Translations under genes and position numbers: made by a program
DNA from: a virus
Direction: 5' to 3' (one strand)
Length of the DNA: 62,773 bases
IMG/VR virus record: IMGVR_UViG_3300025168_000084
Coordinates: 1 to 62,773 of that record
In this document: in pieces, positions 1 to 62,773 of the stretch
How the letters are laid out: each line of letters starts with the position of its first letter
How positions within the stretch are numbered: position 1 is the first letter of the stretch
The notes under the pieces: generated by a model
Seen by the model: only the letters and a program-made list of their open reading frames with translations
Told to the model about the DNA's origin: nothing
Databases searched by the model: none

Positions 1-79
1 TGTAGCCCTTGAGGAACTAGATGCTTCAGATACAGCAGTCAATTCAATGACTATTCGTATTAGAGTAATCGGTTTCTAG
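1..79 (+). CDS. Small head protein, C-terminal fragment (duplicate of the end of 62308-62700)
   Basis: This is the last 25 codons and the stop of the gene that is complete at 62308-62700. It is cut only because the circular molecule was opened inside the gene, so it is not a pseudogene. The encoded residues are identical in both copies. Confidence 0.9.
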   Translation, partial: VALEELDASDTAVNSMTIRIRVIGF

Positions 80-104
80 ACTAAGATCTAGTCATATTTT
101 TTTT
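76..104 (+). terminator. Probable U-tract terminator after the small head protein
   Basis: An imperfect inverted repeat built on CTAGA and GATCTAG follows the stop codon and is followed by eight Ts at 97-104. Archaeal termination relies mainly on such T tracts. The next promoter begins about 10 bases later. Confidence 0.5.
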
Positions 105-114
105 CTTAATAATG

Positions 115-123
115 TTTATATAT
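115..123 (+). promoter_or_regulatory. TATA box for the 144 gene
   Basis: TTTATATAT is centred about 25 bases before the ATG at 144. This matches archaeal promoters that give leaderless transcripts, and no Shine-Dalgarno sequence is present. Confidence 0.65.
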
Positions 124-143
124 GACCGATAATATCAATTATT

Positions 144-416
144 ATGACTTATAGCAATCATAATGTAAAAGATGTATCTTCTGACGGTGCAGTAAAAGCA
201 GGTCATGGTGTAATAGTTTCAGTACATGTTGTAAAAGCAGGTGCTAGTGGAGACAAAGTAGTATTCCATAATGGTGATGCTAACTCAGATCCAGCAGAGT
301 TTACAGTATATGGTGAAGGAATTCAAAACATACAGGACATTATGAGAAGATTTGAAGACGGTATATTTGCAGAAGTTACAGGTACAACTGCAAAATATTT
401 AGTAGTATTCAAATAG
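144..416 (+). CDS. Putative small virion protein
   Basis: This 90-residue, Gly/Val-rich, mostly beta protein is not recognised by family. It follows the small head protein across the circle junction and precedes the connector gene, so a head decoration or connector-associated role is plausible. It has its own TATA box and starts at the first ATG about 25 bases downstream. No catalytic motif is visible. Small beta-sandwich proteins of this size are common in this position of marine phage genomes. Function is inferred from position only. Confidence 0.6.
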   Translation: MTYSNHNVKDVSSDGAVKAGHGVIVSVHVVKAGASGDKVVFHNGDANSDPAEFTVYGEGIQNIQDIMRRFEDGIFAEVTGTTAKYLVVFK

Positions 417-450
417 AATCTTTAAATATAAAGTAAACTTTATAACTCTT

Positions 451-1092
451 ATGGTAACAACCACAACTTACTGTTCAGTTAATGATATTATTGACTTTTT
501 AAGAGTGCCTATCACTTCCACAACCACTCCAAACAAAGAGATGGTTCGTAAGATTATTGCAAGAAAAGAGGAAGAATTTGACAGAAGGGTAGGTCATACT
601 TGGAAAACTAAGAAGATTACAAGAGAAGTTCACGACTTGCCTTTGCTATATACATTCGGATGGGGTACTCCATTGTTCTTACAACATAGAAATATATATC
701 AACTTGATTCATCACAGGGAGATAAAATAGAAATTTGGAAGGGAGAGAGTGATTCATGGGAAAATATCGTAGGTCAAGACCAATGGTATCATGGAGAATA
801 TGAGAGAGGAACATTGCACTTAAGAGGTTATTTATTCACTATTTTAAGAAAGAACAGAGTTAGAGTCACTTACAGATATGGTGGAGAAAACTTTGCAGGT
901 GATAGTGAAATACCATTAGATGTTGCAGATGCTGTAATAAAAATGGCTTCAATAGAGATAATGAACACATCATTCAGAATGGATGAACTTCCAAGTGGTG
1001 GAAGTGTTTCTCCTAGTGAGTCAAAGAAATATTGGCAAGAAGATATTGAAACTTGTATAAACAATCGTAGAGAAGTATTCGTTATTCCATAA
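451..1092 (+). CDS. Head-tail connector (HK97 gp6-like adaptor)
   Basis: A 213-residue protein. The N-terminal segment (VNDIIDFLRV, then an acidic/basic helix ending EFDRRVG) followed by a beta-rich middle and a C-terminal helical region resembles gp6-type adaptor proteins that dock under the portal. It is the first gene of the run connector, neck, terminator, tail tube, which is the classical siphovirus order. A TATA-like TTTAAATA lies at about 421-428, roughly 26 bases before the ATG. Exact family membership needs a profile search. Confidence 0.6.
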   Translation: MVTTTTYCSVNDIIDFLRVPITSTTTPNKEMVRKIIARKEEEFDRRVGHTWKTKKITREVHDLPLLYTFGWGTPLFLQHRNIYQLDSSQGDKIEIWKGESDSWENIVGQDQWYHGEYERGTLHLRGYLFTILRKNRVRVTYRYGGENFAGDSEIPLDVADAVIKMASIEIMNTSFRMDELPSGGSVSPSESKKYWQEDIETCINNRREVFVIP

Positions 1093-1097
1093 TAGAA

Positions 1098-1781
1098 TTG
1101 GTTTGGGGAATTATAACTTCTTATTATAGAAGACTTAAAAACGCATTACAAAGAGAAAAAGGTCATTATGATGATAAAAATAAAAAAGTGATGCCACCTG
1201 CACCAAACGTTGAAGGATTTTCTGTATCAAAAGATGTAAATATGAAAGAAAGGGCTATAGCAATCGCTAGTGCTCAAACTGCTGGTGGTAGAGCTGAACG
1301 TATAGAACCATCTGATATTATTTTAAATTCACCAAGAGCATTACCCAAACCCACTAATGCATATGAAGATCTTACAGAACCTAGGGAAATAGCATATTAC
1401 CCTGCTGGAAGAAATTCATATGGTGGAGGAGGTCATGGATCAAAACCAAATATAGAAGCCATAAGACAATGGGTTTCAAATACAAAAGTAGCAACATCTT
1501 CAAATTTTATATTAAGTGAGGAATTTGGAGAAAAATCTGGTTTTGTGTACGGTAAGACTGGTAAAGAGTTAGAGAATGCAATAGATGAAATTGCATTTAA
1601 AGTAGCTAGAAAAATATGGTATGTTGGAAGAAAACCATCAACAATGAAGGATTTTGAATGGGATCAAGAAACTAGGCATATGCGACCAGCAGAAGGTTCT
1701 TTCTCAAAAAATGAAAAATGGGTTAATGGATTTCCTTATGGTGAAACTTATATGTATCGAAGTGGGTATCTAGATCAATGA
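1098..1781 (+). CDS. Putative neck protein (HK97 gp10-like)
   Basis: A 227-residue protein starting at a TTG five bases after the connector stop. The first 130 residues are charged and poorly structured. Residues about 130-200 contain a helix (ENAIDEIAFKVARKIWYVG) followed by a Lys/Pro turn, the usual look of HK97 gp10-like neck or head-closure proteins. Its stop overlaps the next gene by 4 bases (ATGA). Position between connector and tail terminator supports the call; sequence alone is weak. Confidence 0.5.
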   Translation: MVWGIITSYYRRLKNALQREKGHYDDKNKKVMPPAPNVEGFSVSKDVNMKERAIAIASAQTAGGRAERIEPSDIILNSPRALPKPTNAYEDLTEPREIAYYPAGRNSYGGGGHGSKPNIEAIRQWVSNTKVATSSNFILSEEFGEKSGFVYGKTGKELENAIDEIAFKVARKIWYVGRKPSTMKDFEWDQETRHMRPAEGSFSKNEKWVNGFPYGETYMYRSGYLDQ

Positions 1782-2194
1782 CTATTACAACATATGATGC
1801 AGTAGACGACATAATATCACTAATAAAGTCCAAATGGTCTAATTTAAGACCACCTACAATCTCAAAAGTATGGGATAAAAGAACTGTAGGATTTATAGAT
1901 GATAGAAGTGATCAGGTAATATTATCACCAAAAGGTGAAGATATACAGTACTTTGGTCTAGGTGGTAGTGCTTTTTGGCACAATCAGATAATAGAAATGG
2001 AAATAAGAACATATCAGGATATTGATAGACATAACTCAGTTGTAAAGGAAATAGTCAAAATTATCAAGGATAATATAACAGGTACTACTTATACTGATTT
2101 ACGAGTAATTGCTTCATTTAGTAAGAATTATGCATATCGTAACATGTATAGTTATGTTGTAACAATATCCTATAGAAAAGCAGATCCTTCTTAA
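1778..2194 (+). CDS. Putative tail terminator/completion protein
   Basis: 138 residues with alternating helices and strands in the pattern typical of tail-terminator proteins: an N-terminal helix (DDIISLIKSKW), a central strand region, a helix (NSVVKEIVKIIKDNI) and C-terminal strands ending in VTISYRK. It overlaps the neck gene by 4 bases and lies directly before the tail-tube gene, the standard place for this function. No direct motif exists for the family, so the call rests on context. Confidence 0.55.
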   Translation: MTITTYDAVDDIISLIKSKWSNLRPPTISKVWDKRTVGFIDDRSDQVILSPKGEDIQYFGLGGSAFWHNQIIEMEIRTYQDIDRHNSVVKEIVKIIKDNITGTTYTDLRVIASFSKNYAYRNMYSYVVTISYRKADPS

Positions 2195-2199
2195 AAATC

Positions 2200-2207
2200 T
2201 TTATATA
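2200..2207 (+). promoter_or_regulatory. TATA box for the tail tube gene
   Basis: TTTATATA is centred about 25 bases before the ATG at 2229. A private promoter fits the high demand for tail tube protein. Confidence 0.65.
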
Positions 2208-2228
2208 CTAATAGAGAGACTATAAAAT

Positions 2229-3224
2229 ATGACAATATATACTGGTGCTAGTACTTCTTTAATGTATGGATATGAAACTGTATTTGGAACAGCACCAAGT
2301 GGTATTACTAATACTTTTGGTCTTAATCAAAAAGTAACAACTTTGTCATTAAACACAAGTAGATTTCAACTTAACAAATTAGGTCAAGTAGAACCAACTA
2401 AATATGGTTATGGTCAACAGTCAGGAAGTGTAGGCATTGGATTTGTACTTGACGATTCTCATTCACATAAAATATTTAAATCAATATATGGAACTGCTTC
2501 TGGTACTGCTCCATTCAAATACCCAGCAAATCTAGGTCAAGGGAATGCTCCAACTGGAGTCACAGGAAATTCAATTACAACACAAATCCAACTACAAGCT
2601 GGATCAGATAAACTAACCAGAACACTAAACGGATGTATCGTACAATCATTATCTTTGTCAACAAGTATTGGAGAACCAGTAAATGCTAGTTGTGATATGT
2701 CATTTGGTAAAGAAACAACTGCTGCTGTAAAAACAGCAAGTTCTACTATTACAGAACAAACATCAACATCTCCAGCAGTTGATCAAGGTGGTTCACCTTA
2801 TACATTTGCTCATGGTCTAGTAAAAGTACATAACGGTTCTTCATTAGTAGAAGTTGCAGAAGTTCAGGAATTTGACATAAATTTCTCACAAAATGCAGAA
2901 TTACTTTATGGATTAAACTCACATACAGCAGTTGATGCATATAGACGAGTGTTTGATATTAGTGGTAGATTTAGAGCAGCATTTAAAGATGAAAGAATGA
3001 TTCAGTATGTAATTGATCAATCTAGATCAGGTACAGAATTACTCACAGCAGCAGTAGGTATTGAACTAACATTTGTACAAGGAAATAAGTCAATTAAAAT
3101 AGAATTAAACGAATTATCAGTAGCAGATCATGGTACTTCTGGTATTGAACCAGCAGAACCAATATTTGAAGAAATTAACTGGTCATGTAAATCAGCAAGA
3201 ATAGAAGTAGATACATCTGCATAA
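2229..3224 (+). CDS. Major tail tube protein
   Basis: A 331-residue beta-rich Ser/Thr/Gly protein. It begins with a GASTSLMYGYETVFGT segment like those of phage tail-tube proteins and has an alternating pattern throughout. It sits between the tail terminator and the G/GT chaperone genes and has a strong private TATA box. No sheath gene is adjacent, so the tail is probably non-contractile. Residues about 160-185 form a Ser/Thr-rich linker, suggesting two beta domains. Confidence 0.7.
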   Translation: MTIYTGASTSLMYGYETVFGTAPSGITNTFGLNQKVTTLSLNTSRFQLNKLGQVEPTKYGYGQQSGSVGIGFVLDDSHSHKIFKSIYGTASGTAPFKYPANLGQGNAPTGVTGNSITTQIQLQAGSDKLTRTLNGCIVQSLSLSTSIGEPVNASCDMSFGKETTAAVKTASSTITEQTSTSPAVDQGGSPYTFAHGLVKVHNGSSLVEVAEVQEFDINFSQNAELLYGLNSHTAVDAYRRVFDISGRFRAAFKDERMIQYVIDQSRSGTELLTAAVGIELTFVQGNKSIKIELNELSVADHGTSGIEPAEPIFEEINWSCKSARIEVDTSA

Positions 3225-3257
3225 ACCTTTATTAATTACCTTATATGTAAAATTTAC

Positions 3258-3671
3258 ATGGCATTAATACCTATAAAGATAACATATAATGACAAGGAAG
3301 ATACAGTAGAATTTGAGGATTCTTTGACATTTGGGGAGACAGAATCATTGATTAGTGGATCTGTTGATTTATCTGATATTAGTAAACCCAAGATTGATTT
3401 GTCAAAATATAGAATGAATTTACTAGTCCTTACAATTAAAAAAGCTCCATTTAAAATCGGGGATATAACTACAATAAAGATGTTGAATTCCAAAGTAGTA
3501 AAAGGTATGTTAAAGGAGATAACTAAGGTACACCCTTTAGCAACATATATAGAGGATTGGATGGAAACTTTCCAAAGTTACGAGGTGCAGAGCAGTTCAA
3601 ATACAGCATCTACTACAGTTGTGCCACCCAATTCGGATGGGACAAAGAAACAGTCGACAGGCAAGAAATAG
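3258..3671 (+). CDS. Tail assembly chaperone, G product
   Basis: 137 residues. The N-terminal 90 form a compact domain and the C-terminal 35 are low-complexity Ser/Thr/Lys. It lies between tail tube and tape measure, where tailed viruses encode a chaperone as a short form (G) and a frameshifted long form (GT). A canonical slippery heptamer CCCTTTA lies in frame at 3533-3539, and the -1 frame stays open to 3775. The chaperone is expected to coat the tape measure during tail assembly and to be absent from virions. Confidence 0.7.
   Translation: MALIPIKITYNDKEDTVEFEDSLTFGETESLISGSVDLSDISKPKIDLSKYRMNLLVLTIKKAPFKIGDITTIKMLNSKVVKGMLKEITKVHPLATYIEDWMETFQSYEVQSSSNTASTTVVPPNSDGTKKQSTGKK
3533..3539 (+). 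promoter_or_regulatory. -1 programmed frameshift heptamer (C CCT TTA)
   Basis: In the zero frame the codons read CAC CCT TTA, giving X XXY YYZ with X=C, Y=T and Z=A. Slippage by -1 moves into the frame that ends at 3775 and yields a 172-residue GT fusion. A weak hairpin (AACTTT at 3566-3571 with AAAGTT at 3574-3579) lies downstream. Confidence 0.65.
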
Positions 3672-3775
3672 ATTATTTAGCCAAATTATTTGCCACTCAT
3701 AAATCACAGGTAGAAGAAGCAGAAAAGAAGAAATTAATGCCACCTCTGGGTAGAAATATTAGAAAAAACTTATAA
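3539..3775 (+). CDS. Tail assembly chaperone, T segment (read only by -1 frameshift)
   Basis: This frame (77 codons plus stop) encodes a segment containing SCATQFGWDKETVDRQE and then a helix rich in Glu and Lys, the usual appearance of T domains that bind the tape measure. It overlaps the 3' end of the G frame in -1 register and has no convincing independent start (only a TTG at 3557). It should be expressed as the C-terminus of a GT fusion after slippage at 3533-3539. Confidence 0.65.
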   Translation, partial: SNIYRGLDGNFPKLRGAEQFKYSIYYSCATQFGWDKETVDRQEIDYLAKLFATHKSQVEEAEKKKLMPPLGRNIRKNL

Positions 3776-3800
3776 GTAAACAAGGTTCAGTTTATATATA

Positions 3801-6191
3801 ATGGGTGTGATTGAAGATTATGATGAAATGGAGGGAATGAAGAAGCTTGAAAAACAGATACAAAGATTAACTGATGTATTTTCAAAGCTTGGTGATAAGG
3901 TACAAACACAACAAATAATGCAACATGCCAAAATATATGCACAGAAGAAGAAAGGATTAGAATTAGATCAACAACATCATGATCTTAGAATGAAACAAAT
4001 TCAGGAACAGAAAAGATCAACAATAGAAGCATTTGCAGAACGTCAAAAAGAAATAAGACAAACAAAACTTTTAACAAAAAGTATGAAAGACCAAATATCA
4101 ACATATGATAAAGTCTTTAGAAGTTTAGGTGGGGGTGGTACTAGTATTGGAGGAGCATTTAACATGATGACTGGTAAATTAACTGCAATAGCCAAATCAT
4201 CAAAAGCTATGTTAGATTCTGAAAAAGCTTTTCAAAAGAAAAGAAAAGATACAGGTATATTTGATAAAGGTTTAAAGGATATAGTAAGAAATAATGAAAA
4301 ACAATTTAATATAGATACTTTTAATAGTAGAACTTTGAAATCAATGGCAGGTAGATTAAGTAAACTTGCTGAGTTTATGGAAAAAAATCAAGGTAAAATT
4401 TTAATAACTGCTGGTGTTGCTAGTGTTTTAATTGGTATAATAAGTAAGGCATTAAACGTAGCTCCTATGTTCCAAGCCATGTTTAAATTAATGCAACTTG
4501 CAGTTAATATGATTTTAATGCCAATAGGTACTTTTATTGGAGCTATGATAAAACCATTTATGATCATGGTTATTTCAACATTGGCTCCATTGTTCCAAGA
4601 TGCGATGCAAAAGGCGATGGAAGTAGGTGCTGCTGTAGGGAACTTTCTTACGAATCAAGGTTCATTTGCAGAAATTATTAATGCATTACTCAGTCTCAAT
4701 AATCCAAAAAATCCGACTAATAATCCTCTACCATTACCAGAAAGTGGTGTAGATAAAGTAATAGATCAAGCAACAGGTCTTCTTACTGGTACTGCTATTG
4801 TAGCATCTTCAATGTATGCTATAAAGAAAATTGCTCCAGTTATTGGAAATAAAGTTGGTAACTTCTTTGGTGTGAATAATGCTATTAGTGCTAAACTAGG
4901 TACTCCCAAAGCAGGTAGTAGTACTCCTATTTATAATAATCAAGGACAAGTTGTATCGAAAAACACACCAACTAATCCAAAAACAAATACATTAAAAAAT
5001 ATAGGAAAAGTAGCACTTCCTTTACTTTTAGTTGATTTGCTTTTTGGAAAAACATTAGAAAATTTCTTTAGCAAAGGTGTTAGAGATTTAACTGGTGCAA
5101 ATGACGATCATAACCTAGTATTTTCACAAGGTAACAATTTATCAGGAAGTGGATTAGGAATGAGAGATCAATTATGGAAATCTAAAGGTCAAACTTCAGC
5201 ATTTTCTGCTAACACACCAACATTTGAAGCAATGAATGCTCTTACTACTAAACTAGGTATTGGTAATAATTGGATGGAAGATCCAGAAAAAGTAAAACTA
5301 ATTGGTGAACATATGCAACTGGTAGAAGGTGTATGGAGAATTGGTGGTGCTGATATGGAAAAAGTTGGTGGAATATTAGAAGATATAGGTCAAGAAATTG
5401 CACCAATGGCAAAACAACACATGATTGAAATGACAAATCAATTCAAATTAATGGAAGGCATGGGATATAGTATGAGTAAAACTTTGTCAATCATAGCAGA
5501 TAATTTTGGAACGACAAGTGTACAAATAGAAGCAAGACTTAAACAAATGAATATAATAGGTACTAAAAAAACACCTAGTTACAAAGCACCAACTCCATCA
5601 TCATCATCTGCATATTCACCAGAAATAGATACGACTGGTAGTAGTGGTTTCTTTGGTGTTAATAATGCAATGGTAGCCAAATCTTTAGAAGTTCCTAAAA
5701 CATCATTACAGATTAGAAAAGAAGCAGCAGCCAAAGCAGCAATAGAAGAATTTGACAAAAGAAATCCTTCTACATCATATGATTCAATTTATGGTGGTAG
5801 TAATTCATTTAATGATGGTACAGATGGAAGTGGGAGAGGTTATACAATGGGATCATCATCTGCTGGTCAAAAAATATTAAATGCTGTAAATGCACAAAAA
5901 CAATTAGATCATTTGGCTTTAGTATCAAGTGGTCTTCTAGGTAATACTGTTAACAGTTCTAATGCCAATGGTGGTCAAATAAGTGAACCAGTATTTGGTA
6001 TAGGTAGATCAGGTAGAACATATTCATTTGGAGAACATGGAGCAGAAACAATCACACCTAATGGTCAAAGTGGTGGAGGAGGAATTACAATTAATATTGC
6101 TAGAATAGAAAAGAATGCCGACTTTGAACAGTTAAAACCTATGATTCAAAAATGGATATTGGAAGCAAACAGTAGAAGGGGTATGATATAA
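3801..6191 (+). CDS. Tape measure protein
   Basis: 796 residues, one of the longest plus-strand proteins, directly after the chaperone pair. Residues 1-110 are charged coiled coil. Hydrophobic stretches at about 195-215 and 225-270 resemble membrane-interacting segments of tape measures. Residues 550-700 are Ser/Gly-rich, and the C-terminus has the motif EHGAETITPNG followed by a beta/alpha tail, common at tape-measure ends. It sets tail length and probably contributes to DNA passage. A TATA-like CTTATAAG lies about 28 bases before the ATG. Confidence 0.85.
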   Translation: MGVIEDYDEMEGMKKLEKQIQRLTDVFSKLGDKVQTQQIMQHAKIYAQKKKGLELDQQHHDLRMKQIQEQKRSTIEAFAERQKEIRQTKLLTKSMKDQISTYDKVFRSLGGGGTSIGGAFNMMTGKLTAIAKSSKAMLDSEKAFQKKRKDTGIFDKGLKDIVRNNEKQFNIDTFNSRTLKSMAGRLSKLAEFMEKNQGKILITAGVASVLIGIISKALNVAPMFQAMFKLMQLAVNMILMPIGTFIGAMIKPFMIMVISTLAPLFQDAMQKAMEVGAAVGNFLTNQGSFAEIINALLSLNNPKNPTNNPLPLPESGVDKVIDQATGLLTGTAIVASSMYAIKKIAPVIGNKVGNFFGVNNAISAKLGTPKAGSSTPIYNNQGQVVSKNTPTNPKTNTLKNIGKVALPLLLVDLLFGKTLENFFSKGVRDLTGANDDHNLVFSQGNNLSGSGLGMRDQLWKSKGQTSAFSANTPTFEAMNALTTKLGIGNNWMEDPEKVKLIGEHMQLVEGVWRIGGADMEKVGGILEDIGQEIAPMAKQHMIEMTNQFKLMEGMGYSMSKTLSIIADNFGTTSVQIEARLKQMNIIGTKKTPSYKAPTPSSSSAYSPEIDTTGSSGFFGVNNAMVAKSLEVPKTSLQIRKEAAAKAAIEEFDKRNPSTSYDSIYGGSNSFNDGTDGSGRGYTMGSSSAGQKILNAVNAQKQLDHLALVSSGLLGNTVNSSNANGGQISEPVFGIGRSGRTYSFGEHGAETITPNGQSGGGGITINIARIEKNADFEQLKPMIQKWILEANSRRGMI

Positions 6192-6192
6192 A

Positions 6193-6675
6193 ATGGGTAA
6201 TATAACAATAGAAAAATTAACAGGAAAAAATTCTCCACTAACATACAATGTAAGAAATCTTCAAAATCTAGATATTGTGTTAGAAACCCCTGCTTTGGTT
6301 TATGCAATACCTGAAAGTGAAGCAGCAGATGCAATAGGAATGAAAGTTGAAGGTAACACAATGTTAATCACTATATCATGGACATTGATAGATGATGATA
6401 CAACATTGGTGGATCAAAAGACAGGTGGTAATTCAATATTAACTGCTGATGATCAAATGTCATTTCTAATGGAAACATTTCAATCATCAAGTGTTAGTGA
6501 TAATTATAGATTTAGATTGTTTCCTAATAATAGTAATACTGCATTTTTTACACAAACAGGTATATTGACTAAAGCAGGTGCTACCAAAACTGCTTCTACT
6601 CCAGTAACTTATAATGCAACTGTTGTATTTGCAGTAGCAAACATGACAACTTCTGCTGATAATCAGGAGGAATAG
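6193..6675 (+). CDS. Putative distal tail protein
   Basis: 160 residues, beta-rich, starting one base after the tape measure stop. Position between tape measure and baseplate hub suggests a distal tail or baseplate adaptor protein. Visible features are an N-terminal strand-rich region and a Thr/Ala-rich C-terminus. A GGAGG sequence (6666-6670) near its end probably serves the next gene. No recognisable motif is present. Confidence 0.5.
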   Translation: MGNITIEKLTGKNSPLTYNVRNLQNLDIVLETPALVYAIPESEAADAIGMKVEGNTMLITISWTLIDDDTTLVDQKTGGNSILTADDQMSFLMETFQSSSVSDNYRFRLFPNNSNTAFFTQTGILTKAGATKTASTPVTYNATVVFAVANMTTSADNQEE

Positions 6676-6677
6676 AT

Positions 6678-8693
6678 ATGCCTACTGTTGCAGTTTTCAT
6701 AGAGGATGTGAAAAAATCATTTATAAAGACAACTATAATTAAAGAAGGTGATAGGGCAATAGATGAAGCTGATATTGAACTTCCACCAACTGTTGATATT
6801 AATAATAATAATAAAGTAATAATAATACAGGATATGGTTCCACTTGATAATTTATCTGCAATATATAATTTCAATGAAACAGTAACAGATGAAAGTGGTC
6901 ATTTGAATAACCCAACTGCATCAGCAGGTTTAACATATTTAGACGGACAATGGCAAGGCAAGGCATTATCATTCAATGGCACTAGTACATATTTTGAAGT
7001 TAATGATAAGGCAAATCTTAATTTTAGTGGAGAGTTTGAAGTTTTTATTTGGGCAAATTGGGGTGTTCAATCTAAAAAATACTTGCTTACAAAAAGAACA
7101 ACTTCAAGCAATGGATTAGGAATAAGTGTAAATCATACTACTGCTGGAGATATAGCATTGGAACTTGGTGGAACTACATTAGTATCATCATCTGCTGGAT
7201 TTAATGACGGTAACAATCACTTGATAAGAGTTACAAGAGATTCATTAAACTTGGTAACATTATATGTGGACAAGGTATCAAAAGGTACTGCTACAATATC
7301 TCATAATTTAACAACAAGTGGTAAATTAAGAGTTGGTAGAGATGAAGCAAACACATATTTTACAGGATCACTGGATTCAGTAAGGTTATACAAAGGAACA
7401 CCATTAGAAACAAGATTTGGAGAAAAAATATACAATATTAGAAATCCAAGAACTGTAATGAAATTTGGTGGTAAGGTTACAAAAATAAAAAAAGAAACAA
7501 TTAAAAAAACTGTTAAATGTTTTAGTTTTGGTAAAGAGTTGGGAGAAATAGAAATAAGAGGTGATGTTTTTGATAATCAAACACCAGAAGCAATCATTGA
7601 ATCATTAATTACAAATAACACTACATTAACATTTAGTAGAAAAGGAGCTTTGTCAGGAATGACATTAAAAAATTATGTTGCAGTTGGTAAACTGATAGAT
7701 ATTCTTAGAGATTTCACATCATTGACTGGTCATATATTTTATACAAATGGTAACAAGGAATTCATATTAGAACCTGAAAAACATACAAATATAAATTTTA
7801 TATTTGAACACGGAGTTAATTGTATAGCAGAAAAATCACAGTTTGATGATACTGAATTGGTTAATGATTTGATTATATTAGGAGAAAACTCTAGATATAC
7901 TACTGTTGACACATTTACTGGTGATGGAAGTAATAAGGTTTTTACTTTGAATGATGGTGCTACTAACGTAAAAGTCACTGTTGCTGGTTCTGAACAAACA
8001 CCAGAAGAAGATTATGAAGTTGATAGAATTTCAGATAAAATAACATTTACTACTGCTCCAGCTAATAATGCTGCAGTAGCTGTTGATTATGAATATGAAA
8101 AACCTTTGTACATAAGAGCCACTAATTCAGAGAGTATTGCAGAACATGGTGTTCATGCTAAGAAACTAATCATGCCTTGGATTAGAAATAGGTTTGATGG
8201 TATTAGATTTGTCCAGTCATATATTAACAGATATAAGGATATTAGAATCAATATAGAAGTAGAAGTACCAACACTGTTTAATTCTATAGCAGAAAATGAT
8301 ATTGTACATTTGAAAAATTCTATTAAAAATATTGATGATGACTTTGTAGTAAAAAGCATAATATGGGAATATCCACAATCTTTAACAACACTTAATTTAG
8401 GAGAGTATAACTTTGACTTTTTAGAAATTGATAAACAAATAACTCAAAAAATACATGATTTGGAAGATGCCATGACTACGAATAAAGCCATACAAGAATT
8501 TGAGTCTCCACAAGAAACTCTTGTAATTAATGATACGGTAATACAGATTGTTCATGCAGATTTTACAGAAACCTTAAATATTGCTCATCCAACAGTTATA
8601 ATAGATAAAAATGACAATAATTATGGAACTGGAACATATGGATCTAGAGGAGCACCACTTAAACAAACAGGAAGTGTATATGTAAGTGGCTGA
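6678..8693 (+). CDS. Baseplate hub protein with inserted LamG-like domain
   Basis: 671 residues. Residues 1-45 and about 245-400 plus 490-620 resemble hub/gpD-type tail proteins. Between them, at about 57-240, lies a concanavalin/LamG-like jelly roll (LDNLSAIYNFNETVTDESG, then FEVFIWANW and GSLDSVRLYKG). A second inserted beta module at about 410-480 starts DTFTGDGSNKVFTL and ends VDYEYEKP, a module seen in many phage tail proteins. GGAGG lies shortly before the ATG. It probably forms the tail tip, with the lectin-like insertion exposed for glycan binding. Confidence 0.65.
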   Translation: MPTVAVFIEDVKKSFIKTTIIKEGDRAIDEADIELPPTVDINNNNKVIIIQDMVPLDNLSAIYNFNETVTDESGHLNNPTASAGLTYLDGQWQGKALSFNGTSTYFEVNDKANLNFSGEFEVFIWANWGVQSKKYLLTKRTTSSNGLGISVNHTTAGDIALELGGTTLVSSSAGFNDGNNHLIRVTRDSLNLVTLYVDKVSKGTATISHNLTTSGKLRVGRDEANTYFTGSLDSVRLYKGTPLETRFGEKIYNIRNPRTVMKFGGKVTKIKKETIKKTVKCFSFGKELGEIEIRGDVFDNQTPEAIIESLITNNTTLTFSRKGALSGMTLKNYVAVGKLIDILRDFTSLTGHIFYTNGNKEFILEPEKHTNINFIFEHGVNCIAEKSQFDDTELVNDLIILGENSRYTTVDTFTGDGSNKVFTLNDGATNVKVTVAGSEQTPEEDYEVDRISDKITFTTAPANNAAVAVDYEYEKPLYIRATNSESIAEHGVHAKKLIMPWIRNRFDGIRFVQSYINRYKDIRINIEVEVPTLFNSIAENDIVHLKNSIKNIDDDFVVKSIIWEYPQSLTTLNLGEYNFDFLEIDKQITQKIHDLEDAMTTNKAIQEFESPQETLVINDTVIQIVHADFTETLNIAHPTVIIDKNDNNYGTGTYGSRGAPLKQTGSVYVSG

Positions 8694-9147
8694 TATATTA
8701 GTTCCTCTTAACGGTCACGTTAGAATCAGAGCATGGGAAAAACAACCAGATGGTACTGAAAAAGAAGTTTATGATAAAACAATCAAAAATCTTATTGTAG
8801 ATGCAGGTAAAATATCAATATTGAAATATCTTGGTAATATTACAGGTGGTGGATATGCTAATCAGGTAGGCGTAGGTGACTCTACTACTGCTGCTGCTAG
8901 TGGTCAAACAGATTTACAGTCATCAAGTAATAAGTATTGGAAAAATATAGCTACTGCTGACAGAGTAATTCTTACCACAACAGTATATTTATCCGTAGAT
9001 TTTGGATATACAGAAGGTAATTACACATGGAATGAATTAGGTCTAAGAGATAATAACAGCGTTATGTTTGCTAGACAGATAGATGATACACCATTTGTTA
9101 AAACCTCATCAAAAAGAGCAATAGTTGAATGGCAGTTGAGTCTCTAG
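8686..9147 (+). CDS. Putative baseplate/tail fibre attachment protein
   Basis: 153 residues starting at GTG, overlapping the hub gene by 8 bases. It is beta-rich with a central Gly/Ala/Ser segment and the sequence YTWNELGLRDNN, typical of phage tail-fibre attachment proteins. Its ILVP start resembles the ILIP start of the next gene, suggesting a shared attachment element. It likely links fibres to the hub. Confidence 0.5.
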   Translation: MADILVPLNGHVRIRAWEKQPDGTEKEVYDKTIKNLIVDAGKISILKYLGNITGGGYANQVGVGDSTTAAASGQTDLQSSSNKYWKNIATADRVILTTTVYLSVDFGYTEGNYTWNELGLRDNNSVMFARQIDDTPFVKTSSKRAIVEWQLSL

Positions 9148-10638
9148 ATGGCAAAGATATTAATTCCTCGTAGTGATAGTGTAAGTGTAAAAATCATAGA
9201 ACCTAGTGATTTTGAAGCTTTTTTTAGTGATGATATAATCAATGACTATGTAAAAAGTGGATTTGCACTTACAGCAGGCACAGGCTTATCTGTAAATATA
9301 GCAACAGGACTAGCTAGACTCAAAGGATTGTTTATCAATAATTCAACTTCTTCATCAAAAGGCAGTCTTACAGCAAATGATGAAAATTATATTTATATAA
9401 CCTTAGCAAGAGATTCCAATAGTGAAGCTGAATCATGGAGTTTTACATCAAATTTAACTGGTACAACTCCTACAGATTCTCTATTCATAGGTACTGCAAC
9501 AACTAACGGTTCTGGTGTAACATCAACAAATATTACTGCAAGAGAAACAAGAGTAATACCACTTAATAGTATTGATGAATCAACATTAAAAATTTCTAAT
9601 TCACCTACAAATGGTTTCTATTTAGAGGCTCAGTCAGGTAATACAGGTGGAATGACTTGGAGAAATGATAATTTTGGTAATGCAAGTCTTGGTGATGTTA
9701 CAATATCAAGTAATACAACACTTGCTAATTCAGCTAATATTGGACAGTATAAGAATCTTACAATAGATGCCACTAAAATATTAACTTGTGGAACTGGAAG
9801 TGTTGCACAAAAATGGATATTGTTTGCAACTGAAAGTATAACATTAAATGGTACTATTAATTTAGACGGTAGAGGTGGTCTTGGTGGTACTGGTGGTACT
9901 GGTGGTGCAACAACTGGTTCGGCAGTTTCTGGTGTTGGTGCTACTGCAAATCAAGGTGGTGATGGTGGTACTAGTTCGCCTTCTTATAATGAAATTGGTC
10001 ATATTGGAGTACAAGCAGGTGGTGGATCAGGAGGTGCAGGTCATGCATCAACAGTAGGTTCAAATCACGCAGGTGGTGCAGGTGGTGCTGCTGGATCTAG
10101 TGGAGGATCACCATCACAAATTTTAGATTACACAGATGATTCAAATTATCAATCAATAAGACTAGTTTTTAATCAACTAGCCCATTGGGGAGCTGGAGGT
10201 AACGGTGGAGTTGGTGGAGGATCTGGTGGAGGTGGTGGATCTCACGGATCATATGGTGGGACTGGTGGATATGGTGGAAATGGAGGAGATGGAGGTAACG
10301 GTGGAGGTTCAATTATTCTTGTAGCACCTACAATCACATTTGGTACTAATGCATCAATTACTTGTCTAGGAGTAGCTGGTGATAACGGATTAAACGGTGG
10401 AGTTGGTGGAAATAGTGGAGGTGCAGGTGGAACTGGTGGATCATCAGGTGGAGCTGCAACTAATGGTGCAAATGCAACAAATGGTGGTAATGGTGCTGGA
10501 GGTGGTGGAGGTGGAGGTGGAGCCGTAGGGGAGAATGGAAAAAATGGATTTGTTGGTATAATTGGTTATACTATTCCTAGTCAATCTGATTTAAATTCTA
10601 AAAGTAGTGCTAGTAAAAAATTACGACTAGTATTATAA
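9148..10638 (+). CDS. Glycine-rich tail fibre/adhesin 1
   Basis: 496 residues, starting immediately after the previous stop. Residues 1-160 are an attachment and beta domain. Residues about 235-460 are dominated by GG and GGX triplets (runs such as GGTGGTGG and GGGGGGG) interrupted by short Asn/Ser segments. Such regions can pack as polyglycine-II bundles in phage adhesins, where the loops carry host specificity. Expected role: receptor recognition. The Gly codons are nearly all GGT or GGA, so the nucleotide sequence is also repetitive and prone to recombination. Confidence 0.7.
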   Translation: MAKILIPRSDSVSVKIIEPSDFEAFFSDDIINDYVKSGFALTAGTGLSVNIATGLARLKGLFINNSTSSSKGSLTANDENYIYITLARDSNSEAESWSFTSNLTGTTPTDSLFIGTATTNGSGVTSTNITARETRVIPLNSIDESTLKISNSPTNGFYLEAQSGNTGGMTWRNDNFGNASLGDVTISSNTTLANSANIGQYKNLTIDATKILTCGTGSVAQKWILFATESITLNGTINLDGRGGLGGTGGTGGATTGSAVSGVGATANQGGDGGTSSPSYNEIGHIGVQAGGGSGGAGHASTVGSNHAGGAGGAAGSSGGSPSQILDYTDDSNYQSIRLVFNQLAHWGAGGNGGVGGGSGGGGGSHGSYGGTGGYGGNGGDGGNGGGSIILVAPTITFGTNASITCLGVAGDNGLNGGVGGNSGGAGGTGGSSGGAATNGANATNGGNGAGGGGGGGGAVGENGKNGFVGIIGYTIPSQSDLNSKSSASKKLRLVL

Positions 10639-10657
10639 TAATATAGTAATGAATATC

Positions 10658-10665
10658 TTTAAATA
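10658..10665 (+). promoter_or_regulatory. TATA-like box for the 10691 gene
   Basis: TTTAAATA is centred about 29 bases before the ATG at 10691. It may restart transcription within the fibre cluster. Confidence 0.5.
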
Positions 10666-10690
10666 CTAATACAATATTATATTAAGTATA

Positions 10691-11239
10691 ATGTTACACT
10701 TTACAAAGTCTAATAAACCTGTAGGAAATCAAATTAACCCTGATCTTAACATCTGTATTGTAAAAGAATCACAATCTGGTGAAAAAACATGGTATCACGC
10801 TAAAAATATTGTTACAAATGACGGAGACTTATTCTATGCACAACAAGCAGTAGGAGAAACCCCAACAAGTGACTTTGACGGTTCAAGTGGCAGAATGGAA
10901 CTCAGAACTGGATCAGCAACACCAGCAAAAGCAGATACTTATCAACAAGTAGCAACACCAATAACAGCATCAAGAAAAGCAATAGATTCCAATTATCCTA
11001 AAACAAATGACGGAGATTCAGATAATACAGGGGCAGGTACAGATATTGTAACTTGGCTAACAAGTTGGACAACTGGAGACTTTAACTCAAACGCTATCAT
11101 AGGTGGTTGTATTCATGTTGGAGCAGCAAGTCCAGCAAATGCAACAAAATTACTAACACATTTTTCAATAACCAGCTTTGATAAAACAGCAAGCGACACA
11201 TTAAAGATTTTCGTAAATCATACTTTCAACGGAGTATAA
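10691..11239 (+). CDS. Putative tail/virion protein
   Basis: 182 residues with a beta-rich, Thr/Ala-rich composition, including GRMELRTGSATPAK and a C-terminal KIFVNHTFNGV. It lies between glycine-rich fibre 1 and fibre 2 with its own TATA-like box, so it is probably part of the fibre complex. No catalytic motif is visible and I do not recognise the family. Confidence 0.55.
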   Translation: MLHFTKSNKPVGNQINPDLNICIVKESQSGEKTWYHAKNIVTNDGDLFYAQQAVGETPTSDFDGSSGRMELRTGSATPAKADTYQQVATPITASRKAIDSNYPKTNDGDSDNTGAGTDIVTWLTSWTTGDFNSNAIIGGCIHVGAASPANATKLLTHFSITSFDKTASDTLKIFVNHTFNGV

Positions 11240-11240
11240 C

Positions 11241-11256
11241 CCTTTGCCTAAAGGCA
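11241..11256 (+). other. Overlapping mini-hairpins between fibre genes
   Basis: Directly after the 11239 stop, CCTTT(11241-11245)/AAAGG(11250-11254) and TGCC(11245-11248)/GGCA(11253-11256) can form mutually exclusive short stems. They lie a few bases before the 34-residue gene at 11262 and might affect its translation. Stems are short, so support is modest. Confidence 0.25.
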
Positions 11257-11261
11257 TTTCA

Positions 11262-11366
11262 ATGGGTGGTTTGTTTAAACTACTAGAGAAACTTAATCAT
11301 ACTCCACAAGAAGGTTTAAATGATAAGGTACAAACAAAAGAAGATGTGGTGGTAAAACTTGGCTAG
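11262..11366 (+). CDS. Small protein coupled to the fibre gene
   Basis: A 34-residue ORF (MGGLFKLLEKLNHTPQEG at its start) that fills the gap and overlaps the next gene by 8 bases in the TTGGCTAG pattern used repeatedly in this genome. It is amphipathic at the N-terminus and charged afterwards. Overlap and lack of other content support it as real; function unknown. Confidence 0.5.
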   Translation: MGGLFKLLEKLNHTPQEGLNDKVQTKEDVVVKLG

Positions 11367-12579
11367 AAAAGCACTTTATAAACACGCAACACAGGTTAAT
11401 ACTTCATCTTACCCAGATGATGGAACAAGTCCTGTAGGATCTAATGAATGGAACGCTGATCCTGATTCACAAGGAATGTTGGGTTTTGCACCAGCAAGTG
11501 CAACAGTTACAATAGCAAGTGGAGTTGCAACAGTTACAGATACAATTACAGTTGTAGCAGCAGAGTCAAGTACAAGTGATACTTTAGATAAACTAGCAAT
11601 AACAAATACAAGTCAATATGATTTGATATACTTGTTTGCAGATACAGGAGATACTATTACATTAACAAACACATCAAGTCCTTCAGCAGATGGTCAGATT
11701 AAAACAGTAAGTGATTCAAATGAAACTTTGTCTTCAACCGTTCCAACAATCCTAATTAGAAAAGGAAATCATTGGTATGGATATGGTGGTGGAGTAGTCA
11801 ATGCAGTCAGTGATATTGGAGATGTAACTATATCAAGTATAGCAAGTGGTGAATTATTAAAATGGAATGGATCTGCATGGATTAATCAAACTCTAGCAGA
11901 ATCAGGAATAGCCCCAGCAGCAGGCTCATCTAGTATTACAACAGTAGGAACACTTGGAACTTTATCAGTAGACAATTTAACTATAGATTCAAACAAAATA
12001 GAAGCAACAAATACAAACGGAGACATAGAATTAGATTCAAACGGTACAGGAGTTATTAAGGTATTAGGAAATACAAATGACGGTGCAGTTACACTTAACT
12101 GTACTTCCAACAATCATGGTCAAACCATCAAATCACAACCACATTCAGAATCACAAACAAATACAATGTTATTGCCAAAAGGTACAAGTTCTACATTGGT
12201 ATCATTGGTTTCAACAGATACTTTAACTAATAAAACATTAACAAGTCCTGTAATAAATGTTACAAGTGATGCAGATGGTGATATTTATTATCGTGCTAGT
12301 GGTAGTTTTGCAAGATTAGCAAAAGGTACAGCAGGTCAAGCATTAAAAATGAATAGTGGAGCAACAGCACCAGAATGGGCTGCTGGTGGTGGAGGTGCTA
12401 CAATAGTACATCAATTTGCTAATACTACTACTACAAATTATGCTGGTACTGCTTCATCATTTGGAACTGTTGGAGCAGGTGATCGTGACATTTATATTAA
12501 AAAAATAGATGCTAATAATGAAGGTGTCTTTACTAAAATTTGGAAAAACGGATCTGCTGTCGAAGTACAAATCGCTTGA
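11359..12579 (+). CDS. Tail fibre protein 2
   Basis: 406 residues, TTG start overlapping the small upstream gene. It contains motifs I recognise from many marine phage tail fibres: DTLTNKTLTSPVI, DGDIYYRASGSFARL and GTAGQALKMNSGATAPEW. The protein is Ser/Thr/Gly-rich, almost all beta, with a short C-terminal cap from about residue 355. Such proteins form trimeric fibre shafts. The widely shared motifs suggest horizontal exchange among marine viruses with unrelated hosts. Confidence 0.7.
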   Translation: MARKALYKHATQVNTSSYPDDGTSPVGSNEWNADPDSQGMLGFAPASATVTIASGVATVTDTITVVAAESSTSDTLDKLAITNTSQYDLIYLFADTGDTITLTNTSSPSADGQIKTVSDSNETLSSTVPTILIRKGNHWYGYGGGVVNAVSDIGDVTISSIASGELLKWNGSAWINQTLAESGIAPAAGSSSITTVGTLGTLSVDNLTIDSNKIEATNTNGDIELDSNGTGVIKVLGNTNDGAVTLNCTSNNHGQTIKSQPHSESQTNTMLLPKGTSSTLVSLVSTDTLTNKTLTSPVINVTSDADGDIYYRASGSFARLAKGTAGQALKMNSGATAPEWAAGGGGATIVHQFANTTTTNYAGTASSFGTVGAGDRDIYIKKIDANNEGVFTKIWKNGSAVEVQIA

Positions 12580-12588
12580 GGTTTTAAA

Positions 12589-14187
12589 TTGGCGATAACT
12601 TATCACGCAGGTAGAAGAATACAAGCAGTTCCAAATGAATATAAAGTACATGAATTTACAAGCTCAGGCACATTAGCTGTCACAGGCTCAGGAGATATAG
12701 AGTATCTCGTTGTTGCAGGTGGTGGTGGTGGCTACTGTGGAGGTGGAGGTGCAGGTGGAATGAGAACAGGCACACTATCAGTATCAGCAGGTAACAAAAC
12801 CGTAACAGTAGGAGCAGGTGGATATTCAGGTCAATGTAATGTCAATGGACATGGGAATAACGGTGTAGGTGGAAATTCAGTTTTTGATTCTATAACTTCA
12901 ACAGGTGGAGGTTTTGGTGGAGGTGGAGGAGCTGCCAACAATACAGCAGGTGGATCATCAGGTGGAGCTGGTGGTAATTACACTTCCAATGGTGGTTATC
13001 CTCAAGATTCTGTTACACCAAATCAAGGAAATAACGGTGGTGCATCAGATGGAAACAATAGTCAACGTGCAGGTGCAGGTGGAGGAGCAGGGGCAGTAGG
13101 TGGAAATGCTACAGCAGGTGTAGCAGTTGGTGGAGATGGATTAGCCTCATCAATTAGTGGATCATCTGTTATTTATGCTGGTGGTGGTGGGGGAGGCTTT
13201 GCCAACTCATCATCAGGAACAGGAGGTCAAGGTGGTTCAGGTGGAGGTGGTTCTGACGGAGCAGCAGGTACAACAAATCTTGGAGCAGGTGGAGGAGGTC
13301 ATGATAATTCTGCAAGAGCAGGTTATGGTGGCTCAGGTATTGTAATTGTAAGATATTTAACAAGTAGTGGAATAACAGCAACAGGTGGAACAATTACTAC
13401 AGTAAATGCTCATGATGCTAGACCATTAAATGTCCAATTAGGAAGCAGATTGGAAGAAACCGATACAAGAAAGATGTATTATTATTCTGATCCGTTAAGT
13501 GTTGATGATGATCTAACAAGTGACAAAGGATGGGTATCAAACACAGCAGATTGGACTTACAATGCAACAGGCGATTACATTGACTTTGCAACAGTTAGAC
13601 GAAGTACAACTGCACAGCAAATTTACCTTGATGTTCAGGATTCAGATTACTTGGGAAGTGGAAACAACCTATCTGATACAGTATGGACAGCAAGATTCAA
13701 GATAAGAACAGGAGCAATATCAAGTTCAGGAAATGTATTACTTTATCTAGGATTTTCAAACAATCTAGGAGATTCTGGAACAACACAGCAATCAGCTTGT
13801 ATGTGTACTAATGTCAATGGAAATGCAAATGAAAATAATATGTCATTACAGGTATCAAGAGGACAATTTGAAACAACAAGTACACCTGCAAGAGTAAGAG
13901 CTGATGTGTTATCAAACACCAATTTACCATACAATACAGATTTGTATATGGAAATGATCAGAGATGGAGATACATTTACACTTAAAGCATATACAAATGA
14001 GTACGTTTCACAAACAGGAGTAACAGCAACAGCAACAGTAACAGGTATTTCATCATTAAGATATATCAAGGCATTTATCGATTCGGAACAAAACGGAAAC
14101 ACTTCAACAGGAGCTAGGTTATACGACATGAAAATTTACAACGGAGTAACATCAACTAATACAGCATGGAAGGAGCTTGGAACATGA
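12589..14187 (+). CDS. Glycine-rich adhesin 2 with C-terminal beta-sandwich
   Basis: 532 residues, TTG start. Residues about 20-260 are glycine-rich, beginning DIEYLVVAGGGGG, a signature of glycine-rich fibre proteins in marine phages, and ending GSGIVIVRYLTSSG. Residues about 295-530 form a beta-sandwich domain (SDKGW near its start, MKIYNGVTS at its end) that is repeated twice in the next gene. The first part probably builds the receptor-binding tip and the last a carbohydrate-binding-like module. Confidence 0.7.
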   Translation: MAITYHAGRRIQAVPNEYKVHEFTSSGTLAVTGSGDIEYLVVAGGGGGYCGGGGAGGMRTGTLSVSAGNKTVTVGAGGYSGQCNVNGHGNNGVGGNSVFDSITSTGGGFGGGGGAANNTAGGSSGGAGGNYTSNGGYPQDSVTPNQGNNGGASDGNNSQRAGAGGGAGAVGGNATAGVAVGGDGLASSISGSSVIYAGGGGGGFANSSSGTGGQGGSGGGGSDGAAGTTNLGAGGGGHDNSARAGYGGSGIVIVRYLTSSGITATGGTITTVNAHDARPLNVQLGSRLEETDTRKMYYYSDPLSVDDDLTSDKGWVSNTADWTYNATGDYIDFATVRRSTTAQQIYLDVQDSDYLGSGNNLSDTVWTARFKIRTGAISSSGNVLLYLGFSNNLGDSGTTQQSACMCTNVNGNANENNMSLQVSRGQFETTSTPARVRADVLSNTNLPYNTDLYMEMIRDGDTFTLKAYTNEYVSQTGVTATATVTGISSLRYIKAFIDSEQNGNTSTGARLYDMKIYNGVTSTNTAWKELGT

Positions 14188-16259
14188 CCATAGAATACAA
14201 AGACTCTAAACGAATTGTTGGGTTGTCAACTGATACAGTAGGTTTATCTTTTGAAGATGATTACACCAGCAATACAGGGTGGACACAAACAGGTTCTAAA
14301 GTAACGGTAGATTCAGGTAAATCAGATTGGGTTGATGCAAACGCTGCTGCAACCAATGATTCATTACAACAGGTAATAAAATCATTAGGTATAACATTAA
14401 GTGATACAGCATGGACAGCAGATTTTACTTACATTAATAATGGTGGAACAGTTGGTGGTTATCCATTTGTATTTCAAAGTGGAACAGGCAACTATGATTC
14501 TGCAAGTAATGATGCAATAACAATGTCAGAAGATAACCCCAATAAAATTAAAATTAATACAAAGAATGGTGGAAGTTATGTCGCAGGATCATCAACCATA
14601 GCAGTAAGTTCAGGAACCACATATTATATTAGAATACAAAGAACATCGGCAACTGATATTAAACTTTCTGCATTTACTGATTCTGCAAGAACAACTCATA
14701 CAAGTGGTTCTCCTGTAACTGCAAGTAACGCAGGTATAGCCAACATAACAGGATTGACCTATGTGCAACACCAAAATCAAACAACAGGTGGTGGTGGAAC
14801 TTCAAACTTTGAGATAACTGATCTTAAAATTTATAATAATTTAACATCAATAGAATCAAAACCAACTGATGTTCAAGACAATTCTATCATGGTAGAGAAA
14901 GATACAGGTAGAAGATATTGGTTTACAAGTGGTGCTTTTTCAAGTATTAGTGGATTAACAGCATACTATAATTTTGAAGAAACCACAGGCACTATGACAA
15001 ATCAGGCTAGTGCAGTAGGAAGTCCAGATCAAATTACAGCAGATGGAACTTTTGAAAGTTATGGTGGTTCTTCGCCTAGTAGAACATCAGCAGGTAAAAT
15101 AGGAACATATTCAACATTCTTTTCAGGAACAGCAGATGGAACAGGATCAAGATATAATCTAAGTGGAAATCCAATGCCAAGTGCAAGTAATGCAGATTTC
15201 ACAGTTTCATTATGGTTAAAGGGTGGAAGATCAAGTGCAACAAATACACTTCTAGGTTGTTATCCAAATGGTTCAGATTGGCAAATTACTTGGAATCCGG
15301 GTGTAAGTATTAATTTTTATCTTGGTTCAAATACACAATGGGCTTACAGTTTTAGTACATCAGATTGGGTTCATATTGTTGTCCAAAGAGATTCAGGAAC
15401 TTATAAATTATATTGGAATGGCACATTTAAAGCTATTTCAAGTGGTTCATCAGGTACAGGTGCATTAACAGGAAACCCAAGTATAGGTTCTGATCCGGGT
15501 TCAGGATCAAATAGAGAGGTTATGGGTGGAAATATAGACGATATGAGTATTTGGAATCGTGTTCTTACACCAGCAGAAATTGCAATATTATACAATGGTG
15601 GAACAGGTAGAGCAGTAAGTAAATCTTCTTGGACATATCCACCAACATATACAGGGAATTATTCTTCTACATCAGGTTGGACACAAGCAACTACCAATAC
15701 TGCCAATAGTGGAACTGGATCTCAAACAGTTGGAATTGACGGTGGCTGGGCATACGCAAACAGCACAGGTTCAGCAAATGGACAGTTCGTACATACATCA
15801 CTTGGAATAACTCTTAATGATACAAAATGGGTTGCAGATTTTGAATATTATAATATTGGTGCAGTTAATATGTACCCATTTGTCTTGGCAGCAGGTACAA
15901 GCTCATCATGGGATTCGACACAGGATATGGTATCAGTTGTAGAAGCTGGTACAAATGTGTTAATGATAAGATACAGAGATGGATCAAGTCAAGCAAACTC
16001 ATCAGCATCATCTACAATGTCAACTAACACATCATATTTTTGTAGATTAATTCGTGACGGTCAAGTTTTAACATTGAAAATGTACACTGATTCTGCAAGA
16101 ACTTCACAACATGGTTCTGACATAACTGTTACAATTTCAGGTTCAGTAACAGGGCTAACAACATTACACCACAGTGGAATTACAGGTGGTGGAGCTACAA
16201 GTGGATATAATTTCAAAGTAAGAGGAACAGAAATTTACAACGGAGTAACATCAGTATGA
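14184..16259 (+). CDS. Receptor-binding protein: beta-sandwich, LamG, beta-sandwich
   Basis: 691 residues from the ATG at 14184, preferred over 14166 because AAGGAG lies 8 bases upstream and the start overlaps the previous stop as ATGA. Domain order: a beta-sandwich (about 25-225, ending LKIYNNLTS), a LamG/concanavalin-like domain (about 255-470, LTAYYNFEETTG to MSIWNRVLTPAEIAILYNG), and a second beta-sandwich (about 485-690, ending TEIYNGVTSV). The first and third are homologous to each other and to the end of the upstream gene. Likely a glycan-binding adhesin. Confidence 0.7.
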   Translation: MTIEYKDSKRIVGLSTDTVGLSFEDDYTSNTGWTQTGSKVTVDSGKSDWVDANAAATNDSLQQVIKSLGITLSDTAWTADFTYINNGGTVGGYPFVFQSGTGNYDSASNDAITMSEDNPNKIKINTKNGGSYVAGSSTIAVSSGTTYYIRIQRTSATDIKLSAFTDSARTTHTSGSPVTASNAGIANITGLTYVQHQNQTTGGGGTSNFEITDLKIYNNLTSIESKPTDVQDNSIMVEKDTGRRYWFTSGAFSSISGLTAYYNFEETTGTMTNQASAVGSPDQITADGTFESYGGSSPSRTSAGKIGTYSTFFSGTADGTGSRYNLSGNPMPSASNADFTVSLWLKGGRSSATNTLLGCYPNGSDWQITWNPGVSINFYLGSNTQWAYSFSTSDWVHIVVQRDSGTYKLYWNGTFKAISSGSSGTGALTGNPSIGSDPGSGSNREVMGGNIDDMSIWNRVLTPAEIAILYNGGTGRAVSKSSWTYPPTYTGNYSSTSGWTQATTNTANSGTGSQTVGIDGGWAYANSTGSANGQFVHTSLGITLNDTKWVADFEYYNIGAVNMYPFVLAAGTSSSWDSTQDMVSVVEAGTNVLMIRYRDGSSQANSSASSTMSTNTSYFCRLIRDGQVLTLKMYTDSARTSQHGSDITVTISGSVTGLTTLHHSGITGGGATSGYNFKVRGTEIYNGVTSV

Positions 16260-16513
16260 GCCAAGAATACTATGACCATTTGAACGCAGGGGAAAAATAT
16301 ACCTGTGACAAATGCCAAACAGCAACACTAGGAGCTCACGAATATGACCAATATATCAGGTTTCAATATCATTACTGTGATCTATGTTGGAACTACATAC
16401 ACCTAAAGAAAGGAACTTGTGATTCATGTGGTAGCAGTATGACCAATAGAAGTGAGAATAAAAACACTTCTGTTTTATGCAGTTGTGGAAATGAGGTTGA
16501 ACTGAAATGGTAG
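16256..16513 (+). CDS. Small zinc-ribbon protein within the fibre cluster
   Basis: 85 residues with four Cys pairs (CDKC, CDLC, CDSC and CSCG), consistent with two zinc ribbons. It overlaps both neighbours (4 and 7 bases), so it is co-translated with fibre genes. A cytoplasmic zinc protein amid adhesins is odd; it may be a fibre folding factor or a structural knot. Function unknown. Confidence 0.6.
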   Translation: MSQEYYDHLNAGEKYTCDKCQTATLGAHEYDQYIRFQYHYCDLCWNYIHLKKGTCDSCGSSMTNRSENKNTSVLCSCGNEVELKW

Positions 16514-17580
16514 AATGGCTAGCTGGAAATCGTATTAGTGGTACAACTGCTGAAAGACCTGCTTTGAGTTTGGCAAGTCCAAGCGTAGGTGGGTGGAAAG
16601 AAATTGCTAGAGCTACACTAGGAAGTGCAGCAGGTAACTTATCAAGTGGAACATTTACTGCTAAAAAATATCTTTGGTTGCAGTATTTTGTTAAGGGTAA
16701 TGCTGTTGGAAGGCAAAAAATTCAGTTTAATGGAGATACAGGTTCTAATTATAATTTCAGATATAGTGGAAATGGTGCAAGTGACGGAGATGCTGGTGGA
16801 GCAGCAAATAATATTAACGCAACATATTCCAATGCTAATAATGATAAATTTGGTAGTTTCTTTATAGTTAATAATTCTGGAAATGAAAAATTATTAATGG
16901 GCAGTTCTATGGAAACTACTGGAACAGGAGCTTCAAATGTGCCGAATAGAACGGAAGTAGCAGGCAAGTGGTCTAATACATCAAGTCAAATTACAAGTAT
17001 TAATCTATGGGCAGATGGTGGTGGATCATCTTTTGGCACAGGTACAGAGGTTGTTGTATTTGGATGGGATAATACTGACACACATACTACAAACTCTTGG
17101 GAAGAATTATACTCTAATGAATTATCAAGTAATAATCAAGAGTTTTCAACAGGTACAATATCTGCTAAAAAATATCTTTGGTTGCAGTTTTATCAGCAAG
17201 GTCATACTGGAAACACTTATTTAAGATTTAATGCTGACTCAGGTGGTAATTATAATAGGACACATTCAATTAATGGAGCTTCTGATGCTAACGTTACGTC
17301 ACAATCACAATTAACAAACGTATTAACTGGAGGTACAGGAGATCATCACTCATTGACAAATATGTTTATTGTTAACACTTCTGACAAAGTAAAATTAATG
17401 ACTTTTATGACAGCATTTAACGCAGGTAGTGGATCAGGTGCTTCAAATGCTCCTCAACATATTGAAGGTGCTTGTCAATGGGCAAACACATCAGCACAGA
17501 TAACAAGTGTGCAGGTAACAGATAACGGTGGTGCAGGTTTCGATACAGGTTCAATTTTTAAAATATGGGGGCATGACTAA
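16507..17580 (+). CDS. Tail protein with two tandem beta domains
   Basis: 357 residues. Two homologous units of about 165 residues: unit 1 has GTFTAKKYLWLQYFVKG, unit 2 has GTISAKKYLWLQFYQQG. Both continue with a Gly-Asp/Ser-Asn-Tyr strand, a GAS(D) turn, an FIVN strand, a GASN turn and a segment ending in W(A/S)NTS(A/S)QI. The next gene carries a third, more diverged copy. Such jelly-roll units are likely adhesin or fibre-decoration modules. The start overlaps the zinc ribbon by 7 bases. Confidence 0.65.
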   Translation: MVEWLAGNRISGTTAERPALSLASPSVGGWKEIARATLGSAAGNLSSGTFTAKKYLWLQYFVKGNAVGRQKIQFNGDTGSNYNFRYSGNGASDGDAGGAANNINATYSNANNDKFGSFFIVNNSGNEKLLMGSSMETTGTGASNVPNRTEVAGKWSNTSSQITSINLWADGGGSSFGTGTEVVVFGWDNTDTHTTNSWEELYSNELSSNNQEFSTGTISAKKYLWLQFYQQGHTGNTYLRFNADSGGNYNRTHSINGASDANVTSQSQLTNVLTGGTGDHHSLTNMFIVNTSDKVKLMTFMTAFNAGSGSGASNAPQHIEGACQWANTSAQITSVQVTDNGGAGFDTGSIFKIWGHD

Positions 17581-18152
17581 TGGTTTGGGCTAAAGCAACT
17601 AGTGTGACAGCATCATCATCTCCAATTTCAAGTGGCACATTTACAACAGGAAAAATTTTACAGGTAATGTGTTATTTAGATAGTAATGGAACTATACAAG
17701 ATGGATTAAGATTAGGAAATGGTTCAGTAGATACAGGTTCTAATTATGCTTTTAGTGCTAATACAAATGGTGGCTCTACTTCTACATCACATACACAAAA
17801 TGATATTGGGGATTTTTCTAACATTGGAAGTGGTCAATTTATGAATATGTTTATTGCCAATGTCGCAAGTCAGGAAAAATTATTAATATTGAATATTAAT
17901 GAGGGAAAAAGTGGTTCAGGTACAATTCCAACAAGATTAACTGTAACTGGAAAACTTGTTAGTACAAGTCAAATAAACATTATTGAATGGAGAAATGTAG
18001 CAGGTGGAGGAGATTATGGATCTACTACAAATATATCAGTATTAGGTAGTGACGGTGTGCAATCAATGACAGTTCAAGACGGTGCTGTATATTATGATAC
18101 TGACTTGAATAAGGAATATGTTCTAAACAATGACACTTGGACTGAGTTATAG
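17580..18152 (+). CDS. Tail protein with a third copy of the beta domain
   Basis: 190 residues, start overlapping the previous stop by one base (TAATG). It repeats the scheme of the two upstream units: GTFTTGKILQVMCY, DTGSNYAFSANTNG, MFIANVASQEKLLI, then STSQINIIEW. A short extra tail (VQDGAVYYDTDLNKEYVL) resembles the chaperone/trimerisation-like ends of phage fibres. Probably a divergent product of the same tandem duplication. Confidence 0.6.
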   Translation: MVWAKATSVTASSSPISSGTFTTGKILQVMCYLDSNGTIQDGLRLGNGSVDTGSNYAFSANTNGGSTSTSHTQNDIGDFSNIGSGQFMNMFIANVASQEKLLILNINEGKSGSGTIPTRLTVTGKLVSTSQINIIEWRNVAGGGDYGSTTNISVLGSDGVQSMTVQDGAVYYDTDLNKEYVLNNDTWTEL

Positions 18153-19459
18153 TGGCAGTAGTACCAAAAGTTTTTCAAACCAACATCTTTCAAGCAAATG
18201 CATTTCAAGGTGAGTTTGGAGACTATGCGTTTCAAAGAAGTATATTTCAAAAAAATGTATTTGATGTAAGGTTAATTCTAATTAAACTCATTACTGAAAC
18301 AGTACAGTCAACTGAGTCAGCATTAAAGAGCAGAACTATGGTTAGAACATTGAATGAATCTGAGACATTGGCAGAGTTTGATGGACTTATCAAAGCAATA
18401 TTACTAGCAGTAACAGAAACATTATCATTATCTGAGACTTCTTCTCGTCACAAAGGCATGTTAAGATATGCTGCTGAAACACTTCAAACAAGTGAGAACA
18501 GTAATGCATTAAGAGACATGGTTAGACTTATCAATGAATCTGAAAACACGACTGAAAATATTACAAAGATAAAGAATATACTTTTGTCAATTACAGAGAC
18601 AGAGAATCTAAATGAAACTGCAAACAAGTTAAAGACATTACTCAAAATGATTAATGAAAGCGAGCAAACGTCAGAAGCATTTAGTCAGTTAAGAGACATG
18701 GTTAGACTGTTCAATGAACAAGTTTCATTATCTGAAAATACCAATAAGAGTAGGACAATGTTTAGAGTATTGAGTGAAACTGTACAGCAATCTGAAGTTG
18801 TACCTAGACTAAAAGGAGTCATTAGAAGCATAGCAGATGTATTGCAGTTATCAGAAACAAGAAATCCAAATAGATTAAGAAACAGATATGTCAATGAAGC
18901 TGAATCCATAGCAGAGTTTGATGGAAGTGCTAGAACAATGTTCAGAGTCATAGATGAAACGTTAAGAATTAGTGAATCAATATCAAGACTTAACAAGTAT
19001 CTGGTAAGAGTCAATGAAACTGTACAGCAATCCGAAACTGTCAAGAAATCCAGAACAATGTTTAGAGTAATTAATAATAGTTTGAGTTTGAGTGAGATTG
19101 TCAACAAGTCTAGAACTATGGTTAGAACAATCAACAACAGTTTGAGTTTGAGTGAGGTAGCAAACAAGTCTAGAACTATTGTTAAACGTATATCTGAATC
19201 ATTACAATACTCAGAAATTATTGTTAAGACAGATCACTTGATCAAACTTGTAACTGAATCATTACATATTTCAGAATTTAATGGAGACAGAATCCTTTCA
19301 CTTGTTAGAATTGTAAATGAAACATTGCAAATTGGAGAATCATTACAAAAGATAAGATGGGCTATAGTAAACATAACCAGATCTGTCAGATTAAACGTAT
19401 CATCAACTACTGCTAAACTCAGTAAAGGCTCAGATACCTCTAAAGGAGATAGTAGGTAA
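18152..19459 (+). CDS. Repeat fibre protein, about 18 copies of a 20-residue unit
   Basis: 435 residues, GTG start overlapping the previous stop. Residues 1-40 have a repeated F-Q pattern (VFQTNIFQANAFQ, then YAFQRSIFQKNVF), a motif seen in other phage structural proteins. Residues about 41-400 are close to 18 units of 20 residues with consensus (K/R)(S/T)RTMVRxINESLxLSExx. Units 14 and 15 are nearly identical, suggesting recent duplication. The strict 60-base period points to a long regular shaft. The C-terminus is basic and Ser-rich. Confidence 0.75.
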   Translation: MAVVPKVFQTNIFQANAFQGEFGDYAFQRSIFQKNVFDVRLILIKLITETVQSTESALKSRTMVRTLNESETLAEFDGLIKAILLAVTETLSLSETSSRHKGMLRYAAETLQTSENSNALRDMVRLINESENTTENITKIKNILLSITETENLNETANKLKTLLKMINESEQTSEAFSQLRDMVRLFNEQVSLSENTNKSRTMFRVLSETVQQSEVVPRLKGVIRSIADVLQLSETRNPNRLRNRYVNEAESIAEFDGSARTMFRVIDETLRISESISRLNKYLVRVNETVQQSETVKKSRTMFRVINNSLSLSEIVNKSRTMVRTINNSLSLSEVANKSRTIVKRISESLQYSEIIVKTDHLIKLVTESLHISEFNGDRILSLVRIVNETLQIGESLQKIRWAIVNITRSVRLNVSSTTAKLSKGSDTSKGDSR

Positions 19460-19490
19460 TCTTTTTAACTAATGGCAAGTGATATATGAT

Positions 19491-19844
19491 ATGTCAATGA
19501 ATCTAAAAGGTAGAAATATCGAGTTTATAGTCAAAGCAGGTGCTAGATCTAACGTTGTAATCAATATTGCTGATGCTTCAGGCGTGGCTAAGAACCTATC
19601 TGATACTTCTACTTACGCTACTGCTAGATGGAAGGTATGGAAACCAGATGGTACTAGTATTATCAATGGTGCAGCAACATATTCTAACAGGTCAACAGGT
19701 GAAATATCATATCTGTTAAGTGCTACTGATACTGTTATTGCAAATGCAGGTATATGGGAAGGTGAAGTTGAGTTGTTAAATTCAAGTGGTGTAATGACAG
19801 AACAGTCAGAAACTTTTAATTTTACCATTGAGGAGAGTTACTGA
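19491..19844 (+). CDS. BppU-N-like baseplate/fibre Ig domain protein
   Basis: About 117 residues from the ATG at 19491; an in-frame GTG at 19479 and ATG at 19497 are alternatives. The pattern (NIEFIVKAGARSNVVINI, WKVWKPDGT, STGEISYLLSATDT, AGIWEGEVEL, then SETFNFTIEESY) is that of the N-terminal Ig-like domain of phage baseplate upper proteins, which anchors fibres to the tail. It closes the adsorption module. Confidence 0.65.
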   Translation: MSMNLKGRNIEFIVKAGARSNVVINIADASGVAKNLSDTSTYATARWKVWKPDGTSIINGAATYSNRSTGEISYLLSATDTVIANAGIWEGEVELLNSSGVMTEQSETFNFTIEESY

Positions 19845-19996
19845 TGGGATCTATAAAAATTCTAGTTGGTGGAGAATGTAAGGACTGTGGACACTCACAG
19901 CAAACTCATGAAGACAACAATGGATGTGTACACCCAATGCCTGAAACTGGAGAAGTCTCAGAACCATGTGGTTGTGAAAAAATAGGTTCATACTAA
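19844..19996 (+). CDS. Small Cys/His-rich protein
   Basis: A 50-residue ORF starting in the TGATG overlap with the previous gene. It contains CKDCGH, then HEDNNGCVHP, then CGCEK, enough ligands for one or two zinc sites. Real by overlap and composition; function unknown. Confidence 0.55.
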   Translation: MGSIKILVGGECKDCGHSQQTHEDNNGCVHPMPETGEVSEPCGCEKIGSY

Positions 19997-19998
19997 AC

Positions 19999-20007
19999 AT
20001 ATATATA
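19999..20007 (+). promoter_or_regulatory. TATA box for the Cas4-like nuclease gene
   Basis: ATATATATA is centred about 26 bases before the ATG at 20029. It marks the start of the packaging transcription unit. Confidence 0.55.
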
Positions 20008-20028
20008 GCACGACATATCTGTTAATTC

Positions 20029-20793
20029 ATGTTAAAGATTGATGATGTGAATGAGGAAATTTATTTTCAATTTAGACGAGCCCAAATGGAAGCTATGGCA
20101 ACCGAAAGATTGGGTGTCATACATGTTAGTGATATAATTAAACCATGCATGCGTAATGTAATCTATGGTAAGGTTCTACCTAGAACTGGAATGAATACTG
20201 AAAGCACAAAGTCATTATACTTTGGTCAGGTAGTTCACAGCAACTCACAGTTGGCAAAAGATGAACATCATGAAATGTTTCTTGCATATGATTATGTAAG
20301 AGATGAGTCATTGACCTATGAGGAATCTAAAAAAATACCATTAGATGATCCTAGACAGTTAGATATTATATATGGCAGTATAGACGACTTGATGAAAGTC
20401 GGTGATAAATGGGTGATTTGTGACAAAAAGACGACAGGAAGTATTGATTATTTTTCAAAGGCAACAAGCAAGGCAAGTGATTCTCACAAGGATCAGATCA
20501 ACAGATACCGTGTATTGTTAAAAAAATGCTATAATATTGATGCTGACTTTGGATGTGTGATATACATTTCAAACAGAATTGAAAAAGACAAAAGGGACAA
20601 ACCAATTACCATATCTTTCAAGTTAAAACCAGTGGAAGAAACTTTGATTGACATGATTGAAAGGTCAAACAATATCAAAGACTCTCTTACTAACAAAACA
20701 TTACCAGAAAGAACCAAATGTTTCCTCTGTGATGGCATGTGTGACTATGCTAGCATGTGTTTTGAAGATAATAGATCCAGTTTTGAAGATTAA
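20029..20793 (+). CDS. Cas4-like PD-(D/E)XK nuclease with predicted Fe-S cluster
   Basis: 254 residues. RecB/Cas4-type features appear in order: Cys40 in IIKPCMR; an acidic strand GSIDDL (Asp119/120); CDKKTT giving the D-x-K core (Asp132, Lys134); QINRY (motif QxxxY at 157-161); and a C-terminal cysteine group CFLCDGMCDYASMC (231-244). The Cys pattern matches 4Fe-4S binding in Cas4 and AddB nucleases. Archaeal viruses commonly carry such 5'-3' exonucleases for recombination or end processing. No Cas1 or CRISPR array is present. Position directly before terminase suggests a link to packaging or genome ends. Confidence 0.8.
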   Translation: MLKIDDVNEEIYFQFRRAQMEAMATERLGVIHVSDIIKPCMRNVIYGKVLPRTGMNTESTKSLYFGQVVHSNSQLAKDEHHEMFLAYDYVRDESLTYEESKKIPLDDPRQLDIIYGSIDDLMKVGDKWVICDKKTTGSIDYFSKATSKASDSHKDQINRYRVLLKKCYNIDADFGCVIYISNRIEKDKRDKPITISFKLKPVEETLIDMIERSNNIKDSLTNKTLPERTKCFLCDGMCDYASMCFEDNRSSFED

Positions 20794-20799
20794 AAAAAC

Positions 20800-20808
20800 T
20801 TTATAAAC
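20800..20808 (+). promoter_or_regulatory. TATA box for the terminase operon
   Basis: TTTATAAAC is centred about 27 bases before the ATG at 20831. Confidence 0.6.
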
Positions 20809-20830
20809 AAGTTAAAAAAACTGTTATATA

Positions 20831-21352
20831 ATGGATAAAAATGATGATATTTTCAAAATAAAGCCTATTGGCAATACCGATATAGTCGTGGAAGACAAGA
20901 GAAAAACCATATCTCCATTCAATAGTGCCAAGCATTTCAAGGAAGCAAACATACCAGCCCTATGTGATCAATGTGTCTACAAGTCAGTTGAAGAAGGTGG
21001 AAATGGCAAATGTCCTAAATATGAAAAGGGAGCAGTTTGTGGTATTCGCAAAGATTTCATTAGTTTCATTAATGAGCTAGATACTAGAAATCCAGAGGAT
21101 TTGAAAAACATGATAGACATGGTTGCAAAACTTACATTTGAGAATGTCCTCATGACTTTGACACAAGCCAAGTTTGATGGCAACGTACCAGATAGAAACA
21201 GTAAAAGTGAAATTAATACATTGCTAAACATTGTAAAATCAATGAATGACCTCAACAGTAAAATTACAATTACTGAGAAAAAAGAGTTCTCAAAAGAGGG
21301 TGACATTGAAAGCATATTCCGACAGATAAAGGCACAGAAAAAAGATGGCTAG
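20831..21352 (+). CDS. Probable terminase small subunit
   Basis: 173 residues overlapping the large terminase by 8 bases, the usual coupling of small and large subunits. Residues about 45-70 hold a Cys cluster (CDQC, then CPKYEKGAVC) that may bind zinc. The rest is helical with heptad-like Leu/Ile spacing (TLLNIVKSMNDLNSK), suitable for oligomerisation. No obvious HTH is visible, so the call rests on position. An alternative is a transcription or packaging accessory factor. Confidence 0.5.
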   Translation: MDKNDDIFKIKPIGNTDIVVEDKRKTISPFNSAKHFKEANIPALCDQCVYKSVEEGGNGKCPKYEKGAVCGIRKDFISFINELDTRNPEDLKNMIDMVAKLTFENVLMTLTQAKFDGNVPDRNSKSEINTLLNIVKSMNDLNSKITITEKKEFSKEGDIESIFRQIKAQKKDG

Positions 21353-22727
21353 ACCTACCAAGGAGGAGACTCAGGAAAGAATAGAGTTCATGCAGTCAAT
21401 AGCAGATTGTGCAAAATCCCCTAGCAAGTTCAGTGACATATTCTTAGGTCACAAACTGTTTGACTACAATGTAAAGTATGTTGACTGTCAGGACAGATTC
21501 ATAGTGTACAGAAGTGGAAGACAGGTGGGTAAAACCATGTCAACTGCTGCCAAGGCAGTACACTTTGCGTTCTTTGCACCGTTAATGCTAAAGACAGTAA
21601 AGCATGAATGTACAATAGTTATTGCAGCCCCTACACAAAATCAGGCAACCATCATGTTTGACAGGATCAGAAGTTTGGTTATCAACAGTTCATTTCTCAA
21701 AGGCTACATAGTAAGAAACACACAGTCAGAACTTTGGGTAAGATTCCTAGACAACAACGGAATGACCAAGATCATTACAAGGGCAACAGGTGAGACTGGT
21801 GTCGGGCTGAGAGGTTATTCTCCACATGTTATTATCGCTGACGAATGTAGTTTCATTAAGACAGATATACTCAGAGCCTTCCTACCTTCTGGTATGGCTA
21901 CACAGGCAAAGGTATGGCTTACGTCAACACCTTTCTCCAAGTCAGGTTACTTCTATGAAGCGTGTATGAACAGTAGACCTAGAAACCCAGAGGGCATGTG
22001 GACAGAGTTCCATGTAAAATCCATGATGAACCCACTTATTGCAGAAGATCCTGTATTTATTGAGGAAATTAAGAGGTTAACCAAAGAGGAATATGTCCAA
22101 GAGGTAGAGGGTGAGTTCCTAGACATTGGTGATGCACTTATACCAAACTCATTGATTATGGAAGCACTTACTGACGGACACCCAAAAGGCAGAGTGAGAT
22201 ACTATATGGGAGTGGATATTGCTAGAACAGGTCGTGACGAGACTGTATTTACGATAGTAGGAGTAGATGAGGAAGATACCGTGTTTGTGGAAGATGTTTA
22301 TGCCGAATCTCAAAGTAATGTGGTAGATGTGGCAGGCAGAATTGCTGACTTTGTGCAACAGTTCAGATTAGAGACAGTCTACATAGACGAGACAGGTCTA
22401 GGTGGTGGACTTGTAGACTTGTGCAGGGAAAGAGATGTTCCTACAAGGGGTGTAATGTTCTCACTACAGGAAAAGGCAGATATGTACAAGAATCTCAGGT
22501 TACTGTTTGAAAATCACAAGATAAAGTTAAAGAATATCAACAAAATGGTCTATCAACTGTCATATCTCAGAAGGGAATATACTGAAAGTGGTATAATGAA
22601 GATCAAGTCATTTGAACATGACGACTATCCTGACAGTCTTGTACTTGCATGTAGGGCAGTTAATACAGGAGAAGGATGGCACGTTATGAGTATGGGCAAG
22701 GCTCTTAAAGAGTCTCTATTCGGTTAA
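21345..22727 (+). CDS. terL: Terminase large subunit
   Basis: 460 residues. Walker A GRQVGKT at 58-64 and Walker B VIIADE at 162-167 define the packaging ATPase. The RNase H-like nuclease has acids in MGVDIARTG (Asp291), VYIDETGLGG (Asp348) and DDYPDSLVLA (Asp430). Length and domain order are standard. It couples ATP hydrolysis to DNA translocation into the prohead and cuts the concatemer. Headful-type packaging would fit the circular assembly but cannot be decided here. Confidence 0.93.
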   Translation: MARPTKEETQERIEFMQSIADCAKSPSKFSDIFLGHKLFDYNVKYVDCQDRFIVYRSGRQVGKTMSTAAKAVHFAFFAPLMLKTVKHECTIVIAAPTQNQATIMFDRIRSLVINSSFLKGYIVRNTQSELWVRFLDNNGMTKIITRATGETGVGLRGYSPHVIIADECSFIKTDILRAFLPSGMATQAKVWLTSTPFSKSGYFYEACMNSRPRNPEGMWTEFHVKSMMNPLIAEDPVFIEEIKRLTKEEYVQEVEGEFLDIGDALIPNSLIMEALTDGHPKGRVRYYMGVDIARTGRDETVFTIVGVDEEDTVFVEDVYAESQSNVVDVAGRIADFVQQFRLETVYIDETGLGGGLVDLCRERDVPTRGVMFSLQEKADMYKNLRLLFENHKIKLKNINKMVYQLSYLRREYTESGIMKIKSFEHDDYPDSLVLACRAVNTGEGWHVMSMGKALKESLFG

Positions 22728-22728
22728 C

Positions 22729-22738
22729 TTTATATAAT
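22729..22738 (+). promoter_or_regulatory. TATA box for the disordered-protein operon
   Basis: TTTATATAAT is centred about 25 bases before the ATG at 22758. A second TATA-like string touches the ATG and is too close to act for this gene. Confidence 0.65.
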
Positions 22739-22757
22739 AATAGGTTGTGGTTTATAT

Positions 22758-24059
22758 ATGGAATGGCAAAACTGGTTAGATAAGAAAACAGCTAAAACTA
22801 TCAATGATGATTTTCCAAAAGGAAAACCTCCACATATAGATTATAATAAAACACCAGATAAGACTATTCCTCGTACAAGAAGTGATTTTGATGATGAGAC
22901 ACATGAAGATCCATATGTTAATAACAGTATATCTTCAGTTGATTCATGGGAATCATGGTTAGAAAAGAACAATGCCACAGAAACATCTCACAAAGAGGGT
23001 GAGAAGAAGGAAGAATGGAATGGTAAATTTGACAATTCTACTACCAGAGATGATGCAGAAAATGACGATGATAAGGCTATTGGTGAGGAAGAATCACTAG
23101 AGGAACTAACTGACGGTAAACTGGAAGAAATAGAGAAACTAAAGTCATGGGAAATATTTTTAGAAAAGAATCAATACCCACAAGATAATATTCCTGAAAA
23201 AAAAGATGAAGATGGTGACTCAGAAATAAATTTTGAAACTGGAACTAAGTTACAAACTTCAGGAGAAACTGGAGAAGGTGTATTAACTGATGAAAAACAT
23301 AGAGATGTGGAGGATGAAACAACTACTAATAATTTAACTCAACGTTTTAGGAGAGGAAATTTGAGAGGACAAGCACAAGGTGCAGGTAGAAAAGGATATA
23401 ATAATGCAGGTGCTAGTGGTGGTGTGCCTAAAGGTCATGCAGGTAAATTTGGTAAAGGTGGTAAAACTTTTGGAGCTGATCAATGGGGTGGAACAATGTC
23501 AGGTGATTCTGCAAGACCAAATGCAGATGGTACTAGAACTACTCTTGATGGATTAAGACAACAAATTCAAAGAATTAATGAACATGAGAATAAAAAAGAA
23601 TTATCTAGTACTGGACAACCAGCAGCATCACACCAAAAAGAAGTAGCTGATATAGAACCTGTAGGAAAATCATGGGAATCATGGCTAACTAAATATGAAG
23701 AAACAGTAGAAGATAAAAAATTAGCATTAGATTTAAATGAAGCAAGAGCAGTAAGAGGTAAAAAAATAGCATCACAAAAGGTCAAACCAGAAACAGGTGA
23801 AGATGCTAAAATGGGAGAATATTCAACAGTAACAGCAGAAAAATTCAAATCATGGGAAGGATGGCTAGATAAGATGCAGGGAGCTGGAGATGCTAGATTT
23901 GGCAATCAACACCTAACAGGAATGGAACAGAAACCAGTAGCAGATGACGAATCTATAGAATTATCGGCAGAAAGTGAAGAAAACAACGAAAAACAAGAGA
24001 AAACTGAGGATAAGGAAGACAAAGATAATAAACCTTATAAAGCATTAAGTCAGGAGTAA
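22758..24059 (+). CDS. Disordered protein with five W-E-x-W-L-x-K motifs
   Basis: 433 residues, very charged and Gly/Asn/Gln-rich, predicted mostly disordered. The only order seen is a short repeated motif: EWQNWLDKK (2-10), SWESWLEKN (63-71), SWEIFLEKN (130-138), SWESWLTKY (305-313) and SWEGWLDKM (365-373). A Gly/Lys-rich patch lies at about 195-250. The motif recurs in the next gene. This looks like a multivalent scaffold binding one partner many times. Candidate roles are internal virion protein, assembly scaffold or host-factor sponge. Family not recognised. Confidence 0.7.
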   Translation: MEWQNWLDKKTAKTINDDFPKGKPPHIDYNKTPDKTIPRTRSDFDDETHEDPYVNNSISSVDSWESWLEKNNATETSHKEGEKKEEWNGKFDNSTTRDDAENDDDKAIGEEESLEELTDGKLEEIEKLKSWEIFLEKNQYPQDNIPEKKDEDGDSEINFETGTKLQTSGETGEGVLTDEKHRDVEDETTTNNLTQRFRRGNLRGQAQGAGRKGYNNAGASGGVPKGHAGKFGKGGKTFGADQWGGTMSGDSARPNADGTRTTLDGLRQQIQRINEHENKKELSSTGQPAASHQKEVADIEPVGKSWESWLTKYEETVEDKKLALDLNEARAVRGKKIASQKVKPETGEDAKMGEYSTVTAEKFKSWEGWLDKMQGAGDARFGNQHLTGMEQKPVADDESIELSAESEENNEKQEKTEDKEDKDNKPYKALSQE

Positions 24060-24063
24060 TGAT

Positions 24064-25122
24064 ATGGAAGACTTGAACAAAATCACTTCAACTAGAGTCG
24101 GAGACAACATTCATTTCTTTGTAAACGGTGCAGAAGATAGTGGCACAGTAGTCAAAATGGACACAAGTTATGTTACAGTTGTAAAAAGAGATGGCAACTT
24201 CCAAGATATTCACATTAACGATACATTTTTCATTAAAGATATACTAGTAAACAAGACATGGAATGACATGACTATGGAAGAAAGAACCGTAGAATTACAC
24301 AAAATTCACGCCTACAGTCCTAGATTCCTAGCAAAATCATGGAAAGAACTTCCACAATCACTTAAAGATGTAATGAAAGAAAAACAGGCTAAATTACATC
24401 CAAACCAAGTAAAAGAATTTGGTAGAAAGATGTATAATGATGGTAAAACTGCTGGGGAAAATCAAGTTGGAGAAGCAATAGTAAATGCACCAAAATCAGG
24501 TTTAGAAATATTACAAGCAGGTAAAAAAATTAAAAAATCCAACGTAGAACAGTCACATCTTGGTAGTGCAGGCAGAGGTGGACATGCAGTTGAGACAAGT
24601 ACTGCTTTTGATGCAGAAGAAGATTACGAAGGAGAGTCACATGAAACTAAAGAAGAACAATTTAAACATGATAAAGAAAAACCTAAAGTAACAAACAAAA
24701 CAGGTAGAAATAATTATGGTGGAAATATGGAAGCTGGATTAGTATTAAATCCTAGTAAAATAAAGGAATTACAAGAATTAGAAACTGATAAACAAAATGC
24801 AACACCTACATCTGAGACAAAATATTTTGGTGCTAATGGTAAACAAATAACAAGAGAAGAACATGAGTCATCATCAGATATAAAACAGTCTTATGGATCA
24901 ATGCAAGAACAACTATGGGAACAATGGTTAGATAAAGACGGTGGCATGGGTGGTGGAAGTCCTCCAGCATCAACATCAAGCAACAATTCTGCTCAAACAA
25001 ATGATTCAGGTGTATATAATCCAGTCTACGGTGAAAAAGGAAGACACGGTGGACAAAGTAAAGATAAAGAAGAAGAAACAGAAAAAGATAAAGAAGCAGA
25101 TGAAAAAGAAAGGAAAGGATAA
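24064..25122 (+). CDS. Disordered protein with N-terminal SH3-like fold and one W motif
   Basis: 352 residues, start five bases after the previous stop. Residues 1-65 look like a small beta barrel (VGDNIHFFVNGAEDSGTVVK). Residues 70-130 are helical (MTMEERTVELHKIHAYSPRF). The remainder is low-complexity Lys/Glu/Gly, with a single LWEQWLDKD at about 283-291 matching the motif of the upstream gene. The shared motif and operon imply a common partner. Function unknown. Confidence 0.65.
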   Translation: MEDLNKITSTRVGDNIHFFVNGAEDSGTVVKMDTSYVTVVKRDGNFQDIHINDTFFIKDILVNKTWNDMTMEERTVELHKIHAYSPRFLAKSWKELPQSLKDVMKEKQAKLHPNQVKEFGRKMYNDGKTAGENQVGEAIVNAPKSGLEILQAGKKIKKSNVEQSHLGSAGRGGHAVETSTAFDAEEDYEGESHETKEEQFKHDKEKPKVTNKTGRNNYGGNMEAGLVLNPSKIKELQELETDKQNATPTSETKYFGANGKQITREEHESSSDIKQSYGSMQEQLWEQWLDKDGGMGGGSPPASTSSNNSAQTNDSGVYNPVYGEKGRHGGQSKDKEEETEKDKEADEKERKG

Positions 25123-27092
25123 TGCCTACAGGTAAACCTGATTTTAATTTAAACAGTTTTGGAATAAAATATTTATCCAAAGATGAAGTACAAGAATTTT
25201 TAGAAAAAAGAACCCAAGGAGAAGAAATAGGATCAAAAGGAGATAGATCACAAACAGCAGTTGCAGCAAATACTCCAAAAGGATTACAAAAACCTGTTTC
25301 AGCAAGACCAACTAGAAATATTGATCCACAAACTGGGTTTACTTCTAATGCTCCAACTCCACCAACTCAAGCAGCAGTTGCAACTGATAGTACTGTAAAT
25401 GATGTTAATACTGGTAATAAAAAATTAAAAATACCATCTAAGAAACTTGAAGGTGGAACTAGATCTGTATTTACAGCTAGAGATAAATTACCTTCTAAAA
25501 TGTCAAATAGAGAAAGACATCTTAGAGAAGATATTGAATCAAGCCCTAAAACTAGACTTGATAATAGAGGATCAACAGTACAAGATGGTAATCGTAAAGT
25601 AGATGAATCTGGAGTAGTTGGTAGACAACATAGACAACAACCACAACCAACAACTAAACCAAATGAGGGAGTTAAATCAAGAACAAGAGAACAAGTAGGT
25701 AGTATAATTGGTGATAGAGAATATTCAAAAGAAGGTGAAGGAAAGAAGGTGCAATTAGATTCAAATTCTAGATTCAATCCAAAAACTAATCAAGCTGAAA
25801 AATTAACTGAATCCAAGACTAGGGAAGCAACAGGTGACAAAAACACGAACTCTGAAGGAAAAAAGAAAAAACAACATAAAATGGCAAAAAGAACTACTAA
25901 ACTAGATAGTAAACAAGAGACAAATACTGCTGGTGATGCACCAGAAGGCGTAGAAAGTGAAACACAAGAAATCAGTAATTCAAATGTAGAAGTTGGTGTA
26001 GGAGTAGATGCACATAAAAAATTCAAAGAAGTAGAAGGTCAAGGAGAACTTAGAGAGAGACAAAGAATTAGAAATACTGAAGGTGTTGGTGCAGGTAAAG
26101 GTAAAGGTAAAAGAAAAGATTCAAATTTAAATGATATGTCAGATACATCTACTAGAGCAAAAAAACATGATACTAGAGGAAAAAAGTATAAATGGGAAAA
26201 TGATGAGGATAAAGCTGGATATAATGCTATAAAACAAGTAAAACACTCAAAAACTGGTAAAATGGTAAATGATAGAGTTGCTCAAATGAAATATCTTAAT
26301 TCAATGGATGAAAAATATAAAAGAAGTGTTACAGAACAACCTAAAACAAGTACAGCAGGTCAAAAAATTATTGATGAAATGTCTAAGAAAAAGAAGAAAT
26401 CAAATGACATTATTACAGATATGAATATTATTAAATTAGACTTGATGAAAGGAAAAAAATATCTAAAGAGAGAACGATTAGGTTCAGTAATTGGTAAACC
26501 AAAAAATGTAACAAATGATGGTGTGGCTGATTATGAGAAAGGAGATGATAATGATTTCTTCTCTTTAGATGATAAAGCTTTAAAATCTCAAGCTGAAGAA
26601 ACAATCTTCAAGGCAATATCACTAAAATTAGACTTGATGAAAGATGCTAAAGATGGTAAAGGAAGTAACAAACCTATGGATGGTAGTGATGATATTCCAT
26701 TTACTGATAGTTTCGCAGGTGATAGAGCAGAAACCAATGTAATAAATTATTTAGATACTTATGGTGGTGATGATGAACCAACAGGTACTACATTAGATAA
26801 ACTTCAGGAAGTTGATGGAGATGGTAAAGCTGCATATTTAAATGCACCTAATATGACAAAAAAACAACCTATTAAACCAAAATTGGCTAAATCTGCTGCT
26901 GAAACAATCTTCAAGGCAATATCACTAAAATTAGACTTGATGAAAACTGATTATTCAAGTCCAACAGATATTGATATGAAAGATGTGTATGAGAAAAAAA
27001 GAGTTAAAGAAGTAGAAGCAAAACATAATACTTCATGCCCACATTGTAAACAAACATTACCAAAATATAAACCAGAACCTATCGACGATTAG
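25122..27092 (+). CDS. Disordered basic protein with repeated KLDLMK motif
   Basis: 656 residues, start overlapping the previous stop (TAATG). Mostly Lys/Thr/Asn-rich and disordered. The motif IIKLDLMK occurs at about 435-443, and a longer version, ETIFKAISLKLDLMK, occurs twice, at about 493-507 and 594-608. The two long copies are encoded by an identical 45-base DNA segment. The C-terminus has a zinc-knuckle-like CPHCKQ. It probably acts with the two upstream proteins. Function unknown. Confidence 0.65.
   Translation: MPTGKPDFNLNSFGIKYLSKDEVQEFLEKRTQGEEIGSKGDRSQTAVAANTPKGLQKPVSARPTRNIDPQTGFTSNAPTPPTQAAVATDSTVNDVNTGNKKLKIPSKKLEGGTRSVFTARDKLPSKMSNRERHLREDIESSPKTRLDNRGSTVQDGNRKVDESGVVGRQHRQQPQPTTKPNEGVKSRTREQVGSIIGDREYSKEGEGKKVQLDSNSRFNPKTNQAEKLTESKTREATGDKNTNSEGKKKKQHKMAKRTTKLDSKQETNTAGDAPEGVESETQEISNSNVEVGVGVDAHKKFKEVEGQGELRERQRIRNTEGVGAGKGKGKRKDSNLNDMSDTSTRAKKHDTRGKKYKWENDEDKAGYNAIKQVKHSKTGKMVNDRVAQMKYLNSMDEKYKRSVTEQPKTSTAGQKIIDEMSKKKKKSNDIITDMNIIKLDLMKGKKYLKRERLGSVIGKPKNVTNDGVADYEKGDDNDFFSLDDKALKSQAEETIFKAISLKLDLMKDAKDGKGSNKPMDGSDDIPFTDSFAGDRAETNVINYLDTYGGDDEPTGTTLDKLQEVDGDGKAAYLNAPNMTKKQPIKPKLAKSAAETIFKAISLKLDLMKTDYSSPTDIDMKDVYEKKRVKEVEAKHNTSCPHCKQTLPKYKPEPIDD
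26598..26642 (+). repeat. 45-base exact direct repeat, copy 1
   Basis: Identical to 26901-26945 inside the same gene, in frame, encoding the ETIFKAISLKLDLMK motif. An 18-base core is also present at 26433-26450. Confidence 0.9.
26901..26945 (+). repeat. 45-base exact direct repeat, copy 2
   Basis: Second copy of the segment at 26598-26642, 303 bases downstream. Identity including third codon positions points to recent duplication or gene conversion. Confidence 0.9.
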
Positions 27093-27129
27093 TAACAACC
27101 CTTAAATAATACCTATATTAACTTTTATT

Positions 27130-27270
27130 GTGGTAAGACGAGATACTGATCATTATTGTATAGAGTGTAAAGCCATACTTCCTTGGAGATATAAAGGTAG
27201 GCAACGTATTTATTGTAGTACTGCCTGTAGAAATGAATATACAAAGAGGAAAAAAGAGAATGAAGTATAA
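27130..27270 (+). CDS. FCS/MYND-like small zinc finger
   Basis: A 46-residue ORF starting at GTG. Ligands CIEC at 10-13 and YCSTAC at 28-33 with following basic residues resemble FCS-type zinc fingers. A TATA-like TTAAATAA lies about 27 bases upstream. It overlaps the next ORF by 11 bases. Confidence 0.6.
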   Translation: MVRRDTDHYCIECKAILPWRYKGRQRIYCSTACRNEYTKRKKENEV

Positions 27271-27364
27271 ATGCCCTAAATGTGATTTTACAGTAGAAGC
27301 TGATTATATAAAGACAGATATGTTTCAGAATATTTTTAACCATGAAAGATCTCATACTGATTAA
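27260..27364 (+). CDS. C2H2-like mini zinc finger
   Basis: A 34-residue ORF with CPKC at 5-8 and two His near the C-terminus (NHERSH), the minimal content of a C2H2 finger. It overlaps the upstream finger by 11 bases and RNase HI by one base (TAATG), so the three are probably co-translated. Possible DNA- or RNA-binding accessory. Confidence 0.55.
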   Translation: MKYKCPKCDFTVEADYIKTDMFQNIFNHERSHTD

Positions 27365-27729
27365 TGATTAAAATATATGTAGATGGTGGAACAGTTGGTA
27401 CTAGGATATGTCTAGTTGACAAACTTAAAGACAAAACTATTGTCAAAACAAGGGGGGTAAATCCAACAAACAATGAGCTGGAATATCTTGCACTCTTGTA
27501 TGCATTGGAATATATCGCAAACAACTACAAGAGAAGAAACATTACAATATACAGCGACTCCATGCTTATAGTAAATCAGATAAACGGTAAGTGGAGAGTT
27601 ACTACTCCAACTCTGATACCTCTATGGAATAAATGTATGAAACTGGTAACAGATAAAATGAAAATAAAATGGATCAGTAGAGACTTTAACGAAGCTGGGT
27701 GGGTTCTTGATTCTTTGTTGGGTAAGTAG
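27364..27729 (+). CDS. rnhA: Ribonuclease HI
   Basis: 121 residues, the compact archaeal/phage length. The catalytic acids are visible: Asp7 in IYVDGGT, Glu40 in NNELEYLAL, Asp65 in IYSDSMLIV and Asp116 in the C-terminal EAGWVLDSL. It cleaves RNA in RNA-DNA hybrids, for example removing primers. With MCM and RadA it supports a virus that uses host polymerase but supplies its own processing enzymes. The 3' end overlaps the opposing gene at 27686. Confidence 0.85.
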   Translation: MIKIYVDGGTVGTRICLVDKLKDKTIVKTRGVNPTNNELEYLALLYALEYIANNYKRRNITIYSDSMLIVNQINGKWRVTTPTLIPLWNKCMKLVTDKMKIKWISRDFNEAGWVLDSLLGK

Positions 27730-27922
27730 TGTTAGATATTTCACCAACAGCATTACTCTCTTTGAAAAATAACAGCATTTTGTTAAACAAAACTGCATCA
27801 CTTTCATAAAGTTTTCCAGTTCTGGTTGTTTTTACAAATTTTGCAAATTTTCTAAACAGTTCTTTGTCTTCCCAAGAAACACATATCGTAGTGTGTGAGT
27901 TTCCTATTTTACGTCTTGCCAT
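27686..27922 (-). CDS. Putative ribbon-helix-helix-like regulator
   Basis: 78 residues, minus strand, with a strand (TTICVSWEDKELF) followed by two helices, reminiscent of RHH/CopG-like proteins, and a basic N-terminus (MARRK). A TATA box (TTTATATAAT on the minus strand, 27943-27952) lies 26 bases upstream. It converges with RNase HI, overlapping by 44 bases. DNA binding is inferred, not proven. Confidence 0.5.
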   Translation of the reverse strand: MARRKIGNSHTTICVSWEDKELFRKFAKFVKTTRTGKLYESDAVLFNKMLLFFKESNAVGEISNTTYPTKNQEPTQLR

Positions 27923-27942
27923 AGTTAAATCAGTTATATATT

Positions 27943-27952
27943 ATTATATAAA
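27943..27952 (-). promoter_or_regulatory. TATA box for the 27922 gene
   Basis: On the minus strand this reads TTTATATAAT, centred 26 bases before the ATG ending at 27922. Confidence 0.6.
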
Positions 27953-27955
27953 CTT

Positions 27956-28507
27956 TTAGATTGCATATTGTTTTTTAGCTTCTTTAACGGGTATAAATGG
28001 TATGGTTATTGGTAGCCAAATCATACCCCATCTTATCCAAATCTTAATTGTTTTCTTTGTACCATACCAGTTGTCATGAACAATAACAGTTGCTGCTGCT
28101 CCTCTTGTATTGGCTTTGCCCTCTGGTGCATCATATTTTCTAGTAATATGAAATGTTCCAACTGCATCCTGATAGATGGCGTGTAACAACTCGTGTCCAA
28201 GTGGCATTATATTCTGTCTAATAATGAAAGGATTCTTAACGTCATTGACAAACATATAGATAACTTTGATTCCTGTAACACCCCATGCTATTCCGTCACT
28301 TGTCTCAACGTTTAGATGCTTATAATATACCTTGAAATCTTCTTGATCAGTAACAGGAATTATGTTAAGTGTCCAGTTTTCTTCAAAATTTTGCCATGCT
28401 TTATATCCAGAGTTATTAGTGCCATCATTGCCGTTTATCATAATAGTTCGTTGTATAATGTCATTGTATTTTTTCTCATCTATATTCTTAGTAAAATAAT
28501 GTATCAT
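27956..28507 (-). CDS. Zincin-like metalloprotease (HELLH)
   Basis: 183 residues, minus strand. MPLGHELLHAIYQD places the zinc motif HELLH at 105-109; a later His or Glu would be the third ligand. The C-terminus has a hydrophobic stretch (IWIRWGMIWLPITIPFIP) followed by a charged tail, suggesting membrane association. No signal peptide is seen. Role could be host protein cleavage or egress; substrate unknown. Confidence 0.65.
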   Translation of the reverse strand: MIHYFTKNIDEKKYNDIIQRTIMINGNDGTNNSGYKAWQNFEENWTLNIIPVTDQEDFKVYYKHLNVETSDGIAWGVTGIKVIYMFVNDVKNPFIIRQNIMPLGHELLHAIYQDAVGTFHITRKYDAPEGKANTRGAAATVIVHDNWYGTKKTIKIWIRWGMIWLPITIPFIPVKEAKKQYAI

Positions 28508-28559
28508 ACATAATTAATTAAACAACAACATATAAATATTGTCAATTATATGAAATTAC

Positions 28560-28967
28560 ATGGGTACTAAGATTACAGGAAAATATGCAGGTAACTGCAA
28601 AATCTGTGGTAGTGACTGGAGAGTAGGAGAACAAATATTCTACCAAAAAGATCCAAAAGCCATATGTGTTGACAAGGAATGTTTCGAGGAACAGGGTGGA
28701 AAGTTTACCCCTTACAAACAACAGGGAACATTGACAAACAGTACAGGTGGATGGGGAAAGACTCCGATAATAACAAAATTACCTGACGTAGAAGTAAGTG
28801 ATGAGGTTAAAAAAATTACAGAATACTGGGATCAGTTCTTTTTAGTGGCACATCATAAGACAAAAGCCATTTACCCACAAGAGGATGTAAACGGTGACAG
28901 GTTTGGTCAGATCAGATCAAAGATGATGGATCAATTTATGGGACTTACAAATCTTATAAAAGAATAG
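28560..28967 (+). CDS. Zinc-binding protein of unknown function
   Basis: 135 residues. The N-terminal 45 residues hold CKICG (13-17) and CVDKEC (36-41), a likely zinc ribbon. The C-terminal part is helical and charged (VSDEVKKITEYWDQFF). It starts an operon-like run of small plus-strand genes with close spacing. Family not recognised. Confidence 0.55.
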   Translation: MGTKITGKYAGNCKICGSDWRVGEQIFYQKDPKAICVDKECFEEQGGKFTPYKQQGTLTNSTGGWGKTPIITKLPDVEVSDEVKKITEYWDQFFLVAHHKTKAIYPQEDVNGDRFGQIRSKMMDQFMGLTNLIKE

Positions 28968-28998
28968 ATTTATATAATCCTTTTTTTATCATACTACC

Positions 28999-29331
28999 AT
29001 GAACGTAAGCGAAGTTCTAGATATTGACGGTTCTGTTGACAGATCTAAAAAGCTAGTTGCTGGTGATAAAATTACCATACAAAGTTTTAAGATTAAGAAC
29101 GTTGATGAAGTAGGTGCTGAAGTTGTTGAAATTGGAACCACAGAGGGACTGCGACACTCATTCGGTAAAACCGTTATTGGTCAAGCCAAAAGCGAATACT
29201 GGAAAGATGTTGTGGCAAAATGTGTTGACAAGGATGCAGCAGATGGCTTGGATGCCTATGTAGTTGAGAAGGAAGCAGAGAAGACTGGTAGAATGATGCT
29301 AGCACTATCTATGTTTCCACCAAAAAACTAA
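28999..29331 (+). CDS. Unknown protein, possible OB-like fold
   Basis: 110 residues, TATA-like ATTTATATAA about 30 bases before the ATG. The central beta pattern (DKITIQSFKIKNVDEVGAEV) followed by a C-terminal helix region could be a small OB or SH3 barrel, which would fit an ssDNA-binding role near replication genes, but no diagnostic motif is present. Function is left open. Confidence 0.5.
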   Translation: MNVSEVLDIDGSVDRSKKLVAGDKITIQSFKIKNVDEVGAEVVEIGTTEGLRHSFGKTVIGQAKSEYWKDVVAKCVDKDAADGLDAYVVEKEAEKTGRMMLALSMFPPKN

Positions 29332-29357
29332 TAAATAACTCCAATCTTTTTCTTTTT

Positions 29358-29495
29358 ATGAATCCAGATAAACAACATGCCGAAGATTGGGCTAATGTAA
29401 AAAAATACAATGAGGAAATGTTAAAGTCTACAGGAGAAAGAAAATATGAAATAAGAATAGATGCCTGTAACAGATTGTTAGCAACAATTAAATAA
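29358..29495 (+). CDS. Small helical protein
   Basis: A 45-residue ORF (MNPDKQHAEDWANVKKYNEE at its start), predicted entirely helical, lying between two plus-strand genes and preceded by a T-rich tract. No motif visible. Confidence 0.45.
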   Translation: MNPDKQHAEDWANVKKYNEEMLKSTGERKYEIRIDACNRLLATIK

Positions 29496-29515
29496 CAAAC
29501 CATATAATTTATTAC

Positions 29516-29788
29516 ATGCCTTATATCTCTACTGAACTGATTAAATGCTGGTCATGTCCTGAAGTTCCTAACGAATGGGATAGACCTTGTGAGTATATTT
29601 TATACAAAAGTGCTAGATTGGGTAATATATGCAGGTCTAACAAGCATAATATATACCCTATATCTTTTCATGACAAAGTAAGATGCATGATATGTGAAGT
29701 AAATGATATTAATCCTGAGGACTTGGGTGTTCATTATAACCACCCGTTGACAGGTCAAACTGACTGGAACCGTGACTATAATGAGTAA
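29516..29788 (+). CDS. Cys-rich putative zinc-binding protein
   Basis: 90 residues with CWSC, a lone Cys pair region (RPCEYI and NICRSN) and CMIC, followed by Asp/His/Asn-rich sequence (VHYNHPLTGQTDW). The first half resembles a zinc ribbon split by an insertion. Overlaps the next gene by 8 bases. Function unknown. Confidence 0.55.
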   Translation: MPYISTELIKCWSCPEVPNEWDRPCEYILYKSARLGNICRSNKHNIYPISFHDKVRCMICEVNDINPEDLGVHYNHPLTGQTDWNRDYNE

Positions 29789-30074
29789 AAAATGCAACCG
29801 TTGTGGCAAAAGTGGACTTGACTGGAACAAGGAACATTTTGAAAAGTCAGGTAAATGGCAGTTAATGGATCATAAGAAAAAAGACGGAGAATGGTGTGTA
29901 AGAAACAACTTTGTAAAATCCAAAGAAGAAAAATTAACAAAAAAAGATTACACAGTTTGTCCCTTGTGTAGTGAATCAGATTTTGGATATTGTTTAAATA
30001 CTGAATATGTAGAACATATGGAAAAGTTTCATCCAAATGGCGAGACTAGAACAAATGAATATTTTCATCTTTAA
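29781..30074 (+). CDS. Zinc-ribbon protein
   Basis: 97 residues from the ATG at 29781, chosen because it gives the ATGAGTAA overlap with the upstream stop; an in-frame GTG at 29772 is less likely. It has CNRCGKSG near the N-terminus, CPLC in the second half and a C-x15-H-x3-H-like segment (CLNTEYVEHMEKFH). Two zinc sites are plausible. Confidence 0.55.
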   Translation: MSKKCNRCGKSGLDWNKEHFEKSGKWQLMDHKKKDGEWCVRNNFVKSKEEKLTKKDYTVCPLCSESDFGYCLNTEYVEHMEKFHPNGETRTNEYFHL

Positions 30075-30082
30075 CATATAAC

Positions 30083-30090
30083 TTTATATT
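30083..30090 (+). promoter_or_regulatory. TATA box for the phosphoesterase operon
   Basis: TTTATATT is centred about 28 bases before the ATG at 30115. Confidence 0.55.
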
Positions 30091-30114
30091 GAGGTATTTT
30101 TATCAATAAGTAAC

Positions 30115-30915
30115 ATGTTTTCCAAAAAAATTGAAATAAACTTGGATAAAAAAGACGATATTATACACTTAGAGCCGATAAGCGATATTCATATCGGACA
30201 TGCTGGTTTTGACGAAGAATTGTACAAAAAAAGAATTGCTGCAATATGCAGAGACAAGAACAGATATACATTCTTTGGTGGAGATGCACTTGATGCAATT
30301 ACGACTTATGATAAAAGATTTAATCCTGATATGAGTTTGGAACATGACATAGACAACCAAAGACAAAGGTGGCAAGATATGTCACAGAAATTATTTGACA
30401 TTCATGACTCACAAAAGAATGAAAAAATATGGGGATTCTTTCACGGTAATCACGATTACAAAATACCTCAGATAAGTAGGGCATACTTACAAAATACAAT
30501 GTGTACTCCAAACAATTTGACGTTCATGGGAAGTCGTGGAGTATTAGGACTTGAGATAAAATACAATAAAAAAATATTAGCACAATGGTCTATACTGTTT
30601 ATTCACGGTTCTGGTGGGGGTAAACCAGAAAGAATGATGGAACAGATGAAACATAATGCATATTATGACGTATTCCTATGTGGTCACTTGCATCAGAAAA
30701 GGTATCAACCAGAACTAGTATATGACTTTGACTGGGAGAGTGGCAAGACATGGGAAAGAGACATACATTTAGGTAATACAGGCACGTTTTGTAAGACTTT
30801 GATAGAAAACACAGATGGTTATATGGATAGAAAGAATGAGGTTATAGGATCACAGATAGGTACAATGACATTATCATTTAATGCAGCAGAGGGAAGTATA
30901 AGTGGTCATATCTAA
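30115..30915 (+). CDS. Calcineurin-like metallophosphoesterase
   Basis: 266 residues with all family motifs in order: ISDIHIGH (Asp24, His26), GGDALD (Asp57), GNHDY (Asn112, His113), HGSGGG (His164) and CGHLHQ (His191, His193). These bind two metals and hydrolyse phosphoesters. The substrate cannot be told; SbcD/Mre11-type nucleases, DNA phosphatases and nucleotide phosphodiesterases share the motifs. No Rad50/SbcC partner is nearby. It overlaps the next gene by 14 bases. Confidence 0.8.
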   Translation: MFSKKIEINLDKKDDIIHLEPISDIHIGHAGFDEELYKKRIAAICRDKNRYTFFGGDALDAITTYDKRFNPDMSLEHDIDNQRQRWQDMSQKLFDIHDSQKNEKIWGFFHGNHDYKIPQISRAYLQNTMCTPNNLTFMGSRGVLGLEIKYNKKILAQWSILFIHGSGGGKPERMMEQMKHNAYYDVFLCGHLHQKRYQPELVYDFDWESGKTWERDIHLGNTGTFCKTLIENTDGYMDRKNEVIGSQIGTMTLSFNAAEGSISGHI

Positions 30916-31174
30916 ACCAGTCAGAAGAAATAAAAAAACTTCTAAGAGTGTAGTAATAATAGAGCCATCTAGAAAAGTGTCAACTCATGATAGAGTTATA
31001 AATGTTTTAAAAGAGTATAAAAGGGGACTACCTTTGACTGAATTACATTATAAAACTCAGGTGGCAAGTATGGGTAATCTACATCATACAATCAAATTTA
31101 TGGTAAGAGCAGGGGAATTAGAGCAAGAATCATGTCCCCATTGTAATAGTACAGAATTATACAAGCTCATATAA
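30902..31174 (+). CDS. Winged-helix protein with C-terminal zinc knuckle
   Basis: 90 residues, GTG start. Residues 25-75 (THDRVINVLKEYKRGLPLTE, then HHTIKFMVRAGELEQ) have the helix-turn-helix and wing spacing of winged-helix domains, ending with CPHC. The N-terminus is basic. A viral transcription regulator is likely. Confidence 0.55.
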   Translation: MVISKPVRRNKKTSKSVVIIEPSRKVSTHDRVINVLKEYKRGLPLTELHYKTQVASMGNLHHTIKFMVRAGELEQESCPHCNSTELYKLI

Positions 31175-31212
31175 TTAGACAAGTTTATATTCACTCAATC
31201 CGATTGGTCTAT

Positions 31213-31350
31213 ATGTTTATCAATATTTGTTGGAAACAAAACGGTGAAGTTAAAAAAGCATTACAACCTATCAATAAAGCTAGTAAACTAATCCAAGAGA
31301 TGGAGAATCAAGGAGTTAAAACTTGGTTCGAGTTAGAACAAACAGCATAA
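31213..31350 (+). CDS. Small protein of unknown function
   Basis: A 45-residue ORF preceded by a TATA box (TTTATATT about 27-33 bases upstream). It resembles short helical adaptor proteins (LQPINKASKLIQEMENQG) ending in an acidic Trp-containing tail. Function unknown. Confidence 0.5.
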   Translation: MFINICWKQNGEVKKALQPINKASKLIQEMENQGVKTWFELEQTA

Positions 31351-31551
31351 CCCATACACACACACCTTTTATTTTTTTACCTCTATTATTTGTTAATAAC
31401 TTAATTAACTTTTTTATGCCTAATTTTTTTTACAACACTGTTATTTTTGTTCCTAAAATGTTAATTAACTTATTAGCTTTTTTTTTCCTGTACTAGCTTT
31501 AATCTTAATTAATTAGATAGAGATATATATCCTAATAATAATAAACATATT
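31351..31551 (+). promoter_or_regulatory. T-rich terminator and operator region before the RHH-MCM operon
   Basis: No gene is seen. Several T tracts (about 31410-31415, 31424-31431 and 31480-31486) could end upstream transcription. TTAATTAA occurs three times, at 31401-31408, 31461-31468 and 31505-31512; the first two extend to TTAATTAACTT. A TATA-like ATATATAT at about 31523-31530 precedes the RHH gene. The palindromic repeats are candidate operators for that RHH protein. Confidence 0.5.
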
Positions 31552-31854
31552 ATGAATTTCAAGAAGACAACTACAATATCAATCAGTAGTAAAACAAAGT
31601 CAATCTTTGAAGCATTAGAGGAAACAAGACCAAAAAATATATCCTTTAGTTTGTTCTTAGCTATGGCAGTTGAAGAATATATTTCAAACCACGGTAAGAA
31701 AGTAACCAATGCAAAATATCCTAGAATAATGGATAGGATGGATGTTTGGAACGAATGTATTGAAGACTTGTCAAATGACAACTTGATAAACTTTAATGAA
31801 CGTGTGTCACAACTAAACAATAAAATAAGAAAGGAGCTTAACAAAAGATTATGA
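31552..31854 (+). CDS. Ribbon-helix-helix DNA-binding protein
   Basis: 100 residues. The N-terminal 45 (KKTTTISISSKTKSIFEALE, then FSLFLAMAVEEYI) fit a ribbon-helix-helix domain: one strand and two helices. The C-terminus is helical and charged. It overlaps MCM by 4 bases (ATGA), so it probably regulates its own operon, including the helicase. Three TTAATTAA palindromes upstream are natural operator candidates. Confidence 0.6.
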   Translation: MNFKKTTTISISSKTKSIFEALEETRPKNISFSLFLAMAVEEYISNHGKKVTNAKYPRIMDRMDVWNECIEDLSNDNLINFNERVSQLNNKIRKELNKRL

Positions 31855-33803
31855 CCGAATATACAGAATCAGCAAAGATTGATATTTTAAAACAGGCATT
31901 GATTGACAACAGATATACTGACGTAATAGACTCAATGCGACCTGATTCAACAATTTCAATCAATCCATCACAAAATGGTTTTATTGATATTTTTATTGAC
32001 AGTACAAATGACTTTATGTCATTATTATTTGAAGCAATTTGCAGAGTAAAGGCACAGAAAGATACCAATTTAGAATTGATAAGAGCATCATTTTCAAATG
32101 TCAAGATAGACTTGATAGGCGAATTATTAATGAATATGCATGAAATTAACACCAAGAATGAAAACTCTACAGTTACATTTGAGTGTCAGATACTTGCAAC
32201 AGATTCCCCAAAGTCCTATATTAGAGAAGCAACATTTGAATGTGCCATTTGTAACAGAGAATATGAAGCAAAATGTGACCTAGACAGAAAGATAGTTCCA
32301 CCATTATGTACAAATACACAATGCAAGCATGCCAAAACAATGATAAGAACCGACATGATGGTTACTGATGATGTGCAAACCATACTCATGCAAGAGCCTA
32401 TGGACAAGTCAAGGAACAGTTCTCCTATCATATTCATAGGCAAACTGGTAGGTAATTTGGTTAGAACCTCCTATGTAGGACAGAAAAAACAGATTACAGG
32501 ACTGTTTAGAAGTGATATTGACCTTAAAAAGAACGAACATGACATATTTATAGACATATTATCTGTAAGAGACTTGAATGACGTTACCCCATTATTACCA
32601 AGTGACGAAGAAAAGACAAAACTAATCAATGATTCAAAACAGAGTGGATTTATTGACAAGGTTATCGGTTCATTTGCTCCAATGATATTTGGTTACAATG
32701 ACATTAAACTATCTATATTATTACAGTTGGCTGGTGGTGTAAAGACCAAGAAAAGAGGTGACATTAACATGTTTTTGATAGGAGATCCAAGTATGGCAAA
32801 GTCAGAACTGTTAAAATTTGCTAGTGGTCTAGTCCAAAAATCAATATACACAAGTGGCAGAGGTTCATCAGCAGCAGGTCTTACAATAGGAATTGTTAAA
32901 ATGTCAGATGGAAGAAGTATTGCACAGGCAGGTGTATTACCAATGTGTGACGGTGGACTTGCATGCATAGACGAGTTTGACAAGATGAACATAGATGACA
33001 GAAGTGCAATGCACGAAGCTATGGAACAGCAAACAGTATCAATAGCAAAAGCTGGAATTGCAATGACTCTACCAAGTCGTACAAGTGTACTTGCAGCAGC
33101 AAACCCAAAGTATGGCATGTATGACAATGACAACTCATTGAAAGATAATATCAACATACCAACGCCATTGTTGTCAAGATTCGATTTGATATGGCTTATT
33201 CAGGACAAGATACACATGACTTCCGACAGATTAAAGGCAAACCATATTCTTGATTCATTTGACAATGACATGACTGACGATTGTTACATGACAGAGGAAC
33301 TTATGATTAAATATATTAATTTTGCAAAATCATTTACACCAAAACTAACATCAGAAGCAAAGAAAACATTGTTAGACATTTATGAAGCAATGAGAAAATC
33401 ATCAGCAACAAGTGAGATGCCCGTTGGTACTAGACAGTTGGAAGCAACAGTCAGATTGGCAATGGCTTATGCAAAACTACATTTCAGAGATGAGGTTACT
33501 AGTGACGACATATGCAAAATCAAATATCTCATAGAGAAAACATACGAGTCATTTGGTAGCAGTATTAGTAGTGGTGGTGTTCAGTCACAGATATTCCAAG
33601 ACAATAAATCAACCAAAGAACATGAAGTGTTGGCAGTATGGAACACCTGTAAGAACCTAGAAGGCAAGGTAAAACTTAGAGACTTTGAAAAGGCATTGGT
33701 TGACAACGGCATGAGCAAGGAGAAAGCAGAGTCAGTAATATCAAAGTGGGAAAATAACAATGCCATCAAATTGAATAGTGACGGCACATATACCAGAATT
33801 TAG
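31851..33803 (+). CDS. mcm: MCM replicative helicase
   Basis: 650 residues, full archaeal MCM length. The N-terminal zinc domain has CAIC (131-134), Cys142, Cys153 and Cys158. The AAA+ core has Walker A GDPSMAKSE (311-319), Walker B ACIDEFDK (371-378), sensor 1 AANP (416-419) and arginine finger LSRFD (441-445). A winged-helix-like tail follows from about 575. It unwinds DNA as a hexamer. With no viral polymerase or Orc1/Cdc6 visible, it probably recruits host replication machinery. Confidence 0.93.
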   Translation: MTEYTESAKIDILKQALIDNRYTDVIDSMRPDSTISINPSQNGFIDIFIDSTNDFMSLLFEAICRVKAQKDTNLELIRASFSNVKIDLIGELLMNMHEINTKNENSTVTFECQILATDSPKSYIREATFECAICNREYEAKCDLDRKIVPPLCTNTQCKHAKTMIRTDMMVTDDVQTILMQEPMDKSRNSSPIIFIGKLVGNLVRTSYVGQKKQITGLFRSDIDLKKNEHDIFIDILSVRDLNDVTPLLPSDEEKTKLINDSKQSGFIDKVIGSFAPMIFGYNDIKLSILLQLAGGVKTKKRGDINMFLIGDPSMAKSELLKFASGLVQKSIYTSGRGSSAAGLTIGIVKMSDGRSIAQAGVLPMCDGGLACIDEFDKMNIDDRSAMHEAMEQQTVSIAKAGIAMTLPSRTSVLAAANPKYGMYDNDNSLKDNINIPTPLLSRFDLIWLIQDKIHMTSDRLKANHILDSFDNDMTDDCYMTEELMIKYINFAKSFTPKLTSEAKKTLLDIYEAMRKSSATSEMPVGTRQLEATVRLAMAYAKLHFRDEVTSDDICKIKYLIEKTYESFGSSISSGGVQSQIFQDNKSTKEHEVLAVWNTCKNLEGKVKLRDFEKALVDNGMSKEKAESVISKWENNNAIKLNSDGTYTRI

Positions 33804-33841
33804 AAACACTAATATTGAAGTGATTTACATGACACTATGTG

Positions 33842-34885
33842 ATGGTTATAGATGATGATGAAAATGAATCAGTAGAAGCATTGGAAGAAACTCAAACTCC
33901 TGAGGAAACAACGGAGATTACATCAGTTGATCTAGAACTCGGTGTAGATCAGCTTAAAGGTGTTGGTGCTGTAACCCAAAAGAAATTGCAAACATTCGGA
34001 GTAACATCACTTATAGATTTATGTATTAGAGGTGCTCAGGAAATTAAAGAGATTACAGGTGTAGCAAAACCAACTTGTGATAATTGGGTATTTCAGTCAC
34101 AAAAATTATTAGAAGAAAATAATATGATTAGAAGATCAGATATGAGTACTGTTGACTTGTGGGAGTATCAAAAATCATATCCAGTAATTTCTACAAAATG
34201 TATAGAGGTTGACAATTTAATTGATGGTGGTGTAAGACCAGAAGCCACTTATGAAGTGTATGGAGAGTTTGGAGCTGGCAAGACACAGTTTTGTAACTCA
34301 CTTGCAGTAGAATCAATACATGACGGTAACAATGTTATATGGATAGACTGTGAGGACACATTCAAACCTAACAGAATAGCAGGTATATTAAAAGCAAGAG
34401 AGTATGCAGAAAATGATGAAGAATGTACAGAGTATCTTAACAGAATTACCTACCTTTATTGTCCAAATACAGAACAGTTAATGGGAACTATCAATGGACT
34501 TAGTAAGATATTAGATGATAAGAAACCTAAACTTGTGATATTAGACGGTGCAATAGGACAGTTCAGAGAAGAATACTTAGGCAGAGGAACACTAGCAGAA
34601 AGACAAATGCAGATAGCAAGACTTATGAGTCATATCAAAAACATATCATTCTATTTTAGATGTGCTGTGGTATTTACCAATCAAGTACAGAGTGATCCAA
34701 GCATGATGTTTGGTGATCCAATTAAACCTATAGGTGGTAATATTGTTGCTCATGCAAGTGGTTACAGGTTATACTTTAAGAAGTCAGGCAAGAAAAGATT
34801 GGCAAGAATGATAGACTCTCCTGAACATGCTATGGCAGATGCAGAATACATACTAACTGCTAAAGGCATAGATAATGTCGAATAA
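33842..34885 (+). CDS. radA: RadA recombinase
   Basis: 347 residues from the ATG at 33842 (a GTG at 33839 is in frame). The N-terminal helix-hairpin-helix domain (about 36-78, LKGVGAVTQKKLQTFGV) is typical of archaeal RadA. Walker A GEFGAGKT is at 141-148 and Walker B LVILDG at 231-236. The C-terminal L2 region and GGNIVAHASGYRLYF are RadA/Rad51-like. It catalyses strand exchange, supporting recombination-dependent replication and repair. Confidence 0.9.
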   Translation: MVIDDDENESVEALEETQTPEETTEITSVDLELGVDQLKGVGAVTQKKLQTFGVTSLIDLCIRGAQEIKEITGVAKPTCDNWVFQSQKLLEENNMIRRSDMSTVDLWEYQKSYPVISTKCIEVDNLIDGGVRPEATYEVYGEFGAGKTQFCNSLAVESIHDGNNVIWIDCEDTFKPNRIAGILKAREYAENDEECTEYLNRITYLYCPNTEQLMGTINGLSKILDDKKPKLVILDGAIGQFREEYLGRGTLAERQMQIARLMSHIKNISFYFRCAVVFTNQVQSDPSMMFGDPIKPIGGNIVAHASGYRLYFKKSGKKRLARMIDSPEHAMADAEYILTAKGIDNVE

Positions 34886-35198
34886 GAAAGAAGAATCTGA
34901 CACATTAAAAAGAAAGATAGCTGCAAAGCCACAGTTTGATTTGAAATGCAAGGTGTGTCACAAGAAATTCGGGAAACATTTTACATTTCATCATAAAAGA
35001 TACTTGGCAAGTGACAAAATTTATAGTGATTTTAAGACAACATATGATTACAATCTCTATGTGTTGCCTATAATAGACAAAGATCCCAACAGATTTGTAC
35101 TTCTATGCAAGGGACACCATACTCTAGTAGAGAAACTTAAGAGATTCAAGTTAGACAAGTTAGAAAGATTGTTCAAAGTAGTAAAGGAGAGCAAGTAA
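34875..35198 (+). CDS. HNH-like endonuclease domain protein
   Basis: 107 residues. CKVC at 25-28, FHHKRY around 38-43 and LLCKGHH in the second half give the zinc and metal ligands of a treble-clef HNH fold. Overlaps RadA by 11 bases and the next gene by one. In this operon, processing of recombination or replication intermediates is more likely than homing. Cleavage activity is inferred. Confidence 0.6.
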   Translation: MSNKKEESDTLKRKIAAKPQFDLKCKVCHKKFGKHFTFHHKRYLASDKIYSDFKTTYDYNLYVLPIIDKDPNRFVLLCKGHHTLVEKLKRFKLDKLERLFKVVKESK

Positions 35199-35587
35199 TG
35201 GAGATAATAGGTCAGGGAGAGGTGGCTGCATTGAAGATAATCAAGGATATGTTTGGTAATAGCTGTGAATATCTCACTCAGGTCAAACTATCTGATATGA
35301 TTACTCCTGAATATCTTGAGACATTAAGTGATAGACAGTTAAAAGAAACCATAGATATTGTAGTAGATACAGGATTTCAGTACCTAGCAATAAGAGTACA
35401 GGACAAACACCATGCTAGTGCAAGAATGGCTACAATAGATAACATTCAAAAGAATATGCTAGAATGGAATGGGTGGAAAGTCATAGATATATGGTATTAT
35501 GAATGCAAAGAACTTTGGAAGGATAGGGTAAATGAAAAATCAAGATTAGAGTTAGAATTGGCTATAAAAGAGTCAAGCGTGGACTAA
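35198..35587 (+). CDS. Putative PD-(D/E)XK-type nuclease/resolvase
   Basis: 129 residues, start overlapping the HNH gene stop. TIDIVVDTGFQYLAIRVQDKHH resembles the D-(x)n-(E/Q)xK core, with Gln-Asp-Lys instead of Glu-x-Lys, followed by a helix and a strand (NGWKVIDIWYYEC), as in resolvase-like nucleases. Following RadA in the operon, a Holliday-junction resolvase is an attractive hypothesis. The substituted Glu makes the call tentative. Confidence 0.45.
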   Translation: MEIIGQGEVAALKIIKDMFGNSCEYLTQVKLSDMITPEYLETLSDRQLKETIDIVVDTGFQYLAIRVQDKHHASARMATIDNIQKNMLEWNGWKVIDIWYYECKELWKDRVNEKSRLELELAIKESSVD

Positions 35588-35588
35588 G

Positions 35589-35599
35589 TTTATATATAT
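35589..35599 (+). promoter_or_regulatory. TATA box for the winged-helix gene
   Basis: TTTATATATAT is centred about 25 bases before the GTG at 35619. Confidence 0.6.
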
Positions 35600-35618
35600 G
35601 TAAATATTAACAATCTGA

Positions 35619-35888
35619 GTGTACAGAAATACATATCAAATAACAGAAGATATTTTAGATAACTTGACAAAAACAAATGGTACTCAAGTAACAAATCTTC
35701 TTAGACAATCAAATTTATCATATTCTAGACTAACAATATTTGTTAACAAACTTACACAATCAGGGTTAATTAACAAAATAGAGGTCAAAGGTAAGAACAC
35801 TTTTATTATAACTGAAAAAGGCAGAGTTTATTTAGATGAATACAAGAAGTTTTCAACCATTACAGAAAGTTTTGGTTTGGAGTTATGA
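35619..35888 (+). CDS. Winged-helix regulator (HTH_45-like)
   Basis: 89 residues, GTG start set by the TATA spacing. YQITEDILDNL, then VTNLLRQSNLSYSRLTIFVN, then FIITEKGRVYLDEY is the layout of small archaeal winged-helix proteins that are greatly expanded in Thaumarchaeota. It likely regulates viral or host transcription and supports the host assignment. Confidence 0.65.
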   Translation: MYRNTYQITEDILDNLTKTNGTQVTNLLRQSNLSYSRLTIFVNKLTQSGLINKIEVKGKNTFIITEKGRVYLDEYKKFSTITESFGLEL

Positions 35889-35889
35889 T

Positions 35890-35979
35890 ATGAAAGGATT
35901 ATGTCACAAATGTTTAAAATCAAACATTGAAGTAAATAAAAAAATAATCTGTATAGAGTGTCAGAAATGCAATGTATGA
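35890..35979 (+). CDS. Micro zinc ribbon 1
   Basis: A 29-residue ORF with CHKC and CIECQKC, enough for one zinc site. It starts one base after the winged-helix stop codon and overlaps the next ORF by 13 bases. Confidence 0.5.
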   Translation: MKGLCHKCLKSNIEVNKKIICIECQKCNV

Positions 35980-36074
35980 AATGTGATTATGAAATGGATA
36001 AGATGACAGTATGCCACCAGATATGTCCCAACTGTGGTGCAGTAGTAGATTGTAGTGACGGTGTATTTGATTGA
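35967..36074 (+). CDS. Micro zinc ribbon 2
   Basis: A 35-residue ORF: CMKC, then CHQICPNCG and VDC. A later in-frame ATG at 35976 is possible. Overlaps both neighbours. A typical rubredoxin-like zinc ribbon in miniature. Confidence 0.5.
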   Translation: MQCMKCDYEMDKMTVCHQICPNCGAVVDCSDGVFD

Positions 36075-36157
36075 AATGTCCTAGATGTAAGAAACAATAC
36101 AGCAGCCCTTGGCAAGAATGTGGTAGTTGTATTACAAAGTATTATCCAGAAACTTAA
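36071..36157 (+). CDS. Micro zinc ribbon 3
   Basis: A 28-residue ORF from TTG, overlapping the previous stop as TTGA. It has CPRC and CGSC in consistent ribbon spacing. Among the smallest plausible proteins in the window; coupling to the upstream ORF supports it. Confidence 0.45.
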   Translation: MKCPRCKKQYSSPWQECGSCITKYYPET

Positions 36158-36408
36158 TCCCAAGAAGGGAAGAATGAGATTTACGCACTCACTCACTACC
36201 GACTTGGTAGAACGGACTAAACTAGTCTAATTATGATAATTATAAGTATTATAAAAGTTTAATGGTTTAAGAGGGCTACCGTGAATGGTTAGACCAAAAC
36301 GGGTAATCCCTGACAACCATACTAGCTATATAAAGCAGTAATATAAACTTATTGTTATGCCTAAATTCAATCCGTATATTTTAATACTTTGAAGAATAAT
36401 TCAATATT
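36158..36408 (+). ncRNA. Gene-free region with possible structured RNA
   Basis: No ORF is seen. Two clear hairpins lie at 36196-36210 (CTACC/GGTAG) and 36215-36227 (GACTA/TAGTC). Further on, 36275-36326 could fold as nested short stems GCTA/TAGC, CCGT/ACGG and TGGT/ACCA. A TATA-like TATTATAAAAG at 36247-36257 sits about 25 bases before this second element. Another TATA-like stretch near 36377-36390 serves the gene at 36409. Structure is suggestive only. Confidence 0.3.
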
Positions 36409-36642
36409 ATGGTAACATCAGATTTCCGAGTATTTGGGGAAGTGGATAGAGGGAATTATTTTCCCGAAACTGATAGAATAATTATATTTCTAAGTGCTCA
36501 TGAAACATTAGACGATTTACTTAGTACAATTAATCATGAACATTTACATTATTGTATAAATCAAACAGGAGAAATAATGGATGACGATCAGGAAGAAAGA
36601 ATTATTTATGTTATGAGTTGGGCTAATGAATATTTAGTGTAG
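36409..36642 (+). CDS. Minimal zincin-like protein (HEHLH)
   Basis: 77 residues. INHEHLHYCINQTG gives the zinc motif HEHLH at 43-47, followed by an acidic run and ERIIYVMSWANEYL, where Glu or Asp may be the third ligand. This layout matches minimal zincins found in archaeal viruses and plasmids. Its 3' end overlaps the opposing gene by 20 bases. Substrate unknown. Confidence 0.6.
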   Translation: MVTSDFRVFGEVDRGNYFPETDRIIIFLSAHETLDDLLSTINHEHLHYCINQTGEIMDDDQEERIIYVMSWANEYLV

Positions 36643-36838
36643 AACTTGGCATAAAATTGGTTCTATATACTCTTGACTTGTTTCTAACTAGTCCGTGGCA
36701 GCATTTACATCTTAACCTGCCAAAATTTTTTTTCTCTTTATATAATTTAGATGATGGAATAAATCTAGAACATTTTTGACAGTAATGGTTTTTTTCATTT
36801 ATTTTATGTTCAAATATGTGACATACCCCATTACACAC
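36623..36838 (-). CDS. Thaumarchaeal-type CxCC zinc protein, paralog A
   Basis: 71 residues, start of the form MCNGVCH, then YCQKCSRFI and RLRCKCCHGLVRNKSR. The order C-x3-C-H, YC-x2-C, RCxCC and then Arg/Lys matches 39506-39703 and 39696-39914. I recall very similar small proteins (MCKGICHR to CPCCG to R) widely in Nitrosopumilus-like genomes. Minus-strand TATA (CATATAAATAC) lies about 26 bases upstream. Probably captured from the host; function unknown. Confidence 0.6.
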   Translation of the reverse strand: MCNGVCHIFEHKINEKNHYCQKCSRFIPSSKLYKEKKNFGRLRCKCCHGLVRNKSRVYRTNFMPSSTLNIH

Positions 36839-36862
36839 ATATTATATATAAAACTGTAGTAT

Positions 36863-36988
36863 TTATATGTTATCTTTTAATTTAGGTTTTTTTAATTCTT
36901 CGTCAATTTTTTTCTGACAATCGTCGCAAACTTCCAAGTCCTCATACTCATGAGTGGTTTTTGTTTTTCCACATATATTACAAATCAT
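36863..36988 (-). CDS. Small zinc-ribbon protein
   Basis: A 41-residue ORF: CNICG near the start and CDDC at 21-24, then a Lys-rich helix. Starts in an ATGA overlap with the upstream ORF. Likely the tail end of the long minus-strand operon. Confidence 0.5.
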   Translation of the reverse strand: MICNICGKTKTTHEYEDLEVCDDCQKKIDEELKKPKLKDNI

Positions 36989-37137
36989 TTTTGATCCACC
37001 ATTAGTTTTTCTAAGGCTCTAAGATAATGCATCAATACACCTTTCTTATGTCTTTCTTCAAGTTCTTCATCAGTTTCAAGGTTAATAGGAGTGAATAATA
37101 TTAATTCAAGTTTCTTTATACGTTTGAATACTTTCAA
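36985..37137 (-). CDS. Small helical protein after CobT-like gene
   Basis: A 50-residue ORF from TTG, four bases after the CobT-like stop region, ending in an ATGA overlap. Predicted helical (LETDEELEERHKKGVLMHYL). The start codon is uncertain. Function unknown. Confidence 0.4.
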   Translation of the reverse strand: MKVFKRIKKLELILFTPINLETDEELEERHKKGVLMHYLRALEKLMVDQK

Positions 37138-37141
37138 TTTA

Positions 37142-38869
37142 TCATACAAATGAACTCATTACCATTAATTTGAACTGCTTAATAACCTTTTCTGAAGCAA
37201 TATTCATGTTTTCAACATTCATAATATTCTTAGATTTGAACAGTTTTCTAACACCATTGTATTTATACGAATATTTATCTGATACTACTATACAGTTTAG
37301 ATTATTAGTTACCTTTCTTGCTTTAAGCATTGACTTTGTACATGTCTTCATATAATTAGGGAATGACATATGATACCCACCAACATAATAGTTAGGCATA
37401 CCGTCAGTTATCATAATCATCATCTTCTTGCTGCCTTTCATCTTCTTTAACATTTGAGCAGAGTACTCTAATCCCATATGGGTAGGTGTCACACTGTACA
37501 TATTATGACATGATATTTGATTCAAATCATTTTTACTGTTAATTTCTGTCATACCTATAATACCTTTACCGTCAGAACCCCATACATTAGCACGAATCTC
37601 AACATTGTCTACACCTTTAAGTGATTCATATAGTGTTGCAACAAGGTTGCGAGCAGTATTCATTCTGTCTCCACGCATTGAACTAGATCCATCTATTGAT
37701 ATAACCAATGCAATACCGTTAGTAATCCTCTTGTTTACTCTACAATTATTCAAGTTATTACCACGAATTAGATTTTCAACATAAGTATCAACGTCTACTT
37801 CCTCACCCTCATTATCAATAAAGTCCTTCTTTTGCATTTTCATTGTCTTAAATATCTTAGACAATCCCTTGGCAATTTTCATATTAGGTTTTACTTTACT
37901 AGATTCTCTTTTAACCAATCTTACACGTTTAGGTAATGCCTGTTGAGGAACTTCACCTCTTAACGAGTCAAATATATCATTTACAACTCCCTCACCCTCT
38001 TGCTTACCTATATCCACAATTTCTTCTTTCGTTTCATCATTATTATCATCTGGATTCAATAATTCTTCAGGAACTTCGAGATCGGTTTCTCCACTCGATT
38101 CGAGGTTGTTTTCCTGAAAGTCAGTGTTTTCCCGACTCATTTCACTTCTTTGTTCCATTCTTTTATCTCTACCCTGTTCTCTCTCTAACGTGTCAGGTTC
38201 AGCAATTAAATCATCAATGCTTGGATCTAATATTTTCTTTCTGTCACTAAGATACTTGTCCAAGTATGGTTTTAGTGTAACCATTACTCTCAATCCACCA
38301 AATCTATCAGTAAGCAATACGTCTTCTAACGCCTTTGCATAAACATCATAGTTTTCTGTATCATTGATAATATCATCACCACGCTGGAATCTTATTGTCA
38401 ACAGTATGTCTATTGGATTCTGATTTCTTACATCCTTACCCATCAACTTACCAAGTTTTTTGGTTGTCTTGTCAAATCTACTTGCATGTTTAAGATACAT
38501 CTTACCCATCTGTGACTCTATGCGTTGGTCTTCTATTACATTAAACACATTGAAAAAGAACTTGTAATCCTCATCTTTAAGACCCCAATTATCTCTGAAT
38601 AATTTCTTGGTTGCATCAAACGGAGATTGAAACAATACATGAGCAAGTTCGTGTATGATACCTACAAACTTCTCAATACCCTTGACGTTAGGCTTTGCAG
38701 AAAATATTCTAAATATATTTTTATTATCCTTTAACCCATGATATTGAACCATATTAGTTTGACCAGCATGAACTATTGATATTTTTGCATTTCTGACAAC
38801 CTCTACGACATTGGCATACTTTTCATACATGTCATTGTTACTGAGCAAGTCGGTGTTACGTTTGGTCAT
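37142..38869 (-). CDS. CobT-like VWA protein with HELAH motif
   Basis: 575 residues. HELAH at 73-77 in an N-terminal helical domain is also seen in phage CobT-like proteins. Residues about 215-300 are acidic and disordered. The VWA domain from about 385 carries the MIDAS residues DGSSS (393-397), a Thr in TPT (about 462) and TDG (about 488). With the CobS-like AAA+ ATPase at 41836-42759 it should form a MoxR/CobS-VWA pair. Such pairs remodel or metallate partners; the substrate in viruses is unknown. Confidence 0.8.
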   Translation of the reverse strand: MTKRNTDLLSNNDMYEKYANVVEVVRNAKISIVHAGQTNMVQYHGLKDNKNIFRIFSAKPNVKGIEKFVGIIHELAHVLFQSPFDATKKLFRDNWGLKDEDYKFFFNVFNVIEDQRIESQMGKMYLKHASRFDKTTKKLGKLMGKDVRNQNPIDILLTIRFQRGDDIINDTENYDVYAKALEDVLLTDRFGGLRVMVTLKPYLDKYLSDRKKILDPSIDDLIAEPDTLEREQGRDKRMEQRSEMSRENTDFQENNLESSGETDLEVPEELLNPDDNNDETKEEIVDIGKQEGEGVVNDIFDSLRGEVPQQALPKRVRLVKRESSKVKPNMKIAKGLSKIFKTMKMQKKDFIDNEGEEVDVDTYVENLIRGNNLNNCRVNKRITNGIALVISIDGSSSMRGDRMNTARNLVATLYESLKGVDNVEIRANVWGSDGKGIIGMTEINSKNDLNQISCHNMYSVTPTHMGLEYSAQMLKKMKGSKKMMIMITDGMPNYYVGGYHMSFPNYMKTCTKSMLKARKVTNNLNCIVVSDKYSYKYNGVRKLFKSKNIMNVENMNIASEKVIKQFKLMVMSSFV

Positions 38870-38871
38870 TT

Positions 38872-38967
38872 TTATCTACTCTCCATTTCTACTTCTTTAC
38901 ATTCCTCACATATATCTGGTTCGTTTACCATGTTACCACAACCATTTTCACATTCATATAATGTCAT
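38872..38967 (-). CDS. Micro zinc ribbon
   Basis: A 31-residue ORF: ECENGCGN, then CEEC. Lies between the N6-adenine methyltransferase and CobT-like genes, overlapping the former by 4 bases. Confidence 0.5.
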   Translation of the reverse strand: MTLYECENGCGNMVNEPDICEECKEVEMESR

Positions 38968-39509
38968 TTCTTATTAATCTCCTCAAATATGATTTGTTTT
39001 GGTAACATTTTGGAGCAAAAATAAATACTAGGATTTGGTGGACTTTTTTTAGTGGAATTAATTTGATCATTATAATCCATAAAATACTCTATTCTTTTAT
39101 TCATAATCATAATTTCAAATTCATTATTTTTAAACAAATCAAATCTATATCTACCATCAAATATTCCTGATACATTCATTAACATGGCAAATGGTTTTTT
39201 TAATTCAAATAACCTAGTTAATACATCATTTTTGATTGTATATGGGGGATTAGATATTATATAATCACATTCAATATTAGTTTCAAAAAAATCATTACCT
39301 GTGTTTATATGTGTGTATTTAACATAATGACCTGCGTTACTTAATTCACAAACATAATTACTTTGTTCAGTATCAAATGGACACCAAATAGTAGAGTTTG
39401 GTTTAATGTATTTTAATATAGGTTTTATTGCATAATTATGTGTATAATACTCATCATTTTTACTTGTTGCTTTTCTAGTTCCGTTTATGCCTTTACCTTC
39501 CATCTTCAT
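38964..39509 (-). CDS. DNA N6-adenine methyltransferase
   Basis: 181 residues. The motif IV NPPY at 87-90 (DYIISNPPYT) and an upstream SAM-binding-like segment (WCPFDTEQSNYV) match phage-type adenine methyltransferases of this length. It probably methylates viral DNA to escape host restriction or to mark it. No restriction endonuclease partner is next to it. Overlaps upstream and downstream genes by 4 bases. Confidence 0.75.
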   Translation of the reverse strand: MKMEGKGINGTRKATSKNDEYYTHNYAIKPILKYIKPNSTIWCPFDTEQSNYVCELSNAGHYVKYTHINTGNDFFETNIECDYIISNPPYTIKNDVLTRLFELKKPFAMLMNVSGIFDGRYRFDLFKNNEFEIMIMNKRIEYFMDYNDQINSTKKSPPNPSIYFCSKMLPKQIIFEEINKK

Positions 39510-39703
39510 GCTTCTATCCTCTTTATATTCAAATTAACCTTTGATCTCATACTTGACCTCAATATTACACTACAACATGGACAACGATTGCCTACCTCTC
39601 TTAACCACCATTTACTGCACAAGTTACATCTTTTGCAGTATTCATAAGTAGATTTTTTATAGGGAATCTTATTCCTATGACATATACCTTTGCATCTATT
39701 CAT
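39506..39703 (-). CDS. Thaumarchaeal-type CxCC zinc protein, paralog B
   Basis: 65 residues: MNRCKGICHRNK, then YCKRCNLC and RCPCCSVILRSSMRSK. Same plan as paralogs A and C. The CKGICHR start is the most host-like of the three. Predicted to bind two zinc ions. Confidence 0.65.
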   Translation of the reverse strand: MNRCKGICHRNKIPYKKSTYEYCKRCNLCSKWWLREVGNRCPCCSVILRSSMRSKVNLNIKRIEA

Positions 39704-39914
39704 ATCTAAATTTCTCCGTTTTTACCATACTTTTTGTCCTTGCTGTCATTCTAGTCTTGCCATTACAACAGAAACATCTGTAATTTTTGGTATCTTTTAC
39801 AAACAACATCTTTTGACAAGTTCTGCAAAACGTAATCAGTCCTGAAGGATATGAGTGAGCCAAATGTGTAACATCTTCATAGTTACTGCATTTGTTTTTA
39901 CACATGCAGGGCAT
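39696..39914 (-). CDS. Thaumarchaeal-type CxCC zinc protein, paralog C
   Basis: 72 residues: MPCMCKNKC, then FCRTCQKML and YRCFCCNGKTRMTARTK. Overlaps paralog B by 8 bases and starts in a TAATG overlap with the upstream gene. A tandem duplication with B is likely. Confidence 0.6.
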   Translation of the reverse strand: MPCMCKNKCSNYEDVTHLAHSYPSGLITFCRTCQKMLFVKDTKNYRCFCCNGKTRMTARTKSMVKTEKFRYE

Positions 39915-40060
39915 TAGTCTCTATCGTACCTATCGTCAGGTTCACATGCATCTCTCATCATATCTTCTATGTCATCCATTAGGTTCTCCCATACATATTC
40001 AAGAATGTTGTCCTGATCCATTTTTTCCAATATTTTCAAATCATCATCATAGTCAGTCAA
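39914..40060 (-). CDS. Small acidic protein
   Basis: A 48-residue ORF from TTG (TTGA overlap upstream, TAATG overlap downstream). Asp/Glu-rich and helical, with one Cys; a DNA-mimic or adaptor role is conceivable but not supported further. Confidence 0.5.
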   Translation of the reverse strand: MTDYDDDLKILEKMDQDNILEYVWENLMDDIEDMMRDACEPDDRYDRD

Positions 40061-40200
40061 TTTAATACTACCTCATATTTTATAGTCTTACTGTCATAAA
40101 AACCTATGTAATGACAGTCCTTGCATTGTTGTTTTGACCAACAATGTTTTCCTGTACAACCAGATGATCTGATACATTTTAGACAAGTTTTACACCTCAA
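40057..40200 (-). CDS. Cys-rich mini protein
   Basis: A 47-residue ORF from TTG with CKTCLKC, GCTGKHCW and CKDCH: eight Cys and two His. Two zinc sites or a redox knuckle are possible. Overlaps both neighbours by 4 bases. Confidence 0.5.
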   Translation of the reverse strand: MRCKTCLKCIRSSGCTGKHCWSKQQCKDCHYIGFYDSKTIKYEVVLN

Positions 40201-40322
40201 TTAAATCTCTCCTCAATTATTGTAAATATAGACTTACACATGGGACATTGAACATTACCCTTAACATTTCGTTTGTTTATCCATTTCATATGTTTCTCAC
40301 AGTTAGGACATAAGTCTAACAT
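40197..40322 (-). CDS. Small zinc ribbon
   Basis: A 41-residue ORF: CPNCEKHMKW, then QCPMCKSIF, a clean CxxC/CxxC zinc ribbon. Located just downstream of the cytosine methyltransferase-like gene. Confidence 0.55.
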   Translation of the reverse strand: MLDLCPNCEKHMKWINKRNVKGNVQCPMCKSIFTIIEERFN

Positions 40323-40325
40323 ATC

Positions 40326-40889
40326 CTATCCCCACTGATCTGCCATAGCGTTAGCTATACCTGTAAAAGTCCTACTTCTGTCAACTGAATTTCTAGGCGT
40401 TTCATACCATCCTTTGGTATATTTTTTTCCATTAGGTGTTACTACATATGTATATGGAATTTCATCAGTAGGTTCTAGATTTGGTAGGTTTTTCAACCAA
40501 AGACAAGTTTTCTTTGAATGGTCATGTCCATGCTGATAAGGTTGAATTATCTGAGTGTATTTTGGTAGACCTGCTGCTTTACTAGGAACAGGATTTTCTA
40601 TGCATATCTTATCAATATCAGCATTTAACAAAGACATAAACAAACTTGTATCTATCTCATGATTTTCTTTTTTATTCAGCCTTGCCCTATTTCTACAAAT
40701 AAATGTACATACAGGGTGTCCTATCATTAAATCCCATTCTTTATCTAAATGATTCAATACGTCATCTTGAATGTGATATTTACTAGGTATCTCTGTTGGC
40801 AATATGTCACAGGAATATGCTTCATGTCCTTTCTTTCTGAAAGCTTCACGAATTATTCCTGACATTTCACAAGCAACCAACACTTTCAT
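40326..40889 (-). CDS. C5 cytosine methyltransferase-like protein
   Basis: 187 residues. VACEMSGIIREAF (SAM site), CDILPTEI, GHPVCTF with Cys61 in the place of the PC motif, and IENP (97-100) followed by QIIQPYQHGHDHSKKTCLWLK define the short phage family of Dcm-like proteins. PVC replaces PC, and the target-recognition domain is missing, so activity may differ from DNA methylation. It pairs with the adenine methyltransferase in the same operon. Confidence 0.65.
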   Translation of the reverse strand: MKVLVACEMSGIIREAFRKKGHEAYSCDILPTEIPSKYHIQDDVLNHLDKEWDLMIGHPVCTFICRNRARLNKKENHEIDTSLFMSLLNADIDKICIENPVPSKAAGLPKYTQIIQPYQHGHDHSKKTCLWLKNLPNLEPTDEIPYTYVVTPNGKKYTKGWYETPRNSVDRSRTFTGIANAMADQWG

Positions 40890-41188
40890 TTCTTACTAGC
40901 CCGTTTCCTTTTGTTATAATTCTTCATATATATCCTTCTTTCCTCTCTCCTTACAGGATCTTTAAAGTATTCTTTGGAGTATATTACCTTTTCTTCCTTG
41001 TGAGTATTTGCATATTTCCTTCCGTAAGCTAGTTTTTTCTCTCTGTTTTTGTAATAGTATTTTAAACTATTCTTACTTTGTGCAATAAGCAAACATTTGG
41101 AACAGTATGTTTTTGGTCTTCCCCTATACCATTCCAAAGGCTTGTTGCATAACTTACACTTAACATCATACTTGCTGAATCTAGGCAT
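40886..41188 (-). CDS. Zinc finger with basic helical tail
   Basis: 100 residues: CKLCNKPLEW, then YCSKCLL, followed by about 60 strongly basic residues (Tyr/Lys/Arg). The finger resembles that of the 27130 ORF. Probable nucleic-acid binding. Confidence 0.6.
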   Translation of the reverse strand: MPRFSKYDVKCKLCNKPLEWYRGRPKTYCSKCLLIAQSKNSLKYYYKNREKKLAYGRKYANTHKEEKVIYSKEYFKDPVRREERRIYMKNYNKRKRASKK

Positions 41189-41833
41189 TTAATAATGCAT
41201 CTCCTTCCATACTTTGATCATTTCATCAACTTGTTCGTCACTTGCAACTTTTCCTTTCTTAGTATGATAAGAGTGCCCTGCCATAACTAATTCAGCAATA
41301 GCACTATGTTGTTCGTTTTCATAATCGGTATCGGTTCTTCCATCTCTTTTGTTATCAACATACTTTGCAACATAATCATTTACTGGTGGCATATTGTTTG
41401 CAATTTCATTGAATTTTGTCCACTCCACGTTTCTCCATTTTTTTGCCCATTGCCAATATGCATGACCTATTATTTCATGATAAATTATTTCATCAGCATC
41501 ATCAACGTCTATGTTTGCATGGTCTACAAATTCAAACCATTGTTTTTCTCCATTCCAACTACCTGCTCTATTGATAGTCTTTGCATACTTTATCGTTATT
41601 CCCTTGATATGTTTCATAATTTTTCTAATCTCTTTGTCAGTATTTATTCTCATGATAATCCTATCAACTACTTCTTGTTTTGGTGCTGGTATTCCATCTC
41701 TACTCCAACCACCAGAAGTTTCCTTTCCGATATAGACATAAGTATTCTTGTAGACTTTAATTCCGTGACTTCCTTTTTTTGCACGTTTTGATCTGTTCAC
41801 TTTTCTTTTTGATTTCCTTAATATCTGACTCAT
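41189..41833 (-). CDS. Zincin metalloprotease (HEIIGH)
   Basis: 214 residues. IIYHEIIGHAYWQW places HEIIGH at 119-124; Glu181 in HSAIAELVMAGH could be the third ligand. The N-terminal 25 residues are very basic. The pattern matches phage-encoded zincins of the MuF/toxin-like type. No signal peptide, so action is likely cytoplasmic or after delivery. Confidence 0.65.
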   Translation of the reverse strand: MSQILRKSKRKVNRSKRAKKGSHGIKVYKNTYVYIGKETSGGWSRDGIPAPKQEVVDRIIMRINTDKEIRKIMKHIKGITIKYAKTINRAGSWNGEKQWFEFVDHANIDVDDADEIIYHEIIGHAYWQWAKKWRNVEWTKFNEIANNMPPVNDYVAKYVDNKRDGRTDTDYENEQHSAIAELVMAGHSYHTKKGKVASDEQVDEMIKVWKEMHY

Positions 41834-41835
41834 GA

Positions 41836-42759
41836 TTATAAACTCACATTAAACGTGTCATTAATTCTTAATCGAATCAATTCACGTTCACTAGGCTCAC
41901 TAAACTTTATCATGATAACCTCGCTAAGAGCAGTTTCCAATGGTCTAGGAATCTTATCCTGTATGCTTCTAAAGTGGTGGGTAAACTGTACAATATCCCT
42001 AATAGATAGAGCATAGTCAACGTCACCTTTCAACTTAAGGGCATAAATGTCCTGTGCAAGAGTCAAAAGTGGGTTCTTAATTGCATCTTCACCTATATCT
42101 GTCCAATCAACTACCTTCTGAATGTCCTCATTCTTTGGATAATCCCATGCACTACCGATAAATCTGCTTCTTAATGCTTCTGCCATACTGTTCACACCTA
42201 CATAAGTGACTGGATTGATAGTCCAAATGATAGACAACTTGCAACCCTTCTTGAGCTTGTATTGCTTACCGTTTGCAACTACGCTACGTCTTCCGTCACA
42301 TATAGAGTGCCACCATTGTTGAATCTCATGTTCCTGACTGTTACCCTCGTCACCATAAAGACAAGCGTGTCCAAAGTGATTGGCAATCTCTATTGCCTTA
42401 GGCAATAAACCAAGACTAAAGAATGTACCATCTCTATTGATCTCCTTACTGCCAATCAAATCAGATTTTTTAGTTCCAACACCGATAGGCTCGTTAATCA
42501 AGGCAACACCGTTCTCCTTACATATAGTATGAGTCAACAGTGTCTTACCCTGACCTTTCTCACTCTCAATAAGATACGGAAGTTTTCCTTCCATGATAGC
42601 CATAGTCAATCTGGTCTTCTCATCACCTATAGCTATATACTCATCCCATACGTCAATGTTTGACGGATCGTACTGAGTAAAATCAATAGGCAGTACAGGT
42701 ATTCCAGTTTGCATAACTAACTCAGGTTGTTCTGACATATAATTCATTTCTTCAGTCAT
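41836..42759 (-). CDS. CobS-like MoxR AAA+ ATPase
   Basis: 307 residues. Walker A ESEKGQGKT (65-73), Walker B LYGDEGN (134-140) and IWTINP as sensor 1 identify the MoxR/CobS group common in large marine phages. With the VWA protein at 37142-38869 it should form a chaperone-like complex. Despite the name, there is no reason to infer cobalamin synthesis here. Confidence 0.8.
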   Translation of the reverse strand: MTEEMNYMSEQPELVMQTGIPVLPIDFTQYDPSNIDVWDEYIAIGDEKTRLTMAIMEGKLPYLIESEKGQGKTLLTHTICKENGVALINEPIGVGTKKSDLIGSKEINRDGTFFSLGLLPKAIEIANHFGHACLYGDEGNSQEHEIQQWWHSICDGRRSVVANGKQYKLKKGCKLSIIWTINPVTYVGVNSMAEALRSRFIGSAWDYPKNEDIQKVVDWTDIGEDAIKNPLLTLAQDIYALKLKGDVDYALSIRDIVQFTHHFRSIQDKIPRPLETALSEVIMIKFSEPSERELIRLRINDTFNVSL

Positions 42760-42896
42760 GCTTTCTTTAATTCTATGGTTAGTTTTTTTAGAGATTTAAA
42801 GAAAATATCTAATTCTGTATAATCATTTGTTCCTGATTCTAATTCATCAATCATACATGATTTTATAACTTCGATTTCTTTTTCTAATTGTTTCAT
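42756..42896 (-). CDS. Small helical protein
   Basis: A 46-residue ORF with ATGA overlap into the CobS-like gene, charged and helical (QLEKEIEVIKSCMIDELESG). Function unknown. Confidence 0.5.
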   Translation of the reverse strand: MKQLEKEIEVIKSCMIDELESGTNDYTELDIFFKSLKKLTIELKKA

Positions 42897-43231
42897 TATT
42901 TCAAATCCTCCCTTTTATTTACCCAATTCCCAAGAGGAGGTTCTAAACGATATCTCCTTTTAGCTTTTCTGATCAAGTTTTCAATTACTGTATGAAATTC
43001 ATCTTGAAATATATTATCTGCACAATATGTTAATTGATCAATAGTATTTTCCAATTCTTTCATTTCACCTCTGTCCAATTTCGACAAAGCTATTTTGTAA
43101 GCAAGTGCCATTGTTTTACAATGTTCTTGTGCTTTTGGTGATTCCATTTGATAATATTTTTCTGCATCTGCTTCTGCTTCATCAATTAATTTTCTGAGTT
43201 TTTTCATTGCGTTTTGTATTGGATCAGTCAT
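42896..43231 (-). CDS. Helical protein of unknown function
   Basis: 111 residues, all-helical and charged (KKLRKLIDEAEADAEKYY). Overlaps its neighbours by 1 base each. No motif. Confidence 0.55.
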   Translation of the reverse strand: MTDPIQNAMKKLRKLIDEAEADAEKYYQMESPKAQEHCKTMALAYKIALSKLDRGEMKELENTIDQLTYCADNIFQDEFHTVIENLIRKAKRRYRLEPPLGNWVNKREDLK

Positions 43232-43503
43232 TATTTCAATCCCTCCAATGTATCTTCATCATACGTTTTCATCTTGTTTGGATCTAGTTCAGATTCTCCT
43301 TCCTTTTCCATTTCTGCAAAACCGTCTTGTAACAATGCTAGTAACACAAATTTCAATGTGCCTATAACCTGTCCGTTGTTGTATTCTTTGTTAGGAATGG
43401 ATTTCAATATAGTCATAGCCAATTCAGGATCAATGAATTTTAATTCAGGAATTCTTGACATTTCTTCTCTAGCCTTGTCAAAGAATTTTTTATTTCTAGG
43501 CAT
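43231..43503 (-). CDS. Helical protein of unknown function
   Basis: 90 residues, helical, with a hydrophobic middle (VIGTLKFVLLALLQDGF) too short and interrupted for a sure membrane span. Overlaps the next gene by 8 bases. Confidence 0.5.
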   Translation of the reverse strand: MPRNKKFFDKAREEMSRIPELKFIDPELAMTILKSIPNKEYNNGQVIGTLKFVLLALLQDGFAEMEKEGESELDPNKMKTYDEDTLEGLK

Positions 43504-43741
43504 TGATTAAAGACTCCTCATCTTCAATATCTTCAAGTACTGAATAATATTGCTTAGATTCTGGATGAATAATTAGATCAACATCAAATTCTTCATGACA
43601 TTTTGCACATGGAACTCTAACAGCCCATCCATCTCCATTACTTTGAAGTTCTGTTTCCTCTACAAATGGAGTATTTGCCTGTCCATATTTCAAGTATTGT
43701 GTAAGATCATCAAAAGATATGATATGTTTACAGTCAGTCAT
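43496..43741 (-). CDS. Small protein with CAKC motif
   Basis: 81 residues from the ATG ending at 43741, chosen because of the TAATG overlap with the upstream stop; a start at 43750 is also open. DCKHI near the start and CAKCHEEF in the middle suggest one zinc site. Function unknown. Confidence 0.5.
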   Translation of the reverse strand: MTDCKHIISFDDLTQYLKYGQANTPFVEETELQSNGDGWAVRVPCAKCHEEFDVDLIIHPESKQYYSVLEDIEDEESLINA

Positions 43742-43953
43742 TATTTCCATCTCCCATAATCAGGCAAAGGATCTAACGGTAGTTCTTCGTTGCTTCCCCA
43801 TATACAATAGTTGCTTCTACTACAAGCCTTGCATATATGGTCGGTAAATATCTCACCAGAACCAACAACCAAGCCTTTATGCTTGTTGTCTTTTTCTTCT
43901 TCACAAAGATAACAGATGAATTTCTTGTTAGAACTAGGTTTCAATATAGTCAT
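43741..43953 (-). CDS. Zinc-binding protein
   Basis: 70 residues: CYLCEEEKDN, then HICKACSRSNYC. Resembles the HNH-like small zinc proteins of phages. Overlaps neighbours by TAATG and ATGA patterns. Confidence 0.55.
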   Translation of the reverse strand: MTILKPSSNKKFICYLCEEEKDNKHKGLVVGSGEIFTDHICKACSRSNYCIWGSNEELPLDPLPDYGRWK

Positions 43954-44147
43954 GCTTTTTCTCCTTTAATCACACAGGTAGAACACGGATTTATATTATG
44001 ACGTATTATATAGTCTATATTAACATCACATGTTGCACATAGTGACCAAAAGTAGTAAATGTCATCTTTGGTATAACGTTTTAAATCTTCGTATAAATAT
44101 TCTTCATTGCATTTGGAACATTTATACAATTTTTCTTCATTAGACAT
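43950..44147 (-). CDS. Zinc-binding protein
   Basis: 65 residues: CSKCNEEYLY, then LCATC and CSTC: three Cys pairs. Probable two-site zinc protein. Confidence 0.55.
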   Translation of the reverse strand: MSNEEKLYKCSKCNEEYLYEDLKRYTKDDIYYFWSLCATCDVNIDYIIRHNINPCSTCVIKGEKA

Positions 44148-44177
44148 GATTTTTATACCTTATTTTTTATTTTTTAT

Positions 44178-44300
44178 CTATTGATTCACCTTGTCTCCCT
44201 CAGTATATGAATTGTTTTTTACACCTTTCACCATAATTCTTAGCCATACATTATACATATAACTGTATGCAGCATAGGCTAAGCCTAAAAATTCTGTCAT
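44178..44300 (-). CDS. Small protein with KVNQ C-terminus
   Basis: A 40-residue ORF, amphipathic N-terminal half (FLGLAYAAYSYMYNVWL), ending TEGDKVNQ. Its last residues resemble those of the ORF at 49079-49171 (KGEKVNQ), suggesting a duplicated short tag. May be membrane-associated. Confidence 0.45.
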   Translation of the reverse strand: MTEFLGLAYAAYSYMYNVWLRIMVKGVKNNSYTEGDKVNQ

Positions 44301-44506
44301 TCTTTAAATTCCTCCATTTCTTTTTTCCACCATTCGTACATTTCTATATCCCAATCATTCGGTCTTACTGTTTTCAGATATTTGAATTCTCTTGGGAATA
44401 CCATATAGCCTTCATCATTATTTCTTTCTTCGTTAGCTTCTTTCAAATTATAAGCAGTAACGTAGTGTTTAGACACAAAGACATATTTTTTTAATTTTTC
44501 TGTCAT
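44297..44506 (-). CDS. Small protein of unknown function
   Basis: 69 residues, beta N-terminus and acidic helical C-terminus with Trp residues (WDIEMYEWWKKEMEEF). ATGA overlap with both neighbours. No motif. Confidence 0.5.
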   Translation of the reverse strand: MTEKLKKYVFVSKHYVTAYNLKEANEERNNDEGYMVFPREFKYLKTVRPNDWDIEMYEWWKKEMEEFKE

Positions 44507-44640
44507 TCTTCTAACATCTCCATGTGCTTACACTTGCCACCAATATCTTTTTTTCTATACTTATAGTCGTTACAAGTACAGGAATCTTTCGATACTTGGT
44601 ATGTTCCTGTCTTACCTTTGATAGTAACAAACTCAGTCAT
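44503..44640 (-). CDS. SWIM-type mini zinc finger
   Basis: A 45-residue ORF: SCTCNDYKYRKK, then GGKCKHMEML, giving CxC-x(n)-CxH, the SWIM zinc finger signature. Such domains bind DNA or proteins, including Rad51 partners. Lies in the zinc-protein run of the minus operon. Confidence 0.6.
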   Translation of the reverse strand: MTEFVTIKGKTGTYQVSKDSCTCNDYKYRKKDIGGKCKHMEMLEE

Positions 44641-44807
44641 TATAATAAGTCCTCCTTCATTTTTATTCTCATTTTATATTCTTTCATGTTTATTTCTTTA
44701 TTTTCTGGATTTATTGCCAAATATTTATGACAGGTTGTACAAACAAACCAAGTATAGTGTCTATCTTTGAATGATTTGCGACATTCTTCACAATTATCAG
44801 CATACAT
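44640..44807 (-). CDS. Small zinc ribbon with basic helix
   Basis: A 55-residue ORF: CEECRKSF, then CTTCHKYL, followed by a Lys/Glu/Met-rich helix. TAATG overlap downstream. Confidence 0.55.
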   Translation of the reverse strand: MYADNCEECRKSFKDRHYTWFVCTTCHKYLAINPENKEINMKEYKMRIKMKEDLL

Positions 44808-45097
44808 TATATTCTACTCCTTCTTGCTTCTTTATGAAACAGGAATGTTTCCATTACAACATCGTCTAATGCATATTTATAAGGCTGTGCATTTGTTATC
44901 TCAATGTCTTTCTTTGACATATACTCATCATAAGTGTACTCAACTTGACCATAAGTGTATGTTGAACCATTTAGATTGGTTACAACTTTTACAGGTATTA
45001 GTTCAAACATTTTTTCTAGTTTATGTACTCTTTCGTTTAACATATCAATCTCACCTTGAAGTTGAAACATGGATTCCATTGTTTCTGTACTAGTCAT
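44807..45097 (-). CDS. Coiled-coil protein of unknown function
   Basis: 96 residues from the ATG ending at 45097 (ATGA overlap with the upstream stop; an upstream ATG at 45112 is possible). Residues 5-40 are a coiled coil (MFQLQGEIDMLNERVHKLEK), then a strand-rich part (GSTYTYGQVEYTYDEYM). Function unknown. Confidence 0.5.
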   Translation of the reverse strand: MTSTETMESMFQLQGEIDMLNERVHKLEKMFELIPVKVVTNLNGSTYTYGQVEYTYDEYMSKKDIEITNAQPYKYALDDVVMETFLFHKEARRSRI

Positions 45098-45186
45098 TTT
45101 GTATTTCTCCATAGTAACATTCTCTCTATATGTCTTTCACTATAACCATAACTTTGTAGTATGGAAATAAGTTTGCTGTCACTCAT
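45094..45186 (-). CDS. Small helical protein
   Basis: A 30-residue ORF (MSDSKLISILQSYGYSERHI at start), placed by the 8-base ATGAGTGA overlap with the C2H2 gene. A longer frame to 45291 is open but would bury the C2H2 gene. Confidence 0.45.
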   Translation of the reverse strand: MSDSKLISILQSYGYSERHIERMLLWRNTK

Positions 45187-45328
45187 AACTAGGAACTCCC
45201 TGTGTTGTATTTCTGTGTTGAACTTTTGCTTTAATGTGCCAAGTATCATGTCTTGATACTCTTTCATTAAACAATGAATCTTCACTATCAAATGTCATAG
45301 TACACAATGAACAATGTAACATAGTCAT
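45179..45328 (-). CDS. C2H2 zinc finger protein
   Basis: A 49-residue ORF: CSLCTMTFDSEDSLFNERV, then RHDTWHIK. Two Cys and two His with the conserved Phe and Leu in the right places make a credible C2H2 finger. ATGA overlap with the upstream gene. Potential sequence-specific DNA binder. Confidence 0.6.
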   Translation of the reverse strand: MTMLHCSLCTMTFDSEDSLFNERVSRHDTWHIKAKVQHRNTTQGVPSYE

Positions 45329-45663
45329 CCTACTGCACATATCCCACACCAATACCATGTATTATAATATGGAGTTGTTGTTTTATCTTTGCCACATTCA
45401 CCACATAGATCTATCTCTTTTTTCTCAGTTATAAGGAATTTTGACATATTACGACAGTCAGCACATTCACCTCTTGTGCTATAAATAGCATTTTCAAGTG
45501 ATCTGTGTAACAAATACTCGGCATTTTCATGTGGGTGTGTCTCTCTAAATATTTTTTCTCTTTCGTTTATCATTTCACATTTTTGACAAAAGGGATTCTT
45601 ATCAGTCCAACTTTCAATAGTCATGTTACATCTTTCACATGGATATATACATGGACTAGTCAT
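45325..45663 (-). CDS. Multi zinc-finger protein
   Basis: 112 residues with CERC, CQKC, CADC, CGECG and CGIC, about four to five Cys pairs, so probably two treble-clef or ribbon units. Charged helical linker between (REKIFRETHPHENAEYL). Function unknown. Confidence 0.6.
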   Translation of the reverse strand: MTSPCIYPCERCNMTIESWTDKNPFCQKCEMINEREKIFRETHPHENAEYLLHRSLENAIYSTRGECADCRNMSKFLITEKKEIDLCGECGKDKTTTPYYNTWYWCGICAVG

Positions 45664-45917
45664 TATTCTGAATCCTCCTTATGATCGCAACAAGCACACC
45701 AATCTACTGATTGAAGTTGATTAACTTCTGAATGATTATTTTCTGCACAATATGAACATATACAATCGCAGTCACAACGATATTTTCCTTCTTCGGTTTC
45801 ATTGTCATTACTGCCAACACATTCGTCATGGTAACCATTGTTACAATAGTTACAAAACATTTTTTCACCTATCATGAAAAACATATCTGTGCCATCAATT
45901 TCTTGTTCTTGTGTCAT
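45663..45917 (-). CDS. Cys-rich protein (11 Cys)
   Basis: 84 residues with FCNYC, HDEC, RCDCDCICSYC and WCACC. The cysteine density suggests a multi-metal site. Acidic overall. No family recognised. Confidence 0.55.
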   Translation of the reverse strand: MTQEQEIDGTDMFFMIGEKMFCNYCNNGYHDECVGSNDNETEEGKYRCDCDCICSYCAENNHSEVNQLQSVDWCACCDHKEDSE

Positions 45918-46024
45918 TGTTTTTTCTCCATTACTAATTGTTTCAACAGCATTTTTATTTCTTTCAATTCATGACGTATCTGTGTAACATTGTCATAATA
46001 CTGTCTTTCATATCCTGTAACCAT
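45914..46024 (-). CDS. Small coiled-coil protein
   Basis: A 36-residue ORF (NVTQIRHELKEIKMLLKQLV) with leucine heptads. ATGA overlap downstream. Perhaps an oligomerisation peptide. Confidence 0.45.
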   Translation of the reverse strand: MVTGYERQYYDNVTQIRHELKEIKMLLKQLVMEKKQ

Positions 46025-46051
46025 TATTCTTCTACTCCCATGTTTTAGGTG

Positions 46052-46312
46052 TCATTGTGCTTCTAACCTCGATTTGATAGATGAGCCACCCTCATTTTTA
46101 TTTTCTTTCATATCATAAAACTTTCTACTGTCACCGTCATTATACTGTATGAAGGCAGAAAATGTGCCATCATGTATCTTTTTATGACATTCATAGTGAA
46201 CATAGGCTATTCTTTCAGGGAAATAACATACATGGTGTCTAATCAACTTACCGTCTAAAGGAGAGCCAAAGCACACTATACAAGTGTCCTTTTTGTTTAT
46301 GAACTCAGTCAA
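46052..46312 (-). CDS. HNH-like zinc protein
   Basis: 86 residues. CIVC, then RHHVCYFPERIAYVHYECH and KKIH give the treble-clef and HH/H ligands of HNH nucleases. It directly follows the amidoligase and overlaps it by 4 bases. Nuclease activity is plausible but unproven. Confidence 0.6.
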   Translation of the reverse strand: MTEFINKKDTCIVCFGSPLDGKLIRHHVCYFPERIAYVHYECHKKIHDGTFSAFIQYNDGDSRKFYDMKENKNEGGSSIKSRLEAQ

Positions 46313-47325
46313 GATTGTAATAACTCCTCAGGTGTTAATTCATAACCATTAACAGTAACATAATCATTTGTCATTGTTATTTCACCACTCATATCAATAT
46401 CCTCAGGTTCTTCATTCATGTATTCCATGACCATAGTGTTAGATATTCTGCCATTGAAATCAGTTTCAGGCTCTACTGTTTGATTGTCTATTGGTATTGG
46501 TTTGTTAGCCATTTTATCTAGGTATTTCTGAATGATACCCATAGATACCTCTACTGCTTTGCAATATATTTTCCAATCCTGAAACATAGGCAATACTCGT
46601 ATTTCCAATGTTCCATGTTTGTGATATTGGTAGTTTAGTGCTGAGTATCTGCAATTAGGATAGTTATCATGTCTAATGTATAACTGCTGTTCTCCTCTAT
46701 AATCAATGTTGCACATAGTATTTTCATTTGCCAATCTATCCCAAAAGTTATAGTTTCTTATGTTGGCTCTTTTACCCCATCTTTTCAACTCAAGTATAAA
46801 GTGATTAAAGAATTCTTGAGTACATAACAATTCAAATGCTTGAATGTTATCAAATGATACATGGAAATGACCACCACATGTACTGTTAAGATCCTCAGGA
46901 TAATATCTATTAACCCAATTTCTCCATGTGCCATTAATAGGCATTGGATATGATATTATTTCACCTGAAGAACCACCTTCTCTATTATAACAATGATCTC
47001 CCTCGTCATTACAACAGTAATCACAGTCGCCACATTCTCCATCACCATAACCTAATCCTTCTACTGATGAATCGTCATGCCACATATATGAACTATATAA
47101 CCAATCATCTTGGTTATCTTCATTATCAGGCATTTCACTCCATGCACCTTCTAATTCAATGCCAATTTTTACTATTTTGCATTGAGGTGTCAATAAAACA
47201 TGGGTATTTTGACAGTTTTCACAACATAAACAGAATCTATCACTATCAAATGTCATATTCATATAACATTCAGAACAATGATATTCAGTCATCCCTGTAA
47301 TTGGGTGTTTATTTAATATAGACAT
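46309..47325 (-). CDS. Glutamine-synthetase-like amidoligase with zinc-ribbon N-terminus
   Basis: 338 residues. After an N-terminal zinc ribbon (CSEC, then CLCCENC), motifs of the GS-like COOH-NH2 amidoligase family appear: KIGIELEG (Glu57/59), DDSSVEG (about 84-90), GEIISYP (Glu122), CGGHFHVSF (His153/155), CRYSALNYQ (Arg226) and TLEIRVLP (Glu241, Arg243). A Cys-rich insert (six Cys, about 98-112) is unusual. Family members use ATP to join an amine to a carboxylate, often with a GATase supplying ammonia. Target here unknown. Confidence 0.8.
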   Translation of the reverse strand: MSILNKHPITGMTEYHCSECYMNMTFDSDRFCLCCENCQNTHVLLTPQCKIVKIGIELEGAWSEMPDNEDNQDDWLYSSYMWHDDSSVEGLGYGDGECGDCDYCCNDEGDHCYNREGGSSGEIISYPMPINGTWRNWVNRYYPEDLNSTCGGHFHVSFDNIQAFELLCTQEFFNHFILELKRWGKRANIRNYNFWDRLANENTMCNIDYRGEQQLYIRHDNYPNCRYSALNYQYHKHGTLEIRVLPMFQDWKIYCKAVEVSMGIIQKYLDKMANKPIPIDNQTVEPETDFNGRISNTMVMEYMNEEPEDIDMSGEITMTNDYVTVNGYELTPEELLQS

Positions 47326-47327
47326 TA

Positions 47328-48119
47328 TTATAATGGCTCCTTGTCATATCTTTTTGATTTTATTTCACAACCGTCAAGATAATCTAACTCGTCAGCACAG
47401 TAGAATGTTGAACCATCAACAAATTGTTTTTGATAGTTATCCTCATAATCATCAAGGGACTGAACTTTAGTATCGGATTTATCTGATTTCTTTGCTTTAT
47501 ATTCAAAATTACCACCATAATCTCCCCAATATACAGGCTCGAAATTATCATTACTGCAAGATATTTTATCTACGGTTGTCCAACCGTCACCAAATCTATC
47601 AATACCGTCAGGTGACAATACAATGACTTTTTCTCCTGTAAATTCAAGGAAATTAATGCCTTTATGTGAAGCACACCAAGCCATAATACTACTGTCACTC
47701 ATATCACCGTCAGGAATACGAATATTAGGACTGTTAAATGCTAGTTTTATAGCAAAATCGTCAAACTCATTCCATATACCATTATGGAACATTACAGATT
47801 GTCTTGTACTTCCTCTGGTTCTATTTGATAATGCAGTTCCATCTTTGTTCATTCCTAATGGGAATGGGTGGCATAACATATCATTATTTTCACCATGAGT
47901 GCCTATTCTGAAATGTACGATAAGGTTATTTTTCTTGGTCAATTTATGTTTCTTGACATATTTAGCTACATACTCAGCAGTAACATGAAGACCTTTTTCC
48001 CAATGTACTAGACCATCTCTGGTATATGCAAATCCACCACCATCACGATTAGTTTTTTCTGCTTTTATGAGCATATCTAATTTAGGAATATGCTCATCAC
48101 ATTGTAATATAACACACAT
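47328..48119 (-). CDS. Class II glutamine amidotransferase (Ntn hydrolase)
   Basis: 263 residues. The N-terminal MCVI gives Cys2 as nucleophile once Met is removed. NRDGGGFAY, HFRIGTHG (Arg71), CHPFPL and FHNGIWNEF match the YafJ-like class II GATase core. It should release ammonia from glutamine. It is two bases from the amidoligase, so channelled amidation or gamma-glutamyl transfer is the natural joint role. An acidic C-terminal extension (about 205-263) is not part of the core. Confidence 0.8.
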   Translation of the reverse strand: MCVILQCDEHIPKLDMLIKAEKTNRDGGGFAYTRDGLVHWEKGLHVTAEYVAKYVKKHKLTKKNNLIVHFRIGTHGENNDMLCHPFPLGMNKDGTALSNRTRGSTRQSVMFHNGIWNEFDDFAIKLAFNSPNIRIPDGDMSDSSIMAWCASHKGINFLEFTGEKVIVLSPDGIDRFGDGWTTVDKISCSNDNFEPVYWGDYGGNFEYKAKKSDKSDTKVQSLDDYEDNYQKQFVDGSTFYCADELDYLDGCEIKSKRYDKEPL

Positions 48120-48658
48120 TATCTAATACGCTCCGATTTTATGGTAATCTTACCTTTGGATTGTTTTGGTGTCATGTATTTGTTGTACATTTTTCCTAAC
48201 ATTTGCATGGTTTTATCACAATACAAATCAAATTTCTTACCGTCAACAGGTGAGCCATTAATACATATTTTCATACCTTTGGATATACCTTTAGCCCTAA
48301 CCCATGATATGTTTGGAACATCTATTTCCTCAGTTACACTAGAACTAAAGAACATTTCATTACTCTCACCCCAATATTTTATTGATGTGAATATATCATG
48401 TTGATCTGGTCTAGAATATCCATAACAAGAAATTTCCTTAAATCCTGTACGAATAGGATGCCATTTTTCATTTCCAGCATAATCAGGATTAATTGATTGA
48501 TTTTTGAAATATTGTTCAAATACGTCAGATTTAGCCTTCACAATAAATAATCCATTTTCTCTCAAGAATGTTACTGTCATTACAGTTTTCTTGGTAACAG
48601 GATCTACTACTGTTCTACTAATACCTTGCACATTTGCATTAGACATTTTTTGATTCAT
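48119..48658 (-). CDS. Unknown third gene of the amidoligase operon
   Basis: 179 residues from the ATG ending at 48658, set by TAATG overlap; a TTG at 48676 is also open. Mixed beta/alpha, with WHPIRTGFKEISCYGYSRPD and a basic C-terminus (KQSKGKITIKSERIR). It abuts the GATase gene by one base. It could be the modified substrate or a carrier; no motif confirms this. Confidence 0.5.
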   Translation of the reverse strand: MNQKMSNANVQGISRTVVDPVTKKTVMTVTFLRENGLFIVKAKSDVFEQYFKNQSINPDYAGNEKWHPIRTGFKEISCYGYSRPDQHDIFTSIKYWGESNEMFFSSSVTEEIDVPNISWVRAKGISKGMKICINGSPVDGKKFDLYCDKTMQMLGKMYNKYMTPKQSKGKITIKSERIR

Positions 48659-48810
48659 TATAATAAACTCTCCCAATATTCATTCATAGCTTCATCTTGA
48701 CCACAATTAGAACATAAATTAGTCATATTGTCTTTTCTAGATAGAGCTGGGAAATCTTCATCATAACTTTTAGTCATGTTACAGATACCACATGTATAAT
48801 AATCAGTCAT
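48658..48810 (-). CDS. Small zinc ribbon
   Basis: A 50-residue ORF: YTCGICNMTKSYDED, then LCSNCGQDEA. Shares layout with other zinc ribbons of this operon. TAATG overlaps on both sides. Confidence 0.55.
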   Translation of the reverse strand: MTDYYTCGICNMTKSYDEDFPALSRKDNMTNLCSNCGQDEAMNEYWESLL

Positions 48811-48959
48811 TATTTTAATTCCTCAGGTCTAACATATTTCATATAATCAGAGAATGAGTATATTGACATAAGATATTCTTCAGTAAATGTGCCTGTCACA
48901 CCACTATTTATCCACTTTTTATATGCAATATAATCAGGAGGAAGTCTCTCTAAAATCAT
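48810..48959 (-). CDS. Small protein of unknown function
   Basis: A 49-residue ORF (MILERLPPDYIAYKKWINSG at start), Tyr-rich helical. TAATG overlap at both ends supports translation. Confidence 0.5.
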   Translation of the reverse strand: MILERLPPDYIAYKKWINSGVTGTFTEEYLMSIYSFSDYMKYVRPEELK

Positions 48960-49063
48960 TATTTTAGTAACCATGCCCATTCTGCTCTTTCATTATATGA
49001 TTCATCTATATCAGATTTTTCAGTCAAATTAAATACAGAACATTTGCCGTTTTTACAGGTCAT
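48959..49063 (-). CDS. Small protein of unknown function
   Basis: A 34-residue ORF: MTCKNGKCSV, then an acidic helix ending in WAWLLK. Two Cys only. Confidence 0.45.
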   Translation of the reverse strand: MTCKNGKCSVFNLTEKSDIDESYNERAEWAWLLK

Positions 49064-49078
49064 TTCTTTATTCTCTAT

Positions 49079-49171
49079 CTATTGATTCACCTTTTCTCCT
49101 TTGATAGTATGAATGGATATTCCGTTCATCATAATATGTGAGGATGCTACACAATCAACCCACGTTAACAT
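49079..49171 (-). CDS. Micro-ORF with KVNQ C-terminus
   Basis: A 30-residue ORF ending HTIKGEKVNQ, like the 44178-44300 ORF. The 17-base DNA segment ATCTATTGATTCACCTT occurs at both 3' ends (44175 and 49077 regions), consistent with duplication. Confidence 0.4.
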   Translation of the reverse strand: MLTWVDCVASSHIMMNGISIHTIKGEKVNQ

Positions 49172-49656
49172 TTTATATTCTCCTTGTTTATCCATGCTGG
49201 TATATCTCTTTTTGTCCATTTTAGTATATCCTGTTTAGCAACATTGTAATAATTTCTATATGAAGCAACAATATCATTGTCAATCTTACATTCATCAGGC
49301 ATAGCTCTAGCAAATCTGGTCATTTTAACATCAGGTAAATCTGGGAAAGGTAATGATTTAATCACATCAAATGATTTATGATTGACATTTTTATCATATC
49401 TGTATCTGTATTCGTCATTCAATGCACTAGTCATGTTATATAGCCACTCATAGTTCTCAATACTATCACGCAACCATTTATTGCATGGGTGATTAACATG
49501 AGTTGATTTGTAAGGTATTTTATAATCATAACCACCTATAACATGATGAACAGTACACATCATTTGTGCGTGTTCTAGTATCATTTTGACAACATGCTTA
49601 TCAACATGCAATTTGGCACATTCTACATAATCATTGTCTAACACAAATATATTCAT
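49165..49656 (-). CDS. Conserved phage protein of unknown function
   Basis: 163 residues. MNIFVLDNDYVECAKLHVDK, HVVKMILEHAQMMC, HVNHPCNKWLRDS, RFARAMPDE and SYRNYYNVAKQDI form a pattern I recognise from many marine phages, usually unannotated. A helical DNA-repair-like (pyrimidine-dimer glycosylase-like) fold has been suggested for such proteins, but I cannot confirm it. Probably acts on nucleic acid. Confidence 0.55.
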   Translation of the reverse strand: MNIFVLDNDYVECAKLHVDKHVVKMILEHAQMMCTVHHVIGGYDYKIPYKSTHVNHPCNKWLRDSIENYEWLYNMTSALNDEYRYRYDKNVNHKSFDVIKSLPFPDLPDVKMTRFARAMPDECKIDNDIVASYRNYYNVAKQDILKWTKRDIPAWINKENIKC

Positions 49657-49826
49657 AATTTATTCTCCATAAAATATGTTCCTTGCCATTCTCTATGACA
49701 CTCATGACATTTACTTTCGTATTTGTTGGTATTATAATCATATTTCTCAAATATATGTGCTTTATTATTGTGTAAATATCCATACCAACAATAAGGACAT
49801 TTGGATATTTCTTTTACACTATTCAT
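49653..49826 (-). CDS. Zinc ribbon protein
   Basis: A 57-residue ORF: CPYCWYGYL, then KCHECHREW, a clean zinc ribbon with aromatic residues. ATGA overlap with both neighbours. Confidence 0.55.
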   Translation of the reverse strand: MNSVKEISKCPYCWYGYLHNNKAHIFEKYDYNTNKYESKCHECHREWQGTYFMENKL

Positions 49827-50110
49827 ATCATAAACTCCTTGATTGGGTGTGTTTTATTGTATCTATCTGACATATTATAATCTCTATCACTACAACATTT
49901 GCTGCATTTATAATCATATACATGACCTTCAATACGTTCAACATCATTACTAGAGTTAAATAATCTTGTATCAATCCATCTTCCTTCCCATTTACCATAT
50001 ACACTATCCTCATAATACATTCTGTCAAATTTGTAAATTTTCTTATTGCATGACACACATAAATCATGTGGTCTTATAAGAGAAACGAGGGGAATAGTAG
50101 TTAGAATCAA
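49823..50110 (-). CDS. Zinc-binding protein
   Basis: 95 residues from TTG (TTGA overlap with the upstream stop). CVSCNKKIYKFDRMYY, then YKCSKCCSD. The longer frame to 50149 is open but lacks an overlap start. The overlapping frame 49828-50067 is rejected because it lacks motifs. Confidence 0.5.
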   Translation of the reverse strand: MILTTIPLVSLIRPHDLCVSCNKKIYKFDRMYYEDSVYGKWEGRWIDTRLFNSSNDVERIEGHVYDYKCSKCCSDRDYNMSDRYNKTHPIKEFMI

Positions 50111-50271
50111 TGATTTCCCTCCCCTTGACAATGTTGACAGAAATAACAATAATCCTCTTGAGGTGTCATATCTACCTTTGGTAATAATACTTTCATGATA
50201 TGTTCAAGGTGATCATTACCAGTTTTTTGACTTTCTATGAGTATATCAATAAAATCAGAAGGTGTAATCAA
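50107..50271 (-). CDS. Small protein with C-terminal Cys cluster
   Basis: A 54-residue ORF from TTG: helical N-terminus, then YCYFCQHCQGEGNH at the end. TTGA overlap at both ends. Confidence 0.5.
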   Translation of the reverse strand: MITPSDFIDILIESQKTGNDHLEHIMKVLLPKVDMTPQEDYCYFCQHCQGEGNH

Positions 50272-50552
50272 TTCATACACCTCATATCATCTTTTTTATC
50301 TAGGAAATAACCCATTGACACATCAATATTACCTTCATCATCAACATATATCTCTATTTTATCAATAGAATTATCATCTCTAAGATTAGGAACAATCATA
50401 CTATGTGTATCTATACTACCAAATTTGATTTCATTACCAAATGCTCTAAGATGTTCTACACTATCAGGGAACGTAAGATACTGATACTCATCTTCACTCA
50501 TAAGGTTAAAACCATACTTCATATCAACATAAAATTCTTTTATAATGTTCAA
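50268..50552 (-). CDS. Unknown protein
   Basis: 94 residues from the TTG ending at 50552, chosen because it overlaps the upstream micro-ORF stop as TTGA; the frame is open to 50666. Central beta pattern (IDKIEIYVDDEGNIDVSMGY). Function unknown. Confidence 0.5.
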   Translation of the reverse strand: MNIIKEFYVDMKYGFNLMSEDEYQYLTFPDSVEHLRAFGNEIKFGSIDTHSMIVPNLRDDNSIDKIEIYVDDEGNIDVSMGYFLDKKDDMRCMN

Positions 50553-50632
50553 TCTAAATCTCCATTGTATTCTAAATAACATACATACGATATAATCCAT
50601 ATAATAGAAAAAAGAGGGGTGGAAATACTCAT
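50549..50632 (-). CDS. Micro-ORF, predicted membrane peptide
   Basis: A 27-residue ORF with hydrophobic core LFSIIWIISYVCYL and an acidic end. It starts in an ATGA overlap with the upstream gene. A single-span membrane peptide such as a pinholin-like or membrane-targeting factor is possible; evidence is positional and compositional. Confidence 0.4.
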   Translation of the reverse strand: MSISTPLFSIIWIISYVCYLEYNGDLD

Positions 50633-50982
50633 AATAAGAGCACTCCTGATAAATCCATTTGATCAAGATGTTTGTATTTTAATTGTACAAACTGATTATG
50701 TTCTATATAATCATTGTACGAATCAATAATACCATTGATCTTACTGTATTTACCTTGTAGGAAAGGCATAACACCGTGCATATCTTTGGTATATTCTAGA
50801 TTAGTACTGATAATACATGTTAGTCTATGTAACTCAGTTATTTCATCTAGATAACCATCAATATTATCAATATTGATACCTTCCCATCTGTTAAGGAGTT
50901 GTCTAGCCTTAACATTAGGATCACTAGCCTTAACAACAGTATAACTATGAACCATGCCATAGTCAGCTATACTATCTGCCAT
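50629..50982 (-). CDS. First gene of the long minus-strand operon, unknown
   Basis: 117 residues from the ATG ending at 50982; the frame is open to 51036, but the longer start has no support. Helical with HSYTVVKASDPN near the N-terminus and LNRWEGINIDNIDGYLDEI. It leads the operon facing the control region. Function unknown. Confidence 0.5.
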   Translation of the reverse strand: MADSIADYGMVHSYTVVKASDPNVKARQLLNRWEGINIDNIDGYLDEITELHRLTCIISTNLEYTKDMHGVMPFLQGKYSKINGIIDSYNDYIEHNQFVQLKYKHLDQMDLSGVLLL

Positions 50983-51041
50983 TAAGGAGCTTATCCTTTG
51001 ACGTTTTCCAATGCTTCGAGAATTTTTGCGATTCACAAACT

Positions 51042-51059
51042 CATGGCAGAACTTCGACT
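51042..51059 (-). repeat. 18-bp inverted repeat, left arm
   Basis: On the minus strand it reads AGTCGAAGTTCTGCCATG. It matches 51585-51602 on the plus strand at 17 of 18 positions. The ATG within begins only a three-codon ORF, so this is more likely a regulatory or leader element than a start site. Confidence 0.8.
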
Positions 51060-51123
51060 CAAAAACTCTCTATACGGTAGGAAAATTTGCTCTAGAAGAA
51101 CTCCCCTAGAGGCACTATTATAA

Positions 51124-51153
51124 CCCCTCTCCCCTTAACAATCCCCTCACCCC
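51124..51153 (-). promoter_or_regulatory. G-quadruplex-type motif (minus strand)
   Basis: Four runs of exactly four Gs on the minus strand (Cs at 51124-51127, 51131-51134, 51143-51146 and 51150-51153), with loops of 3, 8 and 3. Very unusual in this AT-rich genome. It may lie in the 5' leader of the minus operon. Confidence 0.5.
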
Positions 51154-51174
51154 ATTTTATTCCTAAACGTTGCA

Positions 51175-51202
51175 AGCCTTATATATACTAGTATAAAAGG
51201 CT
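51175..51202. repeat. 28-base near-palindrome
   Basis: AGCCTT and AAGGCT flank an inner palindrome TATACTAGTATA. It overlaps TATA-like sequence on the minus strand and could be both a promoter and an operator. Confidence 0.6.
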
Positions 51203-51399
51203 GGGCATAATTATTAATCAAATTCGTTCCTAGACAATACCACCAATAAGAATACTACCATACACCCCACCAATAGATGAACGAACTGACATATAATAGA
51301 ACTGTTTGATACCTAGAGTGTCCTTAGATATAGCGACGATTCACCTATAAAAGCATTTATTTTTATTTTTTTTATATAGTATATATACTAAGCCTAAAC

Positions 51400-51416
51400 C
51401 GAACTATATAAGGCGA
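51400..51416 (+). repeat. Iteron A (CGAACTATATAAGGCGA)
   Basis: The same 17 bases occur at 51443-51459, and a variant occurs at 51506-51522. Each contains a TATA-like core with a CGAA upstream. Confidence 0.8.
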
Positions 51417-51442
51417 CCATCATTTCCACTCCAGTCGTCAAG

Positions 51443-51505
51443 CGAACTATATAAGGCGATTTGATATCCATAGTATGCATACTATCCATACCAACAATAC
51501 CAAAC
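51443..51505 (+). repeat. 63-bp tandem unit B
   Basis: Iteron B plus a tail with palindrome TAGTATGCATACTA. It matches unit C (51506-51568) at 51 of 63 positions with no gaps. Confidence 0.85.
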
Positions 51506-51568
51506 CGAACTATAAGAAGCGACATGATATTCATAGTATGTATACAAACCATACTAACCATACCAATC
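51506..51568 (+). repeat. 63-bp tandem unit C
   Basis: Second unit, starting CGAACTATAAGAAGCGA. It directly precedes the leader of the 51610 gene. Confidence 0.85.
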
Positions 51569-51584
51569 TAAACTAGAGCTGTTA

Positions 51585-51602
51585 AGTCGAAGTTCTACCA
51601 TG
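51585..51602 (+). repeat. 18-bp inverted repeat, right arm
   Basis: AGTCGAAGTTCTACCATG, the counterpart of 51042-51059. The ATG opens a six-codon ORF that ends at 51620, so the real gene probably starts at 51610. Confidence 0.8.
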
Positions 51603-51609
51603 GTATTGT

Positions 51610-51876
51610 ATGACAGGTAAAAATGTTGTATCTCTTAGTGATGAGGCTTTAGAGGCTGAAATTGCAAAGAGAATTGAGGCTAAGCAATTAGCCTTAAGCA
51701 CTAGAGCTAGTGCATTTATTGAAGAATACAAATTCTTCTCTAAACTATCTAGTTCGACCAAGAATGGTGTAACTAGAACATTCATTCAACTAGACAAGAC
51801 TATGCTAAATGGTCATAAAGTTGAAGGTGTTAAAGTTGAATCTGCTTGGAATGGTGTTTACCTCGAAGTAATCTAA
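51610..51876 (+). CDS. Isolated plus-strand protein beside the control region
   Basis: 88 residues. Helical N-terminus (SLSDEALEAEIAKRIEAKQL), then a beta-rich half (TRTFIQLDKTMLNGHKVEGV). It is the only plus gene between 36.6 and 53.2 kb and is preceded by the iterons. An early regulator or origin-associated factor is a reasonable hypothesis; no known motif is seen. Confidence 0.55.
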   Translation: MTGKNVVSLSDEALEAEIAKRIEAKQLALSTRASAFIEEYKFFSKLSSSTKNGVTRTFIQLDKTMLNGHKVEGVKVESAWNGVYLEVI

Positions 51877-52135
51877 GGTTAAGATAATTACCCATTACTT
51901 CAAACCCTTAAGCGTAATAGTGTTAGATAGTTAGTCCTAATGCAAACATTTAGGCAGTAAATTCTTAAAGAAAAAACACTATCACGCAGTTTTTTTTGCT
52001 AAATTCACCGTGCTGGTACGCATGGCGAAAAAACGGTTTTTAAAGGATTACCACATATATATAACTCTCGAAAAAACATTGACCAAATCTGGAAAAAATC
52101 TGAACCCTATTTAGGAATATACACTTATATATAAG
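51877..52135. other. Gene-poor stretch after the 51610 gene
   Basis: No convincing gene. It holds a hairpin (CCTAATG with CATTTAGG, about 51934-51953), a T8 tract at about 51995-52002 that may terminate the plus transcript, and TATA-like strings at about 52050-52060 and 52125-52133. A 13-codon minus-strand ORF near 51990-52033 lacks support. Confidence 0.45.
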
Positions 52136-52222
52136 TCATTCAGGCTCGCTATCATTCTTTAACTTCATGATACTAGCCTTGCTCTTACACCTCATACAGT
52201 CCTCACTTATGGGTATCTTCAA
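52136..52222 (-). CDS. Micro-ORF with CMRC motif
   Basis: A 28-residue ORF from TTG, TTGA overlap with the upstream gene. Contains CMRCKSK. End of a four-gene cascade. Confidence 0.4.
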   Translation of the reverse strand: MKIPISEDCMRCKSKASIMKLKNDSEPE

Positions 52223-52398
52223 GCCTTAGGCTCCTCATTATTTATACCGTCAGCCACAAGCGTACCCTGTATTCTGAACATGCATGACATGAGTTCGGGG
52301 AGACTAAACTTGGTTCCTCTGTTTTTATAGTGTTCTCCATACTTTCTACCACATGCTATGCATATGATACTCTCAAGGTCTTTACGACTTAGACTCAA
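52219..52398 (-). CDS. Small protein with CxxC
   Basis: A 59-residue ORF from TTG: ICIACGRKYGEHY, then a lone Cys in LMSCMF. TTGA overlap on both sides. Confidence 0.5.
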   Translation of the reverse strand: MSLSRKDLESIICIACGRKYGEHYKNRGTKFSLPELMSCMFRIQGTLVADGINNEEPKA

Positions 52399-52517
52399 AA
52401 TTTAGCTCCACATCCTTTACATTCTCCGTAACCAGTTCCCATACCGTCATTCTTTCCCCAGTGCCATTCCCATCCACTTTTCTTCTTGCACTTTGGACAT
52501 GGCTCAATATCAGTCAA
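52395..52517 (-). CDS. Zinc ribbon protein
   Basis: A 40-residue ORF from TTG: CPKCKKKSGWEWHWG, then GECKGCGAKF. A standard zinc ribbon with aromatic residues that often contact nucleic acid. Confidence 0.55.
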   Translation of the reverse strand: MTDIEPCPKCKKKSGWEWHWGKNDGMGTGYGECKGCGAKF

Positions 52518-52654
52518 CGCATGTCCTCCAGAGATGCATTGTCTTCCATACGATCTATCATGTCTACTAGAAGTTGCTTTATAACCTCACGCCTGTCGTC
52601 AGGCATCCATTCCTCATGCAGCAATCTGAGAAGATCATTAATAGCGTTGCTCAT
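52514..52654 (-). CDS. Small helical acidic protein
   Basis: A 46-residue ORF, ATG preceded by AGGAG, one of the few clear Shine-Dalgarno sequences here. It heads the TTGA-coupled cascade to 52136 and overlaps the membrane protein gene by 17 bases. Confidence 0.5.
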   Translation of the reverse strand: MSNAINDLLRLLHEEWMPDDRREVIKQLLVDMIDRMEDNASLEDMR

Positions 52655-52820
52655 TCAAGTCTCCTAAAGTAATCTTATTTATAAAGCTTTTATATGTCCA
52701 TCCTTTCATACCTATAGATTTTTTACGCCTGTCTAAAAAGTAAAATATTAAAAGGGCTATACCTAAAGGCATAGCAATTCCACTAAACGTAAGTAATATC
52801 CCTATGTACAATTTCCACAT
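52638..52820 (-). CDS. Small membrane protein
   Basis: 60 residues from the ATG ending at 52820 (a TTG at 52832 is open). Hydrophobic span about residues 3-30 (IGILLTFSGIAMPLGIALLI) followed by RRKK and a polar tail, so one or two spans with the C-terminus inside. TATA about 28 bases upstream. Holin-like or membrane-remodelling roles are possible. Confidence 0.55.
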   Translation of the reverse strand: MWKLYIGILLTFSGIAMPLGIALLIFYFLDRRKKSIGMKGWTYKSFINKITLGDLNEQRY

Positions 52821-52851
52821 ACTGTTATACAACTAACCTCTGTATTTATAT

Positions 52852-53007
52852 CTATCCGTGACCAATGCCATCAATAATATCATTGATGTGCAGGTTCATT
52901 TTGCTTTTAAACATTTGAGCCTGTATTGATCTTTGTTCGTTTAACAAGTCTCTTTCTTCCTGTGCTAGTTTCATTAGCCTAGTATGTATCTCATCTAATC
53001 TTGACAC
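52852..53007 (-). CDS. Small helical protein
   Basis: A 51-residue ORF from GTG, TATA (TTTATATAAT on the minus strand) centred about 23 bases upstream. Helical, Gln/Met-rich, ending DIIDGIGHG. Function unknown. Confidence 0.5.
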   Translation of the reverse strand: MSRLDEIHTRLMKLAQEERDLLNEQRSIQAQMFKSKMNLHINDIIDGIGHG

Positions 53008-53038
53008 ACTATATTAAAGTATATGTATTATATAAAAA

Positions 53039-53224
53039 TTATGTAGGTTGAGCTCTGTCTTGCTTCTCTTGTTCTAACTCCATCAATTTGTCTTCCATCA
53101 AAAATTGGAGTTTCCAGAAACTCTTTCTTCCCTGTTCTGATAGATTCCTTTCTTCGACCTCGTCGTGCTTGTCATTAAACCACTTGAAGATCTCTGTATA
53201 GTCCTCTAATTCTAGTTCCACCAT
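53039..53224 (-). CDS. Small acidic helical protein
   Basis: 61 residues, acidic N-terminus (MVELELEDYTEIFKWF) and helical body. Transcribed from the bidirectional palindromic promoter at 53237-53255. Function unknown. Confidence 0.5.
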   Translation of the reverse strand: MVELELEDYTEIFKWFNDKHDEVEERNLSEQGRKSFWKLQFLMEDKLMELEQEKQDRAQPT

Positions 53225-53236
53225 ACCGAAAAGAAA

Positions 53237-53255
53237 CTTTATATAATATATAAAG
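53237..53255. promoter_or_regulatory. Bidirectional palindromic TATA box
   Basis: CTTTATATAATATATAAAG is a perfect 9+1+9 palindrome. It lies about 22 bases from both the minus start at 53224 and the plus start at 53268, so one element can serve both. Confidence 0.65.
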
Positions 53256-53267
53256 AACTCTATTTAT

Positions 53268-53399
53268 ATGACGAGTAAGAGAAAAACACCTGAATTCGAT
53301 ATTACAGATGATTATACTCCAACAACAAGTGATGGAGACTGTCCTTGTATTGCATTAGGCAGAAAAGATAGACAATGCCCAATACATGGTGAAGTATAA
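53268..53399 (+). CDS. Small SWIM-like zinc protein
   Basis: A 43-residue ORF: DCPCIALGRKDRQCPIHGEV gives CxC-x(10)-CxxH. ATG position agrees with the promoter. Function unknown. Confidence 0.5.
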   Translation: MTSKRKTPEFDITDDYTPTTSDGDCPCIALGRKDRQCPIHGEV

Positions 53400-53566
53400 T
53401 AATTCGTAATTTTATCAACGGTCTAAAAAAATCATTCAGTGGAAAGGACTATCTTAGGGAAATCAACCAATGTGCCAAATGTGGAAGACCTAGCTTCTTT
53501 GACTCTTGTTTGAAATGCGAAGTCGACGATGCATATCGTGGATGGAATTCTAAGAACTTACGTTAA
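53396..53566 (+). CDS. Zinc ribbon frame lacking a standard start
   Basis: An open frame of about 56 codons with QCAKCGRPSFFDSCLKCE, a convincing zinc ribbon, but no ATG, GTG or TTG before it. It begins around ATA/ATT codons at the previous gene's stop, in the -1 frame relative to that gene. Non-canonical initiation, frameshifting or a sequence error are the options. Confidence 0.4.
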   Translation: MIIRNFINGLKKSFSGKDYLREINQCAKCGRPSFFDSCLKCEVDDAYRGWNSKNLR

Positions 53567-53864
53567 AGTGTCTCTCTATATACACCAAACTCATGACCTT
53601 GCTCTTTAGAGTAACCTCAATTTTCTTGTAATAGTGTGACTCATACCTGTCCATTTTTTCAATGTCACTGTCACTTACCTTGAATATCTCACCCTTTACA
53701 AGTTCACCCTCTGACTTTATGATAGTAGGGTATCTGCTAAGTACGCTATGAGTGTCTATCGTGTAGCCTTCAAGTATGTCCTTGACCCCCTCAATCTCAT
53801 GGCATAGCACGTTTGTTCTGAGAGTTTTGTTTAGCAGCGAGCCATAGACAAAGATATTTTTCAT
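53550..53864 (-). CDS. Gamma-glutamyl cyclotransferase-like protein
   Basis: 104 residues. IFVYGSLLN at the N-terminus (substrate loop YGSL), a Glu-containing SEGELVKGEIFKV and MDRYESHYYKKIEV match the GGCT/AIG2-like family. These enzymes cleave gamma-glutamyl amines, releasing 5-oxoproline, and could reverse what an amidoligase makes. It is separated from the amidoligase operon by the control region. TATA on the minus strand at 53885-53894. Confidence 0.75.
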   Translation of the reverse strand: MKNIFVYGSLLNKTLRTNVLCHEIEGVKDILEGYTIDTHSVLSRYPTIIKSEGELVKGEIFKVSDSDIEKMDRYESHYYKKIEVTLKSKVMSLVYIERHFNVSS

Positions 53865-53884
53865 GTTTTAATCACTTATGGTAC

Positions 53885-53894
53885 ATTATATAAA
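53885..53894 (-). promoter_or_regulatory. TATA box for the cyclotransferase gene
   Basis: Reads TTTATATAAT on the minus strand, centred about 26 bases before the start at 53864. Confidence 0.6.
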
Positions 53895-53910
53895 ACTTAT
53901 GTAGGAAAAG

Positions 53911-53925
53911 GGTTGCTTCGCAACC
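53911..53925 (+). other. Hairpin upstream of the portal gene
   Basis: GGTTGC and GCAACC form a 6-bp GC-rich stem with loop TTC. It stands out in AT-rich intergenic DNA. Could be a terminator-like or regulatory stem; it also lies next to the cyclotransferase promoter. Confidence 0.4.
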
Positions 53926-53936
53926 GTGACAAAAAC

Positions 53937-53946
53937 TATATATGTA
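53937..53946 (+). promoter_or_regulatory. TATA box for the portal gene
   Basis: CTATATATGT is centred about 27 bases before the ATG at 53969. Confidence 0.55.
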
Positions 53947-53968
53947 GTGACAAATATTGACATGTGTT

Positions 53969-55909
53969 ATGGGATTCCGTAAGTCTTTTGCAGGTGCGTT
54001 AAGCAGATTGAACCTAATCGAGAAATCCACCACGGAAACTACCACTAGACCTAGCGTTGCCCAGCCTTACATGAGTACCGATACAGGTGCCAAACTACCA
54101 ATTTTCCCTTTCCCACTTACCATGATTTACGAACTTGCAGATAACATTGATGCTTTAAGAATACCTATTGAGACTTTGAACCGTGAAATGTTCAAGAACG
54201 GTTTCGAGGTTGTAGAGAAATGGAAGTACAAATGCAACAACTGTTCAAAGGAATTCCAGTATGCACCTACTGCTGACAATCCTGACGAGCAGCCATTTGA
54301 AGCAAACGGAGACAATTTCTCCAGTACACACCCACGCAAAAAGAAGGCAGTTGCAGTACCAAAGGCAGAAGCATTGGTATGTGATACATGTGGAAGCAAT
54401 GACTTGGCTAGACCTGTACCAGAGCACAGAAAGACTTTGGAAAACTTGATGTTAGAACCTGTAAACAGCAACCAGCAAACTCTGGAAGACGTATCACGAC
54501 AGTTGGAACGTGACTTTGAGATAGCAGATAACGCATATTTGCTTTTGCTAAAGAACTACCACATAAACGATGCAACTGGAGAGATTAACACAGAGAAGAC
54601 TGTGATTAAGGAGATGCTAAGAATTGAGCCACCACAGGTGGCAATGATTGCCGACAGTGACGGAAGAATTGGCTATGACGACAAGCGAAACAAAATTTTC
54701 GTGTGTCCACGATTCGAGCACCGTGACGTTAGACTTACCGAGCCGAAATGTGACCGTTGTGGAGCACAGGCATTGAAGGCAATTATCGAGGTTAACTCAG
54801 TTTATTCTATCGGCATTCCACAGCCTAAGCGTGTTATCTATGGCGAAGGCGAAGTTATCTGGAAGGCAGGCAAGTACAAGCCAAACCTATTGTATGGATT
54901 TTCCCCTATCTATTCCGTATGGAGCAAGGCTATGTCCCTCTCACACATGGATGAGTATATCAGAAAATACTTTGACAAGATGCGACCACCAAGAGGTATG
55001 TTGGTTATTTCCTCAAGGAATTATGAGACATTCAGAAAGTCATGGGATGTATTGGAACAAAAGGCACAGGAAGATCCTTACATGATTCACCCACTTTTGG
55101 TTGAGAATGACAAGGGTGGAAAGAACCCTGCACAGTGGTTAGACTTTACTGGATCACTAAAGGAGTTGGAATTTATCGAGGTAAGAAAGGAACTAAGAAT
55201 GATTATTGGAGCAGTCTATGGCGTGTTACCGTTCTATTACGGTGAAACCCCTGCTGGATGGAGTCAGGAAGGACTACAGGTTACAATTACAAACAGAGCA
55301 GTTCTATGGGGACAGGACACGTTAAAGAAGGCATTTTTCTCAAAAATTTCAAAGATGCTAAACATTGACGATTGGGAATTACAACTAAAGACTGGTGAGG
55401 AAACTGACAAGTTGAGAGACTTGCAAACTGACGGAATTGAAATTCAGAACATGATGATGCTTCAACAGATGGGCTTTGAGATTACAAGAACCCATACGGG
55501 AGAATTTAACATAAGCAAGAACAGTGCAATGACACCAGATATGATGTTTGGTGTAGGTGCTATCAACGGCAACATGAACGGTGCAGGCAAAGGCGTACCA
55601 GCTCCACAGGAACAAACACAGTCATTTGAAGGCGAACCAAACAATAAAAGACCAAGCGACATTGGTGGCACTGGACAGGGAAGTCCTACAAGTGGAAGTT
55701 CAATGAGCAAGAAATCTGCATATCCAAAGGGAATTACTCCGTCAAACTTTAACGTTGTAAAGAATACTTTGCAAACAGCAGTAGACTATGACTGGAAAAA
55801 GACAAAGACAGTTGAGGAATTAAGAAAGGCAACTGGAATGACAGTTAGAGATGCAAGAGACATTGTTGCAAGTGAGTTTGAAGGTGTAAAGAGGTGGGAA
55901 GATGAGTGA
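53969..55909 (+). CDS. Portal protein with two zinc modules
   Basis: 646 residues from the ATG at 53969, fixed by TATA spacing; a TTG at 53957 is open. The portal-like core includes LADNIDALRIPIETLNREMF, GFSPIYSVWSKAMSLSHMDEY and ELRMIIGAVYGVLPFYYGE. Two Cys groups interrupt it: C89/C92 with C138/C141, and C246 with C261/C264. The C-terminal 120 residues are Gly/Ser-rich then helical. It forms the dodecameric vertex for DNA passage. Zinc modules in portals are uncommon. Confidence 0.8.
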   Translation: MGFRKSFAGALSRLNLIEKSTTETTTRPSVAQPYMSTDTGAKLPIFPFPLTMIYELADNIDALRIPIETLNREMFKNGFEVVEKWKYKCNNCSKEFQYAPTADNPDEQPFEANGDNFSSTHPRKKKAVAVPKAEALVCDTCGSNDLARPVPEHRKTLENLMLEPVNSNQQTLEDVSRQLERDFEIADNAYLLLLKNYHINDATGEINTEKTVIKEMLRIEPPQVAMIADSDGRIGYDDKRNKIFVCPRFEHRDVRLTEPKCDRCGAQALKAIIEVNSVYSIGIPQPKRVIYGEGEVIWKAGKYKPNLLYGFSPIYSVWSKAMSLSHMDEYIRKYFDKMRPPRGMLVISSRNYETFRKSWDVLEQKAQEDPYMIHPLLVENDKGGKNPAQWLDFTGSLKELEFIEVRKELRMIIGAVYGVLPFYYGETPAGWSQEGLQVTITNRAVLWGQDTLKKAFFSKISKMLNIDDWELQLKTGEETDKLRDLQTDGIEIQNMMMLQQMGFEITRTHTGEFNISKNSAMTPDMMFGVGAINGNMNGAGKGVPAPQEQTQSFEGEPNNKRPSDIGGTGQGSPTSGSSMSKKSAYPKGITPSNFNVVKNTLQTAVDYDWKKTKTVEELRKATGMTVRDARDIVASEFEGVKRWEDE

Positions 55910-56000
55910 TAAATGTGAAGGTGGCTCATGCAAGCCTAAAAAAGTTGTATTTTACGTTACAAGAGGATTTGTAGAGGAGAATGAGGAAGAAGATGACTAA
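55902..56000 (+). CDS. Micro-ORF after portal
   Basis: A 32-residue ORF overlapping the portal stop by 8 bases: MSDKCEGGSCKPKKVVFYV, then a Glu/Asp-rich tail. Function unknown. Confidence 0.45.
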   Translation: MSDKCEGGSCKPKKVVFYVTRGFVEENEEEDD

Positions 56001-56283
56001 AAAATTCCATGTTTGTGATGACAAATGTGAACCAGCAGGTACTGGAATTCATAACAATTCAAAAACACCAAAAAAAACTGTTAAAAAAACCAAGGTTGTA
56101 AAAAAAGAGATAAAACCAGAGGTTGTAAATGTCTATACAAGCAAACCAAACCCTAAAAAAATAGGAGTTGTCTTGGAAATTATAGACTTGGTTGATAAAA
56201 TTGGAAATGAACTTGAAACTAACAAAGTTTTAGAGAAAACACTTATAAATTTAAGAAAATTACAACAAGACATTGCCAACTGA
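55993..56283 (+). CDS. Basic helical protein
   Basis: 96 residues from the ATG at 55993 (8-base overlap ATGACTAA; 55981 is also open). CDDKCE near the start, a Lys/Pro-rich middle and a C-terminal coiled coil (EIIDLVDKIGNELETNKVLE). Possibly a head-assembly or DNA-binding protein. Confidence 0.5.
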   Translation: MTKKFHVCDDKCEPAGTGIHNNSKTPKKTVKKTKVVKKEIKPEVVNVYTSKPNPKKIGVVLEIIDLVDKIGNELETNKVLEKTLINLRKLQQDIAN

Positions 56284-56719
56284 ACTAAATACTAACGAAA
56301 ACGCAAACGACATGACCAAGAAGCTTTGGGAAAAGCATCAAGGTGACGAATATACTGCCGTAAACAACTACAAGGAAGGAGTTTGTCTTGGCTGTATGAA
56401 AGTTGACGTTGCAGCAGCAACCATTGCAGATATTTGTGGTGATTGTGCAGGCAAAAAAGGTCGTGAGCCACTTTTGGCAAAGGTTTGTGACAAGTATTAC
56501 GGTCTTTGTTTCTTTTGTAACAAGTACAAGTTCAATATTGAGCAGATAAACGGAAGGTTTTGCAACACATGTCACACCAGAATAGCAAAAATAACAAAGG
56601 AATACAATGCAAAGGGTGGATTTATGAAGACAGATCCGTTCTGGATTTCAATGCGTAAAAAACACGGAAAGGACTGGAAACAGATAATGGGTGGCTATAG
56701 AAAGTCTAATCGGAAGTAA
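56273..56719 (+). CDS. Multi zinc-finger protein near head genes
   Basis: 148 residues from TTG overlapping the upstream stop; an ATG at 56312 is possible. Four Cys pairs: CLGC, CGDC, CFFC and CNTC, so likely two zinc sites, followed by WISMRKKHGKDWKQIM. Co-transcribed with portal; could be a structural or regulatory protein. Confidence 0.55.
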   Translation: MPTELNTNENANDMTKKLWEKHQGDEYTAVNNYKEGVCLGCMKVDVAAATIADICGDCAGKKGREPLLAKVCDKYYGLCFFCNKYKFNIEQINGRFCNTCHTRIAKITKEYNAKGGFMKTDPFWISMRKKHGKDWKQIMGGYRKSNRK

Positions 56720-56876
56720 TTTTTGTCAATGAATTTCTAAATTCTGCCCATTCAACCATGTTTGGAACTCTAAGATTTTCCTCTATCTGTGCAAGTAACT
56801 CGTTTGTCTTGGATAATTTTTCCTCAATTTTCTCTAATCTTTCCTCTACTTCACCCAATACAAAGTCAAACTTCAT
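56706..56876 (-). CDS. Small coiled-coil protein
   Basis: A 56-residue ORF with heptads (EVEERLEKIEEKLSKTNELL). Converges tail-to-tail with the upstream plus gene, overlapping by 14 bases, and overlaps the next minus gene. Confidence 0.5.
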   Translation of the reverse strand: MKFDFVLGEVEERLEKIEEKLSKTNELLAQIEENLRVPNMVEWAEFRNSLTKITSD

Positions 56877-57066
56877 TTTTTCTACCCATTGTTATGTTAG
56901 ATGTTGCAGTTACTTCCTTGTTTGTAAATTCCCATATTTGACCGTTGTATAGTATTACTGTAAACAATTTTTCTATTTCAGTTCCGTATTCTGTAACCAA
57001 AAATAATCTACCTCTGCCTTTTGGAGTATCTACTTCTATCTGTTGTTTTAGTTCCAGTATGATCAT
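56866..57066 (-). CDS. Small beta protein of unknown function
   Basis: 66 residues, SH3-like strand pattern (KGRGRLFLVTEYGTEIEKLF, then VILYNGQIWEF). Overlaps upstream gene by 4 bases. Function unknown. Confidence 0.5.
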   Translation of the reverse strand: MIILELKQQIEVDTPKGRGRLFLVTEYGTEIEKLFTVILYNGQIWEFTNKEVTATSNITMGRKNEV

Positions 57067-57500
57067 TCCTTGTTCTCCATTAAGAATATTATTCTGTTGT
57101 TTGTAAAGTCATAAAATCTTTTATCATAGTCAACCTTGCGATATTTGTCATTACTGTTAGTTATACACCTACCTACTCGCATGGATAACAACGGTTTTCT
57201 TAGCATTCTTGGAAAGAATTCCAACTGTCCTTTCTTATGATTGTATCTTATATCTCCATATTTTACCAGTTTTTCATCTCCATCTTCCCATTCTTTAACG
57301 CTTCCCTGTCTAAAATGAACCAATGTGTTGCTGAGTCTTGGCTTTTCCTTCTTGTCATTAGAGTTTGTCACTATCCATAAATGATCTCCCTTGACATAAA
57401 GATCAATTATTTTCATAATATATAACGGATCTTCCATAACATCTTTGTAAATCTGATGAAATATGTCATCATTTTCAAAAACATAGATAGATGTAGCCAT
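57063..57500 (-). CDS. Unknown protein
   Basis: 145 residues, mixed alpha/beta (YIMKIIDLYVKGDHLWIVTN). TATA on the minus strand at 57521-57530, about 26 bases upstream. It leads a three-gene minus operon facing the head genes. No family recognised. Confidence 0.5.
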   Translation of the reverse strand: MATSIYVFENDDIFHQIYKDVMEDPLYIMKIIDLYVKGDHLWIVTNSNDKKEKPRLSNTLVHFRQGSVKEWEDGDEKLVKYGDIRYNHKKGQLEFFPRMLRKPLLSMRVGRCITNSNDKYRKVDYDKRFYDFTNNRIIFLMENKE

Positions 57501-57549
57501 GTTTTTTTCATAGCAATACTTATTTATAAAGGCTTGGTACAGATTAATT

Positions 57550-57750
57550 ATGAGTGACCATACTTGTAAAAGGTGTGCAATCCCGAAATATGGTTACACG
57601 GATGGCACTCATTCCATATATCTTTGCTATAAATGTGGAAGATATGAGGGTATTAGTGGTGGTGATGAGGATTTTGTTAACAATATTAATGAAAATCCCA
57701 TGATATTGTTACATATGATAAAAGCAAAAACGTTAATTCCTATAAGTTAA
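57550..57750 (+). CDS. Small zinc ribbon
   Basis: 66 residues: CKRCAIPKYG, then LCYKCGRYEG, followed by an acidic and helical tail. Typical zinc ribbon. Confidence 0.55.
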   Translation: MSDHTCKRCAIPKYGYTDGTHSIYLCYKCGRYEGISGGDEDFVNNINENPMILLHMIKAKTLIPIS

Positions 57751-57758
57751 TTTATATA
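57751..57758 (+). promoter_or_regulatory. TATA box for the membrane/head operon
   Basis: TTTATATA is centred about 25 bases before the ATG at 57780. Confidence 0.6.
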
Positions 57759-57779
57759 CTTTACTATCAATAATATTAC

Positions 57780-58016
57780 ATGGAATTGTTTGAACCTTTA
57801 TTGATTGCATCACTTTTAGGTATAGGTGGTGCTTTGTTTGGATTTTTCAGGAAAATGAGTTCAACACAGAAGGATTTATGTGAAACTGTAGCTAGGTTAC
57901 AAAAAACATTAATCATTTTGGCAAAGGCTGTAGACAGGCAGTCAAACAGGTTACACCCAGAAGAAGCAAATTCAGAATTAGATGATTTAGTCAAAGAACT
58001 GTTAAGAGATAAATAA
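57780..58016 (+). CDS. Small membrane-anchored coiled-coil protein
   Basis: 78 residues: hydrophobic N-terminus (LLIASLLGIGGALFGFF) then a coiled coil. Paired with the next membrane protein. Could be a holin/antiholin-like or spanin-like pair, or a membrane-bound head assembly factor. Confidence 0.5.
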   Translation: MELFEPLLIASLLGIGGALFGFFRKMSSTQKDLCETVARLQKTLIILAKAVDRQSNRLHPEEANSELDDLVKELLRDK

Positions 58017-58050
58017 TAAACCTTAAATAAAGGCAAAAAAGCAGAAAAGT

Positions 58051-58314
58051 ATGATTGATCCATTGTTAATCGCAACAATCTCCGTAATTGGAGGAGCAGT
58101 CTTGAATACAGTCAGAGGATTCTTAGGATCTGATGAAACTACATATGACATCAAAAAATTCTTTGGTGCCGTTATAATAGCTGTATTTGCAGGTATTGCA
58201 GTTGCACAAACTTTGAGTCTAGCAGGTCTAGGAATCGTAGAAACCGTATTAATCGGTCTATCTATAGGTTTCTCAGTTGATTATGCTGTCTCAAAAGCCA
58301 AGAAAACTGCATAG
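58051..58314 (+). CDS. Small membrane protein, holin-like
   Basis: 87 residues with three hydrophobic segments (about 4-20, 40-57 and 60-78) and a Lys-rich C-terminus. Size and topology fit holins. TATA-like TTAAATAAA about 27 bases upstream. No endolysin is adjacent, so the call is tentative. Confidence 0.5.
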   Translation: MIDPLLIATISVIGGAVLNTVRGFLGSDETTYDIKKFFGAVIIAVFAGIAVAQTLSLAGLGIVETVLIGLSIGFSVDYAVSKAKKTA

Positions 58315-58361
58315 TAAATTTTTAATAAAATACTACGCTTTTCTCTCTATTTTTCTAAAAC

Positions 58362-58369
58362 TTTATAAG
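58362..58369 (+). promoter_or_regulatory. TATA box for the protease-capsid operon
   Basis: TTTATAAG is centred about 26 bases before the ATG at 58392. Confidence 0.6.
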
Positions 58370-58391
58370 TAATGTTCAGAACGAATATATA

Positions 58392-60182
58392 ATGGAAAAT
58401 GACATATTTTTCAACCAATTTGTGACAAAATCATTACATCCTATTGACGGTGCTCAAAGATTCTTTGAAGGCTATCTTACTGTTCAGGTCAAAGACAAGC
58501 AAGGAGAGATTACAATAGTTGATGAATTGATCAAGGTTCTTCCAATCTGGATGGACAGAGGAGCACCAATTAGTGATACTCACAGTAACAGAATTATAGG
58601 CAAAGGTATCAGTTATGCTAAAACAATTTATAAAAGTGCAGAAGGAATTGAATACCCTGCAATTAAAATTACAGGTAAAATACACAAAGACTATCATTTA
58701 GACAATGAAATTTGGGATAAAATTAAATCAGGAGAGTACAAAGGACTGTCATTTGGGGGGGCTACTAAAGCAAACAGAACACCAAAAGTCATGAAAGACG
58801 GTAGTGTTGCATATGAATTAAAATCATTAGAGCATTATGAGGTCGCTGTTTGCAAAGATCCAGCAGTCCCATTGGCTCTAATTACTGATTATAATCCACT
58901 TGCAAAGGCAATTACCGACAATGTTGAAAGACGAGAAGACGGTAAAATGGTGATTAAATGTGATAAATTTGGTTGTACTGTCAATAAAGACTCATTAATA
59001 AAAGTAGAAGATGAAGATGATGATAATACTGAAGTTGAGGTTTTAGACGAATGGAAGAATGATGATAATGATAACGGTGAAGAAAAGAAAAAAGGTGAGG
59101 ACTTTTCAAACGCAGATGGTGACAAACATGGAGCATATAATCAAAATGTTTCACCTGAAAAATCATCAAACAGGGAATCAAGTCCAGTAGACGATGATGA
59201 TGATGTAGAAATTAAAGCACATGAGAAGGAAAAAGATAAGAAAAAAGCAAAAGGAGATTATTGTCCACATTGTGGAGACAATAAGAAAGAAAATGACAGT
59301 ATATCTATAGGAGGTGCATGTCCTAATTGTGGTCATGGATTTGAAGATAAGAAAAAAGATGCAAATCTGCACTATGGTGGAGTAAGACATAGTGGTAAAG
59401 AATATGATACTAATAATGAATCAACACAAGTTACAGAGGTAAAAGAGAATAAGGAAGAAGAAAAAGAGGAAGATGATGATAAGAAAAAATCAGGCTATCA
59501 AACAGAAGATGGAAATCAACAGGCTGGTGGTCAAGGATCAACAAAAGACGACACATATAAAAATAGCGAAAACTATATAAACTCGGAGAATGAAGATTCT
59601 GATAAGGATATGGACAAAGATACTTCCAACAATCACTCTGAAGAAGAACAATCTTCCGAAGAAGAAAAAGACGACGAAGTTGAAAAATCTGACTTCCAAG
59701 AAGCAATCAAATCCAACATCAGTACATTAACTGACGTTATAAAGTCACTCGCAGAAACTCAAAAAGACGTTAGTTCTACATTAGTAGGTATTGATGATAG
59801 ATTGAAAGCATTGGAAACCCCAACTGATTTACCGTTGAAGCCACAAACTTCAGCAAGTGAAGACGTAGGTGCAAAGGTTACAGTCCCAGATACTTATCAA
59901 GCTAACTCTGTGCAAGCAGGCTTAGACGATGATAAACATGCTGAAGACAAACCTGAAACCGATCCATCTGGATTGAAAATGCAAGAGAAATCAAACTTTG
60001 ACTTTACTACCGAGACTCCAAGACCTAATGCAGCAATCGAAACAATCAACAAATCAGCAGAAACTGATATGTCATTTGTTTTGAAAGATGCAAGAGAAGG
60101 TGGAAATCTAAGTGTAGTAGCAAGAAACATTCTAGCTGGAAAATATTATACTCCAACACCTGACGAAGTAGGAACATACTAA
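58392..60182 (+). CDS. Prohead protease-scaffold fusion with zinc ribbon
   Basis: 596 residues. Residues 1-170 resemble XkdF-like prohead proteases: DTHS with His64, GLSFGG with Ser120, EHYEVAVCKDPAVP. Residues 180-430 are acidic and disordered, with a zinc ribbon in the middle (CPHCG near 291 and CPNCG near 308). A coiled coil lies at about 437-485 (QEAIKSNISTLTDVIKSLAE). The protease matures capsid proteins and the rest acts as scaffold. It lies one base from the capsid gene. Confidence 0.75.
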   Translation: MENDIFFNQFVTKSLHPIDGAQRFFEGYLTVQVKDKQGEITIVDELIKVLPIWMDRGAPISDTHSNRIIGKGISYAKTIYKSAEGIEYPAIKITGKIHKDYHLDNEIWDKIKSGEYKGLSFGGATKANRTPKVMKDGSVAYELKSLEHYEVAVCKDPAVPLALITDYNPLAKAITDNVERREDGKMVIKCDKFGCTVNKDSLIKVEDEDDDNTEVEVLDEWKNDDNDNGEEKKKGEDFSNADGDKHGAYNQNVSPEKSSNRESSPVDDDDDVEIKAHEKEKDKKKAKGDYCPHCGDNKKENDSISIGGACPNCGHGFEDKKKDANLHYGGVRHSGKEYDTNNESTQVTEVKENKEEEKEEDDDKKKSGYQTEDGNQQAGGQGSTKDDTYKNSENYINSENEDSDKDMDKDTSNNHSEEEQSSEEEKDDEVEKSDFQEAIKSNISTLTDVIKSLAETQKDVSSTLVGIDDRLKALETPTDLPLKPQTSASEDVGAKVTVPDTYQANSVQAGLDDDKHAEDKPETDPSGLKMQEKSNFDFTTETPRPNAAIETINKSAETDMSFVLKDAREGGNLSVVARNILAGKYYTPTPDEVGTY

Positions 60183-60183
60183 A

Positions 60184-61401
60184 ATGACTCAAATCAGAAC
60201 AATCGATGAGCTTGAGGCACAATATTATGGACACAATCGTAACCTTCTTAGAAAGGCTGATGCCCCATCAACAACCAGCACTGCTGGTATGTTTAACGCC
60301 ATTTTTGGTGCTTATGCATGGGCTCAACTGAATCTTGAAGCAAACGCATTCGGCATACTCCCAAAATACCCTTGGGATAAATCTGGATGGAGGGTTATTA
60401 CTGCAAAACCAACTTTGAATACCAACAATGCTAACACAGCATTAGGTGGTACTACAGAAGGTGGTTTAATTGCTGAAACAATCAAACCAACAGTCGCAGA
60501 ATTAGATGTCAAACCAAAAACTGCTCAGTTGCCTTTCAGTGCATCTGAAGTTATGGAATGGCTATCAACTCATTCTAAAGACGACATTTGGGGTGGACTT
60601 GGTTCACTAAGATTGTACATGGCAGTACAACACAAAGAGTTCATTAATAGAATGCTTTTGGCAGATGTTGAAAGCGATGCAGCAGCATCAAGTGGAGCTC
60701 ATACTGGTACAAAAGACTTTGAATCTCTTGATAGAATCGTATCAAGTGATGCAGAGGAAGATGCACTAGGTGGTTCACACAGTGGTTTTTATGACTGCTG
60801 GGCTGCTGATGCTACCGTTGACAGAGATGGAAACGGTGGAGAATTTGACTGTACAGTAGAATCTGCTTCTGGTACTATCGGTACTGACGGTGTATTGACT
60901 GACGATGTTCTAAGAACTTTCTTACGAAAGATTAGAATCGCAGCAGGTAAAGATCCAAATGTATTCCTAGGCTCCCATGAAGTCTACTCTGAGATACAAG
61001 GCTTATACATGCCAAGTGTCCGTATTGCAAACCCATACGGTGAGCAATTAGTTCAAGTAGACGTAAACGGTATCCAAACCTTTAAAGGTACAGGTACTGG
61101 TATTCATGTCGACTCTATCTATGGAATTCCATTCATTCCAACAAAAGATGCCCCATCTGGTGGTGGCTCTGAAATTGGAAGACTATTTGCATTAGATACA
61201 TCTGATGCAGAAGGTTATGGATATCCAAGAATTGGAATTCAAGTGGCTATACCAACCGAGTATTATGAAGCAACTAGAAGATCTGCTGGTTATCCATTCG
61301 TGAACAATGCTTTCGTTGAGAAAGGTGTGTTCAGAACAATGGGTGAGACAGTTTGTCGCCATTTCAAATCACAAGGTAAAATTAGAGACATTAAACTCTA
61401 G
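60184..61401 (+). CDS. Major capsid protein, HK97 fold
   Basis: 405 residues directly after the protease-scaffold. N-terminal helix region, E-loop-like PTLNTNNANTALGGTTEGG and the P-domain/A-domain pattern (TDDVLRTFLRKIRIAAGKDP, PFVNNAFVEKGVFRTMG) support an HK97-fold capsid. Codon choice is richer in C-ending codons than the tail genes, consistent with high expression. A T-rich terminator follows. Confidence 0.85.
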   Translation: MTQIRTIDELEAQYYGHNRNLLRKADAPSTTSTAGMFNAIFGAYAWAQLNLEANAFGILPKYPWDKSGWRVITAKPTLNTNNANTALGGTTEGGLIAETIKPTVAELDVKPKTAQLPFSASEVMEWLSTHSKDDIWGGLGSLRLYMAVQHKEFINRMLLADVESDAAASSGAHTGTKDFESLDRIVSSDAEEDALGGSHSGFYDCWAADATVDRDGNGGEFDCTVESASGTIGTDGVLTDDVLRTFLRKIRIAAGKDPNVFLGSHEVYSEIQGLYMPSVRIANPYGEQLVQVDVNGIQTFKGTGTGIHVDSIYGIPFIPTKDAPSGGGSEIGRLFALDTSDAEGYGYPRIGIQVAIPTEYYEATRRSAGYPFVNNAFVEKGVFRTMGETVCRHFKSQGKIRDIKL

Positions 61402-61414
61402 TCATACCACTCCC

Positions 61415-61438
61415 TTTTTTACACCTTTTTTTTATTTT
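61415..61438 (+). terminator. T-tract terminator after capsid gene
   Basis: Six and eight Ts (61415-61420 and 61426-61433) follow the capsid stop. The next gene has its own TATA-like TTTTTATAG. Confidence 0.5.
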
Positions 61439-61478
61439 AATAAAGAATATTTTTATAGTATAATTTTATTATTTAAAC

Positions 61479-62270
61479 ATGAAGATTGCTGTAGTCATAT
61501 TAATATCTATGATTTTATGCATGAATATACCTTTAAACTCATTTGCAGAAACAGAGGAATATAGTTTGTATGATACATTAAAACTAAGATTTAATACTAA
61601 TCCTAACGTTTGTTTGTTTGAGGTTAATCCTGAAATATATGATGACTGGTACACTTTAAAATATACAACAGTATCTGCAATAGAAGAATGGATAGACAAG
61701 TTAGAATATGTATATCCTAATGGAGACTGGAGTATGGATATTAAGACTGTATCTTGGGAAGATCATAAAACTGCAATACCAAGTGATTATCCTGAATGTA
61801 ATATTATGATAAACTATGAAAAATCATCAGGTGGAACTGCTTTGGGTACAACAGGTTTGTTTTTCAATCATTCTTGGCACAAGTATATGTTCATTAATGT
61901 ATTTTTAGAAAGTTCAAAAAATATAACTAAAATTGTTTTGGGAGATGAAATAACTAAAACAACAGTTGAAAAAATGGAACAAAACTATCCGTTACCAAGA
62001 AGTACCATTAAAAACATAGTATTACATGAATTTGGTCATGGTTTGGGGTTAGGTCATTATGAATCATCTGAACCACTTCATTCTTACCTAAAATCTTCAA
62101 TGGCACCTTCAATAAATCCGTTTGATGAAACACAAATTTTATCCGTAACATATTTGGATTTGGCTATGATTGGACTGATTTATGGTGAGAATGGATGGAA
62201 ATCCCCTTCACCAGTATATCATATAGATGGATGCCATATAATAGATATGTATCAATTCAAATGTTTTTAA
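61479..62270 (+). CDS. Secreted matrixin-like metalloprotease
   Basis: 263 residues. A clear signal peptide (MKIAVVILISMILCM then NSFAE) is followed by a metzincin core: HEFGHGLGLGH at 183-193 supplies three zinc His, and SSMAPS at about 205-210 is the Met-turn. It should act outside the cytoplasm, for example on S-layer or surface proteins during entry or egress. It sits between the capsid and small head protein genes with its own promoter, as if expressed late. Related matrixins occur in marine Thaumarchaeota, so host capture is plausible. Confidence 0.85.
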   Translation: MKIAVVILISMILCMNIPLNSFAETEEYSLYDTLKLRFNTNPNVCLFEVNPEIYDDWYTLKYTTVSAIEEWIDKLEYVYPNGDWSMDIKTVSWEDHKTAIPSDYPECNIMINYEKSSGGTALGTTGLFFNHSWHKYMFINVFLESSKNITKIVLGDEITKTTVEKMEQNYPLPRSTIKNIVLHEFGHGLGLGHYESSEPLHSYLKSSMAPSINPFDETQILSVTYLDLAMIGLIYGENGWKSPSPVYHIDGCHIIDMYQFKCF

Positions 62271-62278
62271 AATGTAAC

Positions 62279-62286
62279 TTTATATA
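62279..62286 (+). promoter_or_regulatory. TATA box for the small head protein
   Basis: TTTATATA is centred about 25 bases before the ATG at 62308. Confidence 0.65.
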
Positions 62287-62307
62287 TTAGTGGTTTTTAT
62301 ATAATTT

Positions 62308-62700
62308 ATGGCAATAACTATAGCACAAAATGCCGACCATAAAAGTCTTACAGGAAAGACACTATCCATTCAAAGCGAACTTACATCAAAGTTGAAATCC
62401 ACCATTGTTGACGTAACATACGGTGGTTCTGACACATACGCTACTAATGGTAATACTGTCGATCTATCCCTTGGTGGTAGAATTAGTACTGTTATTGGAG
62501 CAGAAATACTTCATTGTAACAAAGGACTACTTTTACAATATGCACCAGCAGCAGCAGGTGCAGCAGCAACAGGGAAAATTAAAGCCTTTGGTCATACTCC
62601 AACAAGCTCTACAGCAACAGTTGTAGCCCTTGAGGAATTAGATGCATCAGATACAGCAGTCAATTCAATGACTATTCGTATTAGAGTAATCGGTTTCTAG
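62308..62700 (+). CDS. Small head/decoration protein
   Basis: 130 residues, Ala/Thr/Gly-rich and beta-rich (TLSIQSELTSKLKSTIVDVT, YAPAAAGAAATG). Position two genes after the capsid and strong promoter suggest a head decoration or minor structural protein. Its end recurs at 1-79 because of the circular overlap. No catalytic motif. Confidence 0.65.
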   Translation: MAITIAQNADHKSLTGKTLSIQSELTSKLKSTIVDVTYGGSDTYATNGNTVDLSLGGRISTVIGAEILHCNKGLLLQYAPAAAGAAATGKIKAFGHTPTSSTATVVALEELDASDTAVNSMTIRIRVIGF

Positions 62701-62773
62701 ACTAAGATCTAGTCATATTTTTTTTCTTAATAATGTTTATATATGACCGATAATATCAATTATTATGACTTAT
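62622..62773. repeat. Terminal direct repeat, right copy
   Basis: Matches 1-152 with two synonymous mismatches. It includes the first nine bases of the next gene (ATG at 62765, equal to 144). Joining the copies gives a circle of about 62,621 bases. Confidence 0.95.

Follow-up and report, generated by a model that had tools for sequence, protein, structure and literature searches.

A tailed virus of archaea, represented by the 62,773-base IMG/VR virus record IMGVR_UViG_3300025168_000084 (hereafter the window, i.e., the whole stretch of DNA that was analysed), encodes a class II glutamine amidotransferase (GATase), a glutamine-synthetase-like amidoligase, a gamma-glutamyl cyclotransferase (GGCT) and a partner protein, X, which together appear to be a reduced variant of a cassette of bacterial podoviruses. 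This enzyme set was earlier known only from bacterial viruses and is explained there as cell-wall modification. Since the variant described here sits in viruses whose hosts very probably lack peptidoglycan, that explanation should not apply to it, and the presence of the cassette core together with X in such viruses provides a natural test against the cell-wall reading. A preliminary description of the same DNA had reported these genes and had suggested that, in an archaeon, they modify a protein rather than a wall, with the cyclotransferase removing or recycling the modification; the observation is confirmed by the present analysis and the interpretation is partly supported.

Gene layout and predicted enzymes

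The genes in question, including two small candidate members of the module, are arranged as follows (coordinates refer to the window).

48658..48810, minus strand: 50-aa zinc-finger-like ORF, start/stop-coupled upstream of X, 90% conserved in the sister virus; candidate module member
48119..48658, minus strand: X, the 179-aa partner and first gene of the trio, with its ATG at 48658
47328..48119, minus strand: predicted class II glutamine amidotransferase (GATase) of the Ntn type, with Cys2, HFRIGTHG, CHPF, HNG and Asp142
46309..47325, minus strand: predicted glutamine-synthetase-like COOH-NH2 ligase (amidoligase), with ExEG, GxHxH and GTxExR motifs
46052..46312, minus strand: 86-aa ORF with no function assigned, overlapping the amidoligase stop, 91% conserved in the sister virus; candidate module member
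53550..53864, minus strand: predicted gamma-glutamyl / gamma-glutamylamine cyclotransferase (GGCT; GGACT, AIG2-like), with YGSL and DRYES

On the minus strand the trio runs in the order X-GATase-amidoligase and its genes are translationally abutting: X begins within the stop codon of the small upstream ORF (TAATG), the final A of its own TAA stop doubles as the first base of the GATase ATG (again TAATG), and two bases separate the GATase stop from the amidoligase start. The GGCT gene lies 5 kb from the trio. All four ORFs of the preliminary description, among them the adjacent GATase and amidoligase, were thus found in place and with their motifs intact. The trio and the GGCT are under purifying selection, which is weakest for X (dN/dS against the sister virus, 84-90% identical: amidoligase 0.32, GATase 0.30, X 0.65, GGCT 0.12). 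The trio is adjoined at 49165-49656 by a phrog_624 / pyrimidine-dimer-glycosylase-like gene, for which no similar ORF was found at the matching place in the sister virus.

Taken alone, the window proteins are difficult to place, as searches with single proteins matched only the sister virus and a tblastn search of INPHARED with the amidoligase and X gave no match. Because the GATase showed only a sub-threshold Pfam match (PF13230, E 0.006) and the amidoligase no Pfam match (the PF12224 gathering threshold was missed) and no PHROG match either, relatives were gathered, and profiles built without the window's own virus family then reached both window proteins, the GATase at 5e-58 and the amidoligase at 6e-52. 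In the GATase, the motifs MCVIL with Cys2, HFRIGTHG, CHPF, FHNG and SDSS are intact, and the class II signature is present with its N-terminal Cys nucleophile, the Arg of FRxxTxG, HNG and a downstream Asp; C2, N24, H69, R71, G76, H112, N113, G114 and D142 are invariant in 10 GATases. Profile matches in the PDB are class II amidophosphoribosyltransferases (E 0.007). An independent DNA pattern for the GATase motif returned 119 viral and 23 genomic stretches. Proteins with the GATase motif also occur on DPANN contigs without an adjoining amidoligase (L173 and L176, Micrarchaeota JAOAJI010000027; L169, Diapherotrites).

The amidoligase has retained IELEG, GGHFHVS and GTLEIRVLP and hence the active-site motifs of glutamine-synthetase-like enzymes (acidic, GxHxH, Arg). 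E57, E59, D85, S87, G151, H153, H155, T239, E241 and R243 are invariant in 51 amidoligases, with E122 and R226 nearly so, and 15 of these 51 sequences match PF12224 (best 7e-20). A search for the amidoligase motif as a DNA pattern gave a single hit in the window and none in 100 shuffles, and a pattern for RYxxxN...GTxExR led to 37 viral stretches, several with a neighbouring GATase. The preliminary description had made its proposal depend on a glutamine-synthetase-like fold, and such a fold is indeed suggested by an AlphaFold model built from the 51-sequence alignment (core pLDDT >90): in a Foldseek comparison with the PDB, ranks 1-21 are taken up entirely by glutamine synthetases and YbdK-type gamma-glutamyl ligases, so that the argument for the fold rests on the consistency of matches that are individually weak (best E 8e-3, TM 0.2-0.3). 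A profile-to-PDB search with the amidoligase gave no usable match. The protein also contains Cys-rich stretches, one N-terminal and one internal (CGDCDYCC). At the place of the latter, the amidoligases of L018, L024 and L026 carry very long Cys-rich inserts with zinc-ribbon-like CDC repeats, and the Cys-rich insert is possibly a metal-binding insert in the ligase.

We also considered whether the window enzyme is a free-standing phage amidoligase of the PF12224 type, i.e., one without a GATase, and rejected this candidate. The profile of these enzymes fails to reach the window protein, which hence belongs to the GATase-linked branch; even the relative L030 is reached only at 2e-4.

The assignment of the GGCT, likewise proposed in the preliminary description, is borne out by a match to Pfam GGACT (PF06094) at 1.5e-15, with 58 bits against a cut-off of 22.8. 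The YGSL motif and a putative general-base Glu (in DRYES) are present, and this Glu is aligned in the relatives shown.

Linkage of the genes across viruses

When stretches were selected by the GATase, an adjacent amidoligase (iterated profiles; within 700 bp, same strand) was found in 99 of 116 viral GATase stretches; here, as in the other linkage tallies, related viruses are counted repeatedly. Of the 17 GATases without such a neighbour, 13 lie within ~450 bases of an end of their stretch. The amidoligase comes first in 100 units across all loci and the GATase in 14. The pair-bearing records include many bacteriophages. One 150-kb record (L071) holds several amidoligases, two GATases and two X genes between 147 and 13697, which amounts to a tandem or multi-set cassette. 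In several members of the archaeal family a small ORF with a CPYLA motif is located downstream of the GATase (L026, 9719-10000; L030, 9904-10254; L064, 1796-2101; L154, 2943-3221).

X, described earlier simply as an uncharacterised partner of 179 residues, turns out to belong to a conserved family tied to the pair and is more than a bystander. Seeds from outside the window's virus family (L019, L022 and L040) recover the window X, seeds from the window and L030 converge on the same 35 ORFs, and a profile made without the archaeal family reaches the window X at 1e-10. Among the non-duplicate members, 24 of 26 have an amidoligase or GATase on their own strand no more than 250 bases away, in loci that had been selected for the pair. 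A scan that started from X returned three records, all with the pair, and in the set collected by the portal protein X occurs only alongside the pair. The set of X, amidoligase and GATase is also found in viruses unrelated to the window's family. In many pair-bearing archaeal viruses X homology is undetectable, and several other viruses of the archaeal family have a gene of similar size upstream of the amidoligase with no recognisable similarity to X. The LUZ24 and UFV-P2 genes at the position of X (gp17/gp22) were compared with it and rejected as homologues. Since none of its members has a Pfam or PHROG match and its alpha/beta model (pLDDT 82) has no match in the PDB or BFVD, X looks like a new protein family, absence from libraries being short of proof; the window X gave no NCBIfam or PADLOC match and a profile-to-PDB search no usable one.

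The GGCT is linked to the amidoligase-GATase pair, and the earlier grouping of this gene with the trio thereby holds. It was found in 27 of 100 pair-bearing viral records (10/50 and 17/50) and in none of 50 viral records drawn by random 15-mer (Fisher 6e-6); many of the 73 pair-bearing records in which it was not found are fragments. Within the window's virus family, comprising 46 records collected by the portal protein, a GATase is present in 12, half of which (6) also have the GGCT, compared with none of the 34 without a GATase, with some absences being unsure in fragmentary records. Four records with portals 90-94% identical (L250, L252, L254 and L255) have no trio. In L252 the region aligned with the window is interrupted between 53548 and 53885, a clean absence of the GGCT in addition to that of the trio. 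At least six changes of the pair and five of the GGCT fall on the portal tree, none of them in opposite directions, and paired contrasts provide up to four independent cases for the association and none against it, too few for significance alone. Locus L153 has a contiguous operon of X, amidoligase, GATase and GGCT.

The virus and its probable hosts

An exact 127-bp repeat links the near-start of the window (26-152) with its end (62647-62773), and the contig therefore probably wraps round as a circular assembly of a near-complete genome. Its portal and capsid proteins match only archaeal tailed viruses and are kin to those of HVTV-1/HCTV-type viruses, and its replication genes are an MCM of the archaeal-virus type and Rad51/RadA.

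Among 43 family and neighbouring records searched, six (L331-L336; records G102, G165, G094, G078, G070 and G101) encode AmoC, and all six carry the amidoligase-GATase pair. These sequences of ~190 aa, which we take to resemble archaeal AmoC, were confirmed as members of the AmoC family by PDB comparison. Downstream of some of the amoC genes comes an ORF for a secreted protein that is possibly cupredoxin-like. No amoC was found in the window itself, whose host placement rests on a portal ~70-74% identical to the portals of five of the six amoC-bearing relatives. Judged from AmoC in these six pair-bearing relatives, ammonia-oxidising Thaumarchaeota are very probably the hosts. Thaumarchaeota have an S-layer and are not known to possess peptidoglycan or pseudomurein. 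The archaeal host without peptidoglycan that the preliminary description had assumed is hence on much firmer ground, with AmoC in the relatives and a portal, capsid and MCM of archaeal type.

Possible function and relation to known systems

Class II GATases free ammonia from glutamine, glutamine-synthetase-like ligases make amides via an acyl phosphate, and GGACT-type enzymes release gamma-glutamyl groups as 5-oxoproline. Going by this family knowledge, the GATase would hydrolyse glutamine and pass the ammonia to the amidoligase, in which ATP would activate a carboxylate as acyl phosphate for conversion into an amide. X would be made in step with the pair and might most likely serve as a scaffold or as a substrate-bringing subunit, and the GGCT could act downstream by releasing gamma-glutamyl groups as 5-oxoproline, thereby trimming or recycling the product. 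Because the archaeal hosts are not known to have a wall of the bacterial kind, the set would have to act on something else, most likely on a host surface protein (S-layer, glycoprotein or receptor) or a virion protein, and the virus could benefit from superinfection exclusion or from hiding from the host. The cassette most likely amidates (or gamma-glutamylates) a target that we infer to be proteinaceous. The specific combination of a glutamine-dependent amide-forming enzyme, X as its partner, a downstream GGCT and a protein target on the surface or the virion is the reading we tentatively favour, at somewhat less than an even chance.

An ammonia-delivering GATase would yield a primary amide, and the need for a gamma-glutamyl-amine cyclotransferase is then not obvious. 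Owing to this tension, weight is kept by a second, doubtful explanation, according to which the ligase joins the gamma-carboxylate of glutamate to an amine, such as a lysine side chain, a polyamine or some other small amine. In this scheme hydrolysis of gamma-glutamyl groups or acyl donation would be the task of the GATase-like protein, and removal of the group as 5-oxoproline that of the GGACT-type enzyme, resulting in a write-and-erase pair. By its match the GGCT belongs to the GGACT family, which is known to act on gamma-glutamylamines; its gains and losses follow those of the trio, and the structural matches of the amidoligase include the gamma-glutamyl-cysteine ligase YbdK. Further, the RIO-1-type enzyme has been termed a gamma-glutamyl amidoligase (PMC5498523). 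However, gamma-glutamylation does not account for a complete class II glutaminase as the partner with the tightest linkage, and the 73 of 100 pair-bearing records, many of them fragments, in which no GGCT was found also speak against it.

Quite unlikely, from our point of view, is a role in small-molecule nitrogen metabolism, in which auxiliary metabolic genes would serve to release ammonia from glutamine or to make an amide metabolite, perhaps feeding ammonia oxidation together with the amoC of the relatives. Six pair-bearing relatives do have amoC, and amidoligase and GATase have been counted among auxiliary metabolic genes in work on OM43 phages (PMC10580990), but ammonia release needs no ligase, the window has the trio without amoC, the set of X, amidoligase and GATase occurs in unrelated viruses and the pair in many bacteriophages.

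A very small chance is left for counter-defence or nucleic-acid modification, i.e., an amide or amino-acid group being placed on viral DNA or RNA, or a host defence molecule being inactivated. The genes are accessory with patchy gain and loss, as is common for counter-defence, and phages use amidotransferase-like enzymes in 7-deazaguanine modification; yet a non-exhaustive look at the annotated ORFs revealed no base-hypermodification enzyme, and no PADLOC profile for anti-phage defence was matched. Lastly, modification of pseudomurein or another archaeal wall peptide, as proposed for cell-wall modification by phiEco32-/RIO-1-like phages, would account for the shared enzyme classes but is highly improbable given the thaumarchaeal hosts indicated by AmoC and the lack of two further cassette enzymes in 13 of 13 archaeal-family records (see below), and with hosts that are very probably ammonia-oxidising Thaumarchaeota, peptidoglycan itself cannot plausibly be the target in this virus.

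To return to amide formation on a protein, one could go further and propose that viruses of ammonia oxidisers carry a reversible protein modification, in which X, as a new family, recruits the target, an amide or gamma-glutamyl mark is set by the GATase and amidoligase together and the GGCT takes this mark off again, and that the widely repeated peptidoglycan explanation is false, or falls short, for the phage cassette as a whole; taken together, we consider this rather unlikely.

Among archaeal viruses, the window resembles Marthavirus and Druskaviridae in its RadA, CobS-like AAA and VWA genes as reported there (PMC7678222, PMC8651126), and the CobT/CobS-type pair of a VWA protein and a CobS-like AAA ATPase (37142-38869 and 41836-42759) has its counterpart in both. 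Thaumarchaeal tailed viruses with RadA and CobS are known (PMC7678222), as are those with amoC (Ahlgren et al., as cited in PMC8651126), and with the latter, viruses of marine Thaumarchaeota, the window's relatives share the amoC gene. Amidoligases are unmentioned in the literature found on archaeal tailed viruses, in which the sole GATase II noted is that of the haloviruses phiCh1 and ChaoS9 (PMC8651126). Mycobacterium phages of the Marvin type and OM43 phages have an adjacent Amidoligase_2 (PF12224) and class II GATase with the same motifs (PMC10580990), but their GATases are 28% identical to that of the window, whose amidoligase lies below PF12224 detection.

The closest comparison is with the podoviruses RIO-1, PSA-HP1, LUZ24, tf, UFV-P2 and phiEco32 and their 'peptidoglycan modification cassette' (PMC5498523, PMC3890496), which consists of an amidoligase, a second (PF14395) ligase, a GATase II, an ATP-grasp enzyme and a GGCT (gene lists in PMC3890496) and has been described as a peptidoglycan modification preventing superinfection (PMC5498523). 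The idea is attributed to Iyer et al., as cited in these papers (PMC5498523, PMC3890496), and in the published cassette descriptions found no substrate is demonstrated. The window contains the core of this cassette, namely amidoligase, GATase II and GGCT, and the enzymes of RIO-1, LUZ24 and UFV-P2 are homologous to those described here, being matched by the present profiles at 8e-9 to 5e-7 (amidoligases), 3e-10 to 7e-6 (GATases) and 5e-10 to 2e-7 (GGCTs). In contrast to the podovirus cassette, the PF14395 ligase and the RimK-type ATP-grasp enzyme were each found in 0 of 13 archaeal records (the window and 12 others), whereas the same search detected each of them in 5 of 6 bacteriophage-type records. 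The window further differs in being an archaeal virus with the order X-GATase-amidoligase, in the host, which for the podovirus cassette bears peptidoglycan and here, judging by AmoC in six relatives and the archaeal-type portal, capsid and MCM, should not, and in X, of which no homologue was found in RIO-1, LUZ24 or UFV-P2. X together with the PF14395 ligase occurs in the fuller cassettes of L053, L061, L093 and L122.

Overall, the finding goes beyond a stray auxiliary gene, as it calls into question the long-standing view of a widespread phage cassette as peptidoglycan modification and introduces the partner family X, a third protein to be co-expressed by anyone expressing the pair. The presence of the cassette in archaeal viruses narrows the hunt for its target to proteins or metabolites common to bacteria and archaea, and cultivable Nitrosopumilus-type archaea represent a system in which the question could be put.
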